This document shows positions 1 through 64,000 of a DNA stretch of 64,000 bases, one piece after another. The notes under the pieces are model-generated. The model did not search any database. It was not told where the DNA came from and was given only the letters and a program-made list of their open reading frames with translations. Numbering within the stretch: position 1 is the stretch's first letter; each line of letters starts with the position of its first letter. The translations under genes and the position numbers were made by a program. Source of the DNA: an uncultured Dehalococcoidia bacterium (GTDB lineage: Bacteria > Chloroflexota > Dehalococcoidia > Lucifugimonadales > UBA1123); assembly GCA_951812505.1 (NCBI GenBank), contig CATOSI010000001.1, positions 558,001-622,000 on the forward strand, read 5' to 3'.

Positions 1-170
1 CCGGAGACGCCTTCACTGCCGCACTCGGAGTCGCGCTCGCGGAGGGCCGCTCACTTAACGAGGCCGTCAAGTATGCTTCGGCGGCCGGAGCTTTGGCGGT
101 TACCAAGAGGGGCGCTCAGGAGGCGATGCCCTATCGCCGCGAAGTTGACGCGCTGTTCGGCGAAGGCTAA
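1..170 (+). CDS. PfkB/ribokinase-family sugar kinase, C-terminal end (truncated by window start)
   Basis: Frame from nt 3 reads GDAFTAALGVALAEGRSLNEAVKYASAAGALAVTKRGAQEAMPYRREVDALFGEG*; GDAF and A(A/G)A..T..GA are PfkB C-terminal signatures. Confidence 0.8.
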   Translation, partial: GDAFTAALGVALAEGRSLNEAVKYASAAGALAVTKRGAQEAMPYRREVDALFGEG

Positions 171-172
171 GT

Positions 173-3100
173 GTGAACAGTTCGGACACTGACAACGCGG
201 TGGTGGAGATTAACCGCGATCTGAGCAAGCGGGCGGCGCTATGGGGACTCGCGATTGTTTTGCTTCTTGCTCTCGCCCTGCGCCTGTACGGCCTCGACTG
301 GGACGACGGGTTCGGATGGACCCCTCACCCGGACGAACGGGCGATACTCTTCAAAGTCGTGGACCTATCCTTCCCCGGCATATCAGACCTGTCACTGCTG
401 CTGAACGCCGACGAAAGCCCATGGAATCCCCGATGGTTTCCATATGGCAGCCTCCCCATATACGTCCTCAAGGTAACTGGCGCGTTAAGCGGCTTTATCC
501 CGGGTTTAGACCCCATTGATCTGAGGGTGCCCGGACGTGCTGTATCTGCGTTGGCGGATGTTGCCACTGTTGCCCTGGTATATGCGCTGGGCGTTATGGT
601 GTGGTCCAGGAGAGTCGGTCTGCTGGCCTCCGCGCTGGTGGCTGTTGCTGTAATCCATATACAGCTCAGCCACTTCTTCGCCGTGGACACACTGATGGCA
701 CTATTCTGCTTCGCGACTATGCTTTTTCTGGTTAGGGTCGCGCGCTCTGGCAGGTTAAGCGATTCGGTTCTGGCGGGTGTCTTCCTTGGACTCGGTCTCG
801 CCACCAAGATCAGCGTCGCTCCAATTCTTGCAGCTTTTTTTGTCGCGCACTTCATTGCCGCATTCGGTCTGTCAGATTACGGCGAACGCCAGAATGTAAC
901 GTTCACCGACCGTCTGTCCGATGTGGCTTGCAACGCCATTCTGGGAGCGCTTGCAATAGTTGCAGCCTTCCTGATTGCCCAGCCCTACGCGCTGCTGGAC
1001 TGGGACCGCTTCTCCGCGGACATCATCGAGCAATCGGAGATGGTGCGCCGGATCAGGGACTACCCCTATACACGCCAGTACATTGACACAACTCCGTACC
1101 TTTATCACATCCAGCAACTGTCGGTGTGGGGTCTGGGACTGCCGCTTGGAATCGTCGCCTGGGCAGGGACGGCTTATGTAGCGGTTAAGGGGCTGAGGTT
1201 CTGGTGGATATTGTCGTACATCCTGGTGGGCCTATGCTTGCCCGCGGCGATCCTGGCGCTGTCTAACGGACTGCTGAGTCTCGTCCTGGCTTCCGGGATC
1301 TCGGCCGGCGCGCTGGTATTGACTATCCCTTACCGCAGAGTGGAAACACGGATTACGGCACTTCTGCTCTGCTGGGTCGTGCCTTACTTCCTGATTACCG
1401 GCGCGTTCGACGTCAAGTTCATGCGTTATATGATTCCGATAACGCCGTTCCTACTGCTGTTCGCAGCTTCGATGCTGACCGATTTATGGCGCAGAGCCAC
1501 AAGTCTCCCGACCAAGACGAGCAGCCGTGTGCGGGTAATGCTGGGGGCAGCCGGAGCGCTGGCGTTCCTCGTTACGATTTTTTACGCAATCTCATACCTG
1601 GGGATATACAGCGAAACACACTCGGCGGTTCGCGCCGGAGAATGGATCCAGTCCAACGTGCCTCGTGATTCGCTGATCCTGAGAGAGCACTGGGACGAAG
1701 GAGTCCCCGGGCTCGGCGCATACGAGTGGCAAGACCTGGAACTCTATAATCACGACGGCCAGTCTAAGCTGTCCAGGATGAGCGACCAACTTGCTGAGGG
1801 CGACTACATCCTGATCTACAGCAACCGTCTTTACGGGACGATACCACGCCTGCCCGAGCGTTATCCGGTTACTCGGGCTTACTACGAACTTCTGTTCACG
1901 GGCGAACTCGGCTACGCCTTAGCCGCACACTTCGATTCGTACCCCAATCTCTTCGGCGTAGGCTTCGTTGACGATACATTCGGACGGCCCAACCTGCCCG
2001 TACCGGCCCCGCTCGACGGATTGGAGCCTTATACGGTTACTGTACGGCTCGGATTCGCAGATGAGAGCTTCTCGGTTTACGATCACCCGAAGCTCCTTCT
2101 CTTCCGCAACGACGACCGGCTCGTTTCGGAGACGATCTACAACCGCATTTTCGATTCTTCCGGCGGGTTCCCGAACGTATCGAGGCTTACACCGCGCTCA
2201 CCCCCGGAAACGGACATCTCTCGCCAACTCATGCTTACACCGGAACAGTCGGAGGCAAGACAGTCCGGCGGGACCTGGTCGGACATCGTGAACCCCAACC
2301 TTGGAGCGGACTGGGTTTCGGTCGCTATCTGGATCGTGGTCCTGCAAGTCATGGCGCTGATTGTTTTCCCACTCGCCTTTATTATATTCCGACCGCTGAG
2401 AGATAGAGGATGGCTGTTCTCGAAAGGACTGGGCCTCCTCTTGCTGGGGCTGGTTGTTTGGCTTCTGTCCAGCCTGGAATTGATGCCATTCACGCGGACC
2501 ACCATCATCTTGGGTGCGGGAACTCTGTTCCTGGTCAACGTCGCACTTCTGATCAAGAAATTCCAGGAAATCCGCGAATTCTTCAGTAAGAGATGGAATA
2601 TCGTCCTGATCGCGGAACTGCTGTTCTTCGCTGCATTTGTGATTTTCCTCATTGTCAGAATGGCGAACCCGGATCTCTGGCATCCATACAGGGGGGGCGA
2701 GAAACCAATGGACATGGCGTACCTGAACGCCGTGCTGAAGTCGAGTCATATGCCGCCATACGACCCATGGTTCGGCGGCGGCTACATCAACTACTACTAC
2801 TGGGGACAGTTCCTCGTCGGAATGCTGATTCACGCGACCGGAATCGTTCCCGAGGTCGCTGTCAATCTGGCCGTGCCCCTGTTCTTCGCCATGACCACAG
2901 TGTTCTCGTACTCAGTCGTTTACAACCTGGCCTCGGCAGCGAATGCTAGGAGTGCCCTAGCGGGAGGAGTATCCCCTGTCGTCGCGGGACTGTTTGGAGC
3001 GATTTTTGTCGTGGTGCTCGGCAATCTGGACGGAGCGATACAGCTTTGGGAGGGAGCGTGGCGTGTTTTAGTTGAAGGCGTGCCGATGGGCGAATTCGAC

Positions 3101-4720
3101 TTCTGGCGTTCGAGTCGCATGATGCCTCCAGATCCCCCCGGACACGAAATCACCGAGTTCCCGTTCTTTACATTCTTGTTCGCCGATCCTCATGCGCACT
3201 TGTGGGCGCTGCCTTTCACAGTGTTGTGCATCGGTCTATCGGCCGCGGTTCTTTTGGATAGGGTGTCACGCTCCGGTAGCTCATCCCCCTGGGGCTTTGA
3301 GCAGGTCACCAGAATCGCCATCCTGGGAGTCGCCGTCGGCGCACTGAGGCTCTTGAATACCTGGGACTACCCAACTTATCTGCTGTTCGGTTTGGCGGCC
3401 GTCGCGCTGGGCGAATTTCTCGCGCACGGCGGTCTTTCCTTCATAATGTTATTGAGAGCCGGCGTGAAGAGCTTGCTCGTCTTCATTGTCGGATACGTGG
3501 TCTTCCTACCGTATCATCTGAACTACGAGACATTCTTCAGCAGTATCGAAAGGACGACCAACACGACACCCCTATGGCAGTTCCTCGCGATAAGCGGGCT
3601 GTTCGTTTTCATCATTGGCTCCTTCTGCCTCTGGGAATTGCGAAGCATATTGTCTTCGGCGTTCTCTGGAATACGTCCGCGCCTGGACTCACTGCTGGAC
3701 ACGCTCGCCGAACGCCGTCCGAATCGCGCGTCCTCCACACTGCCGACCGTCGGCCCCGGTGCCCTGGTTGGGATGATATTGGCGTCCGTCGCTGTCGGCT
3801 ACTTCCTGACCGCGATTCTCTCCGGATATGGCGCGGGAGGCACGATAATCTTCGCGCTTGCTATTGCAGCGCTAATACTGATCGTCGCCCTGCGCGCCCT
3901 TGCGACTCCTCGCAGTGGGTCTTCGGTCACGCTGTTCGTCGCCCTGATGGCGGGAACGGCCTTCGCCCTCGTCCTCGGACTCGATATCTTCAGGGTCGAA
4001 GGCGATATCGAACGCATGAACAGCGTGTTCAAGTTCTACCTTCAGGTATGGGTACTCCTCGCGCTGGCAGCCGCGTTTATGCTATGGAGGATTCTGGGTT
4101 CCTCGATGTTCTCGGGCAGGAGACCTTGGGAATACCGCTACCTGTGGGCAGGTGGTGTGGTCATCCTCGTTGTGAGCGCGTCCGTTTATCCCATCCTCGG
4201 AACGCAGGACCGGTTGAGAGACAGGTTCAACGGCAACACCACGGCCCTGACGCTGGACGGCCTCGCCTACGTCGAGGGCACGACCTACAACGAACCCGAA
4301 GGTCCGGTTGTTCTCGAAGACGATCTCGAAGGCATCAGGTGGCTTAGAGAAAACGTAAGGGGTTCCCCCATAGTGCTCGAAGCCAATACCCCAACGTATC
4401 GCTGGGGCGGGCGAATCTCGATACACACCGGGCTGCCCAGCGTTGTCGGCTGGCAATGGCACCAGGAGCAGCAGCGCTGGGACTATCGCCAGATGGTAGC
4501 CCCGCGCATTCGAGACGTCGAGCGGATCTACTCCACCGAGGACGTTGCCGTTGCCGTTGACCTTATTGAGGGATATGGGATCAAATACATCTACGTGGGC
4601 CAGCTCGAAAAGTCGTACTATTCGCCGGAGGGGATAGCCAAATTCGATTCCGAGCTTTCGCCATACCTGAATAGGGTGTTCGATTCGGAGAAGGTGGCTA
4701 TCTACGAAGTTCTGAATTAA
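173..4720 (+). CDS. Giant polytopic membrane protein: N-terminal GT39/ArnT-like region fused to a DUF2298 (Chlor_Arch_YYY-type) domain
   Basis: 1515 aa, many TM segments, 'DDGFGWTPHPDERAILFKV' and 'PFFTFLFADPHAHLWALPF', 'LNTWDYPTYLLFG' typical of Chlor_Arch_YYY proteins. Confidence 0.8.
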   Translation: MNSSDTDNAVVEINRDLSKRAALWGLAIVLLLALALRLYGLDWDDGFGWTPHPDERAILFKVVDLSFPGISDLSLLLNADESPWNPRWFPYGSLPIYVLKVTGALSGFIPGLDPIDLRVPGRAVSALADVATVALVYALGVMVWSRRVGLLASALVAVAVIHIQLSHFFAVDTLMALFCFATMLFLVRVARSGRLSDSVLAGVFLGLGLATKISVAPILAAFFVAHFIAAFGLSDYGERQNVTFTDRLSDVACNAILGALAIVAAFLIAQPYALLDWDRFSADIIEQSEMVRRIRDYPYTRQYIDTTPYLYHIQQLSVWGLGLPLGIVAWAGTAYVAVKGLRFWWILSYILVGLCLPAAILALSNGLLSLVLASGISAGALVLTIPYRRVETRITALLLCWVVPYFLITGAFDVKFMRYMIPITPFLLLFAASMLTDLWRRATSLPTKTSSRVRVMLGAAGALAFLVTIFYAISYLGIYSETHSAVRAGEWIQSNVPRDSLILREHWDEGVPGLGAYEWQDLELYNHDGQSKLSRMSDQLAEGDYILIYSNRLYGTIPRLPERYPVTRAYYELLFTGELGYALAAHFDSYPNLFGVGFVDDTFGRPNLPVPAPLDGLEPYTVTVRLGFADESFSVYDHPKLLLFRNDDRLVSETIYNRIFDSSGGFPNVSRLTPRSPPETDISRQLMLTPEQSEARQSGGTWSDIVNPNLGADWVSVAIWIVVLQVMALIVFPLAFIIFRPLRDRGWLFSKGLGLLLLGLVVWLLSSLELMPFTRTTIILGAGTLFLVNVALLIKKFQEIREFFSKRWNIVLIAELLFFAAFVIFLIVRMANPDLWHPYRGGEKPMDMAYLNAVLKSSHMPPYDPWFGGGYINYYYWGQFLVGMLIHATGIVPEVAVNLAVPLFFAMTTVFSYSVVYNLASAANARSALAGGVSPVVAGLFGAIFVVVLGNLDGAIQLWEGAWRVLVEGVPMGEFDFWRSSRMMPPDPPGHEITEFPFFTFLFADPHAHLWALPFTVLCIGLSAAVLLDRVSRSGSSSPWGFEQVTRIAILGVAVGALRLLNTWDYPTYLLFGLAAVALGEFLAHGGLSFIMLLRAGVKSLLVFIVGYVVFLPYHLNYETFFSSIERTTNTTPLWQFLAISGLFVFIIGSFCLWELRSILSSAFSGIRPRLDSLLDTLAERRPNRASSTLPTVGPGALVGMILASVAVGYFLTAILSGYGAGGTIIFALAIAALILIVALRALATPRSGSSVTLFVALMAGTAFALVLGLDIFRVEGDIERMNSVFKFYLQVWVLLALAAAFMLWRILGSSMFSGRRPWEYRYLWAGGVVILVVSASVYPILGTQDRLRDRFNGNTTALTLDGLAYVEGTTYNEPEGPVVLEDDLEGIRWLRENVRGSPIVLEANTPTYRWGGRISIHTGLPSVVGWQWHQEQQRWDYRQMVAPRIRDVERIYSTEDVAVAVDLIEGYGIKYIYVGQLEKSYYSPEGIAKFDSELSPYLNRVFDSEKVAIYEVLN

Positions 4721-4749
4721 CGAAACGGGCAGATACGCGGAGGTATCCC

Positions 4750-4959
4750 ATGTGCAGAAGTATTAAGAAACTCAGAAGTGCGGACCGCCCCGCATCTGAC
4801 GAAGAAATACGCGAGGCCGCGCTACAGTTCGTCCGCAAGATAAGCGGTTACAGGAAGCCCTCCAGGGCAAATGAAGCCGTATTCGACGAAGCCGTAGAAG
4901 ACATCGCGGATGCCTCCAGGAGAATGCTCGACTCGCTCAGAGTGGGAGCGCGTGTTTGA
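4750..4959 (+). CDS. DUF2277-like small protein
   Basis: MCRSIKKLRSADRPASDEEIREAALQFVRKISGYRKPSRANEAVFDEAVEDI matches the remembered DUF2277 pattern MCRNIK..P.AT..EI..AA.Q.VRK.SG..KPS..N. Confidence 0.75.
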   Translation: MCRSIKKLRSADRPASDEEIREAALQFVRKISGYRKPSRANEAVFDEAVEDIADASRRMLDSLRVGARV

Positions 4960-4965
4960 GTCCGA

Positions 4966-5730
4966 CTACTGCGCGGTCGCGCCGCCGTCAATTATCAGCG
5001 GCTGGCCCGTCATGAACGACGACTCGTCCGAGGCGAGGAACAGTGCGCCGTATGCAATCTCCTTCGGCTGGCCAAAGCGTTTCATGAAGTTGGAGTCCGC
5101 CGCGTCCGACAGGAACTTCTCGCGCTCTTCACCCGTGAACTCGCGGTGTAGTTCCGTCGCCTGCGTCAGAATCGCGCCCGGGCACACGCAGTTCACCCGG
5201 ATGTTTTCCGGCGCCAGATCCATCGCCATGCACCGCGTCAGCTGGAGCAGCGCGCCCTTTGACGTGTTGTACGGCACGAACGCAGGCTGAGCGATGAAAC
5301 TGGACACGGATGCGATATTGACTATCGAGCCGCCACCGGCTTCCCTCATTGTTCCCAGAACGTGCTTCACCATATAAGAAGGCCCCAGCACATTCACGCC
5401 GAATACCCTCTGCCAGTCCGCGTCCGTAACATCCTGCACCTGCCCGAACACGAACGCCGCCGCGTCATTTACCAGAACATTGATCGCCCCATACTCCGAA
5501 ACCGCCTTCTCCACAAGAGCTTGCGCCTGCGACTCCTGCGACACGTCGGTCGAAACGAATTTCGCGCTTCCGCCCGCGTCTTCGATCCTCGCGACCGTCT
5601 CCCGTCCGCCACCGGAGTCAATATCCCCGATCACAACCTTCGCGCCCTCTTGAGCGAACAGTTCGCATATCGCGCGTCCGATGCCCGCGGCCCCGCCCGT
5701 AACGATTGCGACCTTGTTTTCGAGTCTCAT
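4966..5730 (-). CDS. SDR-family oxidoreductase
   Basis: TGGAAGIGRAI, NVLVND/A, YNTSKGALLQLTR motifs. Confidence 0.9.
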   Translation of the reverse strand: MRLENKVAIVTGGAAGIGRAICELFAQEGAKVVIGDIDSGGGRETVARIEDAGGSAKFVSTDVSQESQAQALVEKAVSEYGAINVLVNDAAAFVFGQVQDVTDADWQRVFGVNVLGPSYMVKHVLGTMREAGGGSIVNIASVSSFIAQPAFVPYNTSKGALLQLTRCMAMDLAPENIRVNCVCPGAILTQATELHREFTGEEREKFLSDAADSNFMKRFGQPKEIAYGALFLASDESSFMTGQPLIIDGGATAQ

Positions 5731-5760
5731 TCTCAGCTCCCGCTTACTTCCGGCGACGTC

Positions 5761-6045
5761 TCACTCCGTATGAAACACCTCTTCGAGCTCCACCATCATT
5801 TCGTCGGGTTTCGCTCCCGGAGGAATCTCGAAATATTGAGCCATGAACTCCTGCCAGCGGGCGTTGGCTTCCTCGCCCGACATTCCCTCCAACGCAGCCG
5901 CGAAATCCTCGTCCGCCTCGAAGTACCCGAACAACAGCCCGTCCTCACGTGCGAACAGCGAGTAGTTTCTCCATCCGTTTCGACGCAGCGCGTCCAGCAT
6001 CTCCGGCCACACGTTCCGGTGATGCTCCTTGTATTCCTCAAGCAA
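5761..6045 (-). CDS. L-rhamnose mutarotase-like (RhaM/DUF718) protein; 5' end uncertain
   Basis: EYKEHHRNVWPEMLDALRRNGWRNYSLF...GYFEADEDFAAA...; the same frame continues upstream (IIKRVGFLLKVRQD) without an ATG. Confidence 0.75.
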   Translation of the reverse strand: MLEEYKEHHRNVWPEMLDALRRNGWRNYSLFAREDGLLFGYFEADEDFAAALEGMSGEEANARWQEFMAQYFEIPPGAKPDEMMVELEEVFHTE

Positions 6046-6135
6046 GTCCTGCCTGACTTTCAGCAGAAATCCAACTCTCTTGATGATGGTGCTCCAAATG
6101 GGATGCGCGAAAGCGGATATGGAAATTGAAGGGAG

Positions 6136-6210
6136 TGGAGCGGGAGACGGGATTCGAACCCGCGACAGCCTGCTTGGAAGGCAGGGACTCTACCACTGAG
6201 CTACTCCCGC
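6136..6210 (-). tRNA. tRNA-Gly(TCC), encoded CCA
   Basis: Minus strand gcgggagtagctcagtggtagagtccctgccttccaagcaggctgtcgcgggttcgaatcccgtctcccgctcca; paired acceptor, D, anticodon (cctgc-cttccaa-gcagg) and T arms. Confidence 0.95.
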
Positions 6211-6312
6211 TTGACGACTAAAGAATACCACAATTGCGTTCCTGATTGTAGTCTTGTGATACAATGCGCCCTCTTTGGTTCAACGTTCACTTTTCTCGGA
6301 AAGGGTGCAGAA

Positions 6313-7158
6313 ATGACCTACGAATTCATCGAATACGACGCGTCCGACGGCATCGGGAGGGTCTTCCTTGCCAGGCCCCAGAAACTGAACGCGCTCAGCC
6401 GCGACTTGCAGGCCGAACTCGTCCACTGTATGCAATCTGCGGACGACGACCCCGACATCCGCGTTATGACTCTCATGGGCAGGGGACGCGCCTTCTGCGC
6501 GGGCTACGACATCACGCCGCCTGCCACCCCCGAAGCTGCGCGCGTAGCCCAGGAAGCCAGGGACAACATCCGCACCGACATCCACCGCATGAAGCAGACG
6601 CCCAACACGATGGCCCAGATACTCAACCTGAGCAAGCCGGTCATCGCCGGTATTCACGGCTACTGCATTGCGGGCGGCACAGACCTTGCAATGCACTGCG
6701 ACATCTCTATCGCTGCGGACGACGCCCAGATAGGCTTTCCTCCGGTGCGCTCGATGGGCGCGCCGCCAACCCACATGTGGACCTATATGGTCGGCCCGCA
6801 GTGGGCAAAGTGGTTCCTGCTCACCGGAGAGTCCATTTCCGGCAAGCGCGCTGAGGAGATTGGCTTCGTCTGGAAGTCCGTCCCCAGAGAGGACCTTGAA
6901 GAAACCGTGGAAGACCTCGCTCGAACCATGGCCAGGATCCCCTGGGAGCTCCTCGCCGCCAACAAGAGCATCGTGAACAGGGCGCTCGAACTGATGGGAC
7001 GCAACACCCTCCAGTACCTTGCCGCCGAGACCGACGCCATCGCTCACCAGGCCCCGATAGTCAAGGAATTCGCCCGGCGCTCCAAGGACGAGGGTCTCAA
7101 GGCCGCACTGGAATGGCGCGACGGCCCCTTCAGGGACTACCGAGGCAGCCGAAGCTGA
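6313..7158 (+). CDS. Enoyl-CoA hydratase/isomerase family protein
   Basis: ARPQKLNALSRDLQAEL, GRGRAFCAGYDI, KPVIAGIHGYCIAGGTDLAMHCDI; ATG at 6313 preferred over the upstream TTG. Confidence 0.88.
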   Translation: MTYEFIEYDASDGIGRVFLARPQKLNALSRDLQAELVHCMQSADDDPDIRVMTLMGRGRAFCAGYDITPPATPEAARVAQEARDNIRTDIHRMKQTPNTMAQILNLSKPVIAGIHGYCIAGGTDLAMHCDISIAADDAQIGFPPVRSMGAPPTHMWTYMVGPQWAKWFLLTGESISGKRAEEIGFVWKSVPREDLEETVEDLARTMARIPWELLAANKSIVNRALELMGRNTLQYLAAETDAIAHQAPIVKEFARRSKDEGLKAALEWRDGPFRDYRGSRS

Positions 7159-7340
7159 ACCGCTCTTGACTTTCAATTCGCCGACTCGCTAGCATCAGCC
7201 AATTAGGAGTTGATGGTCGAAATGCTCAATATATCTCCAATAACCACGATGATCGTGAGGGCCCGTTGCCTGAGGGCTGGCCGCGTTCGTGGGGGGAGTG
7301 TGCATTCGGCTTGAGTTAAACTCCGTCAGGTCGTTTCTTC

Positions 7341-7376
7341 GCCCACTATCGCGTTCCGAGGTAGTGGGCTTTTTTA
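7341..7376 (+). terminator. Rho-independent terminator
   Basis: GCCCACTAT-cgcgttccgag-GTAGTGGGC followed by TTTTTT. Confidence 0.8.
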
Positions 7377-7422
7377 TTTCGTTTCAAACTCGCCGGGTAT
7401 CGGCGAATCCAGGAGCAATACT

Positions 7423-8265
7423 ATGAATGACTCAGCGCCGCTCCAAGTCGAATCGCTCGCCAAGAGTTTTCCAAGTGGCCCTGACTGGCGGAAAGTCGTT
7501 CCGATTCTCAGGAAACGTCCCCGCAAGGTCAAAGTGCGGCCCATAGACAACGTTTCCTTTGAAATAAAGAGGGGAGAGATATATGGGATCATCGGCGCGA
7601 ATGGCTCTGGCAAATCAACGCTCGTTCGCGTACTGAGCACTCTGTTGCTGCCCGATGATGGCAGCGCCAGGATATTCGGGTTCGACGTAGTGAAAGAGCC
7701 CGGGAAGGTGAGGCCGGCGATAAACCGCGTCTCCGCCGACCCATCGTTCTTCAGGAGTATGAGCGCGATAGAAAACCTGACGTTCTTCGGACGAGTCTAT
7801 GGCTTGAAGACCTCGGGAATAAAGTCTCGCTCCTACGAAATTCTGGAACGTCTCATGCTGACCAGGGAGCAGGCCCGGGACCCGATGCAGAACCTCTCCA
7901 GGGGGCAGCAGCAGAAGGTCGCCGTCGCGAGGGCGTTTCTCACTTCACCCGTGCTGATGCTCCTGGACGAGCCGACCACCGGCCTCGATCCTCGAAGCCG
8001 CCGGGAGGTCCAATCGTTCATACAGACCGTTCGCCGCGACCATGATGCCACGATTCTACTTACGACTCACGATATGCAGGAGGCCGACCTGCTCTGCGAC
8101 CGAATTGCCGTGTTCTCCGAAGGCAGGATTGTCGCCGAGGGCACTCCCGACTACCTGCGCGCTATGGTCGCGGGCGACAGGCCGCCGGAGGATGTCGACA
8201 TGGAAGAAGTCTATCTCGAATTGACCGGCAGAAGCATAGAAGAAGACGAGGAGACACATGACTAG
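7423..8265 (+). CDS. ABC transporter ATP-binding protein (ABC-2 type export system)
   Basis: Walker A GANGSGKST, LSRGQQQKVAVARAF signature, LLLDEPTTGLDP. Confidence 0.92.
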   Translation: MNDSAPLQVESLAKSFPSGPDWRKVVPILRKRPRKVKVRPIDNVSFEIKRGEIYGIIGANGSGKSTLVRVLSTLLLPDDGSARIFGFDVVKEPGKVRPAINRVSADPSFFRSMSAIENLTFFGRVYGLKTSGIKSRSYEILERLMLTREQARDPMQNLSRGQQQKVAVARAFLTSPVLMLLDEPTTGLDPRSRREVQSFIQTVRRDHDATILLTTHDMQEADLLCDRIAVFSEGRIVAEGTPDYLRAMVAGDRPPEDVDMEEVYLELTGRSIEEDEETHD

Positions 8266-9109
8266 CCTGGAATTTCAGACGGCGCTCGGAAGGCCGCGAC
8301 CTATGAGTCTGGCATGGGCATTCTTCGAACGCCAGATTAACCTTTGGAAGCGGTACTGGGCTTGGGAACTGGTGTGGCTCTTTTACGGCGTCGTGAACAC
8401 GCTTGCCATAACATTCATTGCCGAACAGGTAGGAAAGGACAGCATTGTCGGCAGAGACGAAGTCAACAGGCTTGTCATGTTTCTGTTAATCGGCACACTG
8501 GTATGGGCGTACCTCTCTGCTGTCTTGGATGATGTCAGCCTGGTCGTTGGATGGGAACGCTGGGAGGGCACGATAGAACACACTCTTATGGCCCCGGTGC
8601 CCCGCGTCATACACCTGCTCGGCATGTCCGTCTTCGGAGTCGCCCACGCCATATTCAGGACGGTTCTCATATTCGCCATGGCCGCGCCTTTCTTCGACAT
8701 TAGTATCGCAAACGCCGACTGGCTTGCCGCGTTCGCGGTCATCGCCGTCGGGAGCGTCAGTGTCATCGGACTCGCCATACTCGCGGGCATACTGCCGCTG
8801 CTATACCCTGAGCGCGGCCCTCAGATGTCCTTCATGGTGCAGGCTGCTGTCCTGCTCGTCTCCGGTGTATATTACAGCGTGGACGTGCTGCCCGGCTGGT
8901 TGCAGGCCGTATCCTACCTGTCCCCCGCGACCTATATGCTCGACGGCATTCGAGGAGCGCTGTTGGACGGTCAGAGTCTAGGCGAAATGGTTCGGATTCT
9001 GGTGATCCTTCTCGTTTTCGGTGCGTTCTTCATCCCGTTCAGCGTCTTCGCTTTCTCTCTCGCCGAGAAGTGGGCCAAGATGACCGGTCGCCTGAAGAGA
9101 CAGGGTTGA
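8258..9109 (+). CDS. ABC-2 type transporter permease
   Basis: Overlaps the ATPase gene; polytopic; VYYSVDVLPGWLQAVSYLSPATYMLDGIRGALL typical of ABC-2 permeases. Confidence 0.88.
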   Translation: MTSLEFQTALGRPRPMSLAWAFFERQINLWKRYWAWELVWLFYGVVNTLAITFIAEQVGKDSIVGRDEVNRLVMFLLIGTLVWAYLSAVLDDVSLVVGWERWEGTIEHTLMAPVPRVIHLLGMSVFGVAHAIFRTVLIFAMAAPFFDISIANADWLAAFAVIAVGSVSVIGLAILAGILPLLYPERGPQMSFMVQAAVLLVSGVYYSVDVLPGWLQAVSYLSPATYMLDGIRGALLDGQSLGEMVRILVILLVFGAFFIPFSVFAFSLAEKWAKMTGRLKRQG

Positions 9110-9235
9110 CGACCGCACTGGGAGCCAGAACAATCGCATCTAATTCGCGCATACACTATGGCGCAAATGTTCTGGTATGTGCTATCATCTATCCATATTC
9201 GGCGGACCCGCAGGCCACGTGGTATGCGAGAGAAC

Positions 9236-9438
9236 CATAAATGGACGTATATGCCCGACGATCAACTACACCTGAAATGCCCATGATCGGCGAAAACTGG
9301 TCTAAACTGGTTGAAATAGACCAGTTTCAGCCGGTTTCTCCCCCAAAACTGGTACCAGTTTTCGACCAGTTTAGTCCGAGACTGGTTACCAGTTTCACGA
9401 ATCTGGCTCTCTGTCCGTACTGATAAACTGAATTTATG
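9236..9438. repeat. Phased word array locus 1 (ACTGGT/ACCAGT) with AT-dyad cap
   Basis: AAACTGGT direct at 9294, 9304, 9346 (GACTGGT at 9380); ACCAGTTT inverted at 9320, 9354, 9365, 9388; 11-bp perfect stem AAACTGGTCTA/TAGACCAGTTT; palindrome AAAACTGGTACCAGTTTT 9345-9362; GATAAACTGAATTTATG at 9422-9438. Confidence 0.85.
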
Positions 9439-9566
9439 TTCAGACCGAAATTTAGATGCGATTGCCCTGCGCCGGGAGCGAGTCAGAGCGACAAAGACAT
9501 CTACTTCAACTATAATCCGCTCGGCTGGATAGACTGAGGTCGAAGACAGGTTGACGGGAGGGCGAA

Positions 9567-10337
9567 ATGCCTGACAGAAAGAACGTACTGATTACCGGAG
9601 CCGCCGGACTCATCGGCGGTCTTCTCCAGGACGGCTTGAAGGACTCGTACAACGTAACAGGCGTGGACATCAGGCCGGTGGACCGCTTCACCAGCCTGGT
9701 CGCCGACACTTCCGATCTCGATGCCGTGCTCCCTGCGTACGAAGGCGTGGATACGGTCATAGACCTCGCCAGCGTGCCGGACCAGGACAGCCCCTGGGAT
9801 GTAGTCTATCGGAACAATCTTCCTTCGACCTACAACGCTTTGGAGGCGGCGCGACGGGCCGGAGCGAAGCGGGTGATCTTTGCCAGTTCCAATCACGCGA
9901 CAGGGAACTACGAGAACGATGAGCCTTACGCTTCCATAGTCGCTGGCAGGTACGAAGGGCTCGCCCCGGGAAACTTCCCCCCAGTGACGGTGGACATGCC
10001 GATACGACCGGACGGACCCTACGGAATAGGCAAAGCGTTCGGAGAAGCCGCGGGACGATACTACTCGGACCATTTCGGACTGTCCGTGATCTGCCTCCGG
10101 ATCGGGACTCTGAACCGCGAGGGCAGGCCGCAGGTCCCAAGACAGTTCGCGACCCTGCTGTCCCATCGCGACCTGGTGCAATTGGTTCGAAGGTGCATAG
10201 AAGCGCCTGACACGGTCAGGTTCGCAGTATTCTACGGCGTTTCCAATAACACCTGGAGCTTCTGGGACATCTCGAACTCGCGGGAATTAATCGGGTACGA
10301 ACCCGAGGACGATGCCGAGAAGTGGAGGACGGGCTGA
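9567..10337 (+). CDS. NAD-dependent epimerase/dehydratase (extended SDR)
   Basis: VLITGAAGLIGGLL, DLASVPD, GPYGIGKAFGEAAGRYYSDHFGLSVICLRIG. Confidence 0.88.
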   Translation: MPDRKNVLITGAAGLIGGLLQDGLKDSYNVTGVDIRPVDRFTSLVADTSDLDAVLPAYEGVDTVIDLASVPDQDSPWDVVYRNNLPSTYNALEAARRAGAKRVIFASSNHATGNYENDEPYASIVAGRYEGLAPGNFPPVTVDMPIRPDGPYGIGKAFGEAAGRYYSDHFGLSVICLRIGTLNREGRPQVPRQFATLLSHRDLVQLVRRCIEAPDTVRFAVFYGVSNNTWSFWDISNSRELIGYEPEDDAEKWRTG

Positions 10338-10537
10338 GACAGTGTGACCAATACCTTTGTGCATTGCGGCCAGCCCCGATTTCCAGAAAGAACGGTCGCT
10401 GCCTGGGGGAGATGGAAGTCGTGGTATTTGACAACTTCAGAATTCCGACATTAACTTATGCTATCGGTACTTTCTCAGGAGAGGACGCCGTGCAGTGACT
10501 GGATGGGAATATCGGTTAACCACTGAGGAGGTGCTCC

Positions 10538-11395
10538 GTGGCCGAAAGACCTCTGGAGGGTAAAGTAGCGATAATCACCGGGGCTGGAAGTCCCATTGGA
10601 ATTGGACACGCGATCACATTGGGACTAGCTCAGGCCGGCGCCAGGGTGGTGCTGACCGACATAAACCAGGAGTGGCTGGACCAGACTGTCGGCGAGGTAC
10701 GAGAGATTGGTGGCGACGACTGCGCCATCGGCATCGCTTCCGATGTAACCGACCCGCAGTCGTGCCAGGATGCGGTGGAGACTACGATAACCCAGATGGG
10801 AGGACTGCACATCCTCGTAAACAATGCCGGCACTAACCCCAGAGCCGCCGGACTAGGGAGCACTAGCGGAGCTACTCCCGCCAACTTCTGGGAGAACTCT
10901 CCGGAGGCTTGGAGCCACGTGGTGGCGGTTAACCTGAGCGGCAATTTCTACATGTCCAGAGCGGCAGTAGTCCATATGCTGGACCAGGGATGGGGCCGCA
11001 TAATCGGAGTGACCACCAGCATGGATACCATGTGGCGCAAGGGTGGGGCTCCTTATGGCCCTTCCAAGGCAGGACACGAAGCGCTGGTCGCCATCATGGC
11101 CCAGGAACTGGAAGACACCGGAGTAACCGCCAACGTTCTGGTTCCCGGAGGCGCCACCTACACCAACATGACCTACAGCGGCGACCCCAACTTGAGAGAC
11201 CAGCTAATTCAGCCAGAAGTGATGCAGAGGCCGGTGGTTTGGCTGGCCTCGGATGACTCGGGTGAGTTCAACGGTCGGCGCATCATTGCCTACAACTGGG
11301 ACGATAATCTTCCCCTGGAGGAACGGCTGGAGAAATGCAGCGCTCCGGCCGCTTGGCCGCAGTTAGGGCAACAAGCCATCCGCCTCAACCGGTAA
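10538..11395 (+). CDS. SDR-family oxidoreductase
   Basis: VAIITGAGSPIGIGHAI, LHILVNNAGTN, YGPSKAGHEAL. Confidence 0.9.
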   Translation: MAERPLEGKVAIITGAGSPIGIGHAITLGLAQAGARVVLTDINQEWLDQTVGEVREIGGDDCAIGIASDVTDPQSCQDAVETTITQMGGLHILVNNAGTNPRAAGLGSTSGATPANFWENSPEAWSHVVAVNLSGNFYMSRAAVVHMLDQGWGRIIGVTTSMDTMWRKGGAPYGPSKAGHEALVAIMAQELEDTGVTANVLVPGGATYTNMTYSGDPNLRDQLIQPEVMQRPVVWLASDDSGEFNGRRIIAYNWDDNLPLEERLEKCSAPAAWPQLGQQAIRLNR

Positions 11396-11407
11396 GAGGA
11401 GAGAAAC

Positions 11408-12322
11408 ATGAGCAACTTTGAGAAATTGCAGGCTCGTCTGGCAGCGGGGGAGACGATATTGATGGACGGGGGTATGGGCTCCGAGATTGAGAAGCGGGGG
11501 CTGGCGAGCCCCACCACGTGGTCGGGCGGTCCGATGCTCACCCATCCAGAGGTCGTGAAGGATATTCACCAGGAATACATAGAAGCAGGCGCCGAGATTA
11601 TCATCACAAACACCTTTGGCACGGGGCGTGACGTGCTGGAGCACGGGGGTCTCGAGCACAAGGTAGCCGAGGCCAACAAGCTGGGAATCGAAGCGGCGGT
11701 ACAGGCAAGGAGAAACTCCGGGACAGAGGACTCGGTGGTCATTGCGGCGTCCGTATCTACGATGGCTCCAATGGCGCACGCGGAAGTTCCGGTGCCCTTT
11801 GAGAAAGCTCTGGATACCTACCGGGAGCAGCTGGGAGAGCTGTCCAAAGGTGGCCCGGACGTAGCGGTGGGCGAGATGTTGGTCCGCATATCCGACACGC
11901 TGGCGGTGATAGAAGCCGCTGCGGAGCTGGGTCTTCCGGTGTGGGTTGGGCTCTCCCTGGTCCGGGATGGAGACGGGCTTTACCTCGGCATCCAGGACAG
12001 ACATGGTGGCGAGACCCTTCAAGACGCTATGGACGCCATCAAGGACAAGGACATAGCATCTGTATTCATTATGCATACGCCGGTGGACGAGACGGGCCCC
12101 GGCCTGGAGATAGTCAGGAAGAACTGGTCGGGAACCTTCGGCGCCTACGCCCACTTCCCGGGTCACGGTGGCCCAAACCCCAGGTCAAACGCCGTGGACC
12201 CACAGCGGTACTTGGAATACGCCAAGGGGTGGAGTGAGCAGGGCGCGCGGATAATTGGAGGGTGCTGCGGCACGAGCCCCGACCACATCCGGGCGCTCAG
12301 AAAGTGGCTGTCCGACTCCTGA
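11408..12322 (+). CDS. Homocysteine S-methyltransferase family protein
   Basis: ILMDGGMGSEIEKRG, IIITNTFGT, GARIIGGCCGTSPDHIRAL zinc-site motif. Confidence 0.9.
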   Translation: MSNFEKLQARLAAGETILMDGGMGSEIEKRGLASPTTWSGGPMLTHPEVVKDIHQEYIEAGAEIIITNTFGTGRDVLEHGGLEHKVAEANKLGIEAAVQARRNSGTEDSVVIAASVSTMAPMAHAEVPVPFEKALDTYREQLGELSKGGPDVAVGEMLVRISDTLAVIEAAAELGLPVWVGLSLVRDGDGLYLGIQDRHGGETLQDAMDAIKDKDIASVFIMHTPVDETGPGLEIVRKNWSGTFGAYAHFPGHGGPNPRSNAVDPQRYLEYAKGWSEQGARIIGGCCGTSPDHIRALRKWLSDS

Positions 12323-12406
12323 CCCGGAGTCCGCCCAGCTTCCGTGTAAGATCATGGACATCCCGCACTCCCTGCAGTAGGAGATCGCTCGGGTCCATTT
12401 CCCCTC

Positions 12407-13546
12407 TTACCTGCGAGCAGAGTAAGGATCTGCGGCGTCTCTCAAGCCGTCGCCCATGAAGTTGAGCGTGAGCACGGCGAAGATAACGAAGAGTCCCGGC
12501 GTCAGCAGCCATGGCGCGTTCGCCACCGCCTGGAGATTCTGCGCCTCGAACAGAAGCACACCCCAGCTTATAGCGGGCTGGCGGAGTCCGAGCCCGAGGA
12601 AGCTGAGCGAAGTCTCAGCGATGATGATGGCGGGAATCGCCAACGTGGTAGTCGCGATGATGTGGCTCATAAAGGACGGAAGCATGTGTCGGAATATCAC
12701 TCGCAACTGGCCGGAGCCGTAGAGCTGGGCCGCCATCACGAAATCCTCTTCGCGCATGGCGAGGAACCGTCCCCTGACCTCGCGCGCCAACGTGGTCCAT
12801 CCGATTAGTGAAATGATGACCGAGATGGCGAAATACACTCTGACTACGGACCAGTCCTGCGGCACTGCCGCGCCAAGCGCGAGCCAGACCGGAATCGTCG
12901 GCATCGCGCGCAGGAACTCGATGAGACGCTGGATAAGCGAGTCCGTCCAGCCGCCCCTGAAACCTGACAGCCCGCCCATCAGTATTCCGAGGAACAGGCT
13001 TATCGCCACACCCACCAGACCGATGGACATTGAAATCCGCGTCCCGTACATCAGCCGTGAGAACACGTCCCTGCCCAGCTTGTCGGTGCCGAGCGGACGC
13101 AGCGCGTGCATTCCTTCCTCGCTGTCAGCGCCCATGAGATGAATATCGGTCTTGAAAAGGCCGAACAGCTTGTACTCGTGTCCGCTCACGAAGAAGTTGA
13201 TGTAGTGCTTCGTTTCCTTGTCCTGGACATGTTCCATGGCAAGCGTAACCTGGTTGCGCTCGCCCTCGACGCCGTACACGAAGGGCCGGGGAACCCAGCC
13301 ATCGAACAGGTGGATACGCTGTGGGGGCATAAACACCCTGGTCGAGGACGAATCCAGAGGGTCGTGAATGGACAGGAAACCCGGAAACGCCGCTACGACG
13401 TAGAAGCCCAGCACGAGTATCAGGCTTATCATGGCCAGGCGGTGCCGCCTGAAGCGCCACCAGACGAGCTTCCACTGCGAAGCTAGGTATGCGGCTTCCT
13501 CCGGAGTGCTCGCCACCTGGGGATTTACTGCGTCGGTTGTGGCCAT
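12407..13546 (-). CDS. oppC: Oligopeptide ABC transporter permease (OppC-like)
   Basis: LRPLGTDKLGRDVFSRLMYGTRISMSIGLVGVAIS and SWGVLLFEAQ...PGLFVIFAVLTLNFMGDGLRDAADP. Confidence 0.9.
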   Translation of the reverse strand: MATTDAVNPQVASTPEEAAYLASQWKLVWWRFRRHRLAMISLILVLGFYVVAAFPGFLSIHDPLDSSSTRVFMPPQRIHLFDGWVPRPFVYGVEGERNQVTLAMEHVQDKETKHYINFFVSGHEYKLFGLFKTDIHLMGADSEEGMHALRPLGTDKLGRDVFSRLMYGTRISMSIGLVGVAISLFLGILMGGLSGFRGGWTDSLIQRLIEFLRAMPTIPVWLALGAAVPQDWSVVRVYFAISVIISLIGWTTLAREVRGRFLAMREEDFVMAAQLYGSGQLRVIFRHMLPSFMSHIIATTTLAIPAIIIAETSLSFLGLGLRQPAISWGVLLFEAQNLQAVANAPWLLTPGLFVIFAVLTLNFMGDGLRDAADPYSARR

Positions 13547-13549
13547 TCC

Positions 13550-14536
13550 CTAGGCTCCGATCCTGATTCTAGGGTCAATGAGTGCGAGTACGACGTCGGA
13601 TATCAATGTGCCTATCAGCGTCAGCGCCGTGAGTATCAGGATGATCGAACCCGCCAGGAACATATCCTGTGTGTAGAGCGCCCTCAGAAGCAACGGCCCC
13701 AGGGTGGGCAGGCTCATCACCGTAGCCACGATCAGGCTTCCTGAGAATAGCTGGGGCAGCGTCCATCCTATCGTGCTGACTATCGGATTGACCGCGATTC
13801 TCACCGGGTATCGCATGATCAGCTGCCACTCCGGTAAGCCCTTCGCCCGCGCTGTTTCGACGTAGGGCTTGTTCAGTTCGTCCAGCAGGTTCGCCCGCAT
13901 TATCCTGGTCAGTCTGGCCGTTCCGTCGGTGCCGAGTATCAGCATCGGAACCCAGATGTGCTTCAGCATGTCTATGACCTTGCCCACGCTCCACGGTGCT
14001 TCCACGTAGTCCGGCGAGAACAATCCGGTGATACTCATCCCAAAGTACGCGAACACCATCCACATGATCACCAGCGCGAGCAGGAAGTTGGGCGTTCCCA
14101 CCCCCAGGTACGAGAAGAAGGTGAATATGTAGTCAATCCAGGAGTATTGCCTGACCGCGGAAAATATCCCAATAGGTATGGCAAGAGTCCAGGTGAAGAC
14201 GACAGTGAACAGGCCGAGAATTATCGTAAGACTGAGACGCTCATTGATAAGATCATTTACCGAGACCCGCATTTCCAGCGACTTCCCGAAGTCCCAGCGC
14301 ATAACGCCCCAGACCCACTTGGCATACTGGATATACATCGGCTCACCGAGCCCGTACTGCTTCCGAAGACTCTCCAGTTCGCCCGGATCCGCGAACTCGC
14401 CCTGGTTCTGAAGCTGGACTACGTAGTCCGAAAGAAAGTCGCCCGGCGGAGCCTGAATCAGCGCGAACGCCACCACGGACATCAGGAACATCATCGGGAT
14501 GAACGTCGCCAGGCGACGAACTATGAAAGTAAGCAT
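13550..14536 (-). CDS. oppB: Oligopeptide ABC transporter permease (OppB-like)
   Basis: MLTFIVRRLATFIPMMFLMSVVAFALIQAPPGD, YVETARAKGLPEWQLIMRYPVRIAVNPIVS. Confidence 0.9.
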   Translation of the reverse strand: MLTFIVRRLATFIPMMFLMSVVAFALIQAPPGDFLSDYVVQLQNQGEFADPGELESLRKQYGLGEPMYIQYAKWVWGVMRWDFGKSLEMRVSVNDLINERLSLTIILGLFTVVFTWTLAIPIGIFSAVRQYSWIDYIFTFFSYLGVGTPNFLLALVIMWMVFAYFGMSITGLFSPDYVEAPWSVGKVIDMLKHIWVPMLILGTDGTARLTRIMRANLLDELNKPYVETARAKGLPEWQLIMRYPVRIAVNPIVSTIGWTLPQLFSGSLIVATVMSLPTLGPLLLRALYTQDMFLAGSIILILTALTLIGTLISDVVLALIDPRIRIGA

Positions 14537-14632
14537 ATCCGGTTTCCGGGTAATCGTTGGTTTTCAGCCGTCAGAATCGGGATAGAGATAGGATAGGGAT
14601 ACGTCGGGCGGGTGAGACTATCGTGGGGGTTG

Positions 14633-14667
14633 CAAGTAGGGGCGTCCCTTGTGGGCGCCCCTACTTG
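14633..14667. repeat. Perfect 12-bp inverted repeat (hairpin) between SBP and permease genes
   Basis: CAAGTAGGGGCG-tcccttgtggg-CGCCCCTACTTG. Confidence 0.85.
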
Positions 14668-14678
14668 TTCGAGATGCT

Positions 14679-16874
14679 CTAGTTGGAGAACCAGAACTGT
14701 TCCGGGAATCCTGTGGACGGCGTTCGGTATATCCATGCGTTGGCCGCTACGTCGGGGACGTTCTTCAGCCTGTCGCTGGTGATAATCACGCCCTGGTTGG
14801 AAGGACTGAGGCCCGTAACGCCAATTATCCATAGCTGTTCCAGCTGTATCCTGGCGATTTCTTTCCCTAGTTCTATGCGCTCGGCCAGCGGCATCTGCGC
14901 GGTCTGGGCCCGCATTTCGGTCAATTGACTGACGATTTCGGGTGGCTCAATACCCTGCTCTCCATTCGTGTTGTACCAGAGCAGGCTCTGAGGGAACGGA
15001 CCGCCCATCCAGTCAGCCGGTGGGCTGAGAGCCGGGTCCCCGAGACCATAACCCCAGATGTACACCAGGTGTTCGCCCGCTTCTCGGCGTTCCGAAAGCA
15101 GCGTCCTCGTTATCTCGTTGACCTTGGACTTGATTCCCACGTCTTCCCAGTCAGCCGCGATAAGCTCTATCGTATCGGTGTCGCGGCCCTCGCCCGGGGT
15201 GGTATCTAGGATGATGTGCATACGCTCGCCATTATCCATCAGACGGAAGCCATCGGCGTCCTTGTTGGGCATTATGGCGTCCAGAAGCTCATTCGCCTTG
15301 TCTGGGTCGTACTCCGTCCACATGAAGGCGTACTCGTCGCCCGGGTAGTGAGGCTCGGAAGGAGCCGGAGCGGGCTGTCTAGGCGTTCCCTGACCGAGGT
15401 AGCTGATCTCGTTGATTTCGTTGCGATCAATCGCGTGGGAGAGCGCTATCCTGAAGTTTTTATCCTGGAAGTATTTGACTTCAGGTCCCTCCCACTGCTG
15501 GTTGAATTGAATGCCTATTTCGGCCCCGGTGTTGGCGGGCCAGATAGTCATGTGGTATCCGCCTGTCTCCTCGTTCTGCTTGAGAAGAGGGAACATCGAA
15601 AGGTTCACGTGGCGGCCTTGGAAGTCAATCTCACCTGCGATAGCCTTCAGCTGGAGGATGTCGTTGTCCTGGACGAGCGTATATTGCAGCCTGTCAACGT
15701 AGGGGAGCTGATTGCCTTCCTGGTCAACAGCGTAGAAGTACGGGTTCCTAACCGCGGTGAACACCTGCGACGAGCCGTACTTGCTGCCCGCGGTGGGAAT
15801 CCAGGGCTTCATCAGCGGCCTCTCAGGGTTCACCCTCAGGTCGAACATCGCGAGGTAGTACGCCTGCCAGGACTCGTGGCCCGCGTCCTTAGCCTCCTGC
15901 TCTACATTCGGGTTGTACTTGAGGTGGAACTGCTTCATGTAGTTGGACGGTGCGTAGGGTACATTGCAGCACCCGTTGAACTGGTCCATCTGCGCAATGG
16001 TCTCAGGGAACACCCAGAATGGGTCTTTGAAGCTGAACTGGACAGTGTAGTCGTCCACCTTCGTGACCGTTCCCAGTCCGCCCGGCGTCTTCAGCCTGTT
16101 CGGCTTGACTGGGGCAAGATCGTCATCCAGGATAACGTCTTCATAATGGAACACGAAATCATCCGCGGTGAACGGGTCGCCGTTCGACCAGCGCGTACCT
16201 TCACGCAACTTGAATGTCCACGTCTTGCCTCCGTCCGAAGCCTCCCACGACTTGGCGAGGGCGGGAACCAGGGCGCTCGCGTCCTGAGACCAGCGTACTA
16301 GCCGCTCACTAGAGATCCTGCCGTAGTTCCATACGTCGGCCGGTCCGAAATACACTCTGCGGATCGTTCCGCCGTATGTCCCAATGGAGGCTGCCGGTAT
16401 CACCATAGGCTCCGATGGTATGCGTTCGTCTATCGGAGGAAGCTGCCCAGCCGACACCAGTTGCGCCATCAACGGAGCCTCGTTGAAGGTCTTGGGAGCG
16501 GGTATCTCTTTGATTACCTCGATCTCCTTGATTACCTCGACCTCTTTGATTACCTCTTTCTCCACCACCACCGTCTCGCCAGGCACCTGGACCTCCTTGA
16601 CCACCTCTTTCTCCACCACCACCGTCTCGCCAGGCACCTGGACCTCCTTGACCACCTCTTTCTCCACCACCACCGTCTCGCCAGGCACCTGGACCTCCTT
16701 GACCACCTCTTTCTCCACCACCACCGTCTCGCCAGGCACCTGGACCTCCTTGATGACCTCTCTCACGACCTCTTGGATGATTGGAGTAGGAGTAGCGCCG
16801 CTGTCGCCTGTTGCGCAGCCCACCGCCATCGCTACCACACTGACAAGTAATGCTGACCAAATCAGTCTCTTCAT
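14679..16874 (-). CDS. Extracellular solute-binding protein family 5 (peptide/oligopeptide), lipoprotein with repetitive stalk
   Basis: MKRLIWSALLVSVVAMAVGCATG lipobox; WNYGRISSERLVRWSQDASALVPALAKSWEASDGGKTWTFKLREGTRWSNGDPFTADDFVF; RBS GGAGGGCGG before ATG at 16874. Confidence 0.92.
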   Translation of the reverse strand: MKRLIWSALLVSVVAMAVGCATGDSGATPTPIIQEVVREVIKEVQVPGETVVVEKEVVKEVQVPGETVVVEKEVVKEVQVPGETVVVEKEVVKEVQVPGETVVVEKEVIKEVEVIKEIEVIKEIPAPKTFNEAPLMAQLVSAGQLPPIDERIPSEPMVIPAASIGTYGGTIRRVYFGPADVWNYGRISSERLVRWSQDASALVPALAKSWEASDGGKTWTFKLREGTRWSNGDPFTADDFVFHYEDVILDDDLAPVKPNRLKTPGGLGTVTKVDDYTVQFSFKDPFWVFPETIAQMDQFNGCCNVPYAPSNYMKQFHLKYNPNVEQEAKDAGHESWQAYYLAMFDLRVNPERPLMKPWIPTAGSKYGSSQVFTAVRNPYFYAVDQEGNQLPYVDRLQYTLVQDNDILQLKAIAGEIDFQGRHVNLSMFPLLKQNEETGGYHMTIWPANTGAEIGIQFNQQWEGPEVKYFQDKNFRIALSHAIDRNEINEISYLGQGTPRQPAPAPSEPHYPGDEYAFMWTEYDPDKANELLDAIMPNKDADGFRLMDNGERMHIILDTTPGEGRDTDTIELIAADWEDVGIKSKVNEITRTLLSERREAGEHLVYIWGYGLGDPALSPPADWMGGPFPQSLLWYNTNGEQGIEPPEIVSQLTEMRAQTAQMPLAERIELGKEIARIQLEQLWIIGVTGLSPSNQGVIITSDRLKNVPDVAANAWIYRTPSTGFPEQFWFSN
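16560..16763 (-). repeat. 51-bp in-frame tandem repeat (about 4 copies) encoding KEVQVPGETVVVEKEVV stalk
   Basis: Unit start repeats at 16560, 16611, 16662, 16713 (period 51) with near-identical DNA. Confidence 0.95.
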
Positions 16875-17218
16875 TTCCGCCCTCCTAGCCTGAACGCGGG
16901 CTACACTCCAATTCCCGATTAAAGTTGCATAGAAATTCAATTGTGGTATTCTGTTTCAGAAATTCCGGGACTACGATTTGCCGAATAATATCCAAACACT
17001 CATGGAGTGTCAATCAACGGGAATCGTGGGAACCTGTATCAGCTTAGTCGGTCACCTCATCGTCATACCCGCGAAGGCGGGTATCCAGGGGTGGGGCGGC
17101 GCAGATCTTGAATTAGTCCACCGACCAAATTGGTACAGTATCCAATCGTGGCGTCATACAATCGAAACAGGTATCAACTGGCCGTCTTAGTTGGAAATCC
17201 AGAATTAAAGGAGAACAA
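16875..17218. promoter_or_regulatory. Divergent intergenic region between SBP-oppBC (minus) and oppDF (plus)
   Basis: Positional only: divergent gene starts at 16874 (-) and 17219 (+); contains REP-like hairpin at 17065-17084. Confidence 0.5.
17062..17093. repeat. REP-like hairpin repeat sharing its core with the MITEs at 32.1 and 41.2 kb
   Basis: CGTCATACCCGCGAAGGCGGGTATCCAGGGG; stem ATACCCGC-gaag-GCGGGTAT. Confidence 0.8.
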
Positions 17219-18274
17219 GTGCAGCCCAGTCCATTGCTGGAAGTCAAAGACCTCAAGACCCACTTCTTCCTGGACGAAGGAACGGTTCGGGCGGTTGACG
17301 GCGTCAGTTTCGACATACGTCCCGGTGTGGTGCTCGGAGTGGTGGGCGAGAGCGGCTGCGGAAAGAGCGTGCTTGCGCGCTCGATCATGCGCATCGTAAG
17401 ACCTCCGGGAAGGACCATAGAGGGCAGCATCATCTACGACCGGGGTCTGCGCAGGGGCACCGACGACGACCATGTGGACCTTGTGCAGATGCCCCTCGAC
17501 GATCCGGACATGCGAGACATTCGGGGCAGCGACATCACGATGATCTTCCAGGAGCCGATGGTCTCTTTCAGCCCTGTACATACGATAGGCCAGCAGATCA
17601 TCGAGGGCATAATGCTTCACGACCCCGACATCTCCAAGGAGGAGGCTCGCAGCCGTGCGGTCGAGATGCTCCGTCGCGTGGGGATTCCCAACCCTGAAGC
17701 GCGGATAGACCAGTACACATTCAGTCTCAGCGGAGGAATGCGCCAGCGCTGCATGATAGCGATGGCTCTTGCGGGCGACCCGAACCTGCTGATCGCAGAC
17801 GAGCCGACCACAGCGCTGGACGTGACCACACAGGCCCAGATACTGGAGCTGATGGCTGAGCTTCAGCGAGAGTTCGGGATGGCGATGATGCTCATCACCC
17901 ACAACCTGGGTGTGGTGGCGCAGATGGCCGAGGAGGTCATCGTCATGTATCTGGGCAAGATTGTGGAGTGGACGGACATCAAGACGCTGTTCGAGGATCC
18001 GAAGCATCCCTACACGGCGGAACTGCTCAAATCCATTCCACGGCTTCGGCGAGTCAAACAGGAAGAGAGACTGACGGCAATAGCGGGTAGCGTCCCATCG
18101 CCGTATGTAAGGCCTCCGGGATGTCCATTCCATCCCAGGTGTCCACAGGCGATTCCCGGGACGTGCGACGTTGTGGAACCTGAATTGAAACAGGTCGGTG
18201 ATCGCCACGTGGTCAGTTGTCTTCTGTACGAGGACGACGCCGTCAGCCGGAACACGGAGTCTGTTGGAGCATGA
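17219..18274 (+). CDS. oppD: Oligopeptide ABC transporter ATP-binding protein (OppD-like)
   Basis: [66 protein letters not shown]-terminal motif; GTG start. Confidence 0.92.
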
Positions 18275-19296
18275 ACAACGGAAGCGACACCGAGAACCTG
18301 CTGGAAGTCAGAGATCTGAAGACCTACTTTCCGATAACCGCTGGTCTGTGGCGTCGGGTTGTGGGTTACGTCAAGGCGGTTGACGGTGTGAGCTTCGATC
18401 TGAGGCAGGGAGAAACCCTCGGACTGGTTGGGGAGAGTGGCTGCGGCAAGACTACGACCGGAAGGGCGATCATCCGGGCAGTCGAGCCGACCGGGGGAGA
18501 GGTCTTGTATCGCATGTCCGACGACTCGGTTATAGACGCAACCAAGGCGGACCGCCGGGAACTCCAGACACTCCGTCAGCAGATTCAGATCATATTTCAG
18601 GACCCGTTCGCGTCGCTCAATCCGAGGATGACCATATACGACATAGTTGCCGACCCTCTGAGAGTGAACAATCTGGCAGGCGGATCCGAACTGGAAGATC
18701 GGGTGGCGGAGATTCTCCGTTTAGTAGGACTGTCTCCTGCATTCATGAGGCGCTATCCCCACGCCTTCAGCGGAGGTCAGCGACAGCGCATAGGAATCGC
18801 TCGCTCGCTCGTAATGAACCCGCGTCTGGTCATTGCCGACGAGCCGGTGTCGGCACTGGACGTGTCTGTGCAGGCGCAGATACTGAACCTCATGCTAGAC
18901 CTGCAGCACAACCTAGGTCTGACTTACCTGTTCATAAGCCACGACCTGAGCGTGGTACAGTACATCAGCCACAGGGTCGCCGTGATGTACGTGGGCAAAG
19001 TGGTCGAATTGGCGCCCACCGAGAGACTCTTCACACAGCCCAGGCACCCGTACACGCAGGCGCTTCTGTCCTCGGTGCCGGTGCCGGATCCCACGGTGGC
19101 CTCTTTGGGACAATCGCTGGAAGGTGAAGTCGCCGACCCGGCAAATCCTCCCAGCGGCTGTTACTTCCACCCGCGCTGTCCATTCGCGCAGGAAGTCTGT
19201 CGCACGACCGAGCCCGAGTTCCGGCAGATTTCGCCCGACCACTTCACTCGCTGCCACTTCTCTGAGGAACTCGATCTACCCGGAGTTCCGGGGTAA
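18271..19296 (+). CDS. oppF: Oligopeptide ABC transporter ATP-binding protein (OppF-like)
   Basis: [44 protein letters not shown] overlap with upstream gene. Confidence 0.92.
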
Positions 19297-19501
19297 AGAG
19301 CCGGCCGTCGCCACATCTTCAGGGTACTTTCAGGAATCTAATCTGCCGCCATATTTTAGCCACAGTGGTGACCCCTCCGCGCATCACACTTATGCCTGGA
19401 ATGTATGGGACATAATGGGAAGTTGTAAAACCGGAAAGGGGGCGAGTCAGCCACAGAAGGAAGCAAGGTGGAACTCGATGGGGCGTTGTGTGAGTATGAC
19501 C

Positions 19502-19577
19502 TGGTGGAGATAGGGGGGCTCGAACCCCCAACCTCGGCATTGCGAACGCCGCGCTCTCCCAATTGAGCTATATCCCC
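19502..19577 (-). tRNA. tRNA-Ala(CGC), encoded CCA
   Basis: Minus strand ggggatatagctcaattgggagagcgcggcgttcgcaatgccgaggttgggggttcgagcccccctatctccacca; anticodon loop ttCGCaa. Confidence 0.95.
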
Positions 19578-19746
19578 ACTCTCTTGGACGCGCCCATTAT
19601 ACCATGTTGAACGTTGACCATTACAAGTGTGCTGCTACTTGGGCGGGGTCTTTGCAAAGTCGTCCGCGCTTCCATTTCCACTACACATCCATTCCGCCAA
19701 TGCGCTACAATACATCCATGAAGAACAAAGTTTCTGGCACTGGATA

Positions 19747-19890
19747 CATAAATAAAAATTTATGTTTTCGAAAATCGAAGCCTCGGCGATTTCAAAACAC
19801 GCGAACGCAGGGCGACGCAGGGCAAACTCAGGGCAAAATCGCCCCCTGTACATGCCTGTGACTCGCCTGTTCCTGCCCTGTACAATTATA
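19747..19890. repeat. Phased word array locus 2 (CAGGGC/CCTGT) with AT-dyad cap
   Basis: CATAAAT-AAAA-ATTTATG at 19747-19764; CAGGGC at 19808, 19818, 19829; CCTGT at 19845, 19855, 19866, 19877 (spacing 10-11 bp). Confidence 0.88.
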
Positions 19891-19979
19891 AACCAGAATA
19901 TATGAACCTCCGGATCCGCTAACTCGCCGGAACATATCTGACTCAACTCTGAAAAAGCCCTGGCATAACGGAGATTCCA

Positions 19980-20795
19980 ATGGCAGACTTCGATGGCAAA
20001 GTAGTTATCGTTACAGGTGGCGCCCTCGGAATGGGTGGCGACACTGCGGTCGAGTTTGTTCGCAACGGAGCGAGTGTTGTGATAGCCGACCTGAATACTG
20101 AGGCCGGAGACCGGCGTGAGTCCGACATTCGTGCGGAAGGAGGTCGCGCCCTTTTTGTTGAGTCGGACGTCGCGCTCGCAGACGATGCCCGCCGAGTCGT
20201 TGATGGCGCCGTCGCCGAGTTTGGCGGGGTGGACATCCTGTTCAACAACGTCGGGATACAGCCCGTGGACTCTTACAAGAATGTTGAGGATACGCCCGAA
20301 TCAATGTGGGATAGGATTCTGGACGTCAACCTCAAGAGCTACTTTCTTATGGCAAAGTACGCCATCCCGGAAATCCGCAAGAGGGGTGGGGGAGTCATCA
20401 TCAACAACGCCAGCGTGCAGGGACTCCAGTCCCAGTATCTCGTTCCCGCATATGCCGCCAGCAAGGGAGGCGTGCTGTCTTTCACACGCCAGATGGCCCT
20501 CGACTATGCTCCCGAGAACATTCGAGTGCTCGCGATATGCCCCGGAACGATAGATACCGACATGGTGAGAACTGTAGCCGCCGCCGAAGGAGGGGATATC
20601 GAAGTGACCCTGGATCGCTACGGCGCCGGACACCCGGTGGGACGTATCGGTACAGGCCAGGACATCGCTAACCTCGTGATGTTCCTGGCGAGCGATAAGT
20701 CGTCCTTCATGACAGGTACCCATGTGATGATTGACGGCGGATACATGGCCCTCGGGGCATGGGCTGGTGGGGCCGGAGCCGATACCGGGCAGTAG
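19980..20795 (+). CDS. SDR-family oxidoreductase
   Basis: VVIVTGGALGMGGDTAV, VDILFNNVG, YAASKGGVLSFTRQMALDYAPENIRV. Confidence 0.9.
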   Translation: MADFDGKVVIVTGGALGMGGDTAVEFVRNGASVVIADLNTEAGDRRESDIRAEGGRALFVESDVALADDARRVVDGAVAEFGGVDILFNNVGIQPVDSYKNVEDTPESMWDRILDVNLKSYFLMAKYAIPEIRKRGGGVIINNASVQGLQSQYLVPAYAASKGGVLSFTRQMALDYAPENIRVLAICPGTIDTDMVRTVAAAEGGDIEVTLDRYGAGHPVGRIGTGQDIANLVMFLASDKSSFMTGTHVMIDGGYMALGAWAGGAGADTGQ

Positions 20796-20979
20796 TTTCG
20801 GTTTATAGCCGACCCTGCTTTGGCGGGGTTGCATTTTGCCCTCGCATTGTCTATATTGGGCGCACTTGAACCCCTACTTGTCCAGTAGGTCGGTTCGGGT
20901 GCGGAGTGCTCGGATGCACGCATTTTTCGCAAGCGATTGACATTCACGGTTTAGCTTCGTTACTAAGGAGTAGGGCAGG

Positions 20980-22026
20980 ATGACCACATCCAATGGCAGC
21001 AATAATGACGTTGTACTCGACGTCCAGGACCTGCGAACATATTTCGTTACTCGTTGGGGAGTGGTGAAGGCGGTTGATGGCGTTAGCTTCCAGCTCAAGC
21101 GCGGCGAGACACTGGGTATCGTCGGAGAATCGGGTTCCGGCAAGTCGGTGACCTCTCTCTCCATCATGCGGCTGATCCCGTCCCCTCCGGGACACATAGT
21201 AGGCGGCCAGGTCCTATTGGAAGGTGAAGACATTCTTCAACTCAGTGAAGGCGACATGGAGAAAGTCCGCGGAAGCCGTATCGGAATGGTTCTCCAGGAC
21301 CCGATGACCGCTCTCAACCCAGTCTTCGACATTGAGGACCAGGTTGGCGAAGCCCTGAAGATACACAAAGGCTTTGGCGGCGACGTGCTCAAGGACACGA
21401 TAGTAGATATGCTGCGAAAGGTGCGCATACCTGCACCCGAAGTAAGGATGAGAGACTATCCCCACCAGCTTTCGGGCGGTATGCGTCAGCGCGTTGTCGG
21501 CGCTATCGGTATCTCATGCGACCCGGCGGTGCTGATTGCCGACGAGCCCACCACATCACTCGACGTCACGATTCAGGCGCAGTACCTCAGGCTGCTGAAC
21601 GACCTTCAGCAGGAGACCGGCGTTGCGATCATGTTCATCACGCACGACTTCGGTATCGTGGCAAAGATGTGCGACAGGGTCGCGGTCATGTACGCGGGCC
21701 GAATCGTTGAACTTGCGGACGTTCGCACGATCTTCAACGATCCCAAGCACGAGTACACCAAAGCGCTGATAAACTCGGTGCCCAAGCTGGAAGAAAAGAC
21801 GGGTCGCTTGGCTCAGATTGATGGCCAGCCGCCGCAGCTCTACAATCTTCCTCCTGGAGACGCTTTCGCCGAGAGGTCCCCGCTTCCCACAACGGATATT
21901 GACTTCCAGATAAGGCCCGAATTGGTGGAAGTCGAGCCCGAACACTGGGTACAGCTCTCCCATAGCTCGGTCGCCGAATTTGACAAATATGCCCACCTCG
22001 TTCCCTATGGCGCGGAATACAGTTAA
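20980..22026 (+). CDS. Oligopeptide/dipeptide ABC transporter ATP-binding protein (OppD/DppD-like)
   Basis: [57 protein letters not shown]. Confidence 0.92.
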   Translation: MTTSNGSNNDVVLDVQDLRTYFVTRWGVVKAVDGVSFQLKRGETLGIVGESGSGKSVTSLSIMRLIPSPPGHIVGGQVLLEGEDILQLSEGDMEKVRGSRIGMVLQDPMTALNPVFDIEDQVGEALKIHKGFGGDVLKDTIVDMLRKVRIPAPEVRMRDYPHQLSGGMRQRVVGAIGISCDPAVLIADEPTTSLDVTIQAQYLRLLNDLQQETGVAIMFITHDFGIVAKMCDRVAVMYAGRIVELADVRTIFNDPKHEYTKALINSVPKLEEKTGRLAQIDGQPPQLYNLPPGDAFAERSPLPTTDIDFQIRPELVEVEPEHWVQLSHSSVAEFDKYAHLVPYGAEYS

Positions 22027-22064
22027 CCCGGATTCAGAGAGTAACAAGGAGTGGTGAAGCCAAA

Positions 22065-23177
22065 ATGGTAGCAGATGCTTCGACTAATGGCTCCAATGGG
22101 ACCACGAATAAGTACGGCGTCGAGTCCGCACCGGGTGTTGACTCTAGTTCCGACGCCATAATATCGGTTCGACACCTTCGCAAGTGGTTCGATGTCGGCG
22201 GCGGCTCACTGTTCAAGCGCCAGAAGAGCATTCTGAAGGCGGTGGACGATGTCAGCTTCGACGTTGACCGCGGCAAGACCATGGGCCTGGTTGGCGAATC
22301 GGGCTGTGGCAAGACGACCACGCTCAAGGTCCTCCTGGGATTGGAAGAACCCACCGACGGACATATCTTCTACGAGGGCGAGGATATAGCCACCCTGAGC
22401 CGCGCCGGAAGGCGAGAGCTCAAGCGGTCGGTCCAGGCAGTATTCCAGGACCCTTGGGCCTCGCTCAACCCCAGAATGCGTGTTGGCAGCATTATCGGCG
22501 AACCGCTTGAAGTCAACACGAACATGACCAAGCAGCAGATAAGGGACAGAGTGAGCGACCTCCTCGTTGAAGTCGGACTCCGCCCTGACCAGAGTTCGCT
22601 TTTCCCTCACGAATTCAGCGGTGGACAGAGGCAGAGGATTGGCGTCGCCAGGGCGCTTGCGCTCAATCCGCAGGTCATCGTTCTGGACGAGCCGGTATCT
22701 GCGCTCGATGTCTCCATTCGTGCGCAGATTATGAATCTGCTTGTTGACCTCCAGCAGGAGCATGGCCTGGCTTACCTTATGGTCGCTCACAACCTCGCGA
22801 CCGTCCGATACATGTGCGACCGGATGGCTGTCATGTATCTCGGCGTATTCCAGGAGATGGGCGATACTGAGAGCATTTTCAATAACCCGGTCCACCTCTA
22901 CACAAATGCGCTCCTCTCTGCTGCCCTCTCATCCCACCCGGACATCCAGAGAGAAGAAATCATTCTCCCCGGCGAAGTCGTGTCCCCCGTAGATCCTCCT
23001 CCCGGAGACGTGTTCCAGACACGGACCCCGCTGGAAGTGGACCCCAACCACGAATATGCAAATTCGCGTCCTCCCCTGGTGGAGGTCGAACCCGACCACT
23101 GGGTAACGATCACACCTTGGAGCACCATCAGCGGCGCCGCGGAACAGGGAGTTAACCTCGCTGCGACAACTTGGTAA
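22065..23177 (+). CDS. Oligopeptide/dipeptide ABC transporter ATP-binding protein (OppF/DppF-like)
   Basis: [57 protein letters not shown]. Confidence 0.92.
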
Positions 23178-23214
23178 CATCGCCGCTCGGGGTACGGCAC
23201 ACAGCTTACTAACC

Positions 23215-23246
23215 AAGGCGCGCCACACAAGCGGCGCGCCTTTTCA
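23215..23246 (+). terminator. Rho-independent terminator
   Basis: GGCGCGCC-acacaagc-GGCGCGCC followed by TTTTC. Confidence 0.8.
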
Positions 23247-23364
23247 TTGAAGGTCTAATTTGCCATACTGTCGAAAACGCACGGTCGCATTATGAATTTG
23301 AAAGGGAATCAGCACGCTCAGCGCTAACCTTAATGGTCTGGGTGGGCGAAATCGCGGAGAAACA

Positions 23365-24078
23365 ATGCCGAATAACCCAATCGAAGCCGTAACTACGCTT
23401 ACTTTCGACATCTTCGGTACTGTGCTGGACCTCACCGGCAGCCTCGAAGGACCGACCGGGAAATTGCTGACAGAGTTGGGCTCGGACATGACCGGCGCCG
23501 AATTCTATCCCCAGTGGCGTGCAAGACAACGCATAGAGCAGTACCAGGACTCGCTCATCATGCTGGGACACAGCGGATACCTGGAAACCTGTCGCAGGGC
23601 GTTGGTTTATGCTCTCCGTGCCAATGGTATCGAATTCGACCCTGAACGAATCCGAGAGTTCATGAGTGTGTGGCACGAACTGAGCCCGTATGCAGATTCG
23701 CTGCAAGGCTTGAACAGGCTGGCTGGCAAGTACAGTCTTGTTGCTCTATCGAATGGCGAGCCTGAGTTTCTCGACCATCTGGTCGCCAATAGGATCAAAT
23801 TCGACTTTGACAACGTGATTTCGGTGGAGGAAGGGGGCGCGTTCAAACCCCATCCTTCAGTTTACCGCTCAGCGGCCCGCATCCTCGATGTCGAGCCCTC
23901 AGCGATAATGATGGTCGCGGCGCACTCCTTCGACATCATGGGCGCAAGGGTCAGTGGATTCAGGGGAGCTTATGTAAACCGGTACTCGCTGCCCTACGAA
24001 GATACGGAACAGTACACGCCTGACATCGTTGTGAAAGACTTCAACCAGTTGGCCGCGGCTCTGGTCGGGGAGGGTTAG
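23365..24078 (+). CDS. HAD-family hydrolase (haloacid dehalogenase type II-like)
   Basis: TLTFDIFGTVLDL, LVALSNGEPEFLDHLV, FKPHPSVYRSAARILDVEPSAIMMVAAHSFDIMGAR. Confidence 0.88.
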   Translation: MPNNPIEAVTTLTFDIFGTVLDLTGSLEGPTGKLLTELGSDMTGAEFYPQWRARQRIEQYQDSLIMLGHSGYLETCRRALVYALRANGIEFDPERIREFMSVWHELSPYADSLQGLNRLAGKYSLVALSNGEPEFLDHLVANRIKFDFDNVISVEEGGAFKPHPSVYRSAARILDVEPSAIMMVAAHSFDIMGARVSGFRGAYVNRYSLPYEDTEQYTPDIVVKDFNQLAAALVGEG

Positions 24079-24080
24079 CC

Positions 24081-25205
24081 ATGTCAGATACCCCCGACGT
24101 CATAGTTGTTGGCGGTGGAGTCGTCGGTACTGCCGTTGCCTACTTCCTGGCAAAGCGTGGTAAGTCCTGTGTGTTGCTGGAAAGGGGGAGAATAGGAGGA
24201 GGGGCTTCCAATGCAGCTTCAGGCATCCTGAGCTCATCTCCCGGCAGTTCTCAATACTCCCGTCTTGCGCATCGCAGCCTCAGACTGTTCCACGAACTTG
24301 CGCCGGTTATCCGCGAGGAGTCCGGTATTGATATTGAATTTGCGGAGTGCGGAGACCTCACTCTGGCAATGAATGGGAGCGACGCAATCGCGTTGCGCGG
24401 TCTTACGAACCAGCTTTCTACTATGGGCGAGGAAGCGAGATGGGTTGACAGCGACGAGTTGAGGGAGTTGGAGCCGCTCCTTAATCCGGCGATTCCCGGC
24501 GGCATGTATGCTCCCGAGTCCTGCCGGGTCAACAACCAGAGACTCGCCAGTGCGCTGGCGTCGTCTGCGCAGAGATACGGAGCGGAAATCAGGCAGGGTG
24601 TCGAAGTAACAGGCCTGATCGTCGAGGACGGTCAGGTCGCGGGTGTCATGGAGAGGGATGGACCTCTGCGATCCGGGTCCGTCGTGCTGGCGTCTGGCGC
24701 CTGGACCGGTGCAATGGACAGGTGGCTGTATGGCGAGCGCGGGCCAAGCGCCTCCCGCATTCCGATGGTCAAACCCGTAAAGGGCGTCAACCTTAATGTC
24801 CAGCCCAGCAATGGTAGTGTAAGCCGGATAGTTCACGGCTCGTGGGGAATCCTGGTACCACGCAATGACGGCTCGATGATAGTAGGCGCGACCGTCGAAG
24901 AGGTAGGCTTCGATACCAGGGTAATGGCTGGCGAGGTGCAGGCTATACTAGGTGTGGCTACGGCGCTGATGCCCTCACTGAGCGACGCGGAAATCAACTG
25001 GAGTATCGCCGGTCTGAGACCCGGATCAGGCGATGAACTGCCGGTCATCGGGCGGATGCCGGAACATGCTAACGTTGTCGTCGCGTCTGGCCACTACAGG
25101 AACGGAATACTGCTGAGTCTGGCGACAGGCGAGGCGGTAGCCGACCTATTGGACGGCTCGGAAAGCGAGTCCCTTTCTGACTTTGATCCGGCTCGATTCT
25201 TCTGA
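24081..25205 (+). CDS. FAD-dependent oxidoreductase (DAO/ThiO-like)
   Basis: VIVVGGGVVGTAVAYFLAKRGKSCVLLERG; INWSIAGLRPGSGDELPVIGRMPEHANVVVASGHYRNGILLSLATGEAVADLL. Confidence 0.88.
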   Translation: MSDTPDVIVVGGGVVGTAVAYFLAKRGKSCVLLERGRIGGGASNAASGILSSSPGSSQYSRLAHRSLRLFHELAPVIREESGIDIEFAECGDLTLAMNGSDAIALRGLTNQLSTMGEEARWVDSDELRELEPLLNPAIPGGMYAPESCRVNNQRLASALASSAQRYGAEIRQGVEVTGLIVEDGQVAGVMERDGPLRSGSVVLASGAWTGAMDRWLYGERGPSASRIPMVKPVKGVNLNVQPSNGSVSRIVHGSWGILVPRNDGSMIVGATVEEVGFDTRVMAGEVQAILGVATALMPSLSDAEINWSIAGLRPGSGDELPVIGRMPEHANVVVASGHYRNGILLSLATGEAVADLLDGSESESLSDFDPARFF

Positions 25206-25351
25206 TGTGATGTATAGTTAGTACAGCAAAATGTGGAGGGTGCGCATGGTCGTCTCCAATACAAAGCCCCAGCTTACATACACCTTGGATAGGATATTCC
25301 GTTAACGAGAAACTTCGCCCTGCGTACAGAAGTATGAATTAGGAGAGGCAA

Positions 25352-26278
25352 ATGTCGGTCAAAATAGGAATAGGTTTCGGCGGTTGGCCATTCCCTTCCG
25401 CTGACCCGGATCACCTCTGGGAGTACACAGACCTGTGCGAGAATTATGGTGTGGACTCACTCTGGCTCAGCGACAGGATTGTCTCGGAGACCCTTAACAT
25501 GGAGCCGATGATTGCGCTCTCCTTCATCGCGGCTCGGACTAAAGACTTGAAGTTCGGGACTAACGTGCTTGCTCTCCCGCTCAGAAATCCGACTGTTCTC
25601 GCCAAGGAGGTCGCTACCCTGGACTTTCTCTCCGGCGGTCGGTCGCTCCCTGCCGTCGGACTGGGTACGGGCGAGGCAGGAGAATACGAGGCCTGCGGAA
25701 CGATCAAGCGTCAGCGCGGTGGCAGAACAGACGAGGCTATCGAGGTCATGAAACTCCTCTGGTCGCAGGACAACGTCACCTACCACGGGCGCTACTTCAC
25801 CCTGAATGACGTGACCGTCCAGCCCAAGCCAGTCCAGAAGGATCTTCCGCCCGTCTGGATAGGCGGACGCAGCGAATTCGCCATTAGGCGCACGGCGAGA
25901 CTGGGCGACGGCTGGCTTGTGTCTCAGGCGACGCCTGAAGAGGTCGCCGACGGGGTCTCACAAATCAAGACCATGGCAGCCGAGTTCGAGAACGACATCG
26001 AAGAGGACCACTACGGAGCCCTCTTTAGCTACTGCATCGCTGACAGCTACGAGGAGGCTCGCCGGATTTCCGAGCCCTACATGCTCCGGCGCAGGACCGA
26101 TATAGACTACGACGGCTTCTCCGCCTTCGGGACCGCCGACAGGATGCGCGACCTGATTGACTCCTACATTGACGCCGGAGCGACGAAATTCGTGGCCAGG
26201 CCAGCCTGCCCACCAGCGATGATGAACGAACAGCTTGACGCGCTGTCCGCCGATATTTTGCCCATCTACCACAACTGA
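25352..26278 (+). CDS. LLM-class flavin/F420-dependent oxidoreductase
   Basis: LSGGRSLPAVGLGTGEAGEYEACG, PPVWIGGRSEFAIRRTARLGDGWL. Confidence 0.88.
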   Translation: MSVKIGIGFGGWPFPSADPDHLWEYTDLCENYGVDSLWLSDRIVSETLNMEPMIALSFIAARTKDLKFGTNVLALPLRNPTVLAKEVATLDFLSGGRSLPAVGLGTGEAGEYEACGTIKRQRGGRTDEAIEVMKLLWSQDNVTYHGRYFTLNDVTVQPKPVQKDLPPVWIGGRSEFAIRRTARLGDGWLVSQATPEEVADGVSQIKTMAAEFENDIEEDHYGALFSYCIADSYEEARRISEPYMLRRRTDIDYDGFSAFGTADRMRDLIDSYIDAGATKFVARPACPPAMMNEQLDALSADILPIYHN

Positions 26279-26299
26279 ACCGCGAAGGGAGACCAAACC

Positions 26300-27136
26300 A
26301 TGCCCGATTATGCGGTCAAAGTTGGAGACGCCGAGATAATCTCCGTATCCGACGGCCACATACACTTCGCTCCGTCCGACTTTTTCCCTTCAATTGATTC
26401 CGCTGAGTGGGATCCTTACGCTGACGAGCTTACGGACGAAGGATTTATCCGTATGAATGTGGGTTCTTTTGTGATACGGGTCGCGGATGTCGTCGCCCTT
26501 GTGGATACTGGACTTGGAGAAGGCGACCATCCATTTGATAATTCCGAATGGGGCCTGCTCGCCTCCGACATGGCAAGCAAGGGGATTGCCCCAGACGAGA
26601 TAACCACGGTCATCATAACCCATCTTCACCGCGACCACGTCGGTTGGAACATGGTCGAAAAGGACGGCGCGCCGACTCCTTTCTTCCCAAACGCCAGATA
26701 CTACATCCCCAAGGCCGACTGGGACGTCTTCACCCGCCGCGCCGGAATGGCTATGTTCTCCTACATCGCCAAGCAGGTGACGCCTCTCATGGAACTCGGC
26801 GCGCTTGAGTTAGTAGAGGGGGAACGGTCCATAGGCGACCACCTCACTGCGCTCCCGACCCCCGGACATACCCCAGGCCACACAAGCCTGCTCGTCTCAT
26901 CCTCTGGCGAGAGCGCCGTCGTCCTCGGCGACGCCGCTCACGTGCCGGTGCAGGCCCACCACACCGACTGGAGCCCACGCGCCGACACCAACCCCGAACT
27001 GTCCCGCCGGAACCGTACCGACCTTTTCGACCGCATGGAGAAAGACCACTCCCTCGTCGTCTCAGGCCATTTCCCCGTTCCTGGCTTCGGTAGGCTGGTG
27101 AGGGTCAGTGGAAGGCGATACTGGCGCGCCCTTTGA
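26300..27136 (+). CDS. MBL-fold metallo-hydrolase
   Basis: VIITHLHRDHVGWN, TALPTPGHTPGHTSLLVSS, VVLGDAAHV. Confidence 0.9.
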   Translation: MPDYAVKVGDAEIISVSDGHIHFAPSDFFPSIDSAEWDPYADELTDEGFIRMNVGSFVIRVADVVALVDTGLGEGDHPFDNSEWGLLASDMASKGIAPDEITTVIITHLHRDHVGWNMVEKDGAPTPFFPNARYYIPKADWDVFTRRAGMAMFSYIAKQVTPLMELGALELVEGERSIGDHLTALPTPGHTPGHTSLLVSSSGESAVVLGDAAHVPVQAHHTDWSPRADTNPELSRRNRTDLFDRMEKDHSLVVSGHFPVPGFGRLVRVSGRRYWRAL

Positions 27137-27175
27137 CAGACGCACCTCATAGGGCGTCATGGACACCATGATAGA

Positions 27176-27670
27176 ATGAATAAGCAGCGTTCGGACGTGC
27201 ATCAGGGAGGGACTGACATGGCCTGCACTCGAAGACTCTACAAGAGCTCGGGCGACAAGATGATTTCAGGCGTCTCGGGCGGAATGGCTGAATACTTCGA
27301 GATCGATCCGGTTTTCGTCCGGCTGGGCTGGGTTGTGTCGGTCTTCCTCACCGGCGGAATTTCGATCCTGGTCTATATCGTAATGGCCATTGTCGTGCCA
27401 AAGGGAGGCCATGGCCCTTCAGCGAACCCAGATGTGGTGGATGAGGAAAGTGGTCAGGTGGGCGAGTATCCCGTCGTTTCGGAGGCTGACATGCGCCAGC
27501 GCGACGAAAGAAAACGTTATATTTTGGGAATCGGCCTGGTTGTGGCGGGAATAGCGCTTCTCATGTACAACCTCGACTTCTTCGGCGCGATTGACTGGGG
27601 TATTGTTGCCGCAATCTCCGTTATTGGCATAGGTGCCGCGCTTATATACGCCTCGGTTCGCCAGAGATAA
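27176..27670 (+). CDS. PspC-domain membrane protein
   Basis: RRLYKSSGDKMISGVSGGMAEYFEIDPVFVRLGWVVSVFLTGGISILVYIVMAIVVPK is a classic PspC domain. Confidence 0.92.
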   Translation: MNKQRSDVHQGGTDMACTRRLYKSSGDKMISGVSGGMAEYFEIDPVFVRLGWVVSVFLTGGISILVYIVMAIVVPKGGHGPSANPDVVDEESGQVGEYPVVSEADMRQRDERKRYILGIGLVVAGIALLMYNLDFFGAIDWGIVAAISVIGIGAALIYASVRQR

Positions 27671-27676
27671 ATCCCG

Positions 27677-28639
27677 ATGGCTGACCAAACGGAAAGCAAT
27701 CGGTCCAGAAGGCGGATTCCGCTCGCTGCGATCCTGCTTCTGACCCTCGGAGTCGTGCTGCTTCTCAACACAACCGACGTGGTCGGATGGGGAATTTGGT
27801 GGCAAATCTTCCGCTTCTGGCCCCTGATACTCATAGCCGTCGGTCTGAACATCATACTCGCCCCCCGATTCCCGATCATATCGGCCATCGTGGTTGCACT
27901 GGTCCTCGTCGCGGGCATCGGCGCAGCCTATCTGACAAGCTGGGATATGGCCTTTGATGATGACAGGTCGCGTCAGTATGGCATATCCGCCAATCAATCT
28001 GAATTTCTGGAATTGGATGTGGATTTCGGCGCCGGTTCCCTTGTCGTTGACTCCATTGTGTCGCCGGATGAAGGTGAGATGATCATGGCGTACTTCAACG
28101 GCTTGGGGGCCCATACGGACGATAGAATAACCGAAGACGGTCTCGAGGTTACGCTCTCTATAGATGCTCCCGGCATGCGCCTGAAAGACGGCGACGCCGA
28201 GTGGAAGTCCGAAATAGACCTGTTTGGGCTGTTGCGTACTCTGGGTAGCCTAAGATGGGACGTTGGAGTGTCGCCCGACATCGCCGAGATCATATTGGAC
28301 ATCGAGGGCGGCGCGGCGGACATGGACCTGCGCCTTACCCACCTGAATGTAAAGACTCTTGATATGGACGTCGGTGCCGCCGACGTAGAAATAGCTCTAC
28401 CCGCGAATGCCGGACATACCGACATTTACATAGACGCCGGCGCAGCCGACATTGACATCGCCGTACCCAACAACCTTGCCGCTTTGATAAACTCCGACTC
28501 CACCTTGACTGCGTTCGACGTGGACACCTCCAGATTCCCCAAGACTGGTGAAGTATGGCGATCTCCCGACTATGATACCGCCCAGAACAGAGTCGAAATA
28601 AACATAGACGCTGGAGCCTCCAGCATCTCCATCCACTAA
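27677..28639 (+). CDS. LiaF-like membrane protein with C-terminal beta-repeat (toastrack-like) domain
   Basis: RRIPLAAILLLTLGVVLLLNTTDVVGWGIWWQIFRFWPLILIAVGLNIIL plus repeated GA(A/G)(D/S) beta-repeat C-terminus. Confidence 0.75.
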   Translation: MADQTESNRSRRRIPLAAILLLTLGVVLLLNTTDVVGWGIWWQIFRFWPLILIAVGLNIILAPRFPIISAIVVALVLVAGIGAAYLTSWDMAFDDDRSRQYGISANQSEFLELDVDFGAGSLVVDSIVSPDEGEMIMAYFNGLGAHTDDRITEDGLEVTLSIDAPGMRLKDGDAEWKSEIDLFGLLRTLGSLRWDVGVSPDIAEIILDIEGGAADMDLRLTHLNVKTLDMDVGAADVEIALPANAGHTDIYIDAGAADIDIAVPNNLAALINSDSTLTAFDVDTSRFPKTGEVWRSPDYDTAQNRVEINIDAGASSISIH

Positions 28640-28676
28640 AATCTAAGAATGAACGACTACTCCCCGGAGGAAAAGC

Positions 28677-29456
28677 TTGTACAACATAGACCTCAGCGGC
28701 AAGAACGCGCTCGTATTCGGAGTCGCGAACCAGCGCAGCATAGCGTGGCACATCGCCAGAACGCTCGATCAGGCGGGCGCGCGGATAGCGCTGTCCTACA
28801 TCAACGAAAGAATCAGGCGGAGCGTCGAAAGGCTCGGCTCCCAGCTCTCGTCGTCGCCCATTCTCGTCGAGTGTGACGTCAGCGATGACGCCAACGTACA
28901 GAACACATTCGACACGCTGGCCACTGACATGGATGGTATTGACATAATCGTCCACTCAATAGCCTTTGCCAACAGGGAAGACCTCGGCGGCCCCTTCATA
29001 GATACCCCCAGGGAGGGATTCCGTCTCGCCCTCGATATTAGCGCCTATTCGCTCGTGTCCGTCGCAAGGCACGCCGCGCCCATGATGAAGGGCAGGGGAG
29101 GCAGCATCATAACCATGACTTTCCAGGCATCCGACCGGGTATTCCCGGGCTACAACGTCATGGGGACTGCCAAGGCCGCGCTGGAGAACGAGGTCCGCCA
29201 ACTCGCCTGGGACCTCGGCAAGGATGACACTCGCATCAACGCCATCAGCGCCGGTCCCGTTGACACGCTCTCCTCCAGGGTCATCAGCGGCTACCGAGAC
29301 ATGAAGCGCGCTCACGCCGACAGGTCCCCGATGGGGCGCAACATCACCCACGAAGAAGTCGCCAATACCGCGCTCTTCCTGTGTAGCCCGATGTCCTCCG
29401 GCATTACCGGCGAGGTGATCCACGTCGATACCGGCTACCACATCATGGGCATATAA
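28677..29456 (+). CDS. fabI: Enoyl-[acyl-carrier-protein] reductase (FabI-like SDR), TTG start
   Basis: LSGKNALVFGVANQRSIAWHIARTLDQAGARIALSY, MTFQASDRVFPGYNVMGTAKAALENEVRQLA. Confidence 0.85.
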   Translation: MYNIDLSGKNALVFGVANQRSIAWHIARTLDQAGARIALSYINERIRRSVERLGSQLSSSPILVECDVSDDANVQNTFDTLATDMDGIDIIVHSIAFANREDLGGPFIDTPREGFRLALDISAYSLVSVARHAAPMMKGRGGSIITMTFQASDRVFPGYNVMGTAKAALENEVRQLAWDLGKDDTRINAISAGPVDTLSSRVISGYRDMKRAHADRSPMGRNITHEEVANTALFLCSPMSSGITGEVIHVDTGYHIMGI

Positions 29457-29593
29457 TGGCATAGTCATAAGAGAGCTGACAGACAAAGACCTCATTCATC
29501 AAAGTGGGAGTCTGGAGCCCGATACTCCTGTAAACCTTAATAGATAGGCGAATCGCCAAGGGTTGATATTCAAGCCGCTGAACCGTTTATGAA

Positions 29594-30121
29594 ATGGCAG
29601 AGAGTGAAGAGAAAATGAACTGGGCTGAAACCATCGTTAAGTCCCTTAAGGACGCCGAGGTGTCCCTGATAGCCTACGTCCCCGACGTGAGTATCCACCA
29701 GGTCACCCGTCTTATGGAGGAGGACGACTACTTCCACGTCGTGTCCGCCACACGGGAGGAAGAAGCGATTGGCATCGCTACCGGAGCGTACGCCAGGGGC
29801 AGAAATGCCGCGGTTTTCATGCAGTCCAGTGGCTTCGGCAACTGCATCAACGCGCTCGCCAGTCTCTGTTTGCCTGCCCGTGTGCCGATACCTATGTTCA
29901 TCAACCTGCGTGGCGAGGTCGGGGAGTTCAACATCGCTCAGGTCGCGATGGGACGCGCTACGCGGCCGATACTTGACGTCCTTGGCATCCAGCACTACAC
30001 ACTTGACACTGACGACAGGCTCGACTTGCGGGTCTCAGGGGCGCTCAAGTTGTGCTACGCTTCCCGCCAGCCACTGGCGTTCTGTCTGACGCCGCTACTT
30101 CACGGAGGAAAACTTGCATAG
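29594..30121 (+). CDS. ThDP-dependent decarboxylase alpha subunit (sulfopyruvate/phosphonopyruvate decarboxylase-like)
   Basis: VSATREEEAIGIATGAYARGRNAAVFMQSSGFGNCINALASL (PYR domain), next to PP-domain partner. Confidence 0.75.
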   Translation: MAESEEKMNWAETIVKSLKDAEVSLIAYVPDVSIHQVTRLMEEDDYFHVVSATREEEAIGIATGAYARGRNAAVFMQSSGFGNCINALASLCLPARVPIPMFINLRGEVGEFNIAQVAMGRATRPILDVLGIQHYTLDTDDRLDLRVSGALKLCYASRQPLAFCLTPLLHGGKLA

Positions 30122-30668
30122 ATTTTCTGCTACTCAACGACTGCTCACGCTAGTCGGCGACCTGCCCGTCGTTGCTAACCTTGGCCCGACCACGGACGAA
30201 CTCTGGCACGCAGGACACCGCGACCGGAACTTCTATACCTACGGCTCCATGGGACTCTGCTCGTCTATCGCGCTCGGCATGGCGCTATCCTCCGACGAGA
30301 AAGTAATCTCGCTGGACGGCGATGGCTCCCTCCTGATGAACATGGGGACGATTGCCACGATAGGGCGCGAAAGTCCGAAGAACTTGATCATCATAGTCTG
30401 GGACAACGAACAGTGGGCGCAGACCGGCTATCAGTCCAGCCACACCGCTTTCGGCACGGATCTGGCCCAGGTCGCGAAGAGCTGCGACATCCGGAAGACG
30501 GCCACCGTGTTGGACGAAGAGGAACTGGAGTCTGCGGTTCTCCAGGCATTGGAGGAAGACGGCCCTTGGTTCATCGTCGCCAAGATTCAGGAAGAAGAGT
30601 ATCTTCCGGTCGCTCCCATAGAACCCGAACTGACTCTTCACAGATTCAGGGCTTCTTACAGTGGGTAG
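30114..30668 (+). CDS. ThDP-dependent decarboxylase beta subunit (sulfopyruvate/phosphonopyruvate decarboxylase-like)
   Basis: YGSMGLCSSIALGMALSSDEKVISLDGDGSLLMNMGTIATIGRESPKNLIIIVWDNEQW (GDG...N ThDP motif). Confidence 0.8.
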   Translation: MHRFSATQRLLTLVGDLPVVANLGPTTDELWHAGHRDRNFYTYGSMGLCSSIALGMALSSDEKVISLDGDGSLLMNMGTIATIGRESPKNLIIIVWDNEQWAQTGYQSSHTAFGTDLAQVAKSCDIRKTATVLDEEELESAVLQALEEDGPWFIVAKIQEEEYLPVAPIEPELTLHRFRASYSG

Positions 30669-30744
30669 ATTCTGAGTCCTCAGGTTAAGCCAGACCTTCT
30701 CGCAGTGCGTCAAGCTCCGACTCCGAAGCAGGAAGTCCAGACAC

Positions 30745-32046
30745 CTATGTACGCTGGACCGCTGGACTGGCGGCCTCCGACTGGGGATTGTTCCTCTCCT
30801 GGGCGATTGGAGCCCGGATCTCGGGCATCAGTAGGCCTACCGTCCCTACTGTCAGCAGTCCTAACGAGGCGAATACCGCGATAGCCATGGGTGGCGAGGT
30901 CGTCTGGGCTAGCGCTCCTATCAATAAAGCGCCAATCGGACCCGCACCAATTGCCAGGGATATGACGCCCAGCGCCCGGCCCCGCATATCCTCACTCGCC
31001 GCTATTACCACAATTGTTGACTGCATCGTCCCGAATCCGGCCGTGCCTAATCCGAGCAGGAAGAGAATCAGCATGGATAGCAGAAAGACATTGGATGCCG
31101 CGAAAAACAGGACCATGACGAGCCCAATTATCGAGCCGCCAAGATACACCCGGCCGTGATGCCTCAGCCGAGCTGCCGATGCAATAGATATTGATCCTAT
31201 TATTGCTCCCAGTCCGTCTGCACCCATCATAATTCCCATCAGACCCGGCCCCACATCGAGGATCTCGACGGCGATTACAGGCACCATCTGCATATAAGGG
31301 AACAGCAGGAGATTCATCAACACGGTGATTACCACGGTCGCGAGAATGACCCGATTGCCGCGAACATAGCTAAATCCTTCACCGAGATTTCTGACAATAC
31401 TGCGGGTAACGACGGAAGAAGTCCGCGTAGGCAATTTGAGCATCAACATGAACGCTATCGAAATGATGTAGAAGGCGATGATTACGAAGAATCCGCCTTT
31501 CACCCCAATCAGGGCAATCAACCCGCCCGCGAGCGCCGGCCCCGACATCCTGCTGGCGTGCATACCTACGGAGTCTAGCGCCATCCCGTTGGTGACTCCG
31601 GCCCTGCCTATCAGATCGTGCACCGCCGCTCTCCTCGACGGCATGTCGAAGGCCCATCCCAATCCGCTCGCAAACACGACTATGTACGAGTGCCAGAATA
31701 CGAACATATCGGTAACCAGAAGCACAGTCATGAATATGCCGGCTGCAAGGTTGAGTATCTGTGTGCTCAACAGCAGAGTATGGCGATTCATCCTGTCCGC
31801 AAGTACGCCGCCGAAGGCGCCAAATGCCAGCAGTGGGAACATCCCAAAGAATCCCACCAGGCCAACGTAGAATGGGGAACCCGTCTCCTGCAGTATGATC
31901 CACGCCAGGAATGTCATCTGCATCCAGCGTGAAATGTACGAAAAGAAGTTGGCGGGCCAGAGCAGCCGGAAACCGGGATTCCTGAAGGCATCCAGCGTCG
32001 AGGGCACTCGCGTGAACCTGGGTCTTGGTAAAGAGGTGTTGGCCAT
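30745..32046 (-). CDS. MFS transporter
   Basis: 12-TM-like; GFFGMFPLLAFGAFGGVLADRMNRHTLLLSTQ. Confidence 0.88.
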   Translation of the reverse strand: MANTSLPRPRFTRVPSTLDAFRNPGFRLLWPANFFSYISRWMQMTFLAWIILQETGSPFYVGLVGFFGMFPLLAFGAFGGVLADRMNRHTLLLSTQILNLAAGIFMTVLLVTDMFVFWHSYIVVFASGLGWAFDMPSRRAAVHDLIGRAGVTNGMALDSVGMHASRMSGPALAGGLIALIGVKGGFFVIIAFYIISIAFMLMLKLPTRTSSVVTRSIVRNLGEGFSYVRGNRVILATVVITVLMNLLLFPYMQMVPVIAVEILDVGPGLMGIMMGADGLGAIIGSISIASAARLRHHGRVYLGGSIIGLVMVLFFAASNVFLLSMLILFLLGLGTAGFGTMQSTIVVIAASEDMRGRALGVISLAIGAGPIGALLIGALAQTTSPPMAIAVFASLGLLTVGTVGLLMPEIRAPIAQERNNPQSEAASPAVQRT

Positions 32047-32110
32047 AGTATTATGCGCGCCGATTGTACATCGTCAACGCCTGCTTAAGAAGGGGATGGC
32101 AGGCTAGAGT

Positions 32111-32245
32111 CAGGGTATTTTCATTATCCTGTTTGACATAATCGTCGTACAGCGTCCAGTTAGCTTTGCCATGCAGCAGCAGCCCACACCCACCCTTGGA
32201 TTCCCGCATTCGCGGGAATGTCGAGACGAAAACGAAAAGACCCTG
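32111..32245. mobile_element. MITE copy A (135 bp), TIR CAGGGTATTTTC / GAAAAGACCCTG, TSD GGCTAGAGT
   Basis: TIRs at 32111-32122 and 32234-32245; 9-bp TSD at 32102-32110 and 32246-32254; high similarity to copy B. Confidence 0.9.
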
Positions 32246-32290
32246 GGCTAGAGTAGGTAGGCTTTAGATGGCGAGCTAGGTCCAGCGGAT

Positions 32291-33085
32291 TCATCCTCCG
32301 GGAGCAAGCACGCCTTCCACACTCGCCGATTCCACCCAGCCTTCGACTCCAGTGTCGAAAATGCCGATCTTCGACCACCTGCCTCTTCTGTCGATGAGTC
32401 TGACTTCGCTACCGGCGTCCAAGCTGAATCTGGGATCGAGGCTCTCCCTGGGACCGTGGTACACTCCCGCTGATTCGGCGGTTACCACAGCAATCCGCTC
32501 CCAGTGGAGCCGGTCCATGTGCTTGCCAATCGTAATCGAGCCGAAAATGAAAATGCACAGCACGGCCACTGCGGCAAGCCGACTCACTGTCATGGATGTT
32601 CGGAAGCGGCCTCCCCAGATATAAAGCGCAGCCAACACTCCCGCTACCAGCCATGAGACAAGAGTGGCAATCGCGGCCTGATTGAATGTTACCCAGGGGA
32701 CAAACTCCGAGAGTTGGACGAACACAGGGGTTGCCGACTCACGCGAATTGGGACTGTCAAGCTGCTGTCGCACAAATTCCAGATTCGCCGCAATATCCTC
32801 ATCGAATGGGGCGAACCTCTTCGCCCGAAGATAGTTGAGAATGGCGCGTCCCAAGTCGTCCGACTTGTAGTAGGAGTTAGCCAGATTATAGAAGAGCGTC
32901 GGGTCCTCATACCCGAGGCTGACCAGGTGTTGATACGTTCGCGCCGCTTCTTCGTAATTGCCGTCTTCATAAAATGCTCCGGCAGTTGCGAAGATTTTCA
33001 TGTCCGTCAACTCGTCGCCGTAGCTTACGCTTGAAATGGCGAATATGGCCACAAAGGCGACGACAACTGAGATCAGGATTTTCAT
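32291..33085 (-). CDS. TPR/SH3-like protein (BatE-like)
   Basis: EDGNYEEAARTYQHLVSLGYEDPTLFYNLANSYYKSDDLGRAILNYLRAKRFAPFDEDI; C-terminal SH3-like RGRWSKIGIFDTGVEGWV; position in bat operon. Confidence 0.8.
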   Translation of the reverse strand: MKILISVVVAFVAIFAISSVSYGDELTDMKIFATAGAFYEDGNYEEAARTYQHLVSLGYEDPTLFYNLANSYYKSDDLGRAILNYLRAKRFAPFDEDIAANLEFVRQQLDSPNSRESATPVFVQLSEFVPWVTFNQAAIATLVSWLVAGVLAALYIWGGRFRTSMTVSRLAAVAVLCIFIFGSITIGKHMDRLHWERIAVVTAESAGVYHGPRESLDPRFSLDAGSEVRLIDRRGRWSKIGIFDTGVEGWVESASVEGVLAPGG

Positions 33086-34881
33086 GTCTGAATCTCCCTC
33101 TCCACCCTACGGACTATTTCAGCCACAGCCTTCGAGGCGCTGCCTTGGTCAGCTAGCCATTGCGGCGCGAATCGTGATTGATCAAGCTCTCGGAGCACTC
33201 CCATAAGTTGCTGAATTGTGTCGTCCTTAACTCCAAGCTCACGCAGTGGAGTTTCAAGTTCTGTGATTGGGAGAGAGGAAGATGATCGTCCCAGAATCAC
33301 GCTCAGGTATCCGTGCAGGGCTGCGGTAGCGACATCCGCGCCGGATGAGGAGGTGTCAAGGTCGGACATCCTTGCAAGAGCTTGCTGCCGCGCTCGAATA
33401 GGTGCGTTAGCAAGTATCGCGGTCTCACGCCTTGCGACTGCCCAGCGCCACACAAATGATGCCAATAGCACGGCAAACGGCAATGCTCCCAGTCCCCAGA
33501 TCATCGGATTGACTTGAGTAGGATCAGAGGGAGCACCGATGCCGCGCGGCGCAGGCTTGATGTGCCTGATGTCTGTAACCGCCAGTGTACCATCCTCGTT
33601 CACTATGGGTTCTGGCATTGGAACCGCATTCGGGTCAGGGGCCACGTGGACTGAAATGCTCTGGGTTGATGCGGTAACATATTCCCCCAGAACAGGATCG
33701 AAATAAGAGTATTCGATTGGGGGCAGGTCGAAGTTACCAGCCGAGTCAGGAACGAGGACTCTTTGGAAAGTCTTTGTGCCGTTTATAACCCCATCCTGTA
33801 CGAATGAGCGATGGACGGAGTCGTTCTCGAACGCGCGCCATCCGGGTATGTCCTGCCAGACGGGATCGGGAAGTGTGTCGAAGTTACCCTGACCGTCGAT
33901 CTTGACAGTCAGCGTCACTGATTCTCCAAGAGTCACCGAAGCTGTATCTAATTCCGCTTCGATGTTGAACTTGCCGACCGCGCCCGTGAAAGAGGCTGGT
34001 TCGTTCGTGGGTAGGGGCTTCACCTGTAGAGCTACAGGCGATGAAGCGTACTCCCTGAATGAGGACGAGAACATACCTCCTGGCACGCCCACCGTACTGG
34101 GTTCTATGGATATGTCTCCCGCGATGGTTGGGAATACTATCGCGCTATATTCGATAACCGCGTATCCGTTTCCTTCAATCACTTCCGGGTATTCGCGCCT
34201 GTCGGTGCGGTCCGGGTTCCAGAAGCCCACGAAGTCGGGTGGACGGTGTATCGGCCTGATAAAGAATGGGTCTGAGGCGTAGAACTTCGAACTGTATGTA
34301 ATCTGCTCGCCGAGATAAGGGGCGTCGTTATCCACCTCGGCCTCGATGAAGTAAGCGCCATCGTTCACCGACGTATCGAACGATGGGTCGCCTTGGTTTA
34401 GCGGAGACTGCGGTCTGAGGAATGAACTCGCTGGCGGGAGCAAGGGAGTGGGTATAGGTGATGGAGTAGGAGGCACCCCCTGTGTGACATTCAGCGTAAT
34501 GGGAGATGTCTCGTAAGTGTCTCCGCCGATGGGTACCTGCACCGGTCCTATCACGATCGTGCCGGTGTGTCTGGGCTGCATTTCGATGATGAACCTGAAT
34601 TCAGCCGTTACCTTCCCCTGATTGTAGGACTGCTGAGAGTTGATCTTTCGTCCGACGATCTGAAGTCCGCTGAGCGTAGGAAAGACCGGCGCGCCGATAT
34701 TGTTCTCGCCGGTCACCGTGACCGTCAAAGTTACTGTGTCGTAGAGCGTGGGATCGGTGCGGTCCACTTCGGCGGTGACGGACGAGGTCTGGGCATTCGC
34801 CGACGGTGGCGCGGCAAATAGCACCACTGCCAACAGCAATGACAGCAGTAGTCCAGTCTTCACTATGTTAGTTGATACCAT
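33082..34881 (-). CDS. BatD family protein (oxygen tolerance)
   Basis: VTAEVDRTDPTLYDTVTLTVTVTG...PTLSGLQIVGRKINSQQSYNQGKVTAEFRFIIEMQPRHTGTIVIGPVQV is BatD-like. Confidence 0.85.
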   Translation of the reverse strand: MVSTNIVKTGLLLSLLLAVVLFAAPPSANAQTSSVTAEVDRTDPTLYDTVTLTVTVTGENNIGAPVFPTLSGLQIVGRKINSQQSYNQGKVTAEFRFIIEMQPRHTGTIVIGPVQVPIGGDTYETSPITLNVTQGVPPTPSPIPTPLLPPASSFLRPQSPLNQGDPSFDTSVNDGAYFIEAEVDNDAPYLGEQITYSSKFYASDPFFIRPIHRPPDFVGFWNPDRTDRREYPEVIEGNGYAVIEYSAIVFPTIAGDISIEPSTVGVPGGMFSSSFREYASSPVALQVKPLPTNEPASFTGAVGKFNIEAELDTASVTLGESVTLTVKIDGQGNFDTLPDPVWQDIPGWRAFENDSVHRSFVQDGVINGTKTFQRVLVPDSAGNFDLPPIEYSYFDPVLGEYVTASTQSISVHVAPDPNAVPMPEPIVNEDGTLAVTDIRHIKPAPRGIGAPSDPTQVNPMIWGLGALPFAVLLASFVWRWAVARRETAILANAPIRARQQALARMSDLDTSSSGADVATAALHGYLSVILGRSSSSLPITELETPLRELGVKDDTIQQLMGVLRELDQSRFAPQWLADQGSASKAVAEIVRRVEREIQT

Positions 34882-34941
34882 ACCGGAGCGACTCCCAGAG
34901 TAACGGCGCGTAAAGCATCGGATTGCTGAGTCATATATCTT

Positions 34942-35093
34942 GATTTATATATCTGCTGGTGGGTCTGCAGGTAGTCTGCTGACGCCCTACAAGAGGGGAA
35001 TGGTACCTGTATTCACCTGCATTTCACATGTATTAGCTTTGGAGCGGTTTTTCACGCTCCCTCTGTTTTCCAATTTATAATTTCGAATTTATG
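34942..35093. repeat. Phased word array locus 3 (CWGG/CCTG) with AT-dyad cap, inside bat operon
   Basis: CTGG 34956, CAGG 34968, CTGA 34979; CCTG 35006, 35016, CATG 35027; CAATTTATAATTTCGAATTTATG 35071-35093. Confidence 0.65.
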
Positions 35094-35244
35094 TATGTTG
35101 AGGCTCTGAGCCTCGTCGGTCGGCGCCCAGTCATTAGTTTGTATGTTCGTATTATAGTGGAATTGGGATGTGGATGTGTAGTCCTGTGGGAAACTGGGAA
35201 GACATCTGCACCCCGTACTTTCCAGAATTCTGTTCATCTGCCGC

Positions 35245-36057
35245 CTACCATTGCTGTTCGGGTGGCGATCCCTGAAAGTGGAGTATTCTGCTTCTTAAAG
35301 TGTCGGTGTTGTCAGCCATAGATTCCAGCAATTGTTCGGCCTGTTCCTCTGTCATGCCGGTTGGGGGGACCTCTCCCGGACTGGACTGCGACTCTGTCGA
35401 GCTGGACTCTCCTTCTTCCGGCTCGGTCTCTTCGGAGGGTTCTCCGTCTTCTTCGGAACCCTGGTCCTCCTGGTCCGAAGAATCTTCCTGGTCCTCGGGC
35501 TGCTGTTCCTGCTGTTGCTGCTGACCGGGCGTGTTCCCTTCCCCGTCTTCCTGCTCTTGATTGCCTTCTTGTTCCTGTTCCTGCTCTTGATTGCCTTCTT
35601 GTTCCTGTTCCTGCTGCTCTTGTTCTTGCTGTTCTTCGATCCGTAGAAGAGCAAGTTCCAGGTTATGCTTTGCTTCCTGGTCCTTCGGGTCGAGTCTCAA
35701 CGCCTGTTTATATGCCTCGACTGCCGCTTCATAATCCTCGGACATGTACAGAGAGTTTCCGGCATTGAAGGCAGCATACTGAGACAGGCTGGGCTCGGCG
35801 GTCTCCGCGCTTACGTCTAGCTTATAGCGTGCATCGCCGAACTGCTCCTGCTTGTACAGCGTATTGGCGGAATTATAGGTTACTTCCGGACTTTCCGGCA
35901 TTGCCTCCAGGGCGCGGTCATAGGCTTCCTGCGCCTGTTCGTACTGCTCCGCTTCAAATGCCTCGTTACCTTCTCGTATGGAAGCCGGACCTTCGGAGGC
36001 ACACGCCGTTATAAACAATGCGCAGAAAGCGGCTGTGATGAGCGTGAGAGAATTCAT
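35245..36057 (-). CDS. TPR lipoprotein with Gln/Glu-rich C-terminus (BatC-like)
   Basis: GNEAFEAEQYEQAQEAYDRALEAMPESPEVTYNSANTLYKQEQFGDARYKLD TPRs; EQEQEGNQEQEQEQEGNQEQE low complexity. Confidence 0.8.
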   Translation of the reverse strand: MNSLTLITAAFCALFITACASEGPASIREGNEAFEAEQYEQAQEAYDRALEAMPESPEVTYNSANTLYKQEQFGDARYKLDVSAETAEPSLSQYAAFNAGNSLYMSEDYEAAVEAYKQALRLDPKDQEAKHNLELALLRIEEQQEQEQQEQEQEGNQEQEQEQEGNQEQEDGEGNTPGQQQQQEQQPEDQEDSSDQEDQGSEEDGEPSEETEPEEGESSSTESQSSPGEVPPTGMTEEQAEQLLESMADNTDTLRSRILHFQGSPPEQQW

Positions 36058-37091
36058 GTTCTGGACTCCCCACTTTCTCCCGTGCGTCTAGGCAGACGTC
36101 GTCTGTCCGGGATCAACTCTCCCGCAATTAGCAGGAGGACGGATGCGAATGCGAATATCTGGAATCGTTCGATTCTGATAGTTTCGACCTCGCTGCCCAC
36201 GGCGGCTTTCTCGAGAGCGTCAAGTTCAGCGGTGAATTCGCTCGCGGCGTTCGTGGAGCCGCTCAACCTGATAAACTTGCCTCCCCCCGCTTCAGCAACG
36301 GATATGAGCGTGTCCTCGTCCAGCCGGGAGAAGACCATGTTTCCGTCCCTGTCCTGAACATACCCGCGCACGCTGCCGAAGGAAGTCCGAATGGGGATTG
36401 GCTCCCCTTCGGGTGTACCTATCCCAACGGGGTATATCAGGACCCCGTCGGCGGCGGCTTCTCGGGCGGCTTCGACCGCGTCCCCGTCCAGATTCTCTCC
36501 GTCAGTGAAAATAATGACAACCTTCTGGCTGAAGAGTTCCTCGTTGAAACTACGACTGGCAATCTCTATCGCCTCACCGATATCCGTGCCTTGAATGGAA
36601 ATCATCTCCGTGTCGGCGGCTTCGATGAAGTTCCTCGCGCTCAGGTAGTCGAATGTCAATGGGAACTGGAGAAACGCGGCCCCTGAGAAAAGTACCAGAC
36701 CTACTTCATCCCCCTGTAGTCTCTGCATCAAATCAACGATCTCCAGTTTTGCCCTAACCAGGCGATTTGGCTTGATGTCTTCAGCGAGCATTGATCTGGA
36801 GACGTCGAGCGCGATGATTATCTGGACGCCCTCACGCTCAACGGTCTGTACGTTTTCTCCCCACTGTGGTCTTGCCAGCGCTACTATTGCCAGCCCAAGC
36901 GCCGAGATTGTCAGAATCCTGCCGATAATCCTGCCCCTGGAGTTCACGTTCGCGGTCAGCATGTTGACCAGTCGTGGATTGCCGATGCGTTCGAGCATCT
37001 GCCTGCGGTTCTGGACCGCCCAGTAAACAACCCCAATCGCAATCGGCACGGCGATCAGCAAGAGTAAATACTGTGGGTTAGCGAATGTCAT
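36054..37091 (-). CDS. VWA-domain membrane protein (BatB-like)
   Basis: IIIALDVSRSMLAEDIKPNRLVRAKLEI, DEVGLVLFSGAAFLQFPLTFD, VIIFTDGENLDG. Confidence 0.9.
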   Translation of the reverse strand: MTFANPQYLLLLIAVPIAIGVVYWAVQNRRQMLERIGNPRLVNMLTANVNSRGRIIGRILTISALGLAIVALARPQWGENVQTVEREGVQIIIALDVSRSMLAEDIKPNRLVRAKLEIVDLMQRLQGDEVGLVLFSGAAFLQFPLTFDYLSARNFIEAADTEMISIQGTDIGEAIEIASRSFNEELFSQKVVIIFTDGENLDGDAVEAAREAAADGVLIYPVGIGTPEGEPIPIRTSFGSVRGYVQDRDGNMVFSRLDEDTLISVAEAGGGKFIRLSGSTNAASEFTAELDALEKAAVGSEVETIRIERFQIFAFASVLLLIAGELIPDRRRLPRRTGESGESRT

Positions 37092-37101
37092 ACTGTCTCA
37101 A

Positions 37102-38106
37102 TTACGGCATTGGTCTGAAGATAGTTCCGCGTGCGACCACTTCCAGCAGCAATAGTAACGCCGCGGGGATGAGCATCCAATGAGCAAGTTCTTCGTGCTT
37201 GGTATATACCGAAACTTCGTATTCGGATTTTTCGAGGCTGTTGATTTCTTCGTATATCTGTCGCAGTCCTTCTGTGTCGGTGGCGAGGTAATATTTGCCT
37301 CCGGTTCTGGCGGCTATGTCCCTGAGCACATCTTCATCGAGGTCGAATCTCTGGATACCCCTCCTGTTTCTTGGCTGAGACCAGGGAGCAATCGAAGCGA
37401 ACTCGGGGGAACCCATACCCACGGTATATACTCTGATGCCCAGAGTCTCGGCGGCTACCGCCGCGGTCATTGGGTCTATCTCGCCGGAGTTGTTCACCCC
37501 GTCCGTCAGTAGGACGACAACCCTGCTCTCCGCCTCGGAGTCCTTGAGGATACTTGCTGCCGTCGCCAGTCCCGTCCCGATGGCGGTCCCGTCTATGATA
37601 CCCAGTTCGGAAGCCAGTTCCACATCCTGCATAAGTACATCGAGCGTGTCGTGATCCACTGTCGGAGGGCTGTGGACGAATGCCTCGCTCGCGAACACTA
37701 CGACACCGATTCGGTCGTACTCCCTCTGCTGAATAAACTCGGAGATCACATCCTTAGCCGCGTCCAGGCGATTGCTTGGATCGAAGTCCAGCGCCGCCAT
37801 CGAGCCCGAAATATCCACTGCCAGAGATATATCCACTCCTTCTCCCTTCACTATCTCGCTCGCCTCGCTTGATTGCGGTCTTGCGGCGGCAATTATCAGG
37901 AGGGCGAGCGCGAGCCATCGGAGCAGCGACAGGAACGGTCGAACTCTCAGTTTCCAGCTGAGTGATTCAGGTCTTGCGGCATCCGCGCTCGTGAACCTCA
38001 AGGAGGCAGGGCGTGAGCGAGATCTTGCATACCAGGGCATCAGCGCGAGCGCGAGAACAACCGGAAGCAGGAAGAGCAGATAAGGCGTGGCGAAGTCGTA
38101 ACTCAT
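37102..38106 (-). CDS. VWA-domain membrane protein (BatA-like)
   Basis: ISLAVDISGSMAALDFDPSNRLDAAKDVISEFI, VVLLTDGVNNSGEIDP. Confidence 0.9.
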   Translation of the reverse strand: MSYDFATPYLLFLLPVVLALALMPWYARSRSRPASLRFTSADAARPESLSWKLRVRPFLSLLRWLALALLIIAAARPQSSEASEIVKGEGVDISLAVDISGSMAALDFDPSNRLDAAKDVISEFIQQREYDRIGVVVFASEAFVHSPPTVDHDTLDVLMQDVELASELGIIDGTAIGTGLATAASILKDSEAESRVVVLLTDGVNNSGEIDPMTAAVAAETLGIRVYTVGMGSPEFASIAPWSQPRNRRGIQRFDLDEDVLRDIAARTGGKYYLATDTEGLRQIYEEINSLEKSEYEVSVYTKHEELAHWMLIPAALLLLLEVVARGTIFRPMP

Positions 38107-39152
38107 GCAGGCTCCGCTCCAACAGCGACAGGTTCCTGTCCAGGAGTGGAAACGGCCCCTGTCGCCCGAATGAAATCCTTGGATCGTTCGATGACTCTAT
38201 GAGCGTCGTCTGCATCCGGCAGGAACCGCGCGAATTTCACGAGGTCGCACTCTTCTAGTATTTGCCGGAGAGCGTTGCGTTCCAAATCCACAATATCCGA
38301 AGATTCGATACCCCGCACAGTCTGACGAGTTGTCAGTTCAGGAGCGGGGACGCTGAACTGTCCCCACAAGTAATTCCTGAGGCAGTCTGACACGAGTGTA
38401 TAGTGTTCCTTGAAGTCGGCGTCCGTCTCCAAGGGTAGGGCCGCGATTCTATCCAGTTCGGCAATTGCGGTCTCCGCAGGTGTGCTGAGGTCAGGATAGA
38501 CGGGGGCTCTCATCAAACCCCATAGGTACACCGCCAGCGCTGCAAGAGCCACGCCGCCCAAAACTGCCAGCATCGCCAGTCCTTCGCGGTCTCTGAGGGC
38601 CGACAGCGGATCAAGTGGGACCGGAAGCTCTGCCTGTGGTTTTATATCCTTCAACTCACTTTCGTCACCTTCAGGGAGAAATCTTGCCACCACGACATCA
38701 ATGGGCTTCACAGGCCTGTTTACGATTTCGCCGTCCGGCTTGCGGATCGCAACACTGAGTTCTGGCGTTGGAATGTCTCCAGTGGAAAAGAGTACAGCTT
38801 CTATTTGAATGGACGACGTGTTCGTACCGTCCTCATTCTGAGTGGTTGGCTGTGAACTCTGACTCCTGACTTCGAAATCGTCGCCCCACCGGGACGGTAC
38901 CTGGGGGAAGATTACAAAGTGGTCGGGTGGGTAGGTTGCGGACAGCGTGATAATGAACGGGTCGCCAATATAGATGTCTTCAGACTCCGCCTTGTCCACT
39001 TTCTCAACTGTCATGTTCAATTCGACCGGGGCGCTCTGCGCGGAAATAGGAAGCGCGCTGTGCACTCCCAGCGCAATCCAGAATGCAACTGTGAATGCCA
39101 AGGTCGAAATTAGACCGAGAAGCGGGGCGGTGGTAGCGGCGCGTACATTCAT
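38103..39152 (-). CDS. Bat-operon membrane protein (DUF4381/BatD-like C-terminus)
   Basis: N-terminal beta domain, single TM, then EHYTLVSDCLRNYLWGQFSVPAPELTTRQTV...LEECDLVKFARFLPDADDAHRVIERSKDFI. Confidence 0.7.
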   Translation of the reverse strand: MNVRAATTAPLLGLISTLAFTVAFWIALGVHSALPISAQSAPVELNMTVEKVDKAESEDIYIGDPFIITLSATYPPDHFVIFPQVPSRWGDDFEVRSQSSQPTTQNEDGTNTSSIQIEAVLFSTGDIPTPELSVAIRKPDGEIVNRPVKPIDVVVARFLPEGDESELKDIKPQAELPVPLDPLSALRDREGLAMLAVLGGVALAALAVYLWGLMRAPVYPDLSTPAETAIAELDRIAALPLETDADFKEHYTLVSDCLRNYLWGQFSVPAPELTTRQTVRGIESSDIVDLERNALRQILEECDLVKFARFLPDADDAHRVIERSKDFIRATGAVSTPGQEPVAVGAEPA

Positions 39153-40045
39153 CGAGAGAGCCTGATGGCGCGTCTGTGAAAGAATTCGTTCAGTCCAGCG
39201 ACGTATGGCTCACCGGTTGTTAAGTCAATCCGGTCAACACCGAGCGAGTTCATCGTCTGAATCTTCTCAAGCTGACGTTCCGCGATGCCGACACCATACG
39301 ACCACCGCCAGTCTTCATTGTCGGTGTCAACCCACACCATCTCGCCGGTCTCGGCGTCTTCGAGCGATATGACGCCAACGGGCGGGATCTCGTACTCCAC
39401 AGGGTCGTGCAGGTCGAGCGCAATCAGGTCGTGACGGCGAGCGGTGGCCGACAGCGCGAGCCTGTAGGATTCGGGCGGCGCGATGAAGTCGGAAATTAGG
39501 AAGATGATGCTGCGCTGCTTGAGCAGAAGACTCGCAGTGTTAAGCGCGAGATTTATGTCTGTGCCCGTATTTTCGGGTTCGAAGACAAGCAGGTCGCGCA
39601 CCATTCTGAGAATGTGCCTTCTGCCTTTCTTTGGCGGTACCAGCAATTCCGTCTTATCGGTAAATATCGTAAGGCCGACGCGGTCGCTGTTGGCGGTGGC
39701 CGCGAAGGAAAGAACGGCCGCGAGCTCGGCCGCGAGTTCTCTTTTGAACTGTCCGACGGTGCCGAAGTCCGAAGAACCGCTCGCGTCCACAAGAAGCATG
39801 ACCGTTAGCTCGCGCTCCTCCTGGTACCTGCGGATGTATGGAGAGGCCATTCGCGCGGTTACGTTCCAGTCAATTCGCCTCACGTCGTCGCCCGGGGAGT
39901 AGGGGCGAACCTCATCAAATTCCATCCCGCGCCCTTTGAATACCGACTGATATTCTCCGGCAAAGACGTCGGTCGCCAGGTGGCGGGCGGTAATTTCAAT
40001 CCGGTTGATTTGTTGAATCAGCTCCTGGTCCAGCAAGGCGGGCAT
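39149..40045 (-). CDS. DUF58 domain-containing protein
   Basis: FKGRGMEFDEVRPYSPGDDVRRIDWNVTARMASPYIRRYQEERELTVMLLVDASGS. Confidence 0.93.
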   Translation of the reverse strand: MPALLDQELIQQINRIEITARHLATDVFAGEYQSVFKGRGMEFDEVRPYSPGDDVRRIDWNVTARMASPYIRRYQEERELTVMLLVDASGSSDFGTVGQFKRELAAELAAVLSFAATANSDRVGLTIFTDKTELLVPPKKGRRHILRMVRDLLVFEPENTGTDINLALNTASLLLKQRSIIFLISDFIAPPESYRLALSATARRHDLIALDLHDPVEYEIPPVGVISLEDAETGEMVWVDTDNEDWRWSYGVGIAERQLEKIQTMNSLGVDRIDLTTGEPYVAGLNEFFHRRAIRLSR

Positions 40046-40051
40046 CCTCGG

Positions 40052-41044
40052 TCAAGGAACTTCGACGTGTTCGAGAATAGTAGAAACGATCTGGGAAGAC
40101 GAGATTGCTTCAGCCTCGGCTTCGTATGTAGGTATGATTCGGTGTCTCAGCACATCCTGGGCGATGGCCTTTACGTCCTCTGGGGAGACATACCCGCGTC
40201 CCTGGATGAATGCATTGGCGCGGGCTGCGGTTACCATGTAGATGCTGGCGCGCGGAGACGCGCCGTATGATATAAGGGAACTCAGGCTGGACAGTCCGTT
40301 GTCCTGGGGATAGCGTGTCGCCATCACCAGATCCAGAATGTAGTCCTTCACCTGGTCGTCAACATATATGTCGCGGACAGTTTTTCTCGCGTTGAGGATA
40401 TCCTCGGGAGAAACGACAGGGGCGATCTCCAGCAGGTCGTCTCCGGTCATCCTGTCAATGATCGCTTTTTCCTCGTCTCTATCCGGGTACTCGACGATGA
40501 CCTTGAGCATGAATCGGTCGACCTGGGCCTCGGGAAGCGGATATGTCCCTTCCTGTTCGATGGGATTCTGCGTGGCGAGGACGAGAAACAGCTCTTCCAT
40601 TTGGTAGGTGGTGTCGCCAATAGTTACCTGGCGTTCCTGCATCGCCTCCAGAAGGGCGCTCTGCACTTTGGCGGGGGCGCGATTAACTTCGTCGGCGAGA
40701 ACCAGGTTGGCGAAGATGGGCCCCTGGTGGACGCTGAACTCGGAGGTTCGCGGGTTGTAAATCTGCGTGCCGATCAGGTCGGCGGGGAGTAAGTCGGGCG
40801 TGAACTGGAGCCTTGAAAAATCTGCGTCTATTGCTCGCGATACTGTGTTCACCAGTAGCGTCTTGGCAAGGCCGGGCACTCCTTCGAGAAGGATGTGTCC
40901 ATCCGCCAGAAGTCCTATCAGGACTCTCTCGACCAGGGCATCCTGTCCGACAATCACTTTGCGTATTTCGTCAAGAAGACGGTTCAGAAACACGGACTCC
41001 TGTTGCACGTGTTCGTTCAATTCCTGAATGCTGTTCAGGTTCAT
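40052..41044 (-). CDS. MoxR-family AAA ATPase
   Basis: GHILLEGVPGLAKTLLVNTVSRAI, LVLADEVNRAPAKVQSALLEAMQERQVTIG, VLATQNPIEQEGTYPLPEAQVDRF. Confidence 0.95.
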   Translation of the reverse strand: MNLNSIQELNEHVQQESVFLNRLLDEIRKVIVGQDALVERVLIGLLADGHILLEGVPGLAKTLLVNTVSRAIDADFSRLQFTPDLLPADLIGTQIYNPRTSEFSVHQGPIFANLVLADEVNRAPAKVQSALLEAMQERQVTIGDTTYQMEELFLVLATQNPIEQEGTYPLPEAQVDRFMLKVIVEYPDRDEEKAIIDRMTGDDLLEIAPVVSPEDILNARKTVRDIYVDDQVKDYILDLVMATRYPQDNGLSSLSSLISYGASPRASIYMVTAARANAFIQGRGYVSPEDVKAIAQDVLRHRIIPTYEAEAEAISSSQIVSTILEHVEVP

Positions 41045-41214
41045 TCGAGCCTCCGTTCAAATTCAGCCTGAATAGTGGTATATCCGACGGTATTCAGACT
41101 TTGGCAATCTACATAAATGTACGAACTTCGGCGTGACTGCGGTTTCGAAGACGACGCAAGACAAACCGTGAAATTGAACCTCGTGTCGTCAACGAGACTG
41201 GACCGCGACTGACG

Positions 41215-41346
41215 CAGGGTCTTTTCATTATCCTGTTTGGCATAATCGTGGTACAGCGTCCAGCTAATTTTGCCATGTAGCAGCCTACACCCGCCCCTGG
41301 ATTCCCGCCTTCGCGGGAATGACGATACGAAAACGAAAAGACCCTG
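41215..41346. mobile_element. MITE copy B (132 bp), TIR CAGGGTCTTTTC / GAAAAGACCCTG, TSD (G)CGACTGACG
   Basis: Perfect 12-bp TIR at 41215-41226 and 41335-41346; GCGACTGACG at 41205-41214 and 41347-41356. Confidence 0.93.
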
Positions 41347-41414
41347 GCGACTGACGCCGGGCTGTTGCAAGTAAACGAATCGTTCATGTACATGGGAAGT
41401 GGTTATTGCCGAAA

Positions 41415-42758
41415 TCAGACTCCCTCGTACAGCTCTTCCGTAAGGCGCGAATTCTGGAAGGACAGATACTGCGACTTGCTCATCGTAGGACGAGCGGAAT
41501 CCAGGATGCGTTTCGCCGTCTGTGCGTCGTCGTGCAGGAGATCAATTACGGTCATTGCCATGGCTATCGCGGGGTTGACCACTGCCTGCTCGTAGTCGGT
41601 AACCACGTAATCTGTGCTATGCCCCGAACCTACTGCAGCGGTGGTATAGGGGTGTATGACAGGCATTATCTGGCTTAGATCGCCCATGTCCGTCGAGCCC
41701 CCCCGATTCAGATTATCCGGATGCTCGACGACTTCGTCTTCGCCTACGAGTTCAGTTGCGTTTTGCTTGAATAGTTCCATCATGTCCTGGTCGTTCTTCA
41801 TTGGTAGGTAGCCGGGCAGGGTAACGATCTCGACGCTTCCACCCATCGTCAGAGCGCCCGCGCGCAGACACCTGTCCATCTTATCGTTGGCGTCCGCTAT
41901 CGCCTCGGCCGTGCGTCCTCTTACGCGGCCCTCATACCTGACGTCGGCGGGAATCGAGTTGACCGCGGCTCCGCCCCTGGTAATGATGCCGTGCAGCCTG
42001 ACGTTGTGCTCGTTCCGCAGAGTCTCGCGCTGTGTGTTCAGGGCGTTCAGGGCGACCATTGCGGCCTGGAGCGCGTTGACACCCAGATGCGGCGATCCGC
42101 CCGCGTGGGACGCCTTTCCGATAAACTTCACGTATTTCACGACGTGCCCATTCGATGTGCCGCCAACGGCGAATTTCGCCGCTTCCTGCGAGTTGGAGGC
42201 AGTGTGTACCATCATTGCCATGTCAACATCGTCGAACGCGCCTAGTCGAATGAATTCCTGCTTACCGGCCATGAGACCGAGCTTGCCCTCGTTGTGAAGT
42301 CCCCAGCGGTACTCTACGTCTATAAACTCCTCTGCCGGAACAGCAATGAAGGCGATGTTTCCGGCCAGAGATTCCAAGACTTCCGGCACGAGCAAGCCAA
42401 CGGCGGCCCCGAGCATCATGGGAGTCTGGCAGTGGTGTCCGCAGGCGTGCGCCGCGCCGGTCTCGGGGTCCGTGTGTGGGTGCTCCAGGACTCGCAGCGA
42501 GTCAAGCTCTCCTATAACCGCGATTGTTGGTCCGGGTTTACCTCCCTTCACCACGCCTTTGAGTCCGGTCAACGCGATGCCTGACTGGTGAGCGATGCCC
42601 AACTGGCTCATCTTTTCGCTGACGTAGCTGGATGTCTTCACCTCGGTGAAACCCGGTTCGGGATTGTCCAGTATCGTCCTCGCGGATTCAATTAGCCAGT
42701 CGGCTCGATCATCTATTGCCGCCCGCGCGATGGATTTCAGTTCTTCGATTGTGGGCAT
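41415..42758 (-). CDS. M20-family amidohydrolase/peptidase
   Basis: PEPGFTEVKTSSYVSEKM, GAAHACGHHCQTPMMLGAAVGL, NRGGSTDMGDLSQIMPVIHPY. Confidence 0.9.
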   Translation of the reverse strand: MPTIEELKSIARAAIDDRADWLIESARTILDNPEPGFTEVKTSSYVSEKMSQLGIAHQSGIALTGLKGVVKGGKPGPTIAVIGELDSLRVLEHPHTDPETGAAHACGHHCQTPMMLGAAVGLLVPEVLESLAGNIAFIAVPAEEFIDVEYRWGLHNEGKLGLMAGKQEFIRLGAFDDVDMAMMVHTASNSQEAAKFAVGGTSNGHVVKYVKFIGKASHAGGSPHLGVNALQAAMVALNALNTQRETLRNEHNVRLHGIITRGGAAVNSIPADVRYEGRVRGRTAEAIADANDKMDRCLRAGALTMGGSVEIVTLPGYLPMKNDQDMMELFKQNATELVGEDEVVEHPDNLNRGGSTDMGDLSQIMPVIHPYTTAAVGSGHSTDYVVTDYEQAVVNPAIAMAMTVIDLLHDDAQTAKRILDSARPTMSKSQYLSFQNSRLTEELYEGV

Positions 42759-42775
42759 ATCCAGTCTCCGGTGGA

Positions 42776-44107
42776 CTACTCGGTGTGAGACGACTCTCTC
42801 AGCATGGATCGCATGAGGCTCAAGTAGGACTCTTTTGTAAGTGGCGCTCTGTACTCACCCGCAATCCGACGAGCATTCTTTGCGCCGTCGAAGAGGAGGT
42901 CAATGACCGTCATCGCCATTGCCTTCGCCCCCGTCAGAACGCCGAGTTCGTAGTCCTGGACAACATAGTCTATCCCGTGTCCGTTGCCGGTGGCCGCGAC
43001 AACGTATGGGTGAATCACAGGCATGAGTTGTGATACGTCTCCCATATCGGTGGAGCCCGTGCGATGTCCGAGCCTCTGTACTTTTGTCTTTCCAACCAGG
43101 CCGGCCGCATTCCGTCCATACAACTCGAGCATACTCTCGTCCGACCTGATCGGCAGATAGCCGGGAAGTGTCGTAATCTCGACGGAGCCGCCGACCGCCA
43201 TCGCTCCCGCGCGCAGGGCGCGGTCAACCTTGTCCGAGGCGTCCATAAACGCTTCGGTCCTTGCCCCGCGCACATAAGTCTCCATTCGTACATCGGCGGG
43301 CACCGAACTTACGGCAACTCCTCCCTGCGTGATGATCGGGTGGACGCGCACGGTGTCCGGGTCCTGGTAGGTCTCGCGCTGGGCGTGTATCGCGCTGAGC
43401 GCGATCATCGCGGCGTTCAGGGCGTTGATTCCCATGTGGGGGGCTCCACCTGCGTGAGACGCCCTTCCGAGAAAACGGATGCGTTTGGCGACCATGCCGT
43501 TGTTGGTGCCCCCGAATGCGATGCTACCCGCATCGGCGTCACCGCTGGAGGTGTGGGTCATCATGGCAAGGTCAACGTCGTCGAGCGCGCCAAGACGAAT
43601 AAACTCCGGCTTGCCGCCAATAAATTCCAGCTTGCCCTCGCGCCTGAGATCGTCTCGGTATTCGACCTCTATGTATTCCTCGGCCGGGACAGCCATAAGC
43701 GCTACGCGCCCCGAGAGATTCTCCAGCACACCTTCCGCTTGTAGCGCGGTGGCCACGCCGAGCATCATCCCTATCTGACAATGGTGTCCGCAGGCGTGGG
43801 CGGCGGTCGTTTCGCCATCGGCGTGGGGGTGGCCAAGCACCTTAAGCGAGTCTAGTTCGCCCATGACCGCTATAGTCGGACCTTCCGTCCCGCTCTTGAG
43901 GTCGCCCCTGAGTCCGGTGATGCCGATACCGTCCTTGTAAGGGATGCCAAGTCTCTGGAATGCCTGTGCGACGGTCCGCGCTGTCTTGAACTCTTTGAAG
44001 CCCGGCTCAGGGTTGTCGAGAATGTTCTTGGCAATGCCGATCAGTTCGTCGCCTCGTCGGTCTATCTCGGCGATGGCTTTTGCTTTCAGTTCAGAAGCGG
44101 TTGTCAT
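42776..44107 (-). CDS. M20-family amidohydrolase/peptidase (tandem paralog)
   Basis: PEPGFKEFKTARTVAQAF, TAAHACGHHCQIGMMLGVATAL, HRTGSTDMGDVSQLMPVIHPY. Confidence 0.9.
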   Translation of the reverse strand: MTTASELKAKAIAEIDRRGDELIGIAKNILDNPEPGFKEFKTARTVAQAFQRLGIPYKDGIGITGLRGDLKSGTEGPTIAVMGELDSLKVLGHPHADGETTAAHACGHHCQIGMMLGVATALQAEGVLENLSGRVALMAVPAEEYIEVEYRDDLRREGKLEFIGGKPEFIRLGALDDVDLAMMTHTSSGDADAGSIAFGGTNNGMVAKRIRFLGRASHAGGAPHMGINALNAAMIALSAIHAQRETYQDPDTVRVHPIITQGGVAVSSVPADVRMETYVRGARTEAFMDASDKVDRALRAGAMAVGGSVEITTLPGYLPIRSDESMLELYGRNAAGLVGKTKVQRLGHRTGSTDMGDVSQLMPVIHPYVVAATGNGHGIDYVVQDYELGVLTGAKAMAMTVIDLLFDGAKNARRIAGEYRAPLTKESYLSLMRSMLRESSHTE

Positions 44108-44178
44108 TTCTGCGCTCCGAGAGATAATTCATACACGGAACGATTGTAGCAGAGGGAGTGTTGCGGTCAAACATCGGT

Positions 44179-44745
44179 TCAAGCTCCGAATCCTGTGAAC
44201 AGCCACTGCCTGACATGTCTCCCTGCTATCAATCTGTATCCCACGTAGCAAATAACCACTATACCAGCTGCCTCTGCTACAACGTAGAGCAAGTCCGGGT
44301 CAGGTCCCCATTCGTGGATGAAACGCGGACTGAATGTGGAAGCGGGGAAAGGCCATAGAAGTATCCGGTGGCTGTACCACATCATATCCAGAACGAGGTG
44401 TCCCGCAGATGCAAGAGCCAATACAATCGGCCATTGGCGCTTTACCAATGCCGCAAGCGCGACTGCTGCTGCCAGCACCAGAATGGCGAAGACGAGGGTG
44501 TGTCCGTAGTTTCTCAGGCTGTGGCCGACAAGCGTGGGCGAGATGAACAGGGCTAGCGGCTTATCCACGACGTCAGGCAGCACAGAACCGAGGATGAGAG
44601 CACGGTCATCCAGCCGCTCTACCCATGACGGCCTGAAAGTATGAGAACCGGAAGGTGGCCTGACTCGGCGACTCATGTCTGCAATTGCTCGCGGGCCGTA
44701 CTTCGCAATCGCGAGCGTTAAGCCTATGTGCCCGGCGAATATCAT
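44179..44745 (-). CDS. Membrane protein, predicted membrane-bound metal-dependent hydrolase-like
   Basis: MIFAGHIGLTLAIAKYGPRA...GSVLPDVVDKPLALF...GHTLVFAILVL...GHLVLDMMWYSHRILLWP His/Asp pattern; internal ATG chosen as start. Confidence 0.6.
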   Translation of the reverse strand: MIFAGHIGLTLAIAKYGPRAIADMSRRVRPPSGSHTFRPSWVERLDDRALILGSVLPDVVDKPLALFISPTLVGHSLRNYGHTLVFAILVLAAAVALAALVKRQWPIVLALASAGHLVLDMMWYSHRILLWPFPASTFSPRFIHEWGPDPDLLYVVAEAAGIVVICYVGYRLIAGRHVRQWLFTGFGA

Positions 44746-44851
44746 CGCGAAATCCTCTTGCGCAGTCGCAGGGTTGCCCGTCCACAGACCCTGTGCTACA
44801 TTCGCATTGCTCTCTGGGGAGAGCGAAAGACCTATGCTATGGAGAGAAAAG

Positions 44852-46597
44852 ATGCCAGGATCGCATTCCGTCACCTTCGATTATAACGTACCTATCCTCA
44901 TGAGAGACGGAATAACCACCTACGCCGATGTATTCAGGCCACAGGTGGAAGGCCCCGTTCCCGCTTTGTTGCAGCGAACTCCATACGACAAGTCCGCGCC
45001 CGCCAGCCGAACTGGGACGCTCGATGCGGTCCGGGCGGCGAGCCACGGATATGCTGTCGTGATCCAGGATGTTAGGGGACGATACTTGTCGGAGGGCGAA
45101 TTCTACACGTTCTTCAACGAGATAAACGATGGCCACGATACCGTTGAGTGGATAGCCTCTCAGCCCTGGTGCAGCGGCAAGGTCGGCATGTTCGGAGTGT
45201 CTTATGTGGGCGCTACCCAGTGGCTCGCGGCTAAGTCCGGCGCGCCCTCACTGGCCGGTATAGCTCCGGGCGTCACTGCCTCCAATTACCAGGAAGGATG
45301 GGCGTGGCAAGGGGGTGCATTCGAGCTTGGATTCAATTTGTCGTGGGGAATAGGTTCGCTGGGGGCCGCCAATTGGGGGAATTTATCCCGACGGCTCCAC
45401 CTGCATGAAGACGACTTTGAACAACTGCTGGCCGCGAAGGACGGGCTGACCGAATGGTTCCAGTATCTACCGATGAAGGACATGCCTCAGTTGAAGGATG
45501 TCGCGCCATACTACTACGACTGGCTGGACCATCCCGAGTACGACGACTACTGGCAGCAGGTGTCTATCGAGGAATCCCACGCGGACATAACAGTGCCTGC
45601 CTACAACTTCGGTGGCTGGTACGACATATTTCTGGGCGGCACGATCAGAAACTACGAACGAATGCGGGACATGGGCGCGACCGACATTGCGCGAAGCGGA
45701 CAGCGACTGACGCTCGGTCCCTGGATACACGGTGGGTCGCCGCCTTCAGTCTCGGGCGAGTACAACTTCGGAACCCGCGCGGGTGGCGCAGCGATAGACC
45801 TCATGGGAGAGATCCTTCGCTTCTACGACCACGTCATACTTGGCGAGGACAACGGATTCGCGGACGACAAGCCGGTACGCGTATTCGTAATGGGCGAGAA
45901 CGCCTGGAGATATGAGGACAACTGGCCGTTGGAACGCGCCGTCGCTGCTGACTATTACCTCCATAGCCGCGGGAAGGCGAATTCGCTCAATGGCGACGGG
46001 GTCCTGAGTCTCGAACAACCCGGAGAAGAACCGCCGGACGCCTACGTGTACAACCCCATAGATCCTGTGCCCACCGTGGGCGGCGGACTGTGCTGCGACC
46101 CTGCGTTCATGGCGAACGGAGCCTACGACCAACGCTGGGTGGAGGCAAGGGACGATGTTCTCGTCTATACGACACCGCCATTGTCAGAGGACACCGAAGT
46201 GACCGGCTGGGTGAAGGTAACACTATTCGCCGCAAGCAGCGCATCCGACACGGACTTTACCGCCAAGCTTGTTGACGTCGAGCCATCGGGCTACGCGAGG
46301 AACCTCACGGATGGAATTGTGCGGGCACGCTATAAGAATCCGCGCCAACCGGCATCCCTGATACAGCCCGGAGCGATCAACGAGTACGAGATAGATCTGT
46401 GGGCAACCTCAAACCTGTTCAAGAAGGGACACAGGATACGCGTAGAGATATCGAGCTCGAATTTCCCGAGATTCGACCGAAATATGAACACGGGAGAAGA
46501 GATCGGCTCGGATTTCGCATTCGTGCCTGCCATGCAGACCGTGTATCACACGTCCGAGTATCCTTCGCGTCTCACGCTGCCGGTAGTGCCCAGGTAG
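44852..46597 (+). CDS. CocE/NonD family hydrolase (X-Pro dipeptidyl-peptidase-like)
   Basis: MRDGITTYADVFRPQVEGPVPALLQRTPYDKS, DVRGRYLSEGEFYTF, GKVGMFGVSYVGATQW; start ATG at 44852. Confidence 0.92.
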   Translation: MPGSHSVTFDYNVPILMRDGITTYADVFRPQVEGPVPALLQRTPYDKSAPASRTGTLDAVRAASHGYAVVIQDVRGRYLSEGEFYTFFNEINDGHDTVEWIASQPWCSGKVGMFGVSYVGATQWLAAKSGAPSLAGIAPGVTASNYQEGWAWQGGAFELGFNLSWGIGSLGAANWGNLSRRLHLHEDDFEQLLAAKDGLTEWFQYLPMKDMPQLKDVAPYYYDWLDHPEYDDYWQQVSIEESHADITVPAYNFGGWYDIFLGGTIRNYERMRDMGATDIARSGQRLTLGPWIHGGSPPSVSGEYNFGTRAGGAAIDLMGEILRFYDHVILGEDNGFADDKPVRVFVMGENAWRYEDNWPLERAVAADYYLHSRGKANSLNGDGVLSLEQPGEEPPDAYVYNPIDPVPTVGGGLCCDPAFMANGAYDQRWVEARDDVLVYTTPPLSEDTEVTGWVKVTLFAASSASDTDFTAKLVDVEPSGYARNLTDGIVRARYKNPRQPASLIQPGAINEYEIDLWATSNLFKKGHRIRVEISSSNFPRFDRNMNTGEEIGSDFAFVPAMQTVYHTSEYPSRLTLPVVPR

Positions 46598-46601
46598 CAG
46601 A

Positions 46602-47390
46602 TCAAGAGAGGAACTCGGTCACGGTCTTGGCGAACTCCGCAGAGTGTTCGTGAGGGAACATGTGGCCGGAGTTGGGCATTGTGACCGACTTGGAGCCAGC
46701 GATGCGCGAGGTCAGCATTTCCGAGTAGGCCGAGGGCACTATCTGGTCGCGGTCGCCAACTATGACGAGGGTCGGGTTCTTGATGCGGCGGGCGCGGCGG
46801 ATTAGGCCCTTGTCCGGTATGGGCCACAGGAACTTGCCGACGGCGTTTAGGGACTGCACCCGGTGAATGATCTGCCAACCAAGTTCCTCGTCGTCTTTGG
46901 GAGTGGGATAGATGCTATGTGCCACGTCGGATTCCGCGTCGGCAAATAGCGCCTGGCGCATCTCTGTGATCGGCGTGGTGTTATAGTCGCGACCGGGGTT
47001 GTCGTCCTGCCAGAGTCCGGCCGGCGCGGCGAGGACTATCTTTCCTAAGTTGTATGAGCAGATCACTGCCATTTCAGCCGCGACCATCGCGCCTGAGTAG
47101 TGTCCTACCACGTGAGGGCTTTCAAGTCCGAGCGCCTCGATAAGATCGTCGTGATACAGCGTAAGGTCGAGAAGGTCTTCGATGTGGTCAAGGCCACTGT
47201 CTCCTTCGAATCCCGGGTGCAGCGGGGCATATACTGTGAAACTCTGGGAGAGTAGGTCCAGGAATTCGGGCCAGCCGTCGTATCCGAAAGCGCCGTGAAG
47301 GTAGAGTAGTGGATCGCCCTCTCCGGCTTTCAGATACTTGGTGGTTATCGGCCCGACCTGGACCGTAAGTTGCTCTGGGGTTTTGGTCAT
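46602..47390 (-). CDS. Alpha/beta-fold hydrolase
   Basis: LLYLHGAFGYDGWPEFLDLLSQ, VVGHYSGAMVAAEMAV, PTLVIVGDRDQIVPSAYSEML, MPNSGHMFPHE. Confidence 0.88.
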   Translation of the reverse strand: MTKTPEQLTVQVGPITTKYLKAGEGDPLLYLHGAFGYDGWPEFLDLLSQSFTVYAPLHPGFEGDSGLDHIEDLLDLTLYHDDLIEALGLESPHVVGHYSGAMVAAEMAVICSYNLGKIVLAAPAGLWQDDNPGRDYNTTPITEMRQALFADAESDVAHSIYPTPKDDEELGWQIIHRVQSLNAVGKFLWPIPDKGLIRRARRIKNPTLVIVGDRDQIVPSAYSEMLTSRIAGSKSVTMPNSGHMFPHEHSAEFAKTVTEFLS

Positions 47391-47455
47391 TTCGTCTTCC
47401 TGTTGATTTGTCGAGGATGTAATTCTGGATGGGCGCTTAGGGGAATCACCCCCAT

Positions 47456-47507
47456 CCCCGTATCAAGTACGGGGCGGGCTCTAACCTTCCCCCATCGAGG
47501 GGGAAGG
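47456..47507. repeat. Intergenic double hairpin
   Basis: CCCCGTA-tcaag-TACGGGG (47456-47474) and CCTTCCCCC-atcga-GGGGGAAGG (47485-47507). Confidence 0.75.
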
Positions 47508-47571
47508 AATTTTGGCTACCCTTATCAGCCCGTCAAGGCAGAGGGAGTTTTGGTCTTCAGAGTGGCTTGGT

Positions 47572-48801
47572 TCAGGCGACGGGAGCGGGTTCGGCGCGTT
47601 CGGACTCGGCTGCCGGCTGCGGCCACCAGCGGTCTTCGTACTCGTCCCACATGTCTTCGAGATATGGCTTGACCTGCGTGGCGAACAACTCGGTGTTCTT
47701 CATAGTCAGGTCCTTGGGCATGGAGCCGATCTGGAGAAGGGTCATAAGATGCCCGACTCTCAACCCCTCCACAGCGTTGCGGAGCTGCTCTATCACGGTC
47801 TTCGGACTGCCCGCTATGACATAGCCCTGCTCAACGTAGTCCTCCCAGGTCAGGCGCTGCCTGAACCTGCTGGCGGCGGCTCCGACCTGCTGAACGGCGC
47901 CGGACTTGATCGTGCGGATTGTGCGGTAACCGGGCGCCTCGGCGAAGCCCTCGTACACGTGCAGGCACTTCTTGTAGAAGTAGTCAACGTGCTCTGCGTA
48001 CAGTTCCTTGGCTTTCTCGTCCGTTTCCGCGACGCAGACAAGCTGTAGGAATCCGGCGCGGTAGGGATTGTCGTCAACGCCAAGCCGCTCCATCTCCTTC
48101 CAGAAGCCGTCCATGACCTGTATGCCGCGCTTGTAGCCGAAGTAACTCAAGTAGCAGTAAACGTAGTCCATACGCGCGGTCCACTCCCACGTCTCGACGC
48201 TGCCCCCGCCCGGTATCCAGACCGGAGGATGTGGGTCCTGGAGAGGGCGAGGCCAGATGTTCACGTAGCGAACCTGGTTGTGCTTGCCGTTGAACGCGAA
48301 TGGTTCGGGTTCTGTCCACGCCTTCATCACGAGGTCGTGCGCCTCGTAATACTTCTCTCGGAGGCTGGCGGGGGTCGCGCCGTAGGCGTAGTTGGTGTCC
48401 ATGGACGTGCCAACCGGGAATCCCGCTACCAGCCTGCCGCCGCTGATGCAGTCCAGCATCGCGAACTCCTCCGCTACGCGGAGGGGCGGATTGTACAGCG
48501 CAAGGCTATTGCCGAGAACGACTATCGCGGCGTCCTTGGTGCGGCGCGTCAGCGTAGCGGCGGTGATATTGGGCGACGGCATGATGCCGTAGGCATTGTT
48601 GTGGTGCTCGTTGATGCAGATGCCGTCGAACCCGACCTGGTCTGCGAATTCCAGTTCGTCCAGATACTCGTTGTAGAGTTGGTTCGCCTTGACCGGATCG
48701 AACAGGTGGCTGGGCACGTCCACCCAGACGCTGCGGTACTTCTCCTCGAAATCTTCGGGCAGATAGCGGTAGGGCATGAGGTGGAACCAGCAGAGTTTCA
48801 T
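47572..48801 (-). CDS. Luciferase-like (LLM-class) flavin-dependent oxidoreductase
   Basis: YLDELEFADQVGFDGICINEHHNNAYGIMPSPNITAATLTRRTKDAAIVVLGNSLALYNPPLRVAEEFAMLDCISGGRLVAGFPVGT. Confidence 0.9.
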   Translation of the reverse strand: MKLCWFHLMPYRYLPEDFEEKYRSVWVDVPSHLFDPVKANQLYNEYLDELEFADQVGFDGICINEHHNNAYGIMPSPNITAATLTRRTKDAAIVVLGNSLALYNPPLRVAEEFAMLDCISGGRLVAGFPVGTSMDTNYAYGATPASLREKYYEAHDLVMKAWTEPEPFAFNGKHNQVRYVNIWPRPLQDPHPPVWIPGGGSVETWEWTARMDYVYCYLSYFGYKRGIQVMDGFWKEMERLGVDDNPYRAGFLQLVCVAETDEKAKELYAEHVDYFYKKCLHVYEGFAEAPGYRTIRTIKSGAVQQVGAAASRFRQRLTWEDYVEQGYVIAGSPKTVIEQLRNAVEGLRVGHLMTLLQIGSMPKDLTMKNTELFATQVKPYLEDMWDEYEDRWWPQPAAESERAEPAPVA

Positions 48802-49013
48802 TTGGGCGACTCCCGTCTTTAGTTATTAGTGGTCAGTTATTGGTTTTCAGCTACGCTGATGTCCTTATGAGTCGGAGACTTTCGTCGGACGATTCCGGCA
48901 AGTCCATAAATTTCGATTTATAATTGCTCTGGTGGGAACAGGTGGCTTAACTGGTGAGGAACAGGTGAAAAGGTCACCTGAGTTTCACCTGAGAGGGTGT
49001 CTGAGAAGTCATT

Positions 49014-49463
49014 TCAGGTAGGATGCGCCAGTCTGCGAAGCATCAGTCTGATCATAGCAGCGTACACGAACGACTCTTCAGTCTCAGGCAAGTATTCATA
49101 GTCCTTAGACAGTCTGCGGTTACGTACCAGCCATGCGAATGTGCGCTCCACAACCCAGCGCCGCGGCAACACTACAAATCCCTTCGGACGAGTTGGAGGC
49201 TCCTGGTCACCTACCACCCATACCCTGCCAGACCAAGTATGTCTCACAACCTCCAAGTCCCAGCCCAGCGTGGTTCTCATCCACTCCTTAAGTCCGCGAT
49301 ATGCGTAGTCCGCCCACACTTTCCTCATCCTCGGAAACCGACTGCTCAGACCGTCCAGCACCATCTTGGATCCCGCGCTATCGCTTATTCCAGCCTCATG
49401 CACCTTCACCTTCAGTACCAACCCTTCAGTATCCACAAGTATATGACGCTTCCTGCCGTTCAC
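49014..49463 (-). CDS. IS5-like transposase, C-terminal part (OrfB; DDE catalytic region)
   Basis: [38 protein letters not shown]...VWADYAYRG...[45 protein letters not shown]. Confidence 0.92.
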
Positions 49464-49840
49464 CTTCTTGCCGCCATCGTAGCTGCGTAAGCCCCCCTTT
49501 CACTCGTCTTCGCCGACTGCGAGTCTATCGCACCCGCGCTCGGTGTGGGCCAACGTCCCTGTGTTACCCTGACTCGCTCGCGCAATGCCTCGTTCATGTC
49601 CTCCCACACACCTACCATTCGCCATGCTCTGAAATAGTGATAGACGGTCTTCCATGGCGGAAGGTCATGTGGGAGCATCCGCCATGGTATCCCACCTCTG
49701 AGAACGTAGAAGATGGCGTTGATGATCTCGCGCATATCTACTGAGCGCGGTCGTCCACCCGCTCTGGCTTTCGGAACCAACGGCTTGAGGATGGCCCATT
49801 CGGTGTCTGTCAGGTCCGTAGGATACGGTTTACGCTTCAT
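49460..49840 (-). CDS. IS5-like transposase, N-terminal part (OrfA)
   Basis: [74 protein letters not shown]. Confidence 0.92.
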
Positions 49841-49967
49841 AATGAGACGATCTTAACACTTCTCAGACACCCTCTGAGATGACCTGAGTTTAGCTACATA
49901 AAAAATTTTCTTTGGTCGGATGATCCACCATGTATAACCTTCTGTTTATGTATTAGACAGCAATTTT

Positions 49968-51104
49968 TCATGCCGATATTGTAGCATGGAACGGGGATGG
50001 GTGTATAGCGTTATGGGAAACTGGACGCGGTTCTGAGTTCGGGTTCTGAGGGTGATTACATCCGAGCGTGGATTGCCGGTCGGATGGGGCGATCTCGAAC
50101 AGAGTGAAGTCGCCTTCGGTTTTGGGCGCGAGGCCGATGTCCTCCATTCGAGTCCGAATGACCCTGTGGGATTCGGGGGCGTCGTCCATGCCGATGAAGC
50201 GGCGACCCAGTTTTGCCGCCTCTACAAGTGTAGTCCCACTTCCGGCGTAGCAGTCGAGTACGGTATCGCCCGGATTCGAGGAGGTGAGTATGACGCGCTC
50301 GATCATGGCGGCGTTCTTCTCGGTGGGATAGAGAGGACGCTGCGGGTCCTTGTATTCCCAGACGTCCTGGGGCATCTTGCCCTTGGTTTGGTCAGCGTAG
50401 TTGATCTTGCGTGGGTTGCCGGTGGCGCTCCAGTGGATGAGGCCGGCGTCGTCAAGTTCTTGTAGTCTTTCAGGTGGGTAGCGCCAGTGACGACCGCGCG
50501 GAGGCCTGACGCCTCGCCAGCGTTGTCCGGTCGGGCCGTCGCGGGTTATGCCTGGGGCGTGCAGGGGGGTCGTGGTGTAGCGGCGACCGTCGGCGTCAAC
50601 GCGTGGATAGAGCCTTTTCAGGTCGTCCTCGCTGAGCGGAGTTCGCTGGGGGTTCCAGGTTATCCGGCTTGGGGAGACGGAGTAGAAGAGGATCGTGTCC
50701 TTGATGTTGCCGTAGGAATACCGATCAAAATTCTTGGGGTTGCTCTTTATACGGGTGATGCTATTGCGAAAGTTTCGAGGGCCGAATACTTTGTCCATGA
50801 GGAAGCGGACGTGGTGTTCCATGTTGATGTCAATGTGGACGTATATCGAGCCGGTGGGAGACATCACCTTGCGAATGGCAAGCAAGCGCAGTCGCAGTGC
50901 GTCGAGATATTCGGAGCCGAGCGTGGTGTCTGAGTAGGCGAGCCTGCCGGACGCGCTGATCGTGTTGGCGCGGTCGGTGTCAACCAGAAACTCGTTATTC
51001 GTCGCAAACGGTGGATCAATGTAAACAAGATCAACGGTTATGCCGCGCTGGGTGAGCAGGCGCAGGCCGGCGAGGTTGTCGGCTGGGTAGAAGAGGTGCT
51101 GCAT
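49968..51104 (-). CDS. Site-specific DNA-methyltransferase (adenine/cytosine-N4), beta-class motif order
   Basis: VDLVYIDPPFATNNEF (motif IV DPPF) precedes DTVLDCYAGSGTTLVEAAKLGRRFIGMD (motif I). Confidence 0.9.
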   Translation of the reverse strand: MQHLFYPADNLAGLRLLTQRGITVDLVYIDPPFATNNEFLVDTDRANTISASGRLAYSDTTLGSEYLDALRLRLLAIRKVMSPTGSIYVHIDINMEHHVRFLMDKVFGPRNFRNSITRIKSNPKNFDRYSYGNIKDTILFYSVSPSRITWNPQRTPLSEDDLKRLYPRVDADGRRYTTTPLHAPGITRDGPTGQRWRGVRPPRGRHWRYPPERLQELDDAGLIHWSATGNPRKINYADQTKGKMPQDVWEYKDPQRPLYPTEKNAAMIERVILTSSNPGDTVLDCYAGSGTTLVEAAKLGRRFIGMDDAPESHRVIRTRMEDIGLAPKTEGDFTLFEIAPSDRQSTLGCNHPQNPNSEPRPVSHNAIHPSPFHATISA

Positions 51105-51107
51105 TGG

Positions 51108-51506
51108 CTAATCGGCGTTGACCAGTTCGGGGGACAGTTTTTCGGACACCTTTGCCAGATGGACGCTTGCCCGCCTTATGGCAACGCCTATGGGATCTCG
51201 ATAACCGTCAGGTTCGTATTCGTCCACGTGCCAGTACGCAACCAGGTCTCCATTCTCGGTGATGAGTTCGGGGTCGGTGGCCGTCTTGCCCATTGTCAAG
51301 ATGTCGGCCTCGGCGTCGTATCCTCTATTGCCCAACGGGAGATACGCCGATATTCCCAGCACCTCGACGCCTACTATCTCGTGGCCGTCCTCAGTAGCGA
51401 GGTCGAGCGCTACGCCGGGGTCGTCGAGAAGAGAGGCGGAAACGGCGCTGGGAGTTTGTGTGATAAGGCGTAGATAGTCATCTTCACGACTGTGTCTGAT
51501 TCTCAT
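51108..51506 (-). CDS. DUF2283-like protein, apparently two repeats (candidate antitoxin)
   Basis: MRIRHSREDDYLRLITQ...GVALDLATEDGHEIVGVEVLGIS and YDAEADILTM...DGDLVAYWHVDE resemble DUF2283 units; ATG at 51506. Confidence 0.5.
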   Translation of the reverse strand: MRIRHSREDDYLRLITQTPSAVSASLLDDPGVALDLATEDGHEIVGVEVLGISAYLPLGNRGYDAEADILTMGKTATDPELITENGDLVAYWHVDEYEPDGYRDPIGVAIRRASVHLAKVSEKLSPELVNAD

Positions 51507-51837
51507 TTCGTATCTCCAAGTTTTCGTAACGCATTTCAAAGTAGTCGCGGTTGCCCCTGTTCCAATGACCTGTCGCCGTTCTATCCAGAAAGGCCGTGAC
51601 GATTCGCACGTCGTCCAGCGAGACCGCTACATTCACCATCTTATCGAGTCCAGTCACGAATGCCAGATAACCCCAACTCCGCGTCCCTCTGCTATCAGTG
51701 TAAATGCCGCGAATCAACCAGTTATCGAGCACCTGCTGTACTCGTGTCGCAGTGATGCCAGGGCGTGGCGCGTTTCGGAAATGCTCAGTAAGCCTTCTGG
51801 TCCGACCTCCTGCTGTTATCTCACGCGGCAGTCTCAT
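51484..51837 (-). CDS. DUF4258-like small protein (candidate toxin)
   Basis: GITATRVQQVLDNWLIRGIYTDSRGTRSWGYLAFVTGLDKMVNVAVSLDDVRIVTAFLDR follows the layout R.It...v..vl....g.y.D.rg...y....g...v.V.vs.d...IvT.f.dr; overlaps the downstream gene. Confidence 0.5.
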   Translation of the reverse strand: MRLPREITAGGRTRRLTEHFRNAPRPGITATRVQQVLDNWLIRGIYTDSRGTRSWGYLAFVTGLDKMVNVAVSLDDVRIVTAFLDRTATGHWNRGNRDYFEMRYENLEIRNENQTQS

Positions 51838-51908
51838 ATAGAATGTAGTTGCGCCCTAGACTGGATGATGAATTCGCGACTAACTTCCGGATGAGTTTCG
51901 GTGAGCAA
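51834..51908 (-). pseudogene. Truncated N-terminal copy of the adjacent PaREP1/HEPN-like gene (24-codon mini-ORF)
   Basis: TTG-start ORF MLTETHPEVSREFIIQSRAQLHSI* versus MLAQTHLKVSRNFLVHAREQL of 51931..52284. Confidence 0.75.
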
Positions 51909-51930
51909 TGTAATGGCTCCGGCCTGTGTC

Positions 51931-52284
51931 TCAGTCGGGCGGCGAATCCAGGACGTCAAGCAGTCTCGCTACTCCCACCAGACCTCTATCTATATTTTCG
52001 TCTTCCATCCAGCCTTCATAGAAGTTCTGATGCAGTGCGTTCGCTATGCTGAACAGGTCGAGGACGTCGTTCCTATCCATTTCCGCGGATATTCTGTTTA
52101 TCGCACGGAACAGATCGTTGTGAGAACGGCGTCGCCAGCCGCGCCTTTCGGCTACGGCCTTGACCGCGTGCGCCGCCGCTCCCCAGCCCTTCTCGGACGC
52201 TTGGAGACTGTCGCCTAACGCTAACTGCTCTCTTGCGTGGACGAGAAAATTTCGGCTTACTTTCAGATGGGTTTGGGCGAGCAA
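51931..52284 (-). CDS. PaREP1/HEPN-domain-like protein
   Basis: FLVHAREQLALGDSLQASEKGWGAAAHAVKAVAERRGWRRRSHNDLFRAINRIS; the L..GD..QASEK.WGAAA.AVKA.A..RGW.H pattern. Confidence 0.75.
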   Translation of the reverse strand: MLAQTHLKVSRNFLVHAREQLALGDSLQASEKGWGAAAHAVKAVAERRGWRRRSHNDLFRAINRISAEMDRNDVLDLFSIANALHQNFYEGWMEDENIDRGLVGVARLLDVLDSPPD

Positions 52285-52329
52285 TGTCTTGTTCTCTCCG
52301 CTTACGAGTTAATAAGGCACGTACCTGTT

Positions 52330-52357
52330 CCGGGGGCGATTCTTGAACCGCCCCCGG
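52330..52357. repeat. GC-rich hairpin in intergenic space downstream of the acyl-CoA synthetase gene
   Basis: CCGGGGGCG-attcttgaac-CGCCCCCGG, no U-tract. Confidence 0.6.
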
Positions 52358-52369
52358 ATTGGGAAGTTC

Positions 52370-54136
52370 CTAATCGTCTTCGAGGGTGCTGGTGTCGCCT
52401 TCGGGGAGGCCGAGCTCGCGGGCTTTGAGGAGGCGGCGCATGATCTTGCCGGAGCGGGTTTTGGGCAGGCCCGGTATGAAGTCGATCTCGCGGGGGGCGA
52501 CGGCTGCGGATAGCTTGGTTCTGGCGAACTGCATTATCTCGCGGCGGAGTTGCGGGGTCTCTTCGTAGCCGTCCTTGAGGGATACGAACGCCTTGACGAC
52601 CTCCATCGCAATGGGATCGGGCTTGCCGATCACGCCCGCCTCCGCGACCGCCTCATGCTCGATGAGCGCGCTCTCGACCTCGAACGGACCAACAAGGTGT
52701 CCGGCGGTGTTGATGACGTCGTCCGCGCGGCCGACGAACCAGAAGTAGCCGTCCTCGTCCATCCTGGCGGTGTCGCCGGTTATGTACCAGCCCTTCTTGA
52801 ATCGGGAGTTGTACATCTCGGTGTTCTGCCAGTAGGTATGGAACATGGAGGGCCAGCCCGGTCGCGCCACCAGGTTGCCGTCCTCGCCCACCGGCACTGG
52901 GTCGAAGTTTTCGTCAACGACGCCAAGCTGGATCCCTGGGATCGGCCTACCCATGGAGCCGGGCTTTATGTCGGTAGAGGCGTAGTTGGCGCACATTATC
53001 GCGCCGGTCTCGGTCTGCCACCAGTTATCGTGGAAAGCGTGGCCGATGGCCTCCTTGCCCCAGACGACGGCCTCGGGGTTCAGCGGCTCGCCCACGCTGG
53101 CAGTGAACCTGAGCGAAGAGAGGTCGTATCGCTTGGGAACTTCGTCTCCCGCCTTCATCAGCATACGGATGGCGGTCGGAGCGGTGTACCAGACGGTCAC
53201 TTTGTGCTTCTGTATCTGCTCGTACCACCAACTCGCGCGGAATCCGCCTTCAAATATAAGCTGAGTCACGCCGTTGGTCCAGGGGGCGAGCATTCCGTAG
53301 GAGGTGCCGGTCACCCATCCGGGGTCGGCGGTACACCAGTAGATGTCGTCTTCGTGGAGATCAAGCGCCCACTTGCCGGTAGCATACTGCTGGACGACGG
53401 CCTGGTGTCTGTGGACCGCGCCCTTGGGCTTTCCCGTAGTGCCCGACGTATAGTGCATTATGGAGTAGTCGTACTGCGATGTGGCGACCGTTGTGAAGTT
53501 CGCCGGCGCCTTGCCCATCTCCTCGTAGTAATCGAGGTCCTGCGAGTCTATGGGCATCGGATCGCGCCCGTCCTTGTTGACTATAATGATGTGCTGAAGA
53601 TCGAACAACTCAGGGATGATATGCGTGATCTTGCGCCTCAGATCTGGCTGAGTGACCAGCACCTTCGCGCCAGAGTCCTCCATGCGGTCCCTGACGGGAT
53701 CTGGACCGAAGGCCGAGAACAGCGGTCCCGCGATTGCGCCCGCCTTGAGAATACCGAATACCGCGATATACTGTTCTGGAAGCCTGTCCATGAACGTGAA
53801 TACGCGGTCCCCGGTCTGAATCCCAAGGCTCTTGAGAACATTGGCGAACTTGTCCGTTTCGCGCTTCATGTCGCCGAACGTGTAGTCTTCTCGCTCGCCG
53901 TTCTTGCCTTCCCAAATCATCGCGATCTTGTCGCGCTTGGGGCCGTTGGCGTGCCGGTCAATCGCCTCGTGCGCCTTATTCAGGCCGCCGCCGGGCAGCC
54001 AGTCGAGTTCATCGAACATCTGCTGCCAGTCGTACTCTTGTACGTTGTTCCTGTCGAGGTTCGGCGCGACATCGAATTCGCTCACCGCAGGCTTGTGGAT
54101 GGTTTCGAAAGAAGATCCTGTGGTCATGTCTCTCAC
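52370..54136 (-). CDS. Acetyl-CoA synthetase/AMP-dependent acyl-CoA ligase
   Basis: YDYSIMHYTSGTTGKPKGAVHRHQAV, GWYITGDTARMDEDGYFWFVGRADDVINTAGHLVGPFEVESALIEH, PKTRSGKIMRRLLKA. Confidence 0.95.
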   Translation of the reverse strand: MRDMTTGSSFETIHKPAVSEFDVAPNLDRNNVQEYDWQQMFDELDWLPGGGLNKAHEAIDRHANGPKRDKIAMIWEGKNGEREDYTFGDMKRETDKFANVLKSLGIQTGDRVFTFMDRLPEQYIAVFGILKAGAIAGPLFSAFGPDPVRDRMEDSGAKVLVTQPDLRRKITHIIPELFDLQHIIIVNKDGRDPMPIDSQDLDYYEEMGKAPANFTTVATSQYDYSIMHYTSGTTGKPKGAVHRHQAVVQQYATGKWALDLHEDDIYWCTADPGWVTGTSYGMLAPWTNGVTQLIFEGGFRASWWYEQIQKHKVTVWYTAPTAIRMLMKAGDEVPKRYDLSSLRFTASVGEPLNPEAVVWGKEAIGHAFHDNWWQTETGAIMCANYASTDIKPGSMGRPIPGIQLGVVDENFDPVPVGEDGNLVARPGWPSMFHTYWQNTEMYNSRFKKGWYITGDTARMDEDGYFWFVGRADDVINTAGHLVGPFEVESALIEHEAVAEAGVIGKPDPIAMEVVKAFVSLKDGYEETPQLRREIMQFARTKLSAAVAPREIDFIPGLPKTRSGKIMRRLLKARELGLPEGDTSTLEDD

Positions 54137-54303
54137 TCCGGCGTCAGGATTTGTTCATGAGCGCGGGTTGTGCGCTGGATGTGTGGTGTCGCCCGCATTA
54201 TACACCAACGAGACGGGAATCCAACGGGCCCGATTCTACGCTTCTTGACCCATGTTCTACCCGTTCATATAATGGCGCCAACCAAACGTAAATGGAGAGG
54301 CGA

Positions 54304-55068
54304 TTGAGTTACGAACATCTTCTACTCGACATACAGGACCACGTGGGCGTCATAAAGCTGAATCGCCCCGAGGTTCTCAATGCGATGAACCGCAAGCTAT
54401 TCAGCGAGATTGACGAGGCCGTGTCCCAGCTGGAGGACGACGACGACGTCCATGCCATTATCTTTACTGGAGCGGGCGAAAGAGCATTCTCGGCGGGCGC
54501 CGACATCCACGAAATGGCGGAGCAGGCGACGATGGACAATCCACCCCCGCCGGATCCGAGGCGGCCGGAGTATTCATGGCACATCGCGGCGGCGACTAAG
54601 CCGACAATCGGAGCGCTGAACGGGCTAGCCTTCGGTGGCGGCGCTGTTCTGGCTTCCAGCTTCGATATTCGCGTCGGCTGCGAGAGGACGCGCTTCCGAT
54701 TCCTAGCAGTGCAGTACGGACGAGTGAACTCCACCTGGAGCCTGCCACAACAGGTTGGCTGGCCCATGGCCAAGGAACTGCTGTTCACAGCACGGGTGGT
54801 GGAAGCCGAGGAGGCGCATCGGATAGGGCTACTGAACCACCTGGTGCCGTCGGACAAACTTATGGATAAGGCGATGGAGTTGGCGGGGCTTATAGCGGCG
54901 AACGACTCGCGCATGGTGCAGGGCGTGAAGAGACTGCTTATCAGGGACATCGGTGAGGACTGGCGCTCGCACTATGATAACGAACTGAACGCGCAGGCGG
55001 ATGAACTCGCGCCGACACCGGTGTTGGAGGGCTTCAAGCCTTTCCTGGACAGAAAGGGACGGATTTAG
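54304..55068 (+). CDS. Enoyl-CoA hydratase/isomerase family protein
   Basis: LNRPEVLNAMNRKLFSEID, GAGERAFSAGADIHEMAEQ, KPTIGALNGLAFGGGAVLASSFDIRV; ORF also opens from ATG 54292. Confidence 0.9.
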   Translation: MSYEHLLLDIQDHVGVIKLNRPEVLNAMNRKLFSEIDEAVSQLEDDDDVHAIIFTGAGERAFSAGADIHEMAEQATMDNPPPPDPRRPEYSWHIAAATKPTIGALNGLAFGGGAVLASSFDIRVGCERTRFRFLAVQYGRVNSTWSLPQQVGWPMAKELLFTARVVEAEEAHRIGLLNHLVPSDKLMDKAMELAGLIAANDSRMVQGVKRLLIRDIGEDWRSHYDNELNAQADELAPTPVLEGFKPFLDRKGRI

Positions 55069-55070
55069 AC

Positions 55071-56285
55071 ATGACAGAATTGCAGACACCGCTCGAAGGA
55101 CTCAGGCTTCTGGACCTGGGACGCTACCAGGCTGGCCCGCGCTGCGCACTCATGTTCGCTCGCATGGGAGCCGAGGTCATCAAGATAGAGTCGCTCGGAG
55201 GCGACGAGAGCCGACGCAACGGGCCGCGAGTCAGGGGCCAGAGCGCGTACTGGGTGCAGTACAACTCCGGCAAGAAGAGCCTGGCGATCAATCTCAGGAC
55301 TGATGAGGGTAAGGAGGTACTCCGCGACCTGGTCAAAGAGTCCGACTTCTTCCTCCAGAACTTCAGACCGGGCACCATAGACATCATGGGATTCGGATAC
55401 GAAGAACTCAAGAAGTTGAATCCCCGCATCATCATGATCAACGTGTCCGCCTACGGTCAGTACGGTCCTTACAAGGAGCGCGTGGGGTTCGACCCCATCG
55501 GACAGGCAATGGGCGGCCTGATGTCGCTGACCGGATTCCCGGACGATCCTCCAATCCGCACATTCTTCCCCCTCATAGACCGCATAACCTCCCTCCATGC
55601 CACAATAGGCGCGCTGGCCGCGCTCAGGGAGCGCGAGTTCTCAGGCATGGGACAGGAGCTCGAAGTCTGTCTCGCAGACACGGGCTACACGGTCAATGAG
55701 ATTCCCATCTCCGCGTACCTGGGCGATGGCTACGAGCAGCCGCGTGAGGGCAACGGACGCGGCACCGGCGGAACTTACAAGACAGCCGACGGCTGGATGA
55801 TTATTGCGGCCACCAACGAAAACATGTGGGGCCGACTCTGCGAAGCTGTAGAGAGGCCCGAATGGCTTGAGGACGAGCGTTTCGCCACGCGCGAGCTGCG
55901 CTCCCAGAACGCCGACATCCTGGAAGAGGGGCTGTCGGAATGGTTTGCCGACAAGAATATGCAGGAAACCTCCGACCACCTCGCGTCGCTTGGCGTGCCT
56001 TGCTCACCAGTGAACACCACCGCGCAGGCGGCAAAGGACCCGCACCTAACCGAACGCGAGATCATGATGGAGATTCCCGACCCCGTGGCCGGCACGATGT
56101 GGGTGACCGGCAAGTCCGTCAAGTTCAGCAGAACGCCGATGGTAGTGGGAACAACGCCGCTTGTCGGTGAGCATACCACCGAGATTCTGCGCGACATCCT
56201 CGGATACGGCGACGACAGGATCCAGTCCCTCCAAGACGCCCAGGTGGTGCGGTCGGCTGAGATGGCAGCGGCCGCCGCGGACTAG
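55071..56285 (+). CDS. CaiB/BaiF family (type III) CoA-transferase
   Basis: LEGLRLLDLGRYQAGPRCALMFARMGAEVIKIE, YNSGKKSLAINLRTDEGKEVLRDLVKESDFFLQNFRPGTI. Confidence 0.93.
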   Translation: MTELQTPLEGLRLLDLGRYQAGPRCALMFARMGAEVIKIESLGGDESRRNGPRVRGQSAYWVQYNSGKKSLAINLRTDEGKEVLRDLVKESDFFLQNFRPGTIDIMGFGYEELKKLNPRIIMINVSAYGQYGPYKERVGFDPIGQAMGGLMSLTGFPDDPPIRTFFPLIDRITSLHATIGALAALREREFSGMGQELEVCLADTGYTVNEIPISAYLGDGYEQPREGNGRGTGGTYKTADGWMIIAATNENMWGRLCEAVERPEWLEDERFATRELRSQNADILEEGLSEWFADKNMQETSDHLASLGVPCSPVNTTAQAAKDPHLTEREIMMEIPDPVAGTMWVTGKSVKFSRTPMVVGTTPLVGEHTTEILRDILGYGDDRIQSLQDAQVVRSAEMAAAAAD

Positions 56286-56293
56286 GCGCTGCA

Positions 56294-57133
56294 TTGGAGA
56301 TTATGGAGTTGATAGCCCGCGCCCCTTGGCGCGAGGCTGTCACCTACCGCGATACCTGGCCGCATGAGTATGTGGTCGTCGAGAAGGACGGTCAGCAGGA
56401 ATTGCTGGTCGCCTTTCATCATCGCATATCGCGGGACGAGGGCATCGAGTGCCGATTCTTCCACCGGACACAGAAGTACCTCTTTCTGGGCGAATACAAA
56501 TACTGGGCGCTGCAGGACGGGGATGAAATAATCCTCAATCGCGCGTTACTGTACAAAGACAGGCGGGACTTCGTGATTCGTGAGGGGGACAGAGGTGTAA
56601 CCGTGGACGATGATTCGCGCGTTGCCGAGGCCGATCTGACGGAGGACGAGAACGCGGTGGCGTCATGGCCTGAAGGCAGGATGGAGCAATTGGACGTCCG
56701 GGAAGTCTGGGCTGATGAAGCCGCCGACTTCACGCCGTGGCTGGCTGAGAACTTGGATATATTGGGAGAGGAAGTTGGCTTGGACCTGGAGTTGGTAGAG
56801 ACGGAAAAGGCAGTTGGTTCGTTCTACCTCGATATATTGGCTAAGGACGTTGACAACGGAACGTTAGTCGCCATTGAAAACCAGCTGGAATGGAGCGATC
56901 ATGGCCATCTGGGACAACTCCTAACCTACGCCGCGAAGTGCGACGCTCAAGTTGCGATATGGATTGCACCTGAGTTCAGATATGAACATCGAGAGACCAT
57001 AAATCGTCTCAACCAGTGGACGGGCAGCGAGATACAGTTCTATGGAGTTGAAGTAAAGATTGTCAGGATCGGCGAATCGGCACCTGCGCCGGACTTCCGA
57101 GCGGTGGCCGTTCCCGATGGATGGGGATGGTAA
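56294..57133 (+). CDS. Two-domain protein: N-terminal YVVVEKDGQQ...FHRTQKYLFLG domain plus C-terminal PD-(D/E)XK-like domain
   Basis: C-terminal FYLDILAKDVDNGTLVAIENQLEWSDHGHLGQLLTYAAKCDAQVAIWIAPEF resembles DUF4268/DUF91-type nuclease cores (D...ENQ). Confidence 0.65.
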   Translation: MEIMELIARAPWREAVTYRDTWPHEYVVVEKDGQQELLVAFHHRISRDEGIECRFFHRTQKYLFLGEYKYWALQDGDEIILNRALLYKDRRDFVIREGDRGVTVDDDSRVAEADLTEDENAVASWPEGRMEQLDVREVWADEAADFTPWLAENLDILGEEVGLDLELVETEKAVGSFYLDILAKDVDNGTLVAIENQLEWSDHGHLGQLLTYAAKCDAQVAIWIAPEFRYEHRETINRLNQWTGSEIQFYGVEVKIVRIGESAPAPDFRAVAVPDGWGW

Positions 57134-57145
57134 TAGGAGACGGTA

Positions 57146-57292
57146 ATGACAGCCGAGTTCCTACCGCTTGAAGGCAGAGTTGCATTAGTAACCGGCTTAG
57201 GCAGCAACATCGGCAGGGCCACGATTCTCGAACTTGCGCGGCTTGGCGCTGACGTGGTGGTCAATTTTGGGTCGAACCGATCAACTGGATGA
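57146..57292 (+). pseudogene. Truncated SDR N-terminal fragment duplicated from the gene at 57964
   Basis: [48 protein letters not shown] versus [53 protein letters not shown] region also similar. Confidence 0.88.
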
Positions 57293-57298
57293 ACGAAT

Positions 57299-57937
57299 AT
57301 GGCATTCATAAATACCAAAGATGACCTTATGAGATTGCTCAAAGACGACGCTGAACTCAGGGAACTACTGAGGGAGATGGTTTCGGAAACGGTCTCGGAG
57401 GTACAGAAAGAGACGCTGAAAATCCAGCGCGACACGCTTACAGAATTACGCGCGATGCGGGCTGACACGAACGCGATGCGCGGGGACATCAGTCATTTGG
57501 TCGGAGACAACCTGGAGCGAAAGATAGGCTTCAGACTGCCCGCGCTGCTGGCTCACCGACTGGAACTGAGTGGCCTGGAAGTGCTGCTGTATCAGGAACG
57601 CGAGATTGTCGTGGACCCCGAATTAGAGGAAGTCATAGGGCAAGCCTATGGGCATAAGTCCATCAACCAGAGCCAGCGTCGTAGGCTTCTGGAGACTGAC
57701 ATGATAGCGAGAGCTCGCAGACCGGACGATAATCTGGCTTTCTTTCCGGTTGAGGTGTCGGCGGCCATAGGCGTTGATGATATATCCAGAGCCGAAGAAT
57801 CGGCCCAGATACTCACGGCGATTACTGGCATGGCCGCGAGTCCTATCGTTTGCGGTTACCGACTCACGGCAGACGCTCGAAACTACAACCGAACTTCGGA
57901 GGGTAGAAGGGCTACGGTAATCAGAATAAAGCGGTAG
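57299..57937 (+). CDS. Coiled-coil plus nuclease-like protein (DUF3782-type)
   Basis: Heptad-like N-terminus (LRELLREMVSETVSEVQKETLKIQRDTLTELRAMRADTNAM) followed by LLETDMIARARRPDDNLAFFPVEVSAAIGVDDISRAEESAQILTAITG. Confidence 0.6.
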   Translation: MAFINTKDDLMRLLKDDAELRELLREMVSETVSEVQKETLKIQRDTLTELRAMRADTNAMRGDISHLVGDNLERKIGFRLPALLAHRLELSGLEVLLYQEREIVVDPELEEVIGQAYGHKSINQSQRRRLLETDMIARARRPDDNLAFFPVEVSAAIGVDDISRAEESAQILTAITGMAASPIVCGYRLTADARNYNRTSEGRRATVIRIKR

Positions 57938-57963
57938 AACTTATACATGATAGGGAGACAACT

Positions 57964-58719
57964 ATGTCAGACGAGTCAAGACCGCTAGAAGGCAGAGTTG
58001 CGCTCGTGACCGGCTCAGGCCGCAACATCGGCAGGGCCACGATACTTGAACTCGCGCAACTCGGCGCCGGTGTCGTCGTCAACTCGAGGTCGAACCGCGA
58101 TGAAGCGGAAGCCGTAGCCCAGGAAGTGCGCGAACTTGGCGCGAACGCTGTCGTCGCCATTGCGGACGTCGCCGATCAGAGACAGGTTTACGACATGGTC
58201 GGAGCCGCGATCTCAGAATTCGGGCGCGTTGACATACTGGTCAACAACGCTGGCATGAGGCAGGCTAAACCATTCATCGAGATGACTGTCGAGGACTGGC
58301 GTATCGTGAACGGCGTCAACATGGACGGGCCGTTCTACGCTTGTCAGGCCGTCGTCCCCGGTATGATAGATCGCGGCTGGGGCAGGATTATCAACATCTC
58401 GGGCCTCAATGCGTTCACCGGAAGGGCGGAGTGGGCGCACGTCTGCGCCGGAAAGATGGGCGCCCTGGGTATGACCCGCGCGCTGGCGGTCGAGCTGGCT
58501 CCACACGGCATTCTCGTCAACCACATAGTCCCCGGCGCATTCGACACGTCTCGCGTCGAGGGTCAGAGCGCTCCGGCAGGGCAGGCGTCGGGCATACCTG
58601 TAGGCCGCCTGGGATTGCCCGACGAGATAGCCAAGACGGTCGCCTTCCTTGTTTCGGAAGGGGCGAATTACGTCACCGGACAGACGATACACGTGAACGG
58701 CGGGGCGCTGAGGGGGTAA
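57964..58719 (+). CDS. SDR-family oxidoreductase (complete copy)
   Basis: VALVTGSGRNIGRATI, VDILVNNAGMRQ, GKMGALGMTRALAVELAPHGILVNHIVPGA. Confidence 0.92.
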   Translation: MSDESRPLEGRVALVTGSGRNIGRATILELAQLGAGVVVNSRSNRDEAEAVAQEVRELGANAVVAIADVADQRQVYDMVGAAISEFGRVDILVNNAGMRQAKPFIEMTVEDWRIVNGVNMDGPFYACQAVVPGMIDRGWGRIINISGLNAFTGRAEWAHVCAGKMGALGMTRALAVELAPHGILVNHIVPGAFDTSRVEGQSAPAGQASGIPVGRLGLPDEIAKTVAFLVSEGANYVTGQTIHVNGGALRG

Positions 58720-58727
58720 GATATCTC

Positions 58728-58970
58728 GTGAAAGTACAAGTATTGTTCTTCGCCAGCTACCGCGAAAAGGCCGGCGTGGGGCGTCTTACACTGGACATGC
58801 ACAACGGCGCGACGGTTGGTGATTTGGCTGATACAGTGCGCGTGAAGTATCCCGAACTGCCGGAACCCGAGCGTATCGTGGTCGCGGTAAACAACGAGTA
58901 TCAGGACCACGATTTCGTCCTTGGCGACGGGGATGAGGCCGCGCTGATTCCCCCTGTAAGCGGCGGATAG
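58728..58970 (+). CDS. moaD: MoaD/ThiS-like sulfur carrier (molybdopterin synthase small subunit)
   Basis: GTG start; VKVQVLFFASYREKAGVGRLTLDMHNGATVGDLADTV...DGDEAALIPPVSGG* with terminal GG. Confidence 0.88.
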   Translation: MKVQVLFFASYREKAGVGRLTLDMHNGATVGDLADTVRVKYPELPEPERIVVAVNNEYQDHDFVLGDGDEAALIPPVSGG

Positions 58971-58988
58971 CCGGAGGGTCATCTTTCC

Positions 58989-59435
58989 ATGATAGTTATA
59001 ACGCACGATGAACTGGATACCGGACAGGTCGTCTCGGAAGTGGGGCATCCCGGAGCCGGGGCGACTGTGACTTTCGTCGGTACGACCAGGGACAACACCG
59101 CCGGACGCCGCGTCCTCTTCCTGGAGTACGAGGCATACCACCCAATGGCCGATCAACAATTGGCGCGAGTGGCGGAGGAAATGCGCGACCGCTGGGACTT
59201 GACCGGCGTGGCGATTCATCACAGGCTGGGCAAACTGGAGATAGGGGAAGCAAGCCTTGTAGTTGCTGTCTCATCCGCGCACCGCAAGGAGGCGTTCGAT
59301 GCGTGCCACTTCAGCATTGACCGCATCAAGCAGATCGTACCGATCTGGAAGAAAGAGTTCTTCGAGGGCGGTGAAGTGTGGGTTGGAAGCCAGTCGGACT
59401 TTGATCCGGTCCATACGAAGCAGGCCGTTGTTTGA
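58989..59435 (+). CDS. moaE: Molybdopterin synthase catalytic subunit
   Basis: GATVTFVGTTRDNTAGRRVLFLEYEAYHPMADQQL, HRLGKLEIGEASLVVAVSSAHRKEAFDACHFSIDRIKQIVPIWKKEFFEGG. Confidence 0.93.
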   Translation: MIVITHDELDTGQVVSEVGHPGAGATVTFVGTTRDNTAGRRVLFLEYEAYHPMADQQLARVAEEMRDRWDLTGVAIHHRLGKLEIGEASLVVAVSSAHRKEAFDACHFSIDRIKQIVPIWKKEFFEGGEVWVGSQSDFDPVHTKQAVV

Positions 59436-59874
59436 GTCTTGGATCGCCTGTCATGGCATTCCAACTCAATTACCGCCACTGCTGAAATTACGTGAATGTT
59501 TGGATCATTCGCCTTTGAGAGCTAGTTTTGCTCTTGTGATGTATTCCAAATTGTGTAAAACATGACTAAGAGGCTTGGGATAATTACGATATTCGACATT
59601 GTTTATTCTGATAGTGCAGAATTTCACAATCAGAATCCTTGATGGTCGTTGCCTTCTCTGGTATAGTCAAAACTAACGCGGATGGTTCGCACATCTGCAG
59701 TTACATACGTTTTGGCGGCATTGTGACGCAGGTATGACATCAAACTTCTGAATAACGTTATCCACTGAGGACCAGACCCTAATGTGGGCGATCCGAAACA
59801 GTGGCGACATGGAAGACTTTACGATTCGGGCCGAGTCCGCGTTGTCTGCTATATTGAAGTAACGAGAGTTGGGA

Positions 59875-61176
59875 ATGCAAAGCTACTACGTCTGGACAGT
59901 CGGCTGTCAGATGAACAAAGCCGACTCCGAGCGTCTGGAAAGCGCACTGGGACAGATGGGACTATCGCCCGGCGATTCCGTACGCGACTCTGACGTGATC
60001 GTTCTGAACAGCTGCGTCGTCCGCGAGAGCGCCGAAGACCGTGTAGTCGGAATGCTGACGCACCTCAAGCCGGTCAAGCAGCGAGACCCAGAAAAGGTGC
60101 TCGCCCTGATGGGTTGCATGGTTGGCCCACGCAAAGACGCGCTCAGCGAGCGATATCCGTATGTTGACGTATTCATGCAGCCCCAACAGTACGCGCCCCT
60201 GATTGAACTTCTTGGCGACAGGCTTGGCATTGACCCCGATGGATGTGTCGGCCCTCTGTCGGCAACCCCCAGCGTCGCGACATACATTCCGATTATTCAT
60301 GGCTGCGACAAGTTCTGCTCGTTCTGCATTATTCCGTATCGGAGGGGCAGGGAAGTAAGCCGGACTATCGAGGATGTAGTAAACGAGGCCACTCACCTGT
60401 CTAGGCGAGGTGTCAAGGAGATTACTCTACTCGGACAAAACGTTGACTCATACGGTCACGACCTGCCCGGAAACCTCGACCTCGGCGACCTGCTCGCCGC
60501 CGTCAACGAAGTGGAGAATCTGGAGCGTATCCGCTTCCTCACTTCCCATCCAAATGACATGAGCGATCACATCATCGCGGCAATTGCAGATCTGGATAAG
60601 GTGTGCGAACACGTGAATCTTCCGTTCCAGGCGGGAGACGACCATGTCCTCGCCGAGATGCGACGCGGTTACACAAATGCCGAATACAGGGAGAAGATCA
60701 ACGTCATCAGGGACCGCATCCCTGATGTCTCGCTGGCGACCGATCTGATCGTTGGCTTCTGCGGAGAGACCGAAGACCAGTTCGAGCGCACAGCTGAGCT
60801 TGTTAGAGACATTAAGTTCGACAAGGTACATGCTGCCGCGTACTCCACGCGTCCCGATACAATTGCCGCCAGATTGATGGAGGACGACGTTCCTGAAGAC
60901 GAAAAGCGTCGGCGTCTGAAAGTGATAGAGGCGCTTCAGGAAGAAGTCGCCACAGAGATCAATTCCAGGCTCCTCGGTTCCACCCAGGAAGTGCTGGTCG
61001 AGGGTAGGCGGAAGGGAAGATGGTTCGGAAGAAACCGCAATGACAAGCTGGTATTCTTCGATAGTGTAGAGGACCTCACCGGTAACATCGAAACGGTCAG
61101 AATCGAGAGGACGAGCCCCTGGTCTCTCCAGGGAGCGCTCGTTAGTGAAAAAGACATAGTCACAGCCGGGCGGTAG
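59875..61176 (+). CDS. miaB: tRNA-2-methylthio-N6-dimethylallyladenosine synthase (radical SAM methylthiotransferase)
   Basis: YVWTVGCQMNKADSERL, GCDKFCSFCIIPYRRGREVSR, C-terminal TRAM-like region. Confidence 0.92.
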   Translation: MQSYYVWTVGCQMNKADSERLESALGQMGLSPGDSVRDSDVIVLNSCVVRESAEDRVVGMLTHLKPVKQRDPEKVLALMGCMVGPRKDALSERYPYVDVFMQPQQYAPLIELLGDRLGIDPDGCVGPLSATPSVATYIPIIHGCDKFCSFCIIPYRRGREVSRTIEDVVNEATHLSRRGVKEITLLGQNVDSYGHDLPGNLDLGDLLAAVNEVENLERIRFLTSHPNDMSDHIIAAIADLDKVCEHVNLPFQAGDDHVLAEMRRGYTNAEYREKINVIRDRIPDVSLATDLIVGFCGETEDQFERTAELVRDIKFDKVHAAAYSTRPDTIAARLMEDDVPEDEKRRRLKVIEALQEEVATEINSRLLGSTQEVLVEGRRKGRWFGRNRNDKLVFFDSVEDLTGNIETVRIERTSPWSLQGALVSEKDIVTAGR

Positions 61177-61205
61177 TGGCCTAATCCGCTTGGGGTTGGA
61201 GAATT

Positions 61206-62417
61206 ATGTTAAAGACAGAGACCAAGATACGAACGATACCCATTACCGAGATAGAACAGTCCGCGTTCTGTACCACGGACGACGAACTGAACTCCAGGAC
61301 TCTGGATGACGAGTTCGCTGTCGGTGTTCGCTGGCAGAAACTGCCAATAGAATACATGCGGATGAAGCCCGAAGAACTGGATGCCCGCATAACTGAGGCG
61401 CGCTCCAGGCTGGGAGACACAGTCGTAGTGTTGGGGCATCACTACCAGCGCGATGAAGTAATTAAATTCGCGGACTTTCAGGGCGACTCGTTCAAGCTGT
61501 CCCAATTAGCCGCCTCGCAGGAAAACGCAGACCACATTGTGTTCTGCGGCGTTCACTTCATGGCTGAGACAGCCGATATACTGAGCAGTCCGTCGCAGAA
61601 GGTAATCCTTCCCAATCTGACGGCCGGGTGCTCGATGGCGGATATGGCCCAGATTGACGACGTTCTGGACTGCTGGGACGACCTTGATTACGTTCTGGGC
61701 GACAGTGGCGGGGCGACTCCTATTACCTACATGAACTCCACCGCGGACATCAAGGCGCTTTGCGGCAGGAACGACGGCATAGTATGCACGTCGTCGAACG
61801 CTCCGGCGACTTTTGAATGGGCATTCGGACGTGGAAGCAGGGTCCTCTTCCTTCCCGATCAGCATCTGGGACGCAATACGGGCCTGAAAATGGGCGTTGA
61901 TCTGGACGACATGATTCTGTGGAATCCGTTCAAGGAACTCGGTGGAAACACTGAAGAGGACCTCGTAAATTCAAAGGTTATCCTCTGGCAGGGACACTGC
62001 TCAGTGCATACCCGCTTTACGGTGGATCAGATTGAGAAGGCGCGTGAAAAGTATCCCGACGTCAACATCCTGGTCCATCCCGAATGCACGATGGAAGTTG
62101 TCGGCGCCGCAGACTACGATGGCTCGACTGAATATATCAAGGCGATGATAGCCGACGCGCCTTCGGGCTCGAAATGGGCTGTTGGCACCGAGATAAGCCT
62201 CGTCAACCGGTTGGCGGCGCAGAACCCCGACAAGCTGGTGTTCTGCCTCGACTCGGTTATCTGCCCCTGCTCCACGATGTACCGGATCCATCCGGCGTAT
62301 GTGTCGTGGGTGCTCGATGGCCTCAACGAGGGCGTAGTCGTCAACAGGATAGAGGTGGACGAGGATACGGCGGTGGAGGCGCGGGTTGCGCTCGACAGGA
62401 TGCTGTCGGTGGTGTAG
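61206..62417 (+). CDS. nadA: Quinolinate synthase A
   Basis: VVLGHHYQRDEVIKFADFQGDSFKLSQLAA, CSVHTRFTVDQIEKAREKYPDVNILVHPECTMEVV. Confidence 0.93.
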   Translation: MLKTETKIRTIPITEIEQSAFCTTDDELNSRTLDDEFAVGVRWQKLPIEYMRMKPEELDARITEARSRLGDTVVVLGHHYQRDEVIKFADFQGDSFKLSQLAASQENADHIVFCGVHFMAETADILSSPSQKVILPNLTAGCSMADMAQIDDVLDCWDDLDYVLGDSGGATPITYMNSTADIKALCGRNDGIVCTSSNAPATFEWAFGRGSRVLFLPDQHLGRNTGLKMGVDLDDMILWNPFKELGGNTEEDLVNSKVILWQGHCSVHTRFTVDQIEKAREKYPDVNILVHPECTMEVVGAADYDGSTEYIKAMIADAPSGSKWAVGTEISLVNRLAAQNPDKLVFCLDSVICPCSTMYRIHPAYVSWVLDGLNEGVVVNRIEVDEDTAVEARVALDRMLSVV

Positions 62418-62426
62418 GCGAGGCAG

Positions 62427-62786
62427 TCAGCTGTTGGCGGGCGCCGAGTGCCTGTTCCGTATCAACATGACGATGGACAGGACTATCAGCGCGAACGCGA
62501 ACGGCGCGGTCAGAAGCCCTATGCTGATAATCGTCAGGGTGGAGAACGCGAGAGTCACCATCCCAATCAGTCCAACTGACAGCCATCGCGTGCCGACATT
62601 TCGCGACACTATCGCTATCACGACCATTAACGTGACGCACACCCCGCTTAGAGCCAGCGCCGACCAATTCAGGTGTTGACTGGGATTCATCCCCACTATC
62701 CAATAGGCGAAAATCAGTACGGTCTGCGACGCGAAAGCCGCAATGAACAGAATGAACAGCGACAATCGCATATCGAACCTCCCCAT
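62427..62786 (-). CDS. Small membrane protein of unknown function
   Basis: 119 aa with about four hydrophobic segments; lies in a gap between same-strand genes. Confidence 0.5.
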   Translation of the reverse strand: MGRFDMRLSLFILFIAAFASQTVLIFAYWIVGMNPSQHLNWSALALSGVCVTLMVVIAIVSRNVGTRWLSVGLIGMVTLAFSTLTIISIGLLTAPFAFALIVLSIVMLIRNRHSAPANS

Positions 62787-62898
62787 ATATATCCGTCTGT
62801 ACCCAGTACGAGGTGCCTTTTCATAGTATCACCCAGTTTCCGCAGAATTACACATCGTTGGCCTATGAAGAACGTGTTACGATGGAGCCCTTACAACC

Positions 62899-63753
62899 AT
62901 GCTGATTACGTCCGACATTCAGAATCTTATTGACGCCGCTTTCGCCGAGGACGTTCTAACCGGCGACCCGACGACCGACGTCCTCATTCCGCCTGATCTG
63001 ATGGGGCGGGCCGCGCTGGTCACGCGAGATTCGGGCGTTCTTGCGGGAATAGAGGTGGCGACCGCCGCGTTCGGGCGTTTCGACCCGTCCCTGCGGACGA
63101 AGATACTCACTCCGGACGGTTCTAGAGTGTCTCCGGGCGACCGTCTCGCCCTGGTGAGCGGCAGCGTGGCGTCCATACTCAAGGCCGAGCGGACGGCAGT
63201 GAATTTCCTCCAGCATCTGAGCGGCGTCGCCTCCGAGACTCGCCGCTACGTTGACGCAGTTTCGGGTCTTCACGCGAAGATCGTGGACACCCGCAAGACG
63301 ACTCCGGGACTGCGAAAGCTGGAAAAGTACGCGGTAACGATGGGTGGTGCCCAGAATCACCGGCAGAATCTCGCGGACGGCATCCTGATAAAGGACAATC
63401 ACATAGAAGCGATGGCTCTGCAGGGACTCAATATCGGCGATGTGGTCAAGAGGGCTAATGCTCGCGCGTCCCATACCATCAAGGTTGAGATCGAGGTGGA
63501 TACCATTGCCCAGCTCGAGGAGGTCCTCGATGCCGGCGCCGACCTGGTGCTGCTGGACAACATGTCCACCGAACAGATGCGAAAGGCCGTCGAAATCACA
63601 GACGGCAGAGCAGTGTTAGAAGCCTCAGGGGGAATCACGCTCCAGACAGTCAGGGCTATCGCTGAGACAGGCGTTGACATAATCTCGGTTGGAGCGCTAA
63701 CTCACTCTGCGCCGGCAATGAACGTCAGCCTCGACATGGAAATTGATGGATGA
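62899..63753 (+). CDS. nadC: Nicotinate-nucleotide diphosphorylase (carboxylating)
   Basis: DVLTGDPTTDVLIPPDL, AERTAVNFLQHLSGVASETRRYVDAV, KIVDTRKTTPGLRKLEKYAV...NHRQNLADGILIKDNH, LDNMSTEQMRKAVEI. Confidence 0.9.
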   Translation: MLITSDIQNLIDAAFAEDVLTGDPTTDVLIPPDLMGRAALVTRDSGVLAGIEVATAAFGRFDPSLRTKILTPDGSRVSPGDRLALVSGSVASILKAERTAVNFLQHLSGVASETRRYVDAVSGLHAKIVDTRKTTPGLRKLEKYAVTMGGAQNHRQNLADGILIKDNHIEAMALQGLNIGDVVKRANARASHTIKVEIEVDTIAQLEEVLDAGADLVLLDNMSTEQMRKAVEITDGRAVLEASGGITLQTVRAIAETGVDIISVGALTHSAPAMNVSLDMEIDG

Positions 63754-64000
63754 GTTTCTATCCAGGGAAATATTCCATCCTCGCGGTAACTGTCGCAGCC
63801 TTGCTAATGGTGGCAGTTCTTGGAGGAAGGGGAGAAACCACAGGCCGGGGTGACGCATGGCCTCCCGAATATCTGGTGTATCGCATCGCTGTCGTCTCGG
63901 CCGACGGACAGGTAAGCACAATGCGGCGCGATGGATCTGGGGAACGCGCCATCTCGGATGATGAGGGGTTCTTTACCTGGCCTACGTGGTCCCCCGATGG
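63750..64000 (+). CDS. TolB/PD40-like beta-propeller protein, N-terminal part (truncated by window end)
   Basis: MSFYPGKYSILAVTVAALLMVAVLGG...YRIAVVSADGQVSTMRRDGSGERAISDDEGFFTWPTWSPDG; ATGA overlap with nadC. Confidence 0.65.
   Translation, partial: MSFYPGKYSILAVTVAALLMVAVLGGRGETTGRGDAWPPEYLVYRIAVVSADGQVSTMRRDGSGERAISDDEGFFTWPTWSPD

Follow-up and report, generated by a model that had tools for sequence, protein, structure and literature searches.

A phased array upstream of a dehydrogenase gene

The window, the whole 64,000-nucleotide stretch analysed here, corresponds to positions 558,001-622,000 on contig C1 of a 3.8-Mb genome and carries, between a tRNA-Ala(CGC) gene and a gene for a short-chain dehydrogenase (SDR), a compact set of phased repeats (Table 1). 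Three CAGGGC and four CCTGT motifs had been predicted here, in direct-then-inverted polarity and downstream of a CATAAAT-aaaa-ATTTATG dyad. On re-reading of the window, the position of every motif proved exact, the polarity was borne out (CAGG three times, then CCTG four times), and both the dyad and the two neighboring genes were found as described. The pattern CAGGN{5,7}CAGGN{5,7}CAGG has three matches in the window, all at this locus, versus 0.12 expected from shuffles, and among all 4-, 5-, and 6-mers of the window, a four-member chain at 10/11-bp steps was seen at this locus alone. The clustering is far from chance. The element is larger than originally predicted, running from a left inverted repeat that starts at 19644 to a right one that ends at 19962, for a total of 319 bp. 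Because other copies stand before unrelated genes, the proximity of tRNA-Ala is incidental; a functional link to it was rejected on the same grounds, and the window module belongs to the SDR gene.

Table 1. Features of the element at the SDR locus, its neighbors, and the other modules in the window (window coordinates)
Feature	Position	Strand	Basis or remark
tRNA-Ala(CGC)	19502-19577	-	
Left terminal inverted repeat, CGGGGTCTTTGCAAAGTC	19644-19661 (C1:577644-577661)	+	TIR search of own genome; pairs with right repeat
CTACAC hexamer, putative -35-like	19681-19686	+	exactly 19 bp upstream of P1 -10
Predicted P1 -10 hexamer TACAAT (TGCGCTACAATA), directed at SDR gene	19706-19711	+	motif count and promoter scan
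Whole module	19746-19904	+	sequence model R1, 67.4 bits, E 9e-20
Dyad 1, CATAAATAAAAATTTATG (ATAA-N8-TTAT)	19747-19764		all 52 aligned modules have ATAA and TTAT
GCGAA, family I form of AGCTAA motif, immediately left of array	19801-19805	+	module alignment
Left array, CAGG at 19808, 19818, 19829	19808-19832	+	
Right array, opposite polarity, CCTG at 19845, 19855, 19866, 19877	19845-19880	-	
Dyad 2, TATAAACCAGAATATATGA, possible second -10 (P2)	19887-19905		all 52 modules have ATAA...TAT
Right terminal inverted repeat, CAGGGCTTTTTCAGAGTT on minus strand, inverted form AACTCTGAAAAAGCCCTG	19945-19962	-	TIR search
Short-chain dehydrogenase gene	19980-20795	+	ORF; Pfam adh_short_C2, E 1e-60
BatD-like gene	33082-34881	-	Pfam
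Second window module, 50 bp upstream of BatD-like gene	34932-35094	-	59.6 bits, E 2.5e-17
Luciferase-like monooxygenase gene	47572-48801	-	Pfam
Third window module, upstream of luciferase-like gene, split within left array	48905-49951	-	two half matches to R1, plus sequence and ORFs

The third module of the window is split by an insertion sequence (IS) of the IS4/IS5 type. The same IS (DUF4096/DDE_Tnp_1, ends AGGGTGTCTGAGAAGT), present at approximately 48995-49870 in the window, occurs as an unrelated insertion in the module at locus L163 (approximately 296-1175); its transposase spans two frames, and in both modules it was inserted at the same CTCAG of the left array. In the congener, Dehalococcoidia bacterium SB0664_bin_33, the orthologous module before the luciferase-like gene (L080) is uninterrupted.

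A family of modules with predicted promoters

Recurrence of the phasing at further loci had also been predicted, and a search for it uncovered a genome-wide family. CAGGN{6,7}CAGGN{6,7}CAGG occurs 91 times in this genome versus 3 times for the reversed control, and a sequence-only model recognized at least 101 modules here and at least 108 in SB0664_bin_33, both counts being lower bounds since the best 150 candidates per genome were scored. In six further near relatives, the sequence-model scan detected no module; two of the six, G001 and G003, belong to the same genus, and the other four are G004-G007. Among 85,488 species genomes scanned, all matches outside SB0664_bin_33 were at chance level, and a scan of viral contigs gave only weak partial matches. 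One group of about 20 copies in this genome, family I, was not found among the SB0664_bin_33 modules collected; its terminal inverted repeats (TIRs) and its units have a CAGGG motif in common.

The aligned copies share one architecture: an ATAA-N8-TTAT dyad, about 35 bp ending A-rich, AGCTAA, three CWGG units, a center, a block of four or five CCWG units, and, at the other end, the second AT dyad, TATAAAYCNNRTATAT. Module size is fixed at about 160 bp with unit steps of 10 to 12 bp. Overall lengths are grouped around 152, 163, and 174 bp, and a few modules measure around 183 bp, i.e., lengths change in steps of about 11 bp or roughly one helical turn. Across 89 modules, steps of 10/11/12 bp numbered 76/93/3 in the left array, and steps of 9/10/11/12 bp numbered 4/85/91/73 in the right array. 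The first unit lies 63 or 64 bp from dyad 1 in 70 of the 89, and 27 bp separate the last CCWG unit from the end of dyad 2 in 71. The dyad spacer sequence is free to vary among the 52 aligned modules.

A co-oriented open reading frame of at least 90 aa starts within 420 bp in 135 of the 141 distinct modules with flanks. The genes concerned include, by Pfam, recA, uvrB, and the SDR, BatD-like, and luciferase-like genes and, as read by eye from protein starts, lexA, dinB, nusA, ligA, aroC, argC, sucC, groES, trigger factor, and tyrS. No common pathway was evident among the module target genes, and no constant distance was found between module and start codon.

A predicted extended -10 motif, P1 (GCTA[TCA][ACT]AT, also given as TGNGCTATAAT), lies upstream in the sense orientation of 112 of the 141 modules, versus 6 with the motif downstream and 1 + 1 antisense. 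In 55 of these 112, the P1 -10 is preceded by CTACAC or CTATAC at a distance of exactly 19 bp. Distances from P1 to dyad 1 are mainly around 40 or 61 bp, a difference of about 21 bp or two turns, which could reflect either helical constraint or common ancestry of subfamilies; minor groups near 31 and 51 bp were also observed among the 141 modules. The TATAAA of dyad 2 is a possible second -10 (P2). The predicted P1 is upstream of the array, which would thus fall within the transcribed region if P1 is used. Given the frequencies of co-oriented reading frames (135/141) and of P1 (112/141), homologous promoter-like sequences stand in the sense orientation before non-homologous genes, the defining arrangement of mobile promoters.

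Apparent native promoters persist downstream of the module at recA and at the L141 locus, so that the cassette would add control there and not replace the promoter. About 100 bp upstream of recA (L093 and L216), a palindrome, CGAACGNATGTATTTACATTCGG, is followed by GATATACTC, both downstream of the module; this pair looks like a LexA box with the native recA promoter. At L141 (around 1850) and in its orthologs in SB0664_bin_33, G001, and G003, GTGCTATCCTCAGC or a similar sequence precedes the gene and resembles the module P1, which suggests that the TGTGCTAT-type extended -10 may be the housekeeping promoter of this lineage.

Dispersal of the cassette and selection after insertion

Both TIRs, with at most five mismatches, were found at 19 modules versus 0 in reversed-consensus controls. 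Of these 19, 11 are flanked by a 9-bp target site duplication (TSD) with at least 6/9 matches, perfect (9/9) at L150 and L151; that of the window copy is not recognizable (3/9). The TIR-bearing elements are 318 to 371 bp long and without a transposase gene, and their core is present in at least 101 and at least 108 copies in the two genomes, all of which is typical of a miniature inverted-repeat transposable element (MITE). Together, the TIRs in 19 modules and the 9-bp duplications in 11 imply that the cassette is MITE-borne. TIR matches number 52 in this genome and 45 in SB0664_bin_33 and are near control level in the relatives, and near-identical 320-bp copies occur at unrelated genes. No inward TIR pair around a transposase, as expected of an autonomous element, was recognized in this genome or in SB0664_bin_33; a candidate 1.2-kb TIR pair at C1:435290-436524 was rejected, since it proved to be a module into which an unrelated IS had inserted.

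Elements of about 122 bp with the inverted repeats of the module (CAGGGCTTGTGCAAAGTC) and CGTCATTCCCGCGAAGGCGGGAATCCA in place of the array were observed at L168 (374-496), L169 (about 253-375), and L146; we take CGTCATTCCCGCGAAGGCGGGAATCCA to resemble the dRS3-type repeat of other bacteria. Two loci were considered as clean empty sites and rejected. At L141, the element is missing from SB0664_bin_33, G001, and G003, but the difference extends over roughly a further 1 kb, and the L139 locus is rearranged.

Comparison with SB0664_bin_33 indicates what may have happened to copies after insertion. Of the 25 genes preceded by modules in both species, about 10 have their best-matching module at the orthologous position. 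At 14 of the 25, the orthologous module ranks 8th to 50th among 57 and the best match lies elsewhere in the genome, the sequence family differing and the anatomy being the same. The SDR gene of the window is one such case, since SB0664_bin_33 has tRNA-Ala and SDR in the same order with an other-family module between them (33 bits with R1). The original prediction was to fall if the phasing were lost in close relatives, and this phasing is retained near tRNA-Ala in SB0664_bin_33 despite the different module family. Thus, the module family has apparently been swapped at some orthologous genes, including the SDR gene, with the architecture kept.

Eight orthologous pairs appear to be vertically inherited. 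Their conserved columns, defined from the other modules, differ by 3 to 6%, versus 30% for the variable (spacer) columns and 25% for the flanks (Fisher p ~1e-22). Since motif and spacer rates would be equal without selection, the difference argues for selection in place, and the cassette motifs, not the spacers, are evidently what selection keeps. Gene conversion between copies is a confounder that could mimic part of this motif conservation.

A purely selfish MITE, whose array and dyads bind a transposase or an enhancer protein and whose position upstream of genes merely reflects insertion or survival bias, is to be weighed against these data. It would account for the TIRs and 9-bp TSDs, for the expansion of family I in this genome only, and for the presence in the TIRs of the CAGGG of the family I units. 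It is, however, hard to reconcile with motif columns conserved at long-fixed orthologous modules, some of them (as at recA) without recognizable TIRs, with an orientation that is almost always sense, and with family swaps that leave an array at the same gene. We consider it unlikely.

Reading of the array and relation to known systems

Alternatively, the array may act as RNA, with a P1-transcribed CWGG/CCWG rod controlling translation or termination in the manner of a riboswitch or attenuator. We find this quite improbable. The location of P1 means that the array may be transcribed, the inner units often make a perfect hairpin with compensatory changes in L042/L064 and L024, and the predicted fold of the window RNA is somewhat more stable than those of shuffled sequences (z -2.8). 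However, the fold test suggested with the original prediction yielded no conserved RNA structure: the RNAalifold consensus of 52 modules has 4 pairs at -2.2 kcal/mol, and the units are not nested in register in the minimum-energy fold. The A/T of CWGG/CCWG is mismatched in 30/89 inner, 37/89 second, and 20/73 third nested pairs, which counts against pairing because paired units would need a matching A/T. Neither the variable distance to the start codon nor an Rfam search over 6 kb around the locus, which matched nothing except the tRNA, favors a leader, and the conserved, covarying secondary structure characteristic of a cis-regulatory RNA was not found among the modules. Structured RNA was thus rejected as the main reading, on the basis of the RNAalifold result for 52 modules and the unpaired A/T positions. 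Since CWGG and CCWG are one motif in opposite orientations on double-stranded DNA, a DNA-binding protein is the simpler explanation; with no conserved RNA structure, the array most likely binds an oligomerizing protein on double-stranded DNA that would regulate the downstream gene.

Such a protein might simply govern an ordinary, vertically inherited transcription factor regulon of the host in which the TIRs are incidental, and the closest match does lie in the orthologous position at about 10 of the 25 shared genes. The TIR and TSD evidence, the absence of modules from the same-genus genomes G001 and G003, the want of an evident common pathway, and the near-identical 320-bp copies at unrelated genes make this explanation very doubtful. 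Site-specific recombination, with the ATAA-N8-TTAT dyads as Xer/Cre-type crossover sites and the array as accessory sites, is the least credible of all: the array does lie between two dyads whose distance from it hardly varies, and inverted half-sites set 8 bp apart are broadly reminiscent of cer or loxP, but the half-sites are just 4 to 5 bp, the spacer sequence varies freely, and no rearrangement or between-dyad excision product was seen among 141 modules.

We favor, with a probability of roughly two in three, the reading in which a MITE-like element spread a promoter-bearing cassette, with the array as its operator core, and the cassette was then retained before host genes. In the model proposed from these sequence comparisons, a MITE-like element of about 320 bp, with inverted repeats CAGGGCYTTTKCAAAGTY and 9-bp duplications of the target, would disperse the cassette, copies of which would be retained in front of host genes after insertion. 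A putative protein would read the phased CWGG/CCWG units on double-stranded DNA, oligomerizing along one helical face and forming two blocks of opposite polarity that meet at the array center. This complex, together with binders of the AT dyads, may set the output of P1 and possibly of P2 (the TATAAA of dyad 2), so that the gene behind the cassette would join a common regulatory circuit.

With 200 or more copies across two related genomes of the Chloroflexota, before genes as dissimilar as recA and nusA, the cassette suggests that a sizeable number of promoters were rewired by a transposable element. More tentatively, and at somewhat less than even odds, an undescribed global regulator of a Dehalococcoidia lineage may polymerize on MITE-delivered, helically phased CWGG arrays at 100 or more promoters, in a network that is MITE-built and continually reseeded; if so, that network would include genes for DNA repair, translation, and central metabolism. 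On the favored reading, the modules offer a bacterial case in which many promoters have acquired a transposable element with a large composite operator, and there is evidence for post-insertion selection and for exchange of copy families at the same gene. They also provide a testable system for transposon rewiring of bacterial regulation and point to a putative DNA-binding protein whose geometry of binding should be distinctive and predictable.

No description of this phased promoter cassette was found in the literature searched, and its parts have several parallels. Direct repeats about one helical turn apart, cooperatively bound near a promoter, are known from PhoB/OmpR-type tandem boxes and MraZ repeats; the module differs in its two blocks of opposite polarity, with 3 plus 4 to 5 units, its CWGG core, and its flanking AT dyads. 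The Correia elements of Neisseria (CREE/NEMIS) are MITEs with more than 120 copies, mainly upstream of genes, that contain internal promoters and a binding site for the DNA-bending protein IHF, and one copy drives uvrB (PMC10969869). The likeness lies in a promoter-bearing MITE with many copies upstream of genes, including uvrB, whereas Correia elements have no helically phased multi-unit array, carry an IHF site and an RNase-cleaved RNA, and are unrelated in sequence. BrickBuilt of Porphyromonas gingivalis is an intergenic MITE with a direct-repeat array that gains and loses units and has promoter activity in reporter assays (PMC4596501). BrickBuilt is, however, a spacerless 23-nt minisatellite in 19 copies, whereas the module has 4-bp cores at 10 to 12 bp, an inverted second half, a nearly fixed number of units, flanking dyads, and more than 200 copies in two genomes. 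The concept of putative mobile promoters (promoter propagation), cited in PMC4596501, covers similar promoter sequences found before non-homologous genes. Here, in contrast, the carrier element, its TIRs and TSDs, and selection on its motifs are demonstrable, and the mobile unit is a large composite operator. In sum, promoter-bearing MITEs are known already, and what sets this one apart is its composite, phased operator, the number of copies at promoters, and the evidence for selection in place and for the exchange of families.
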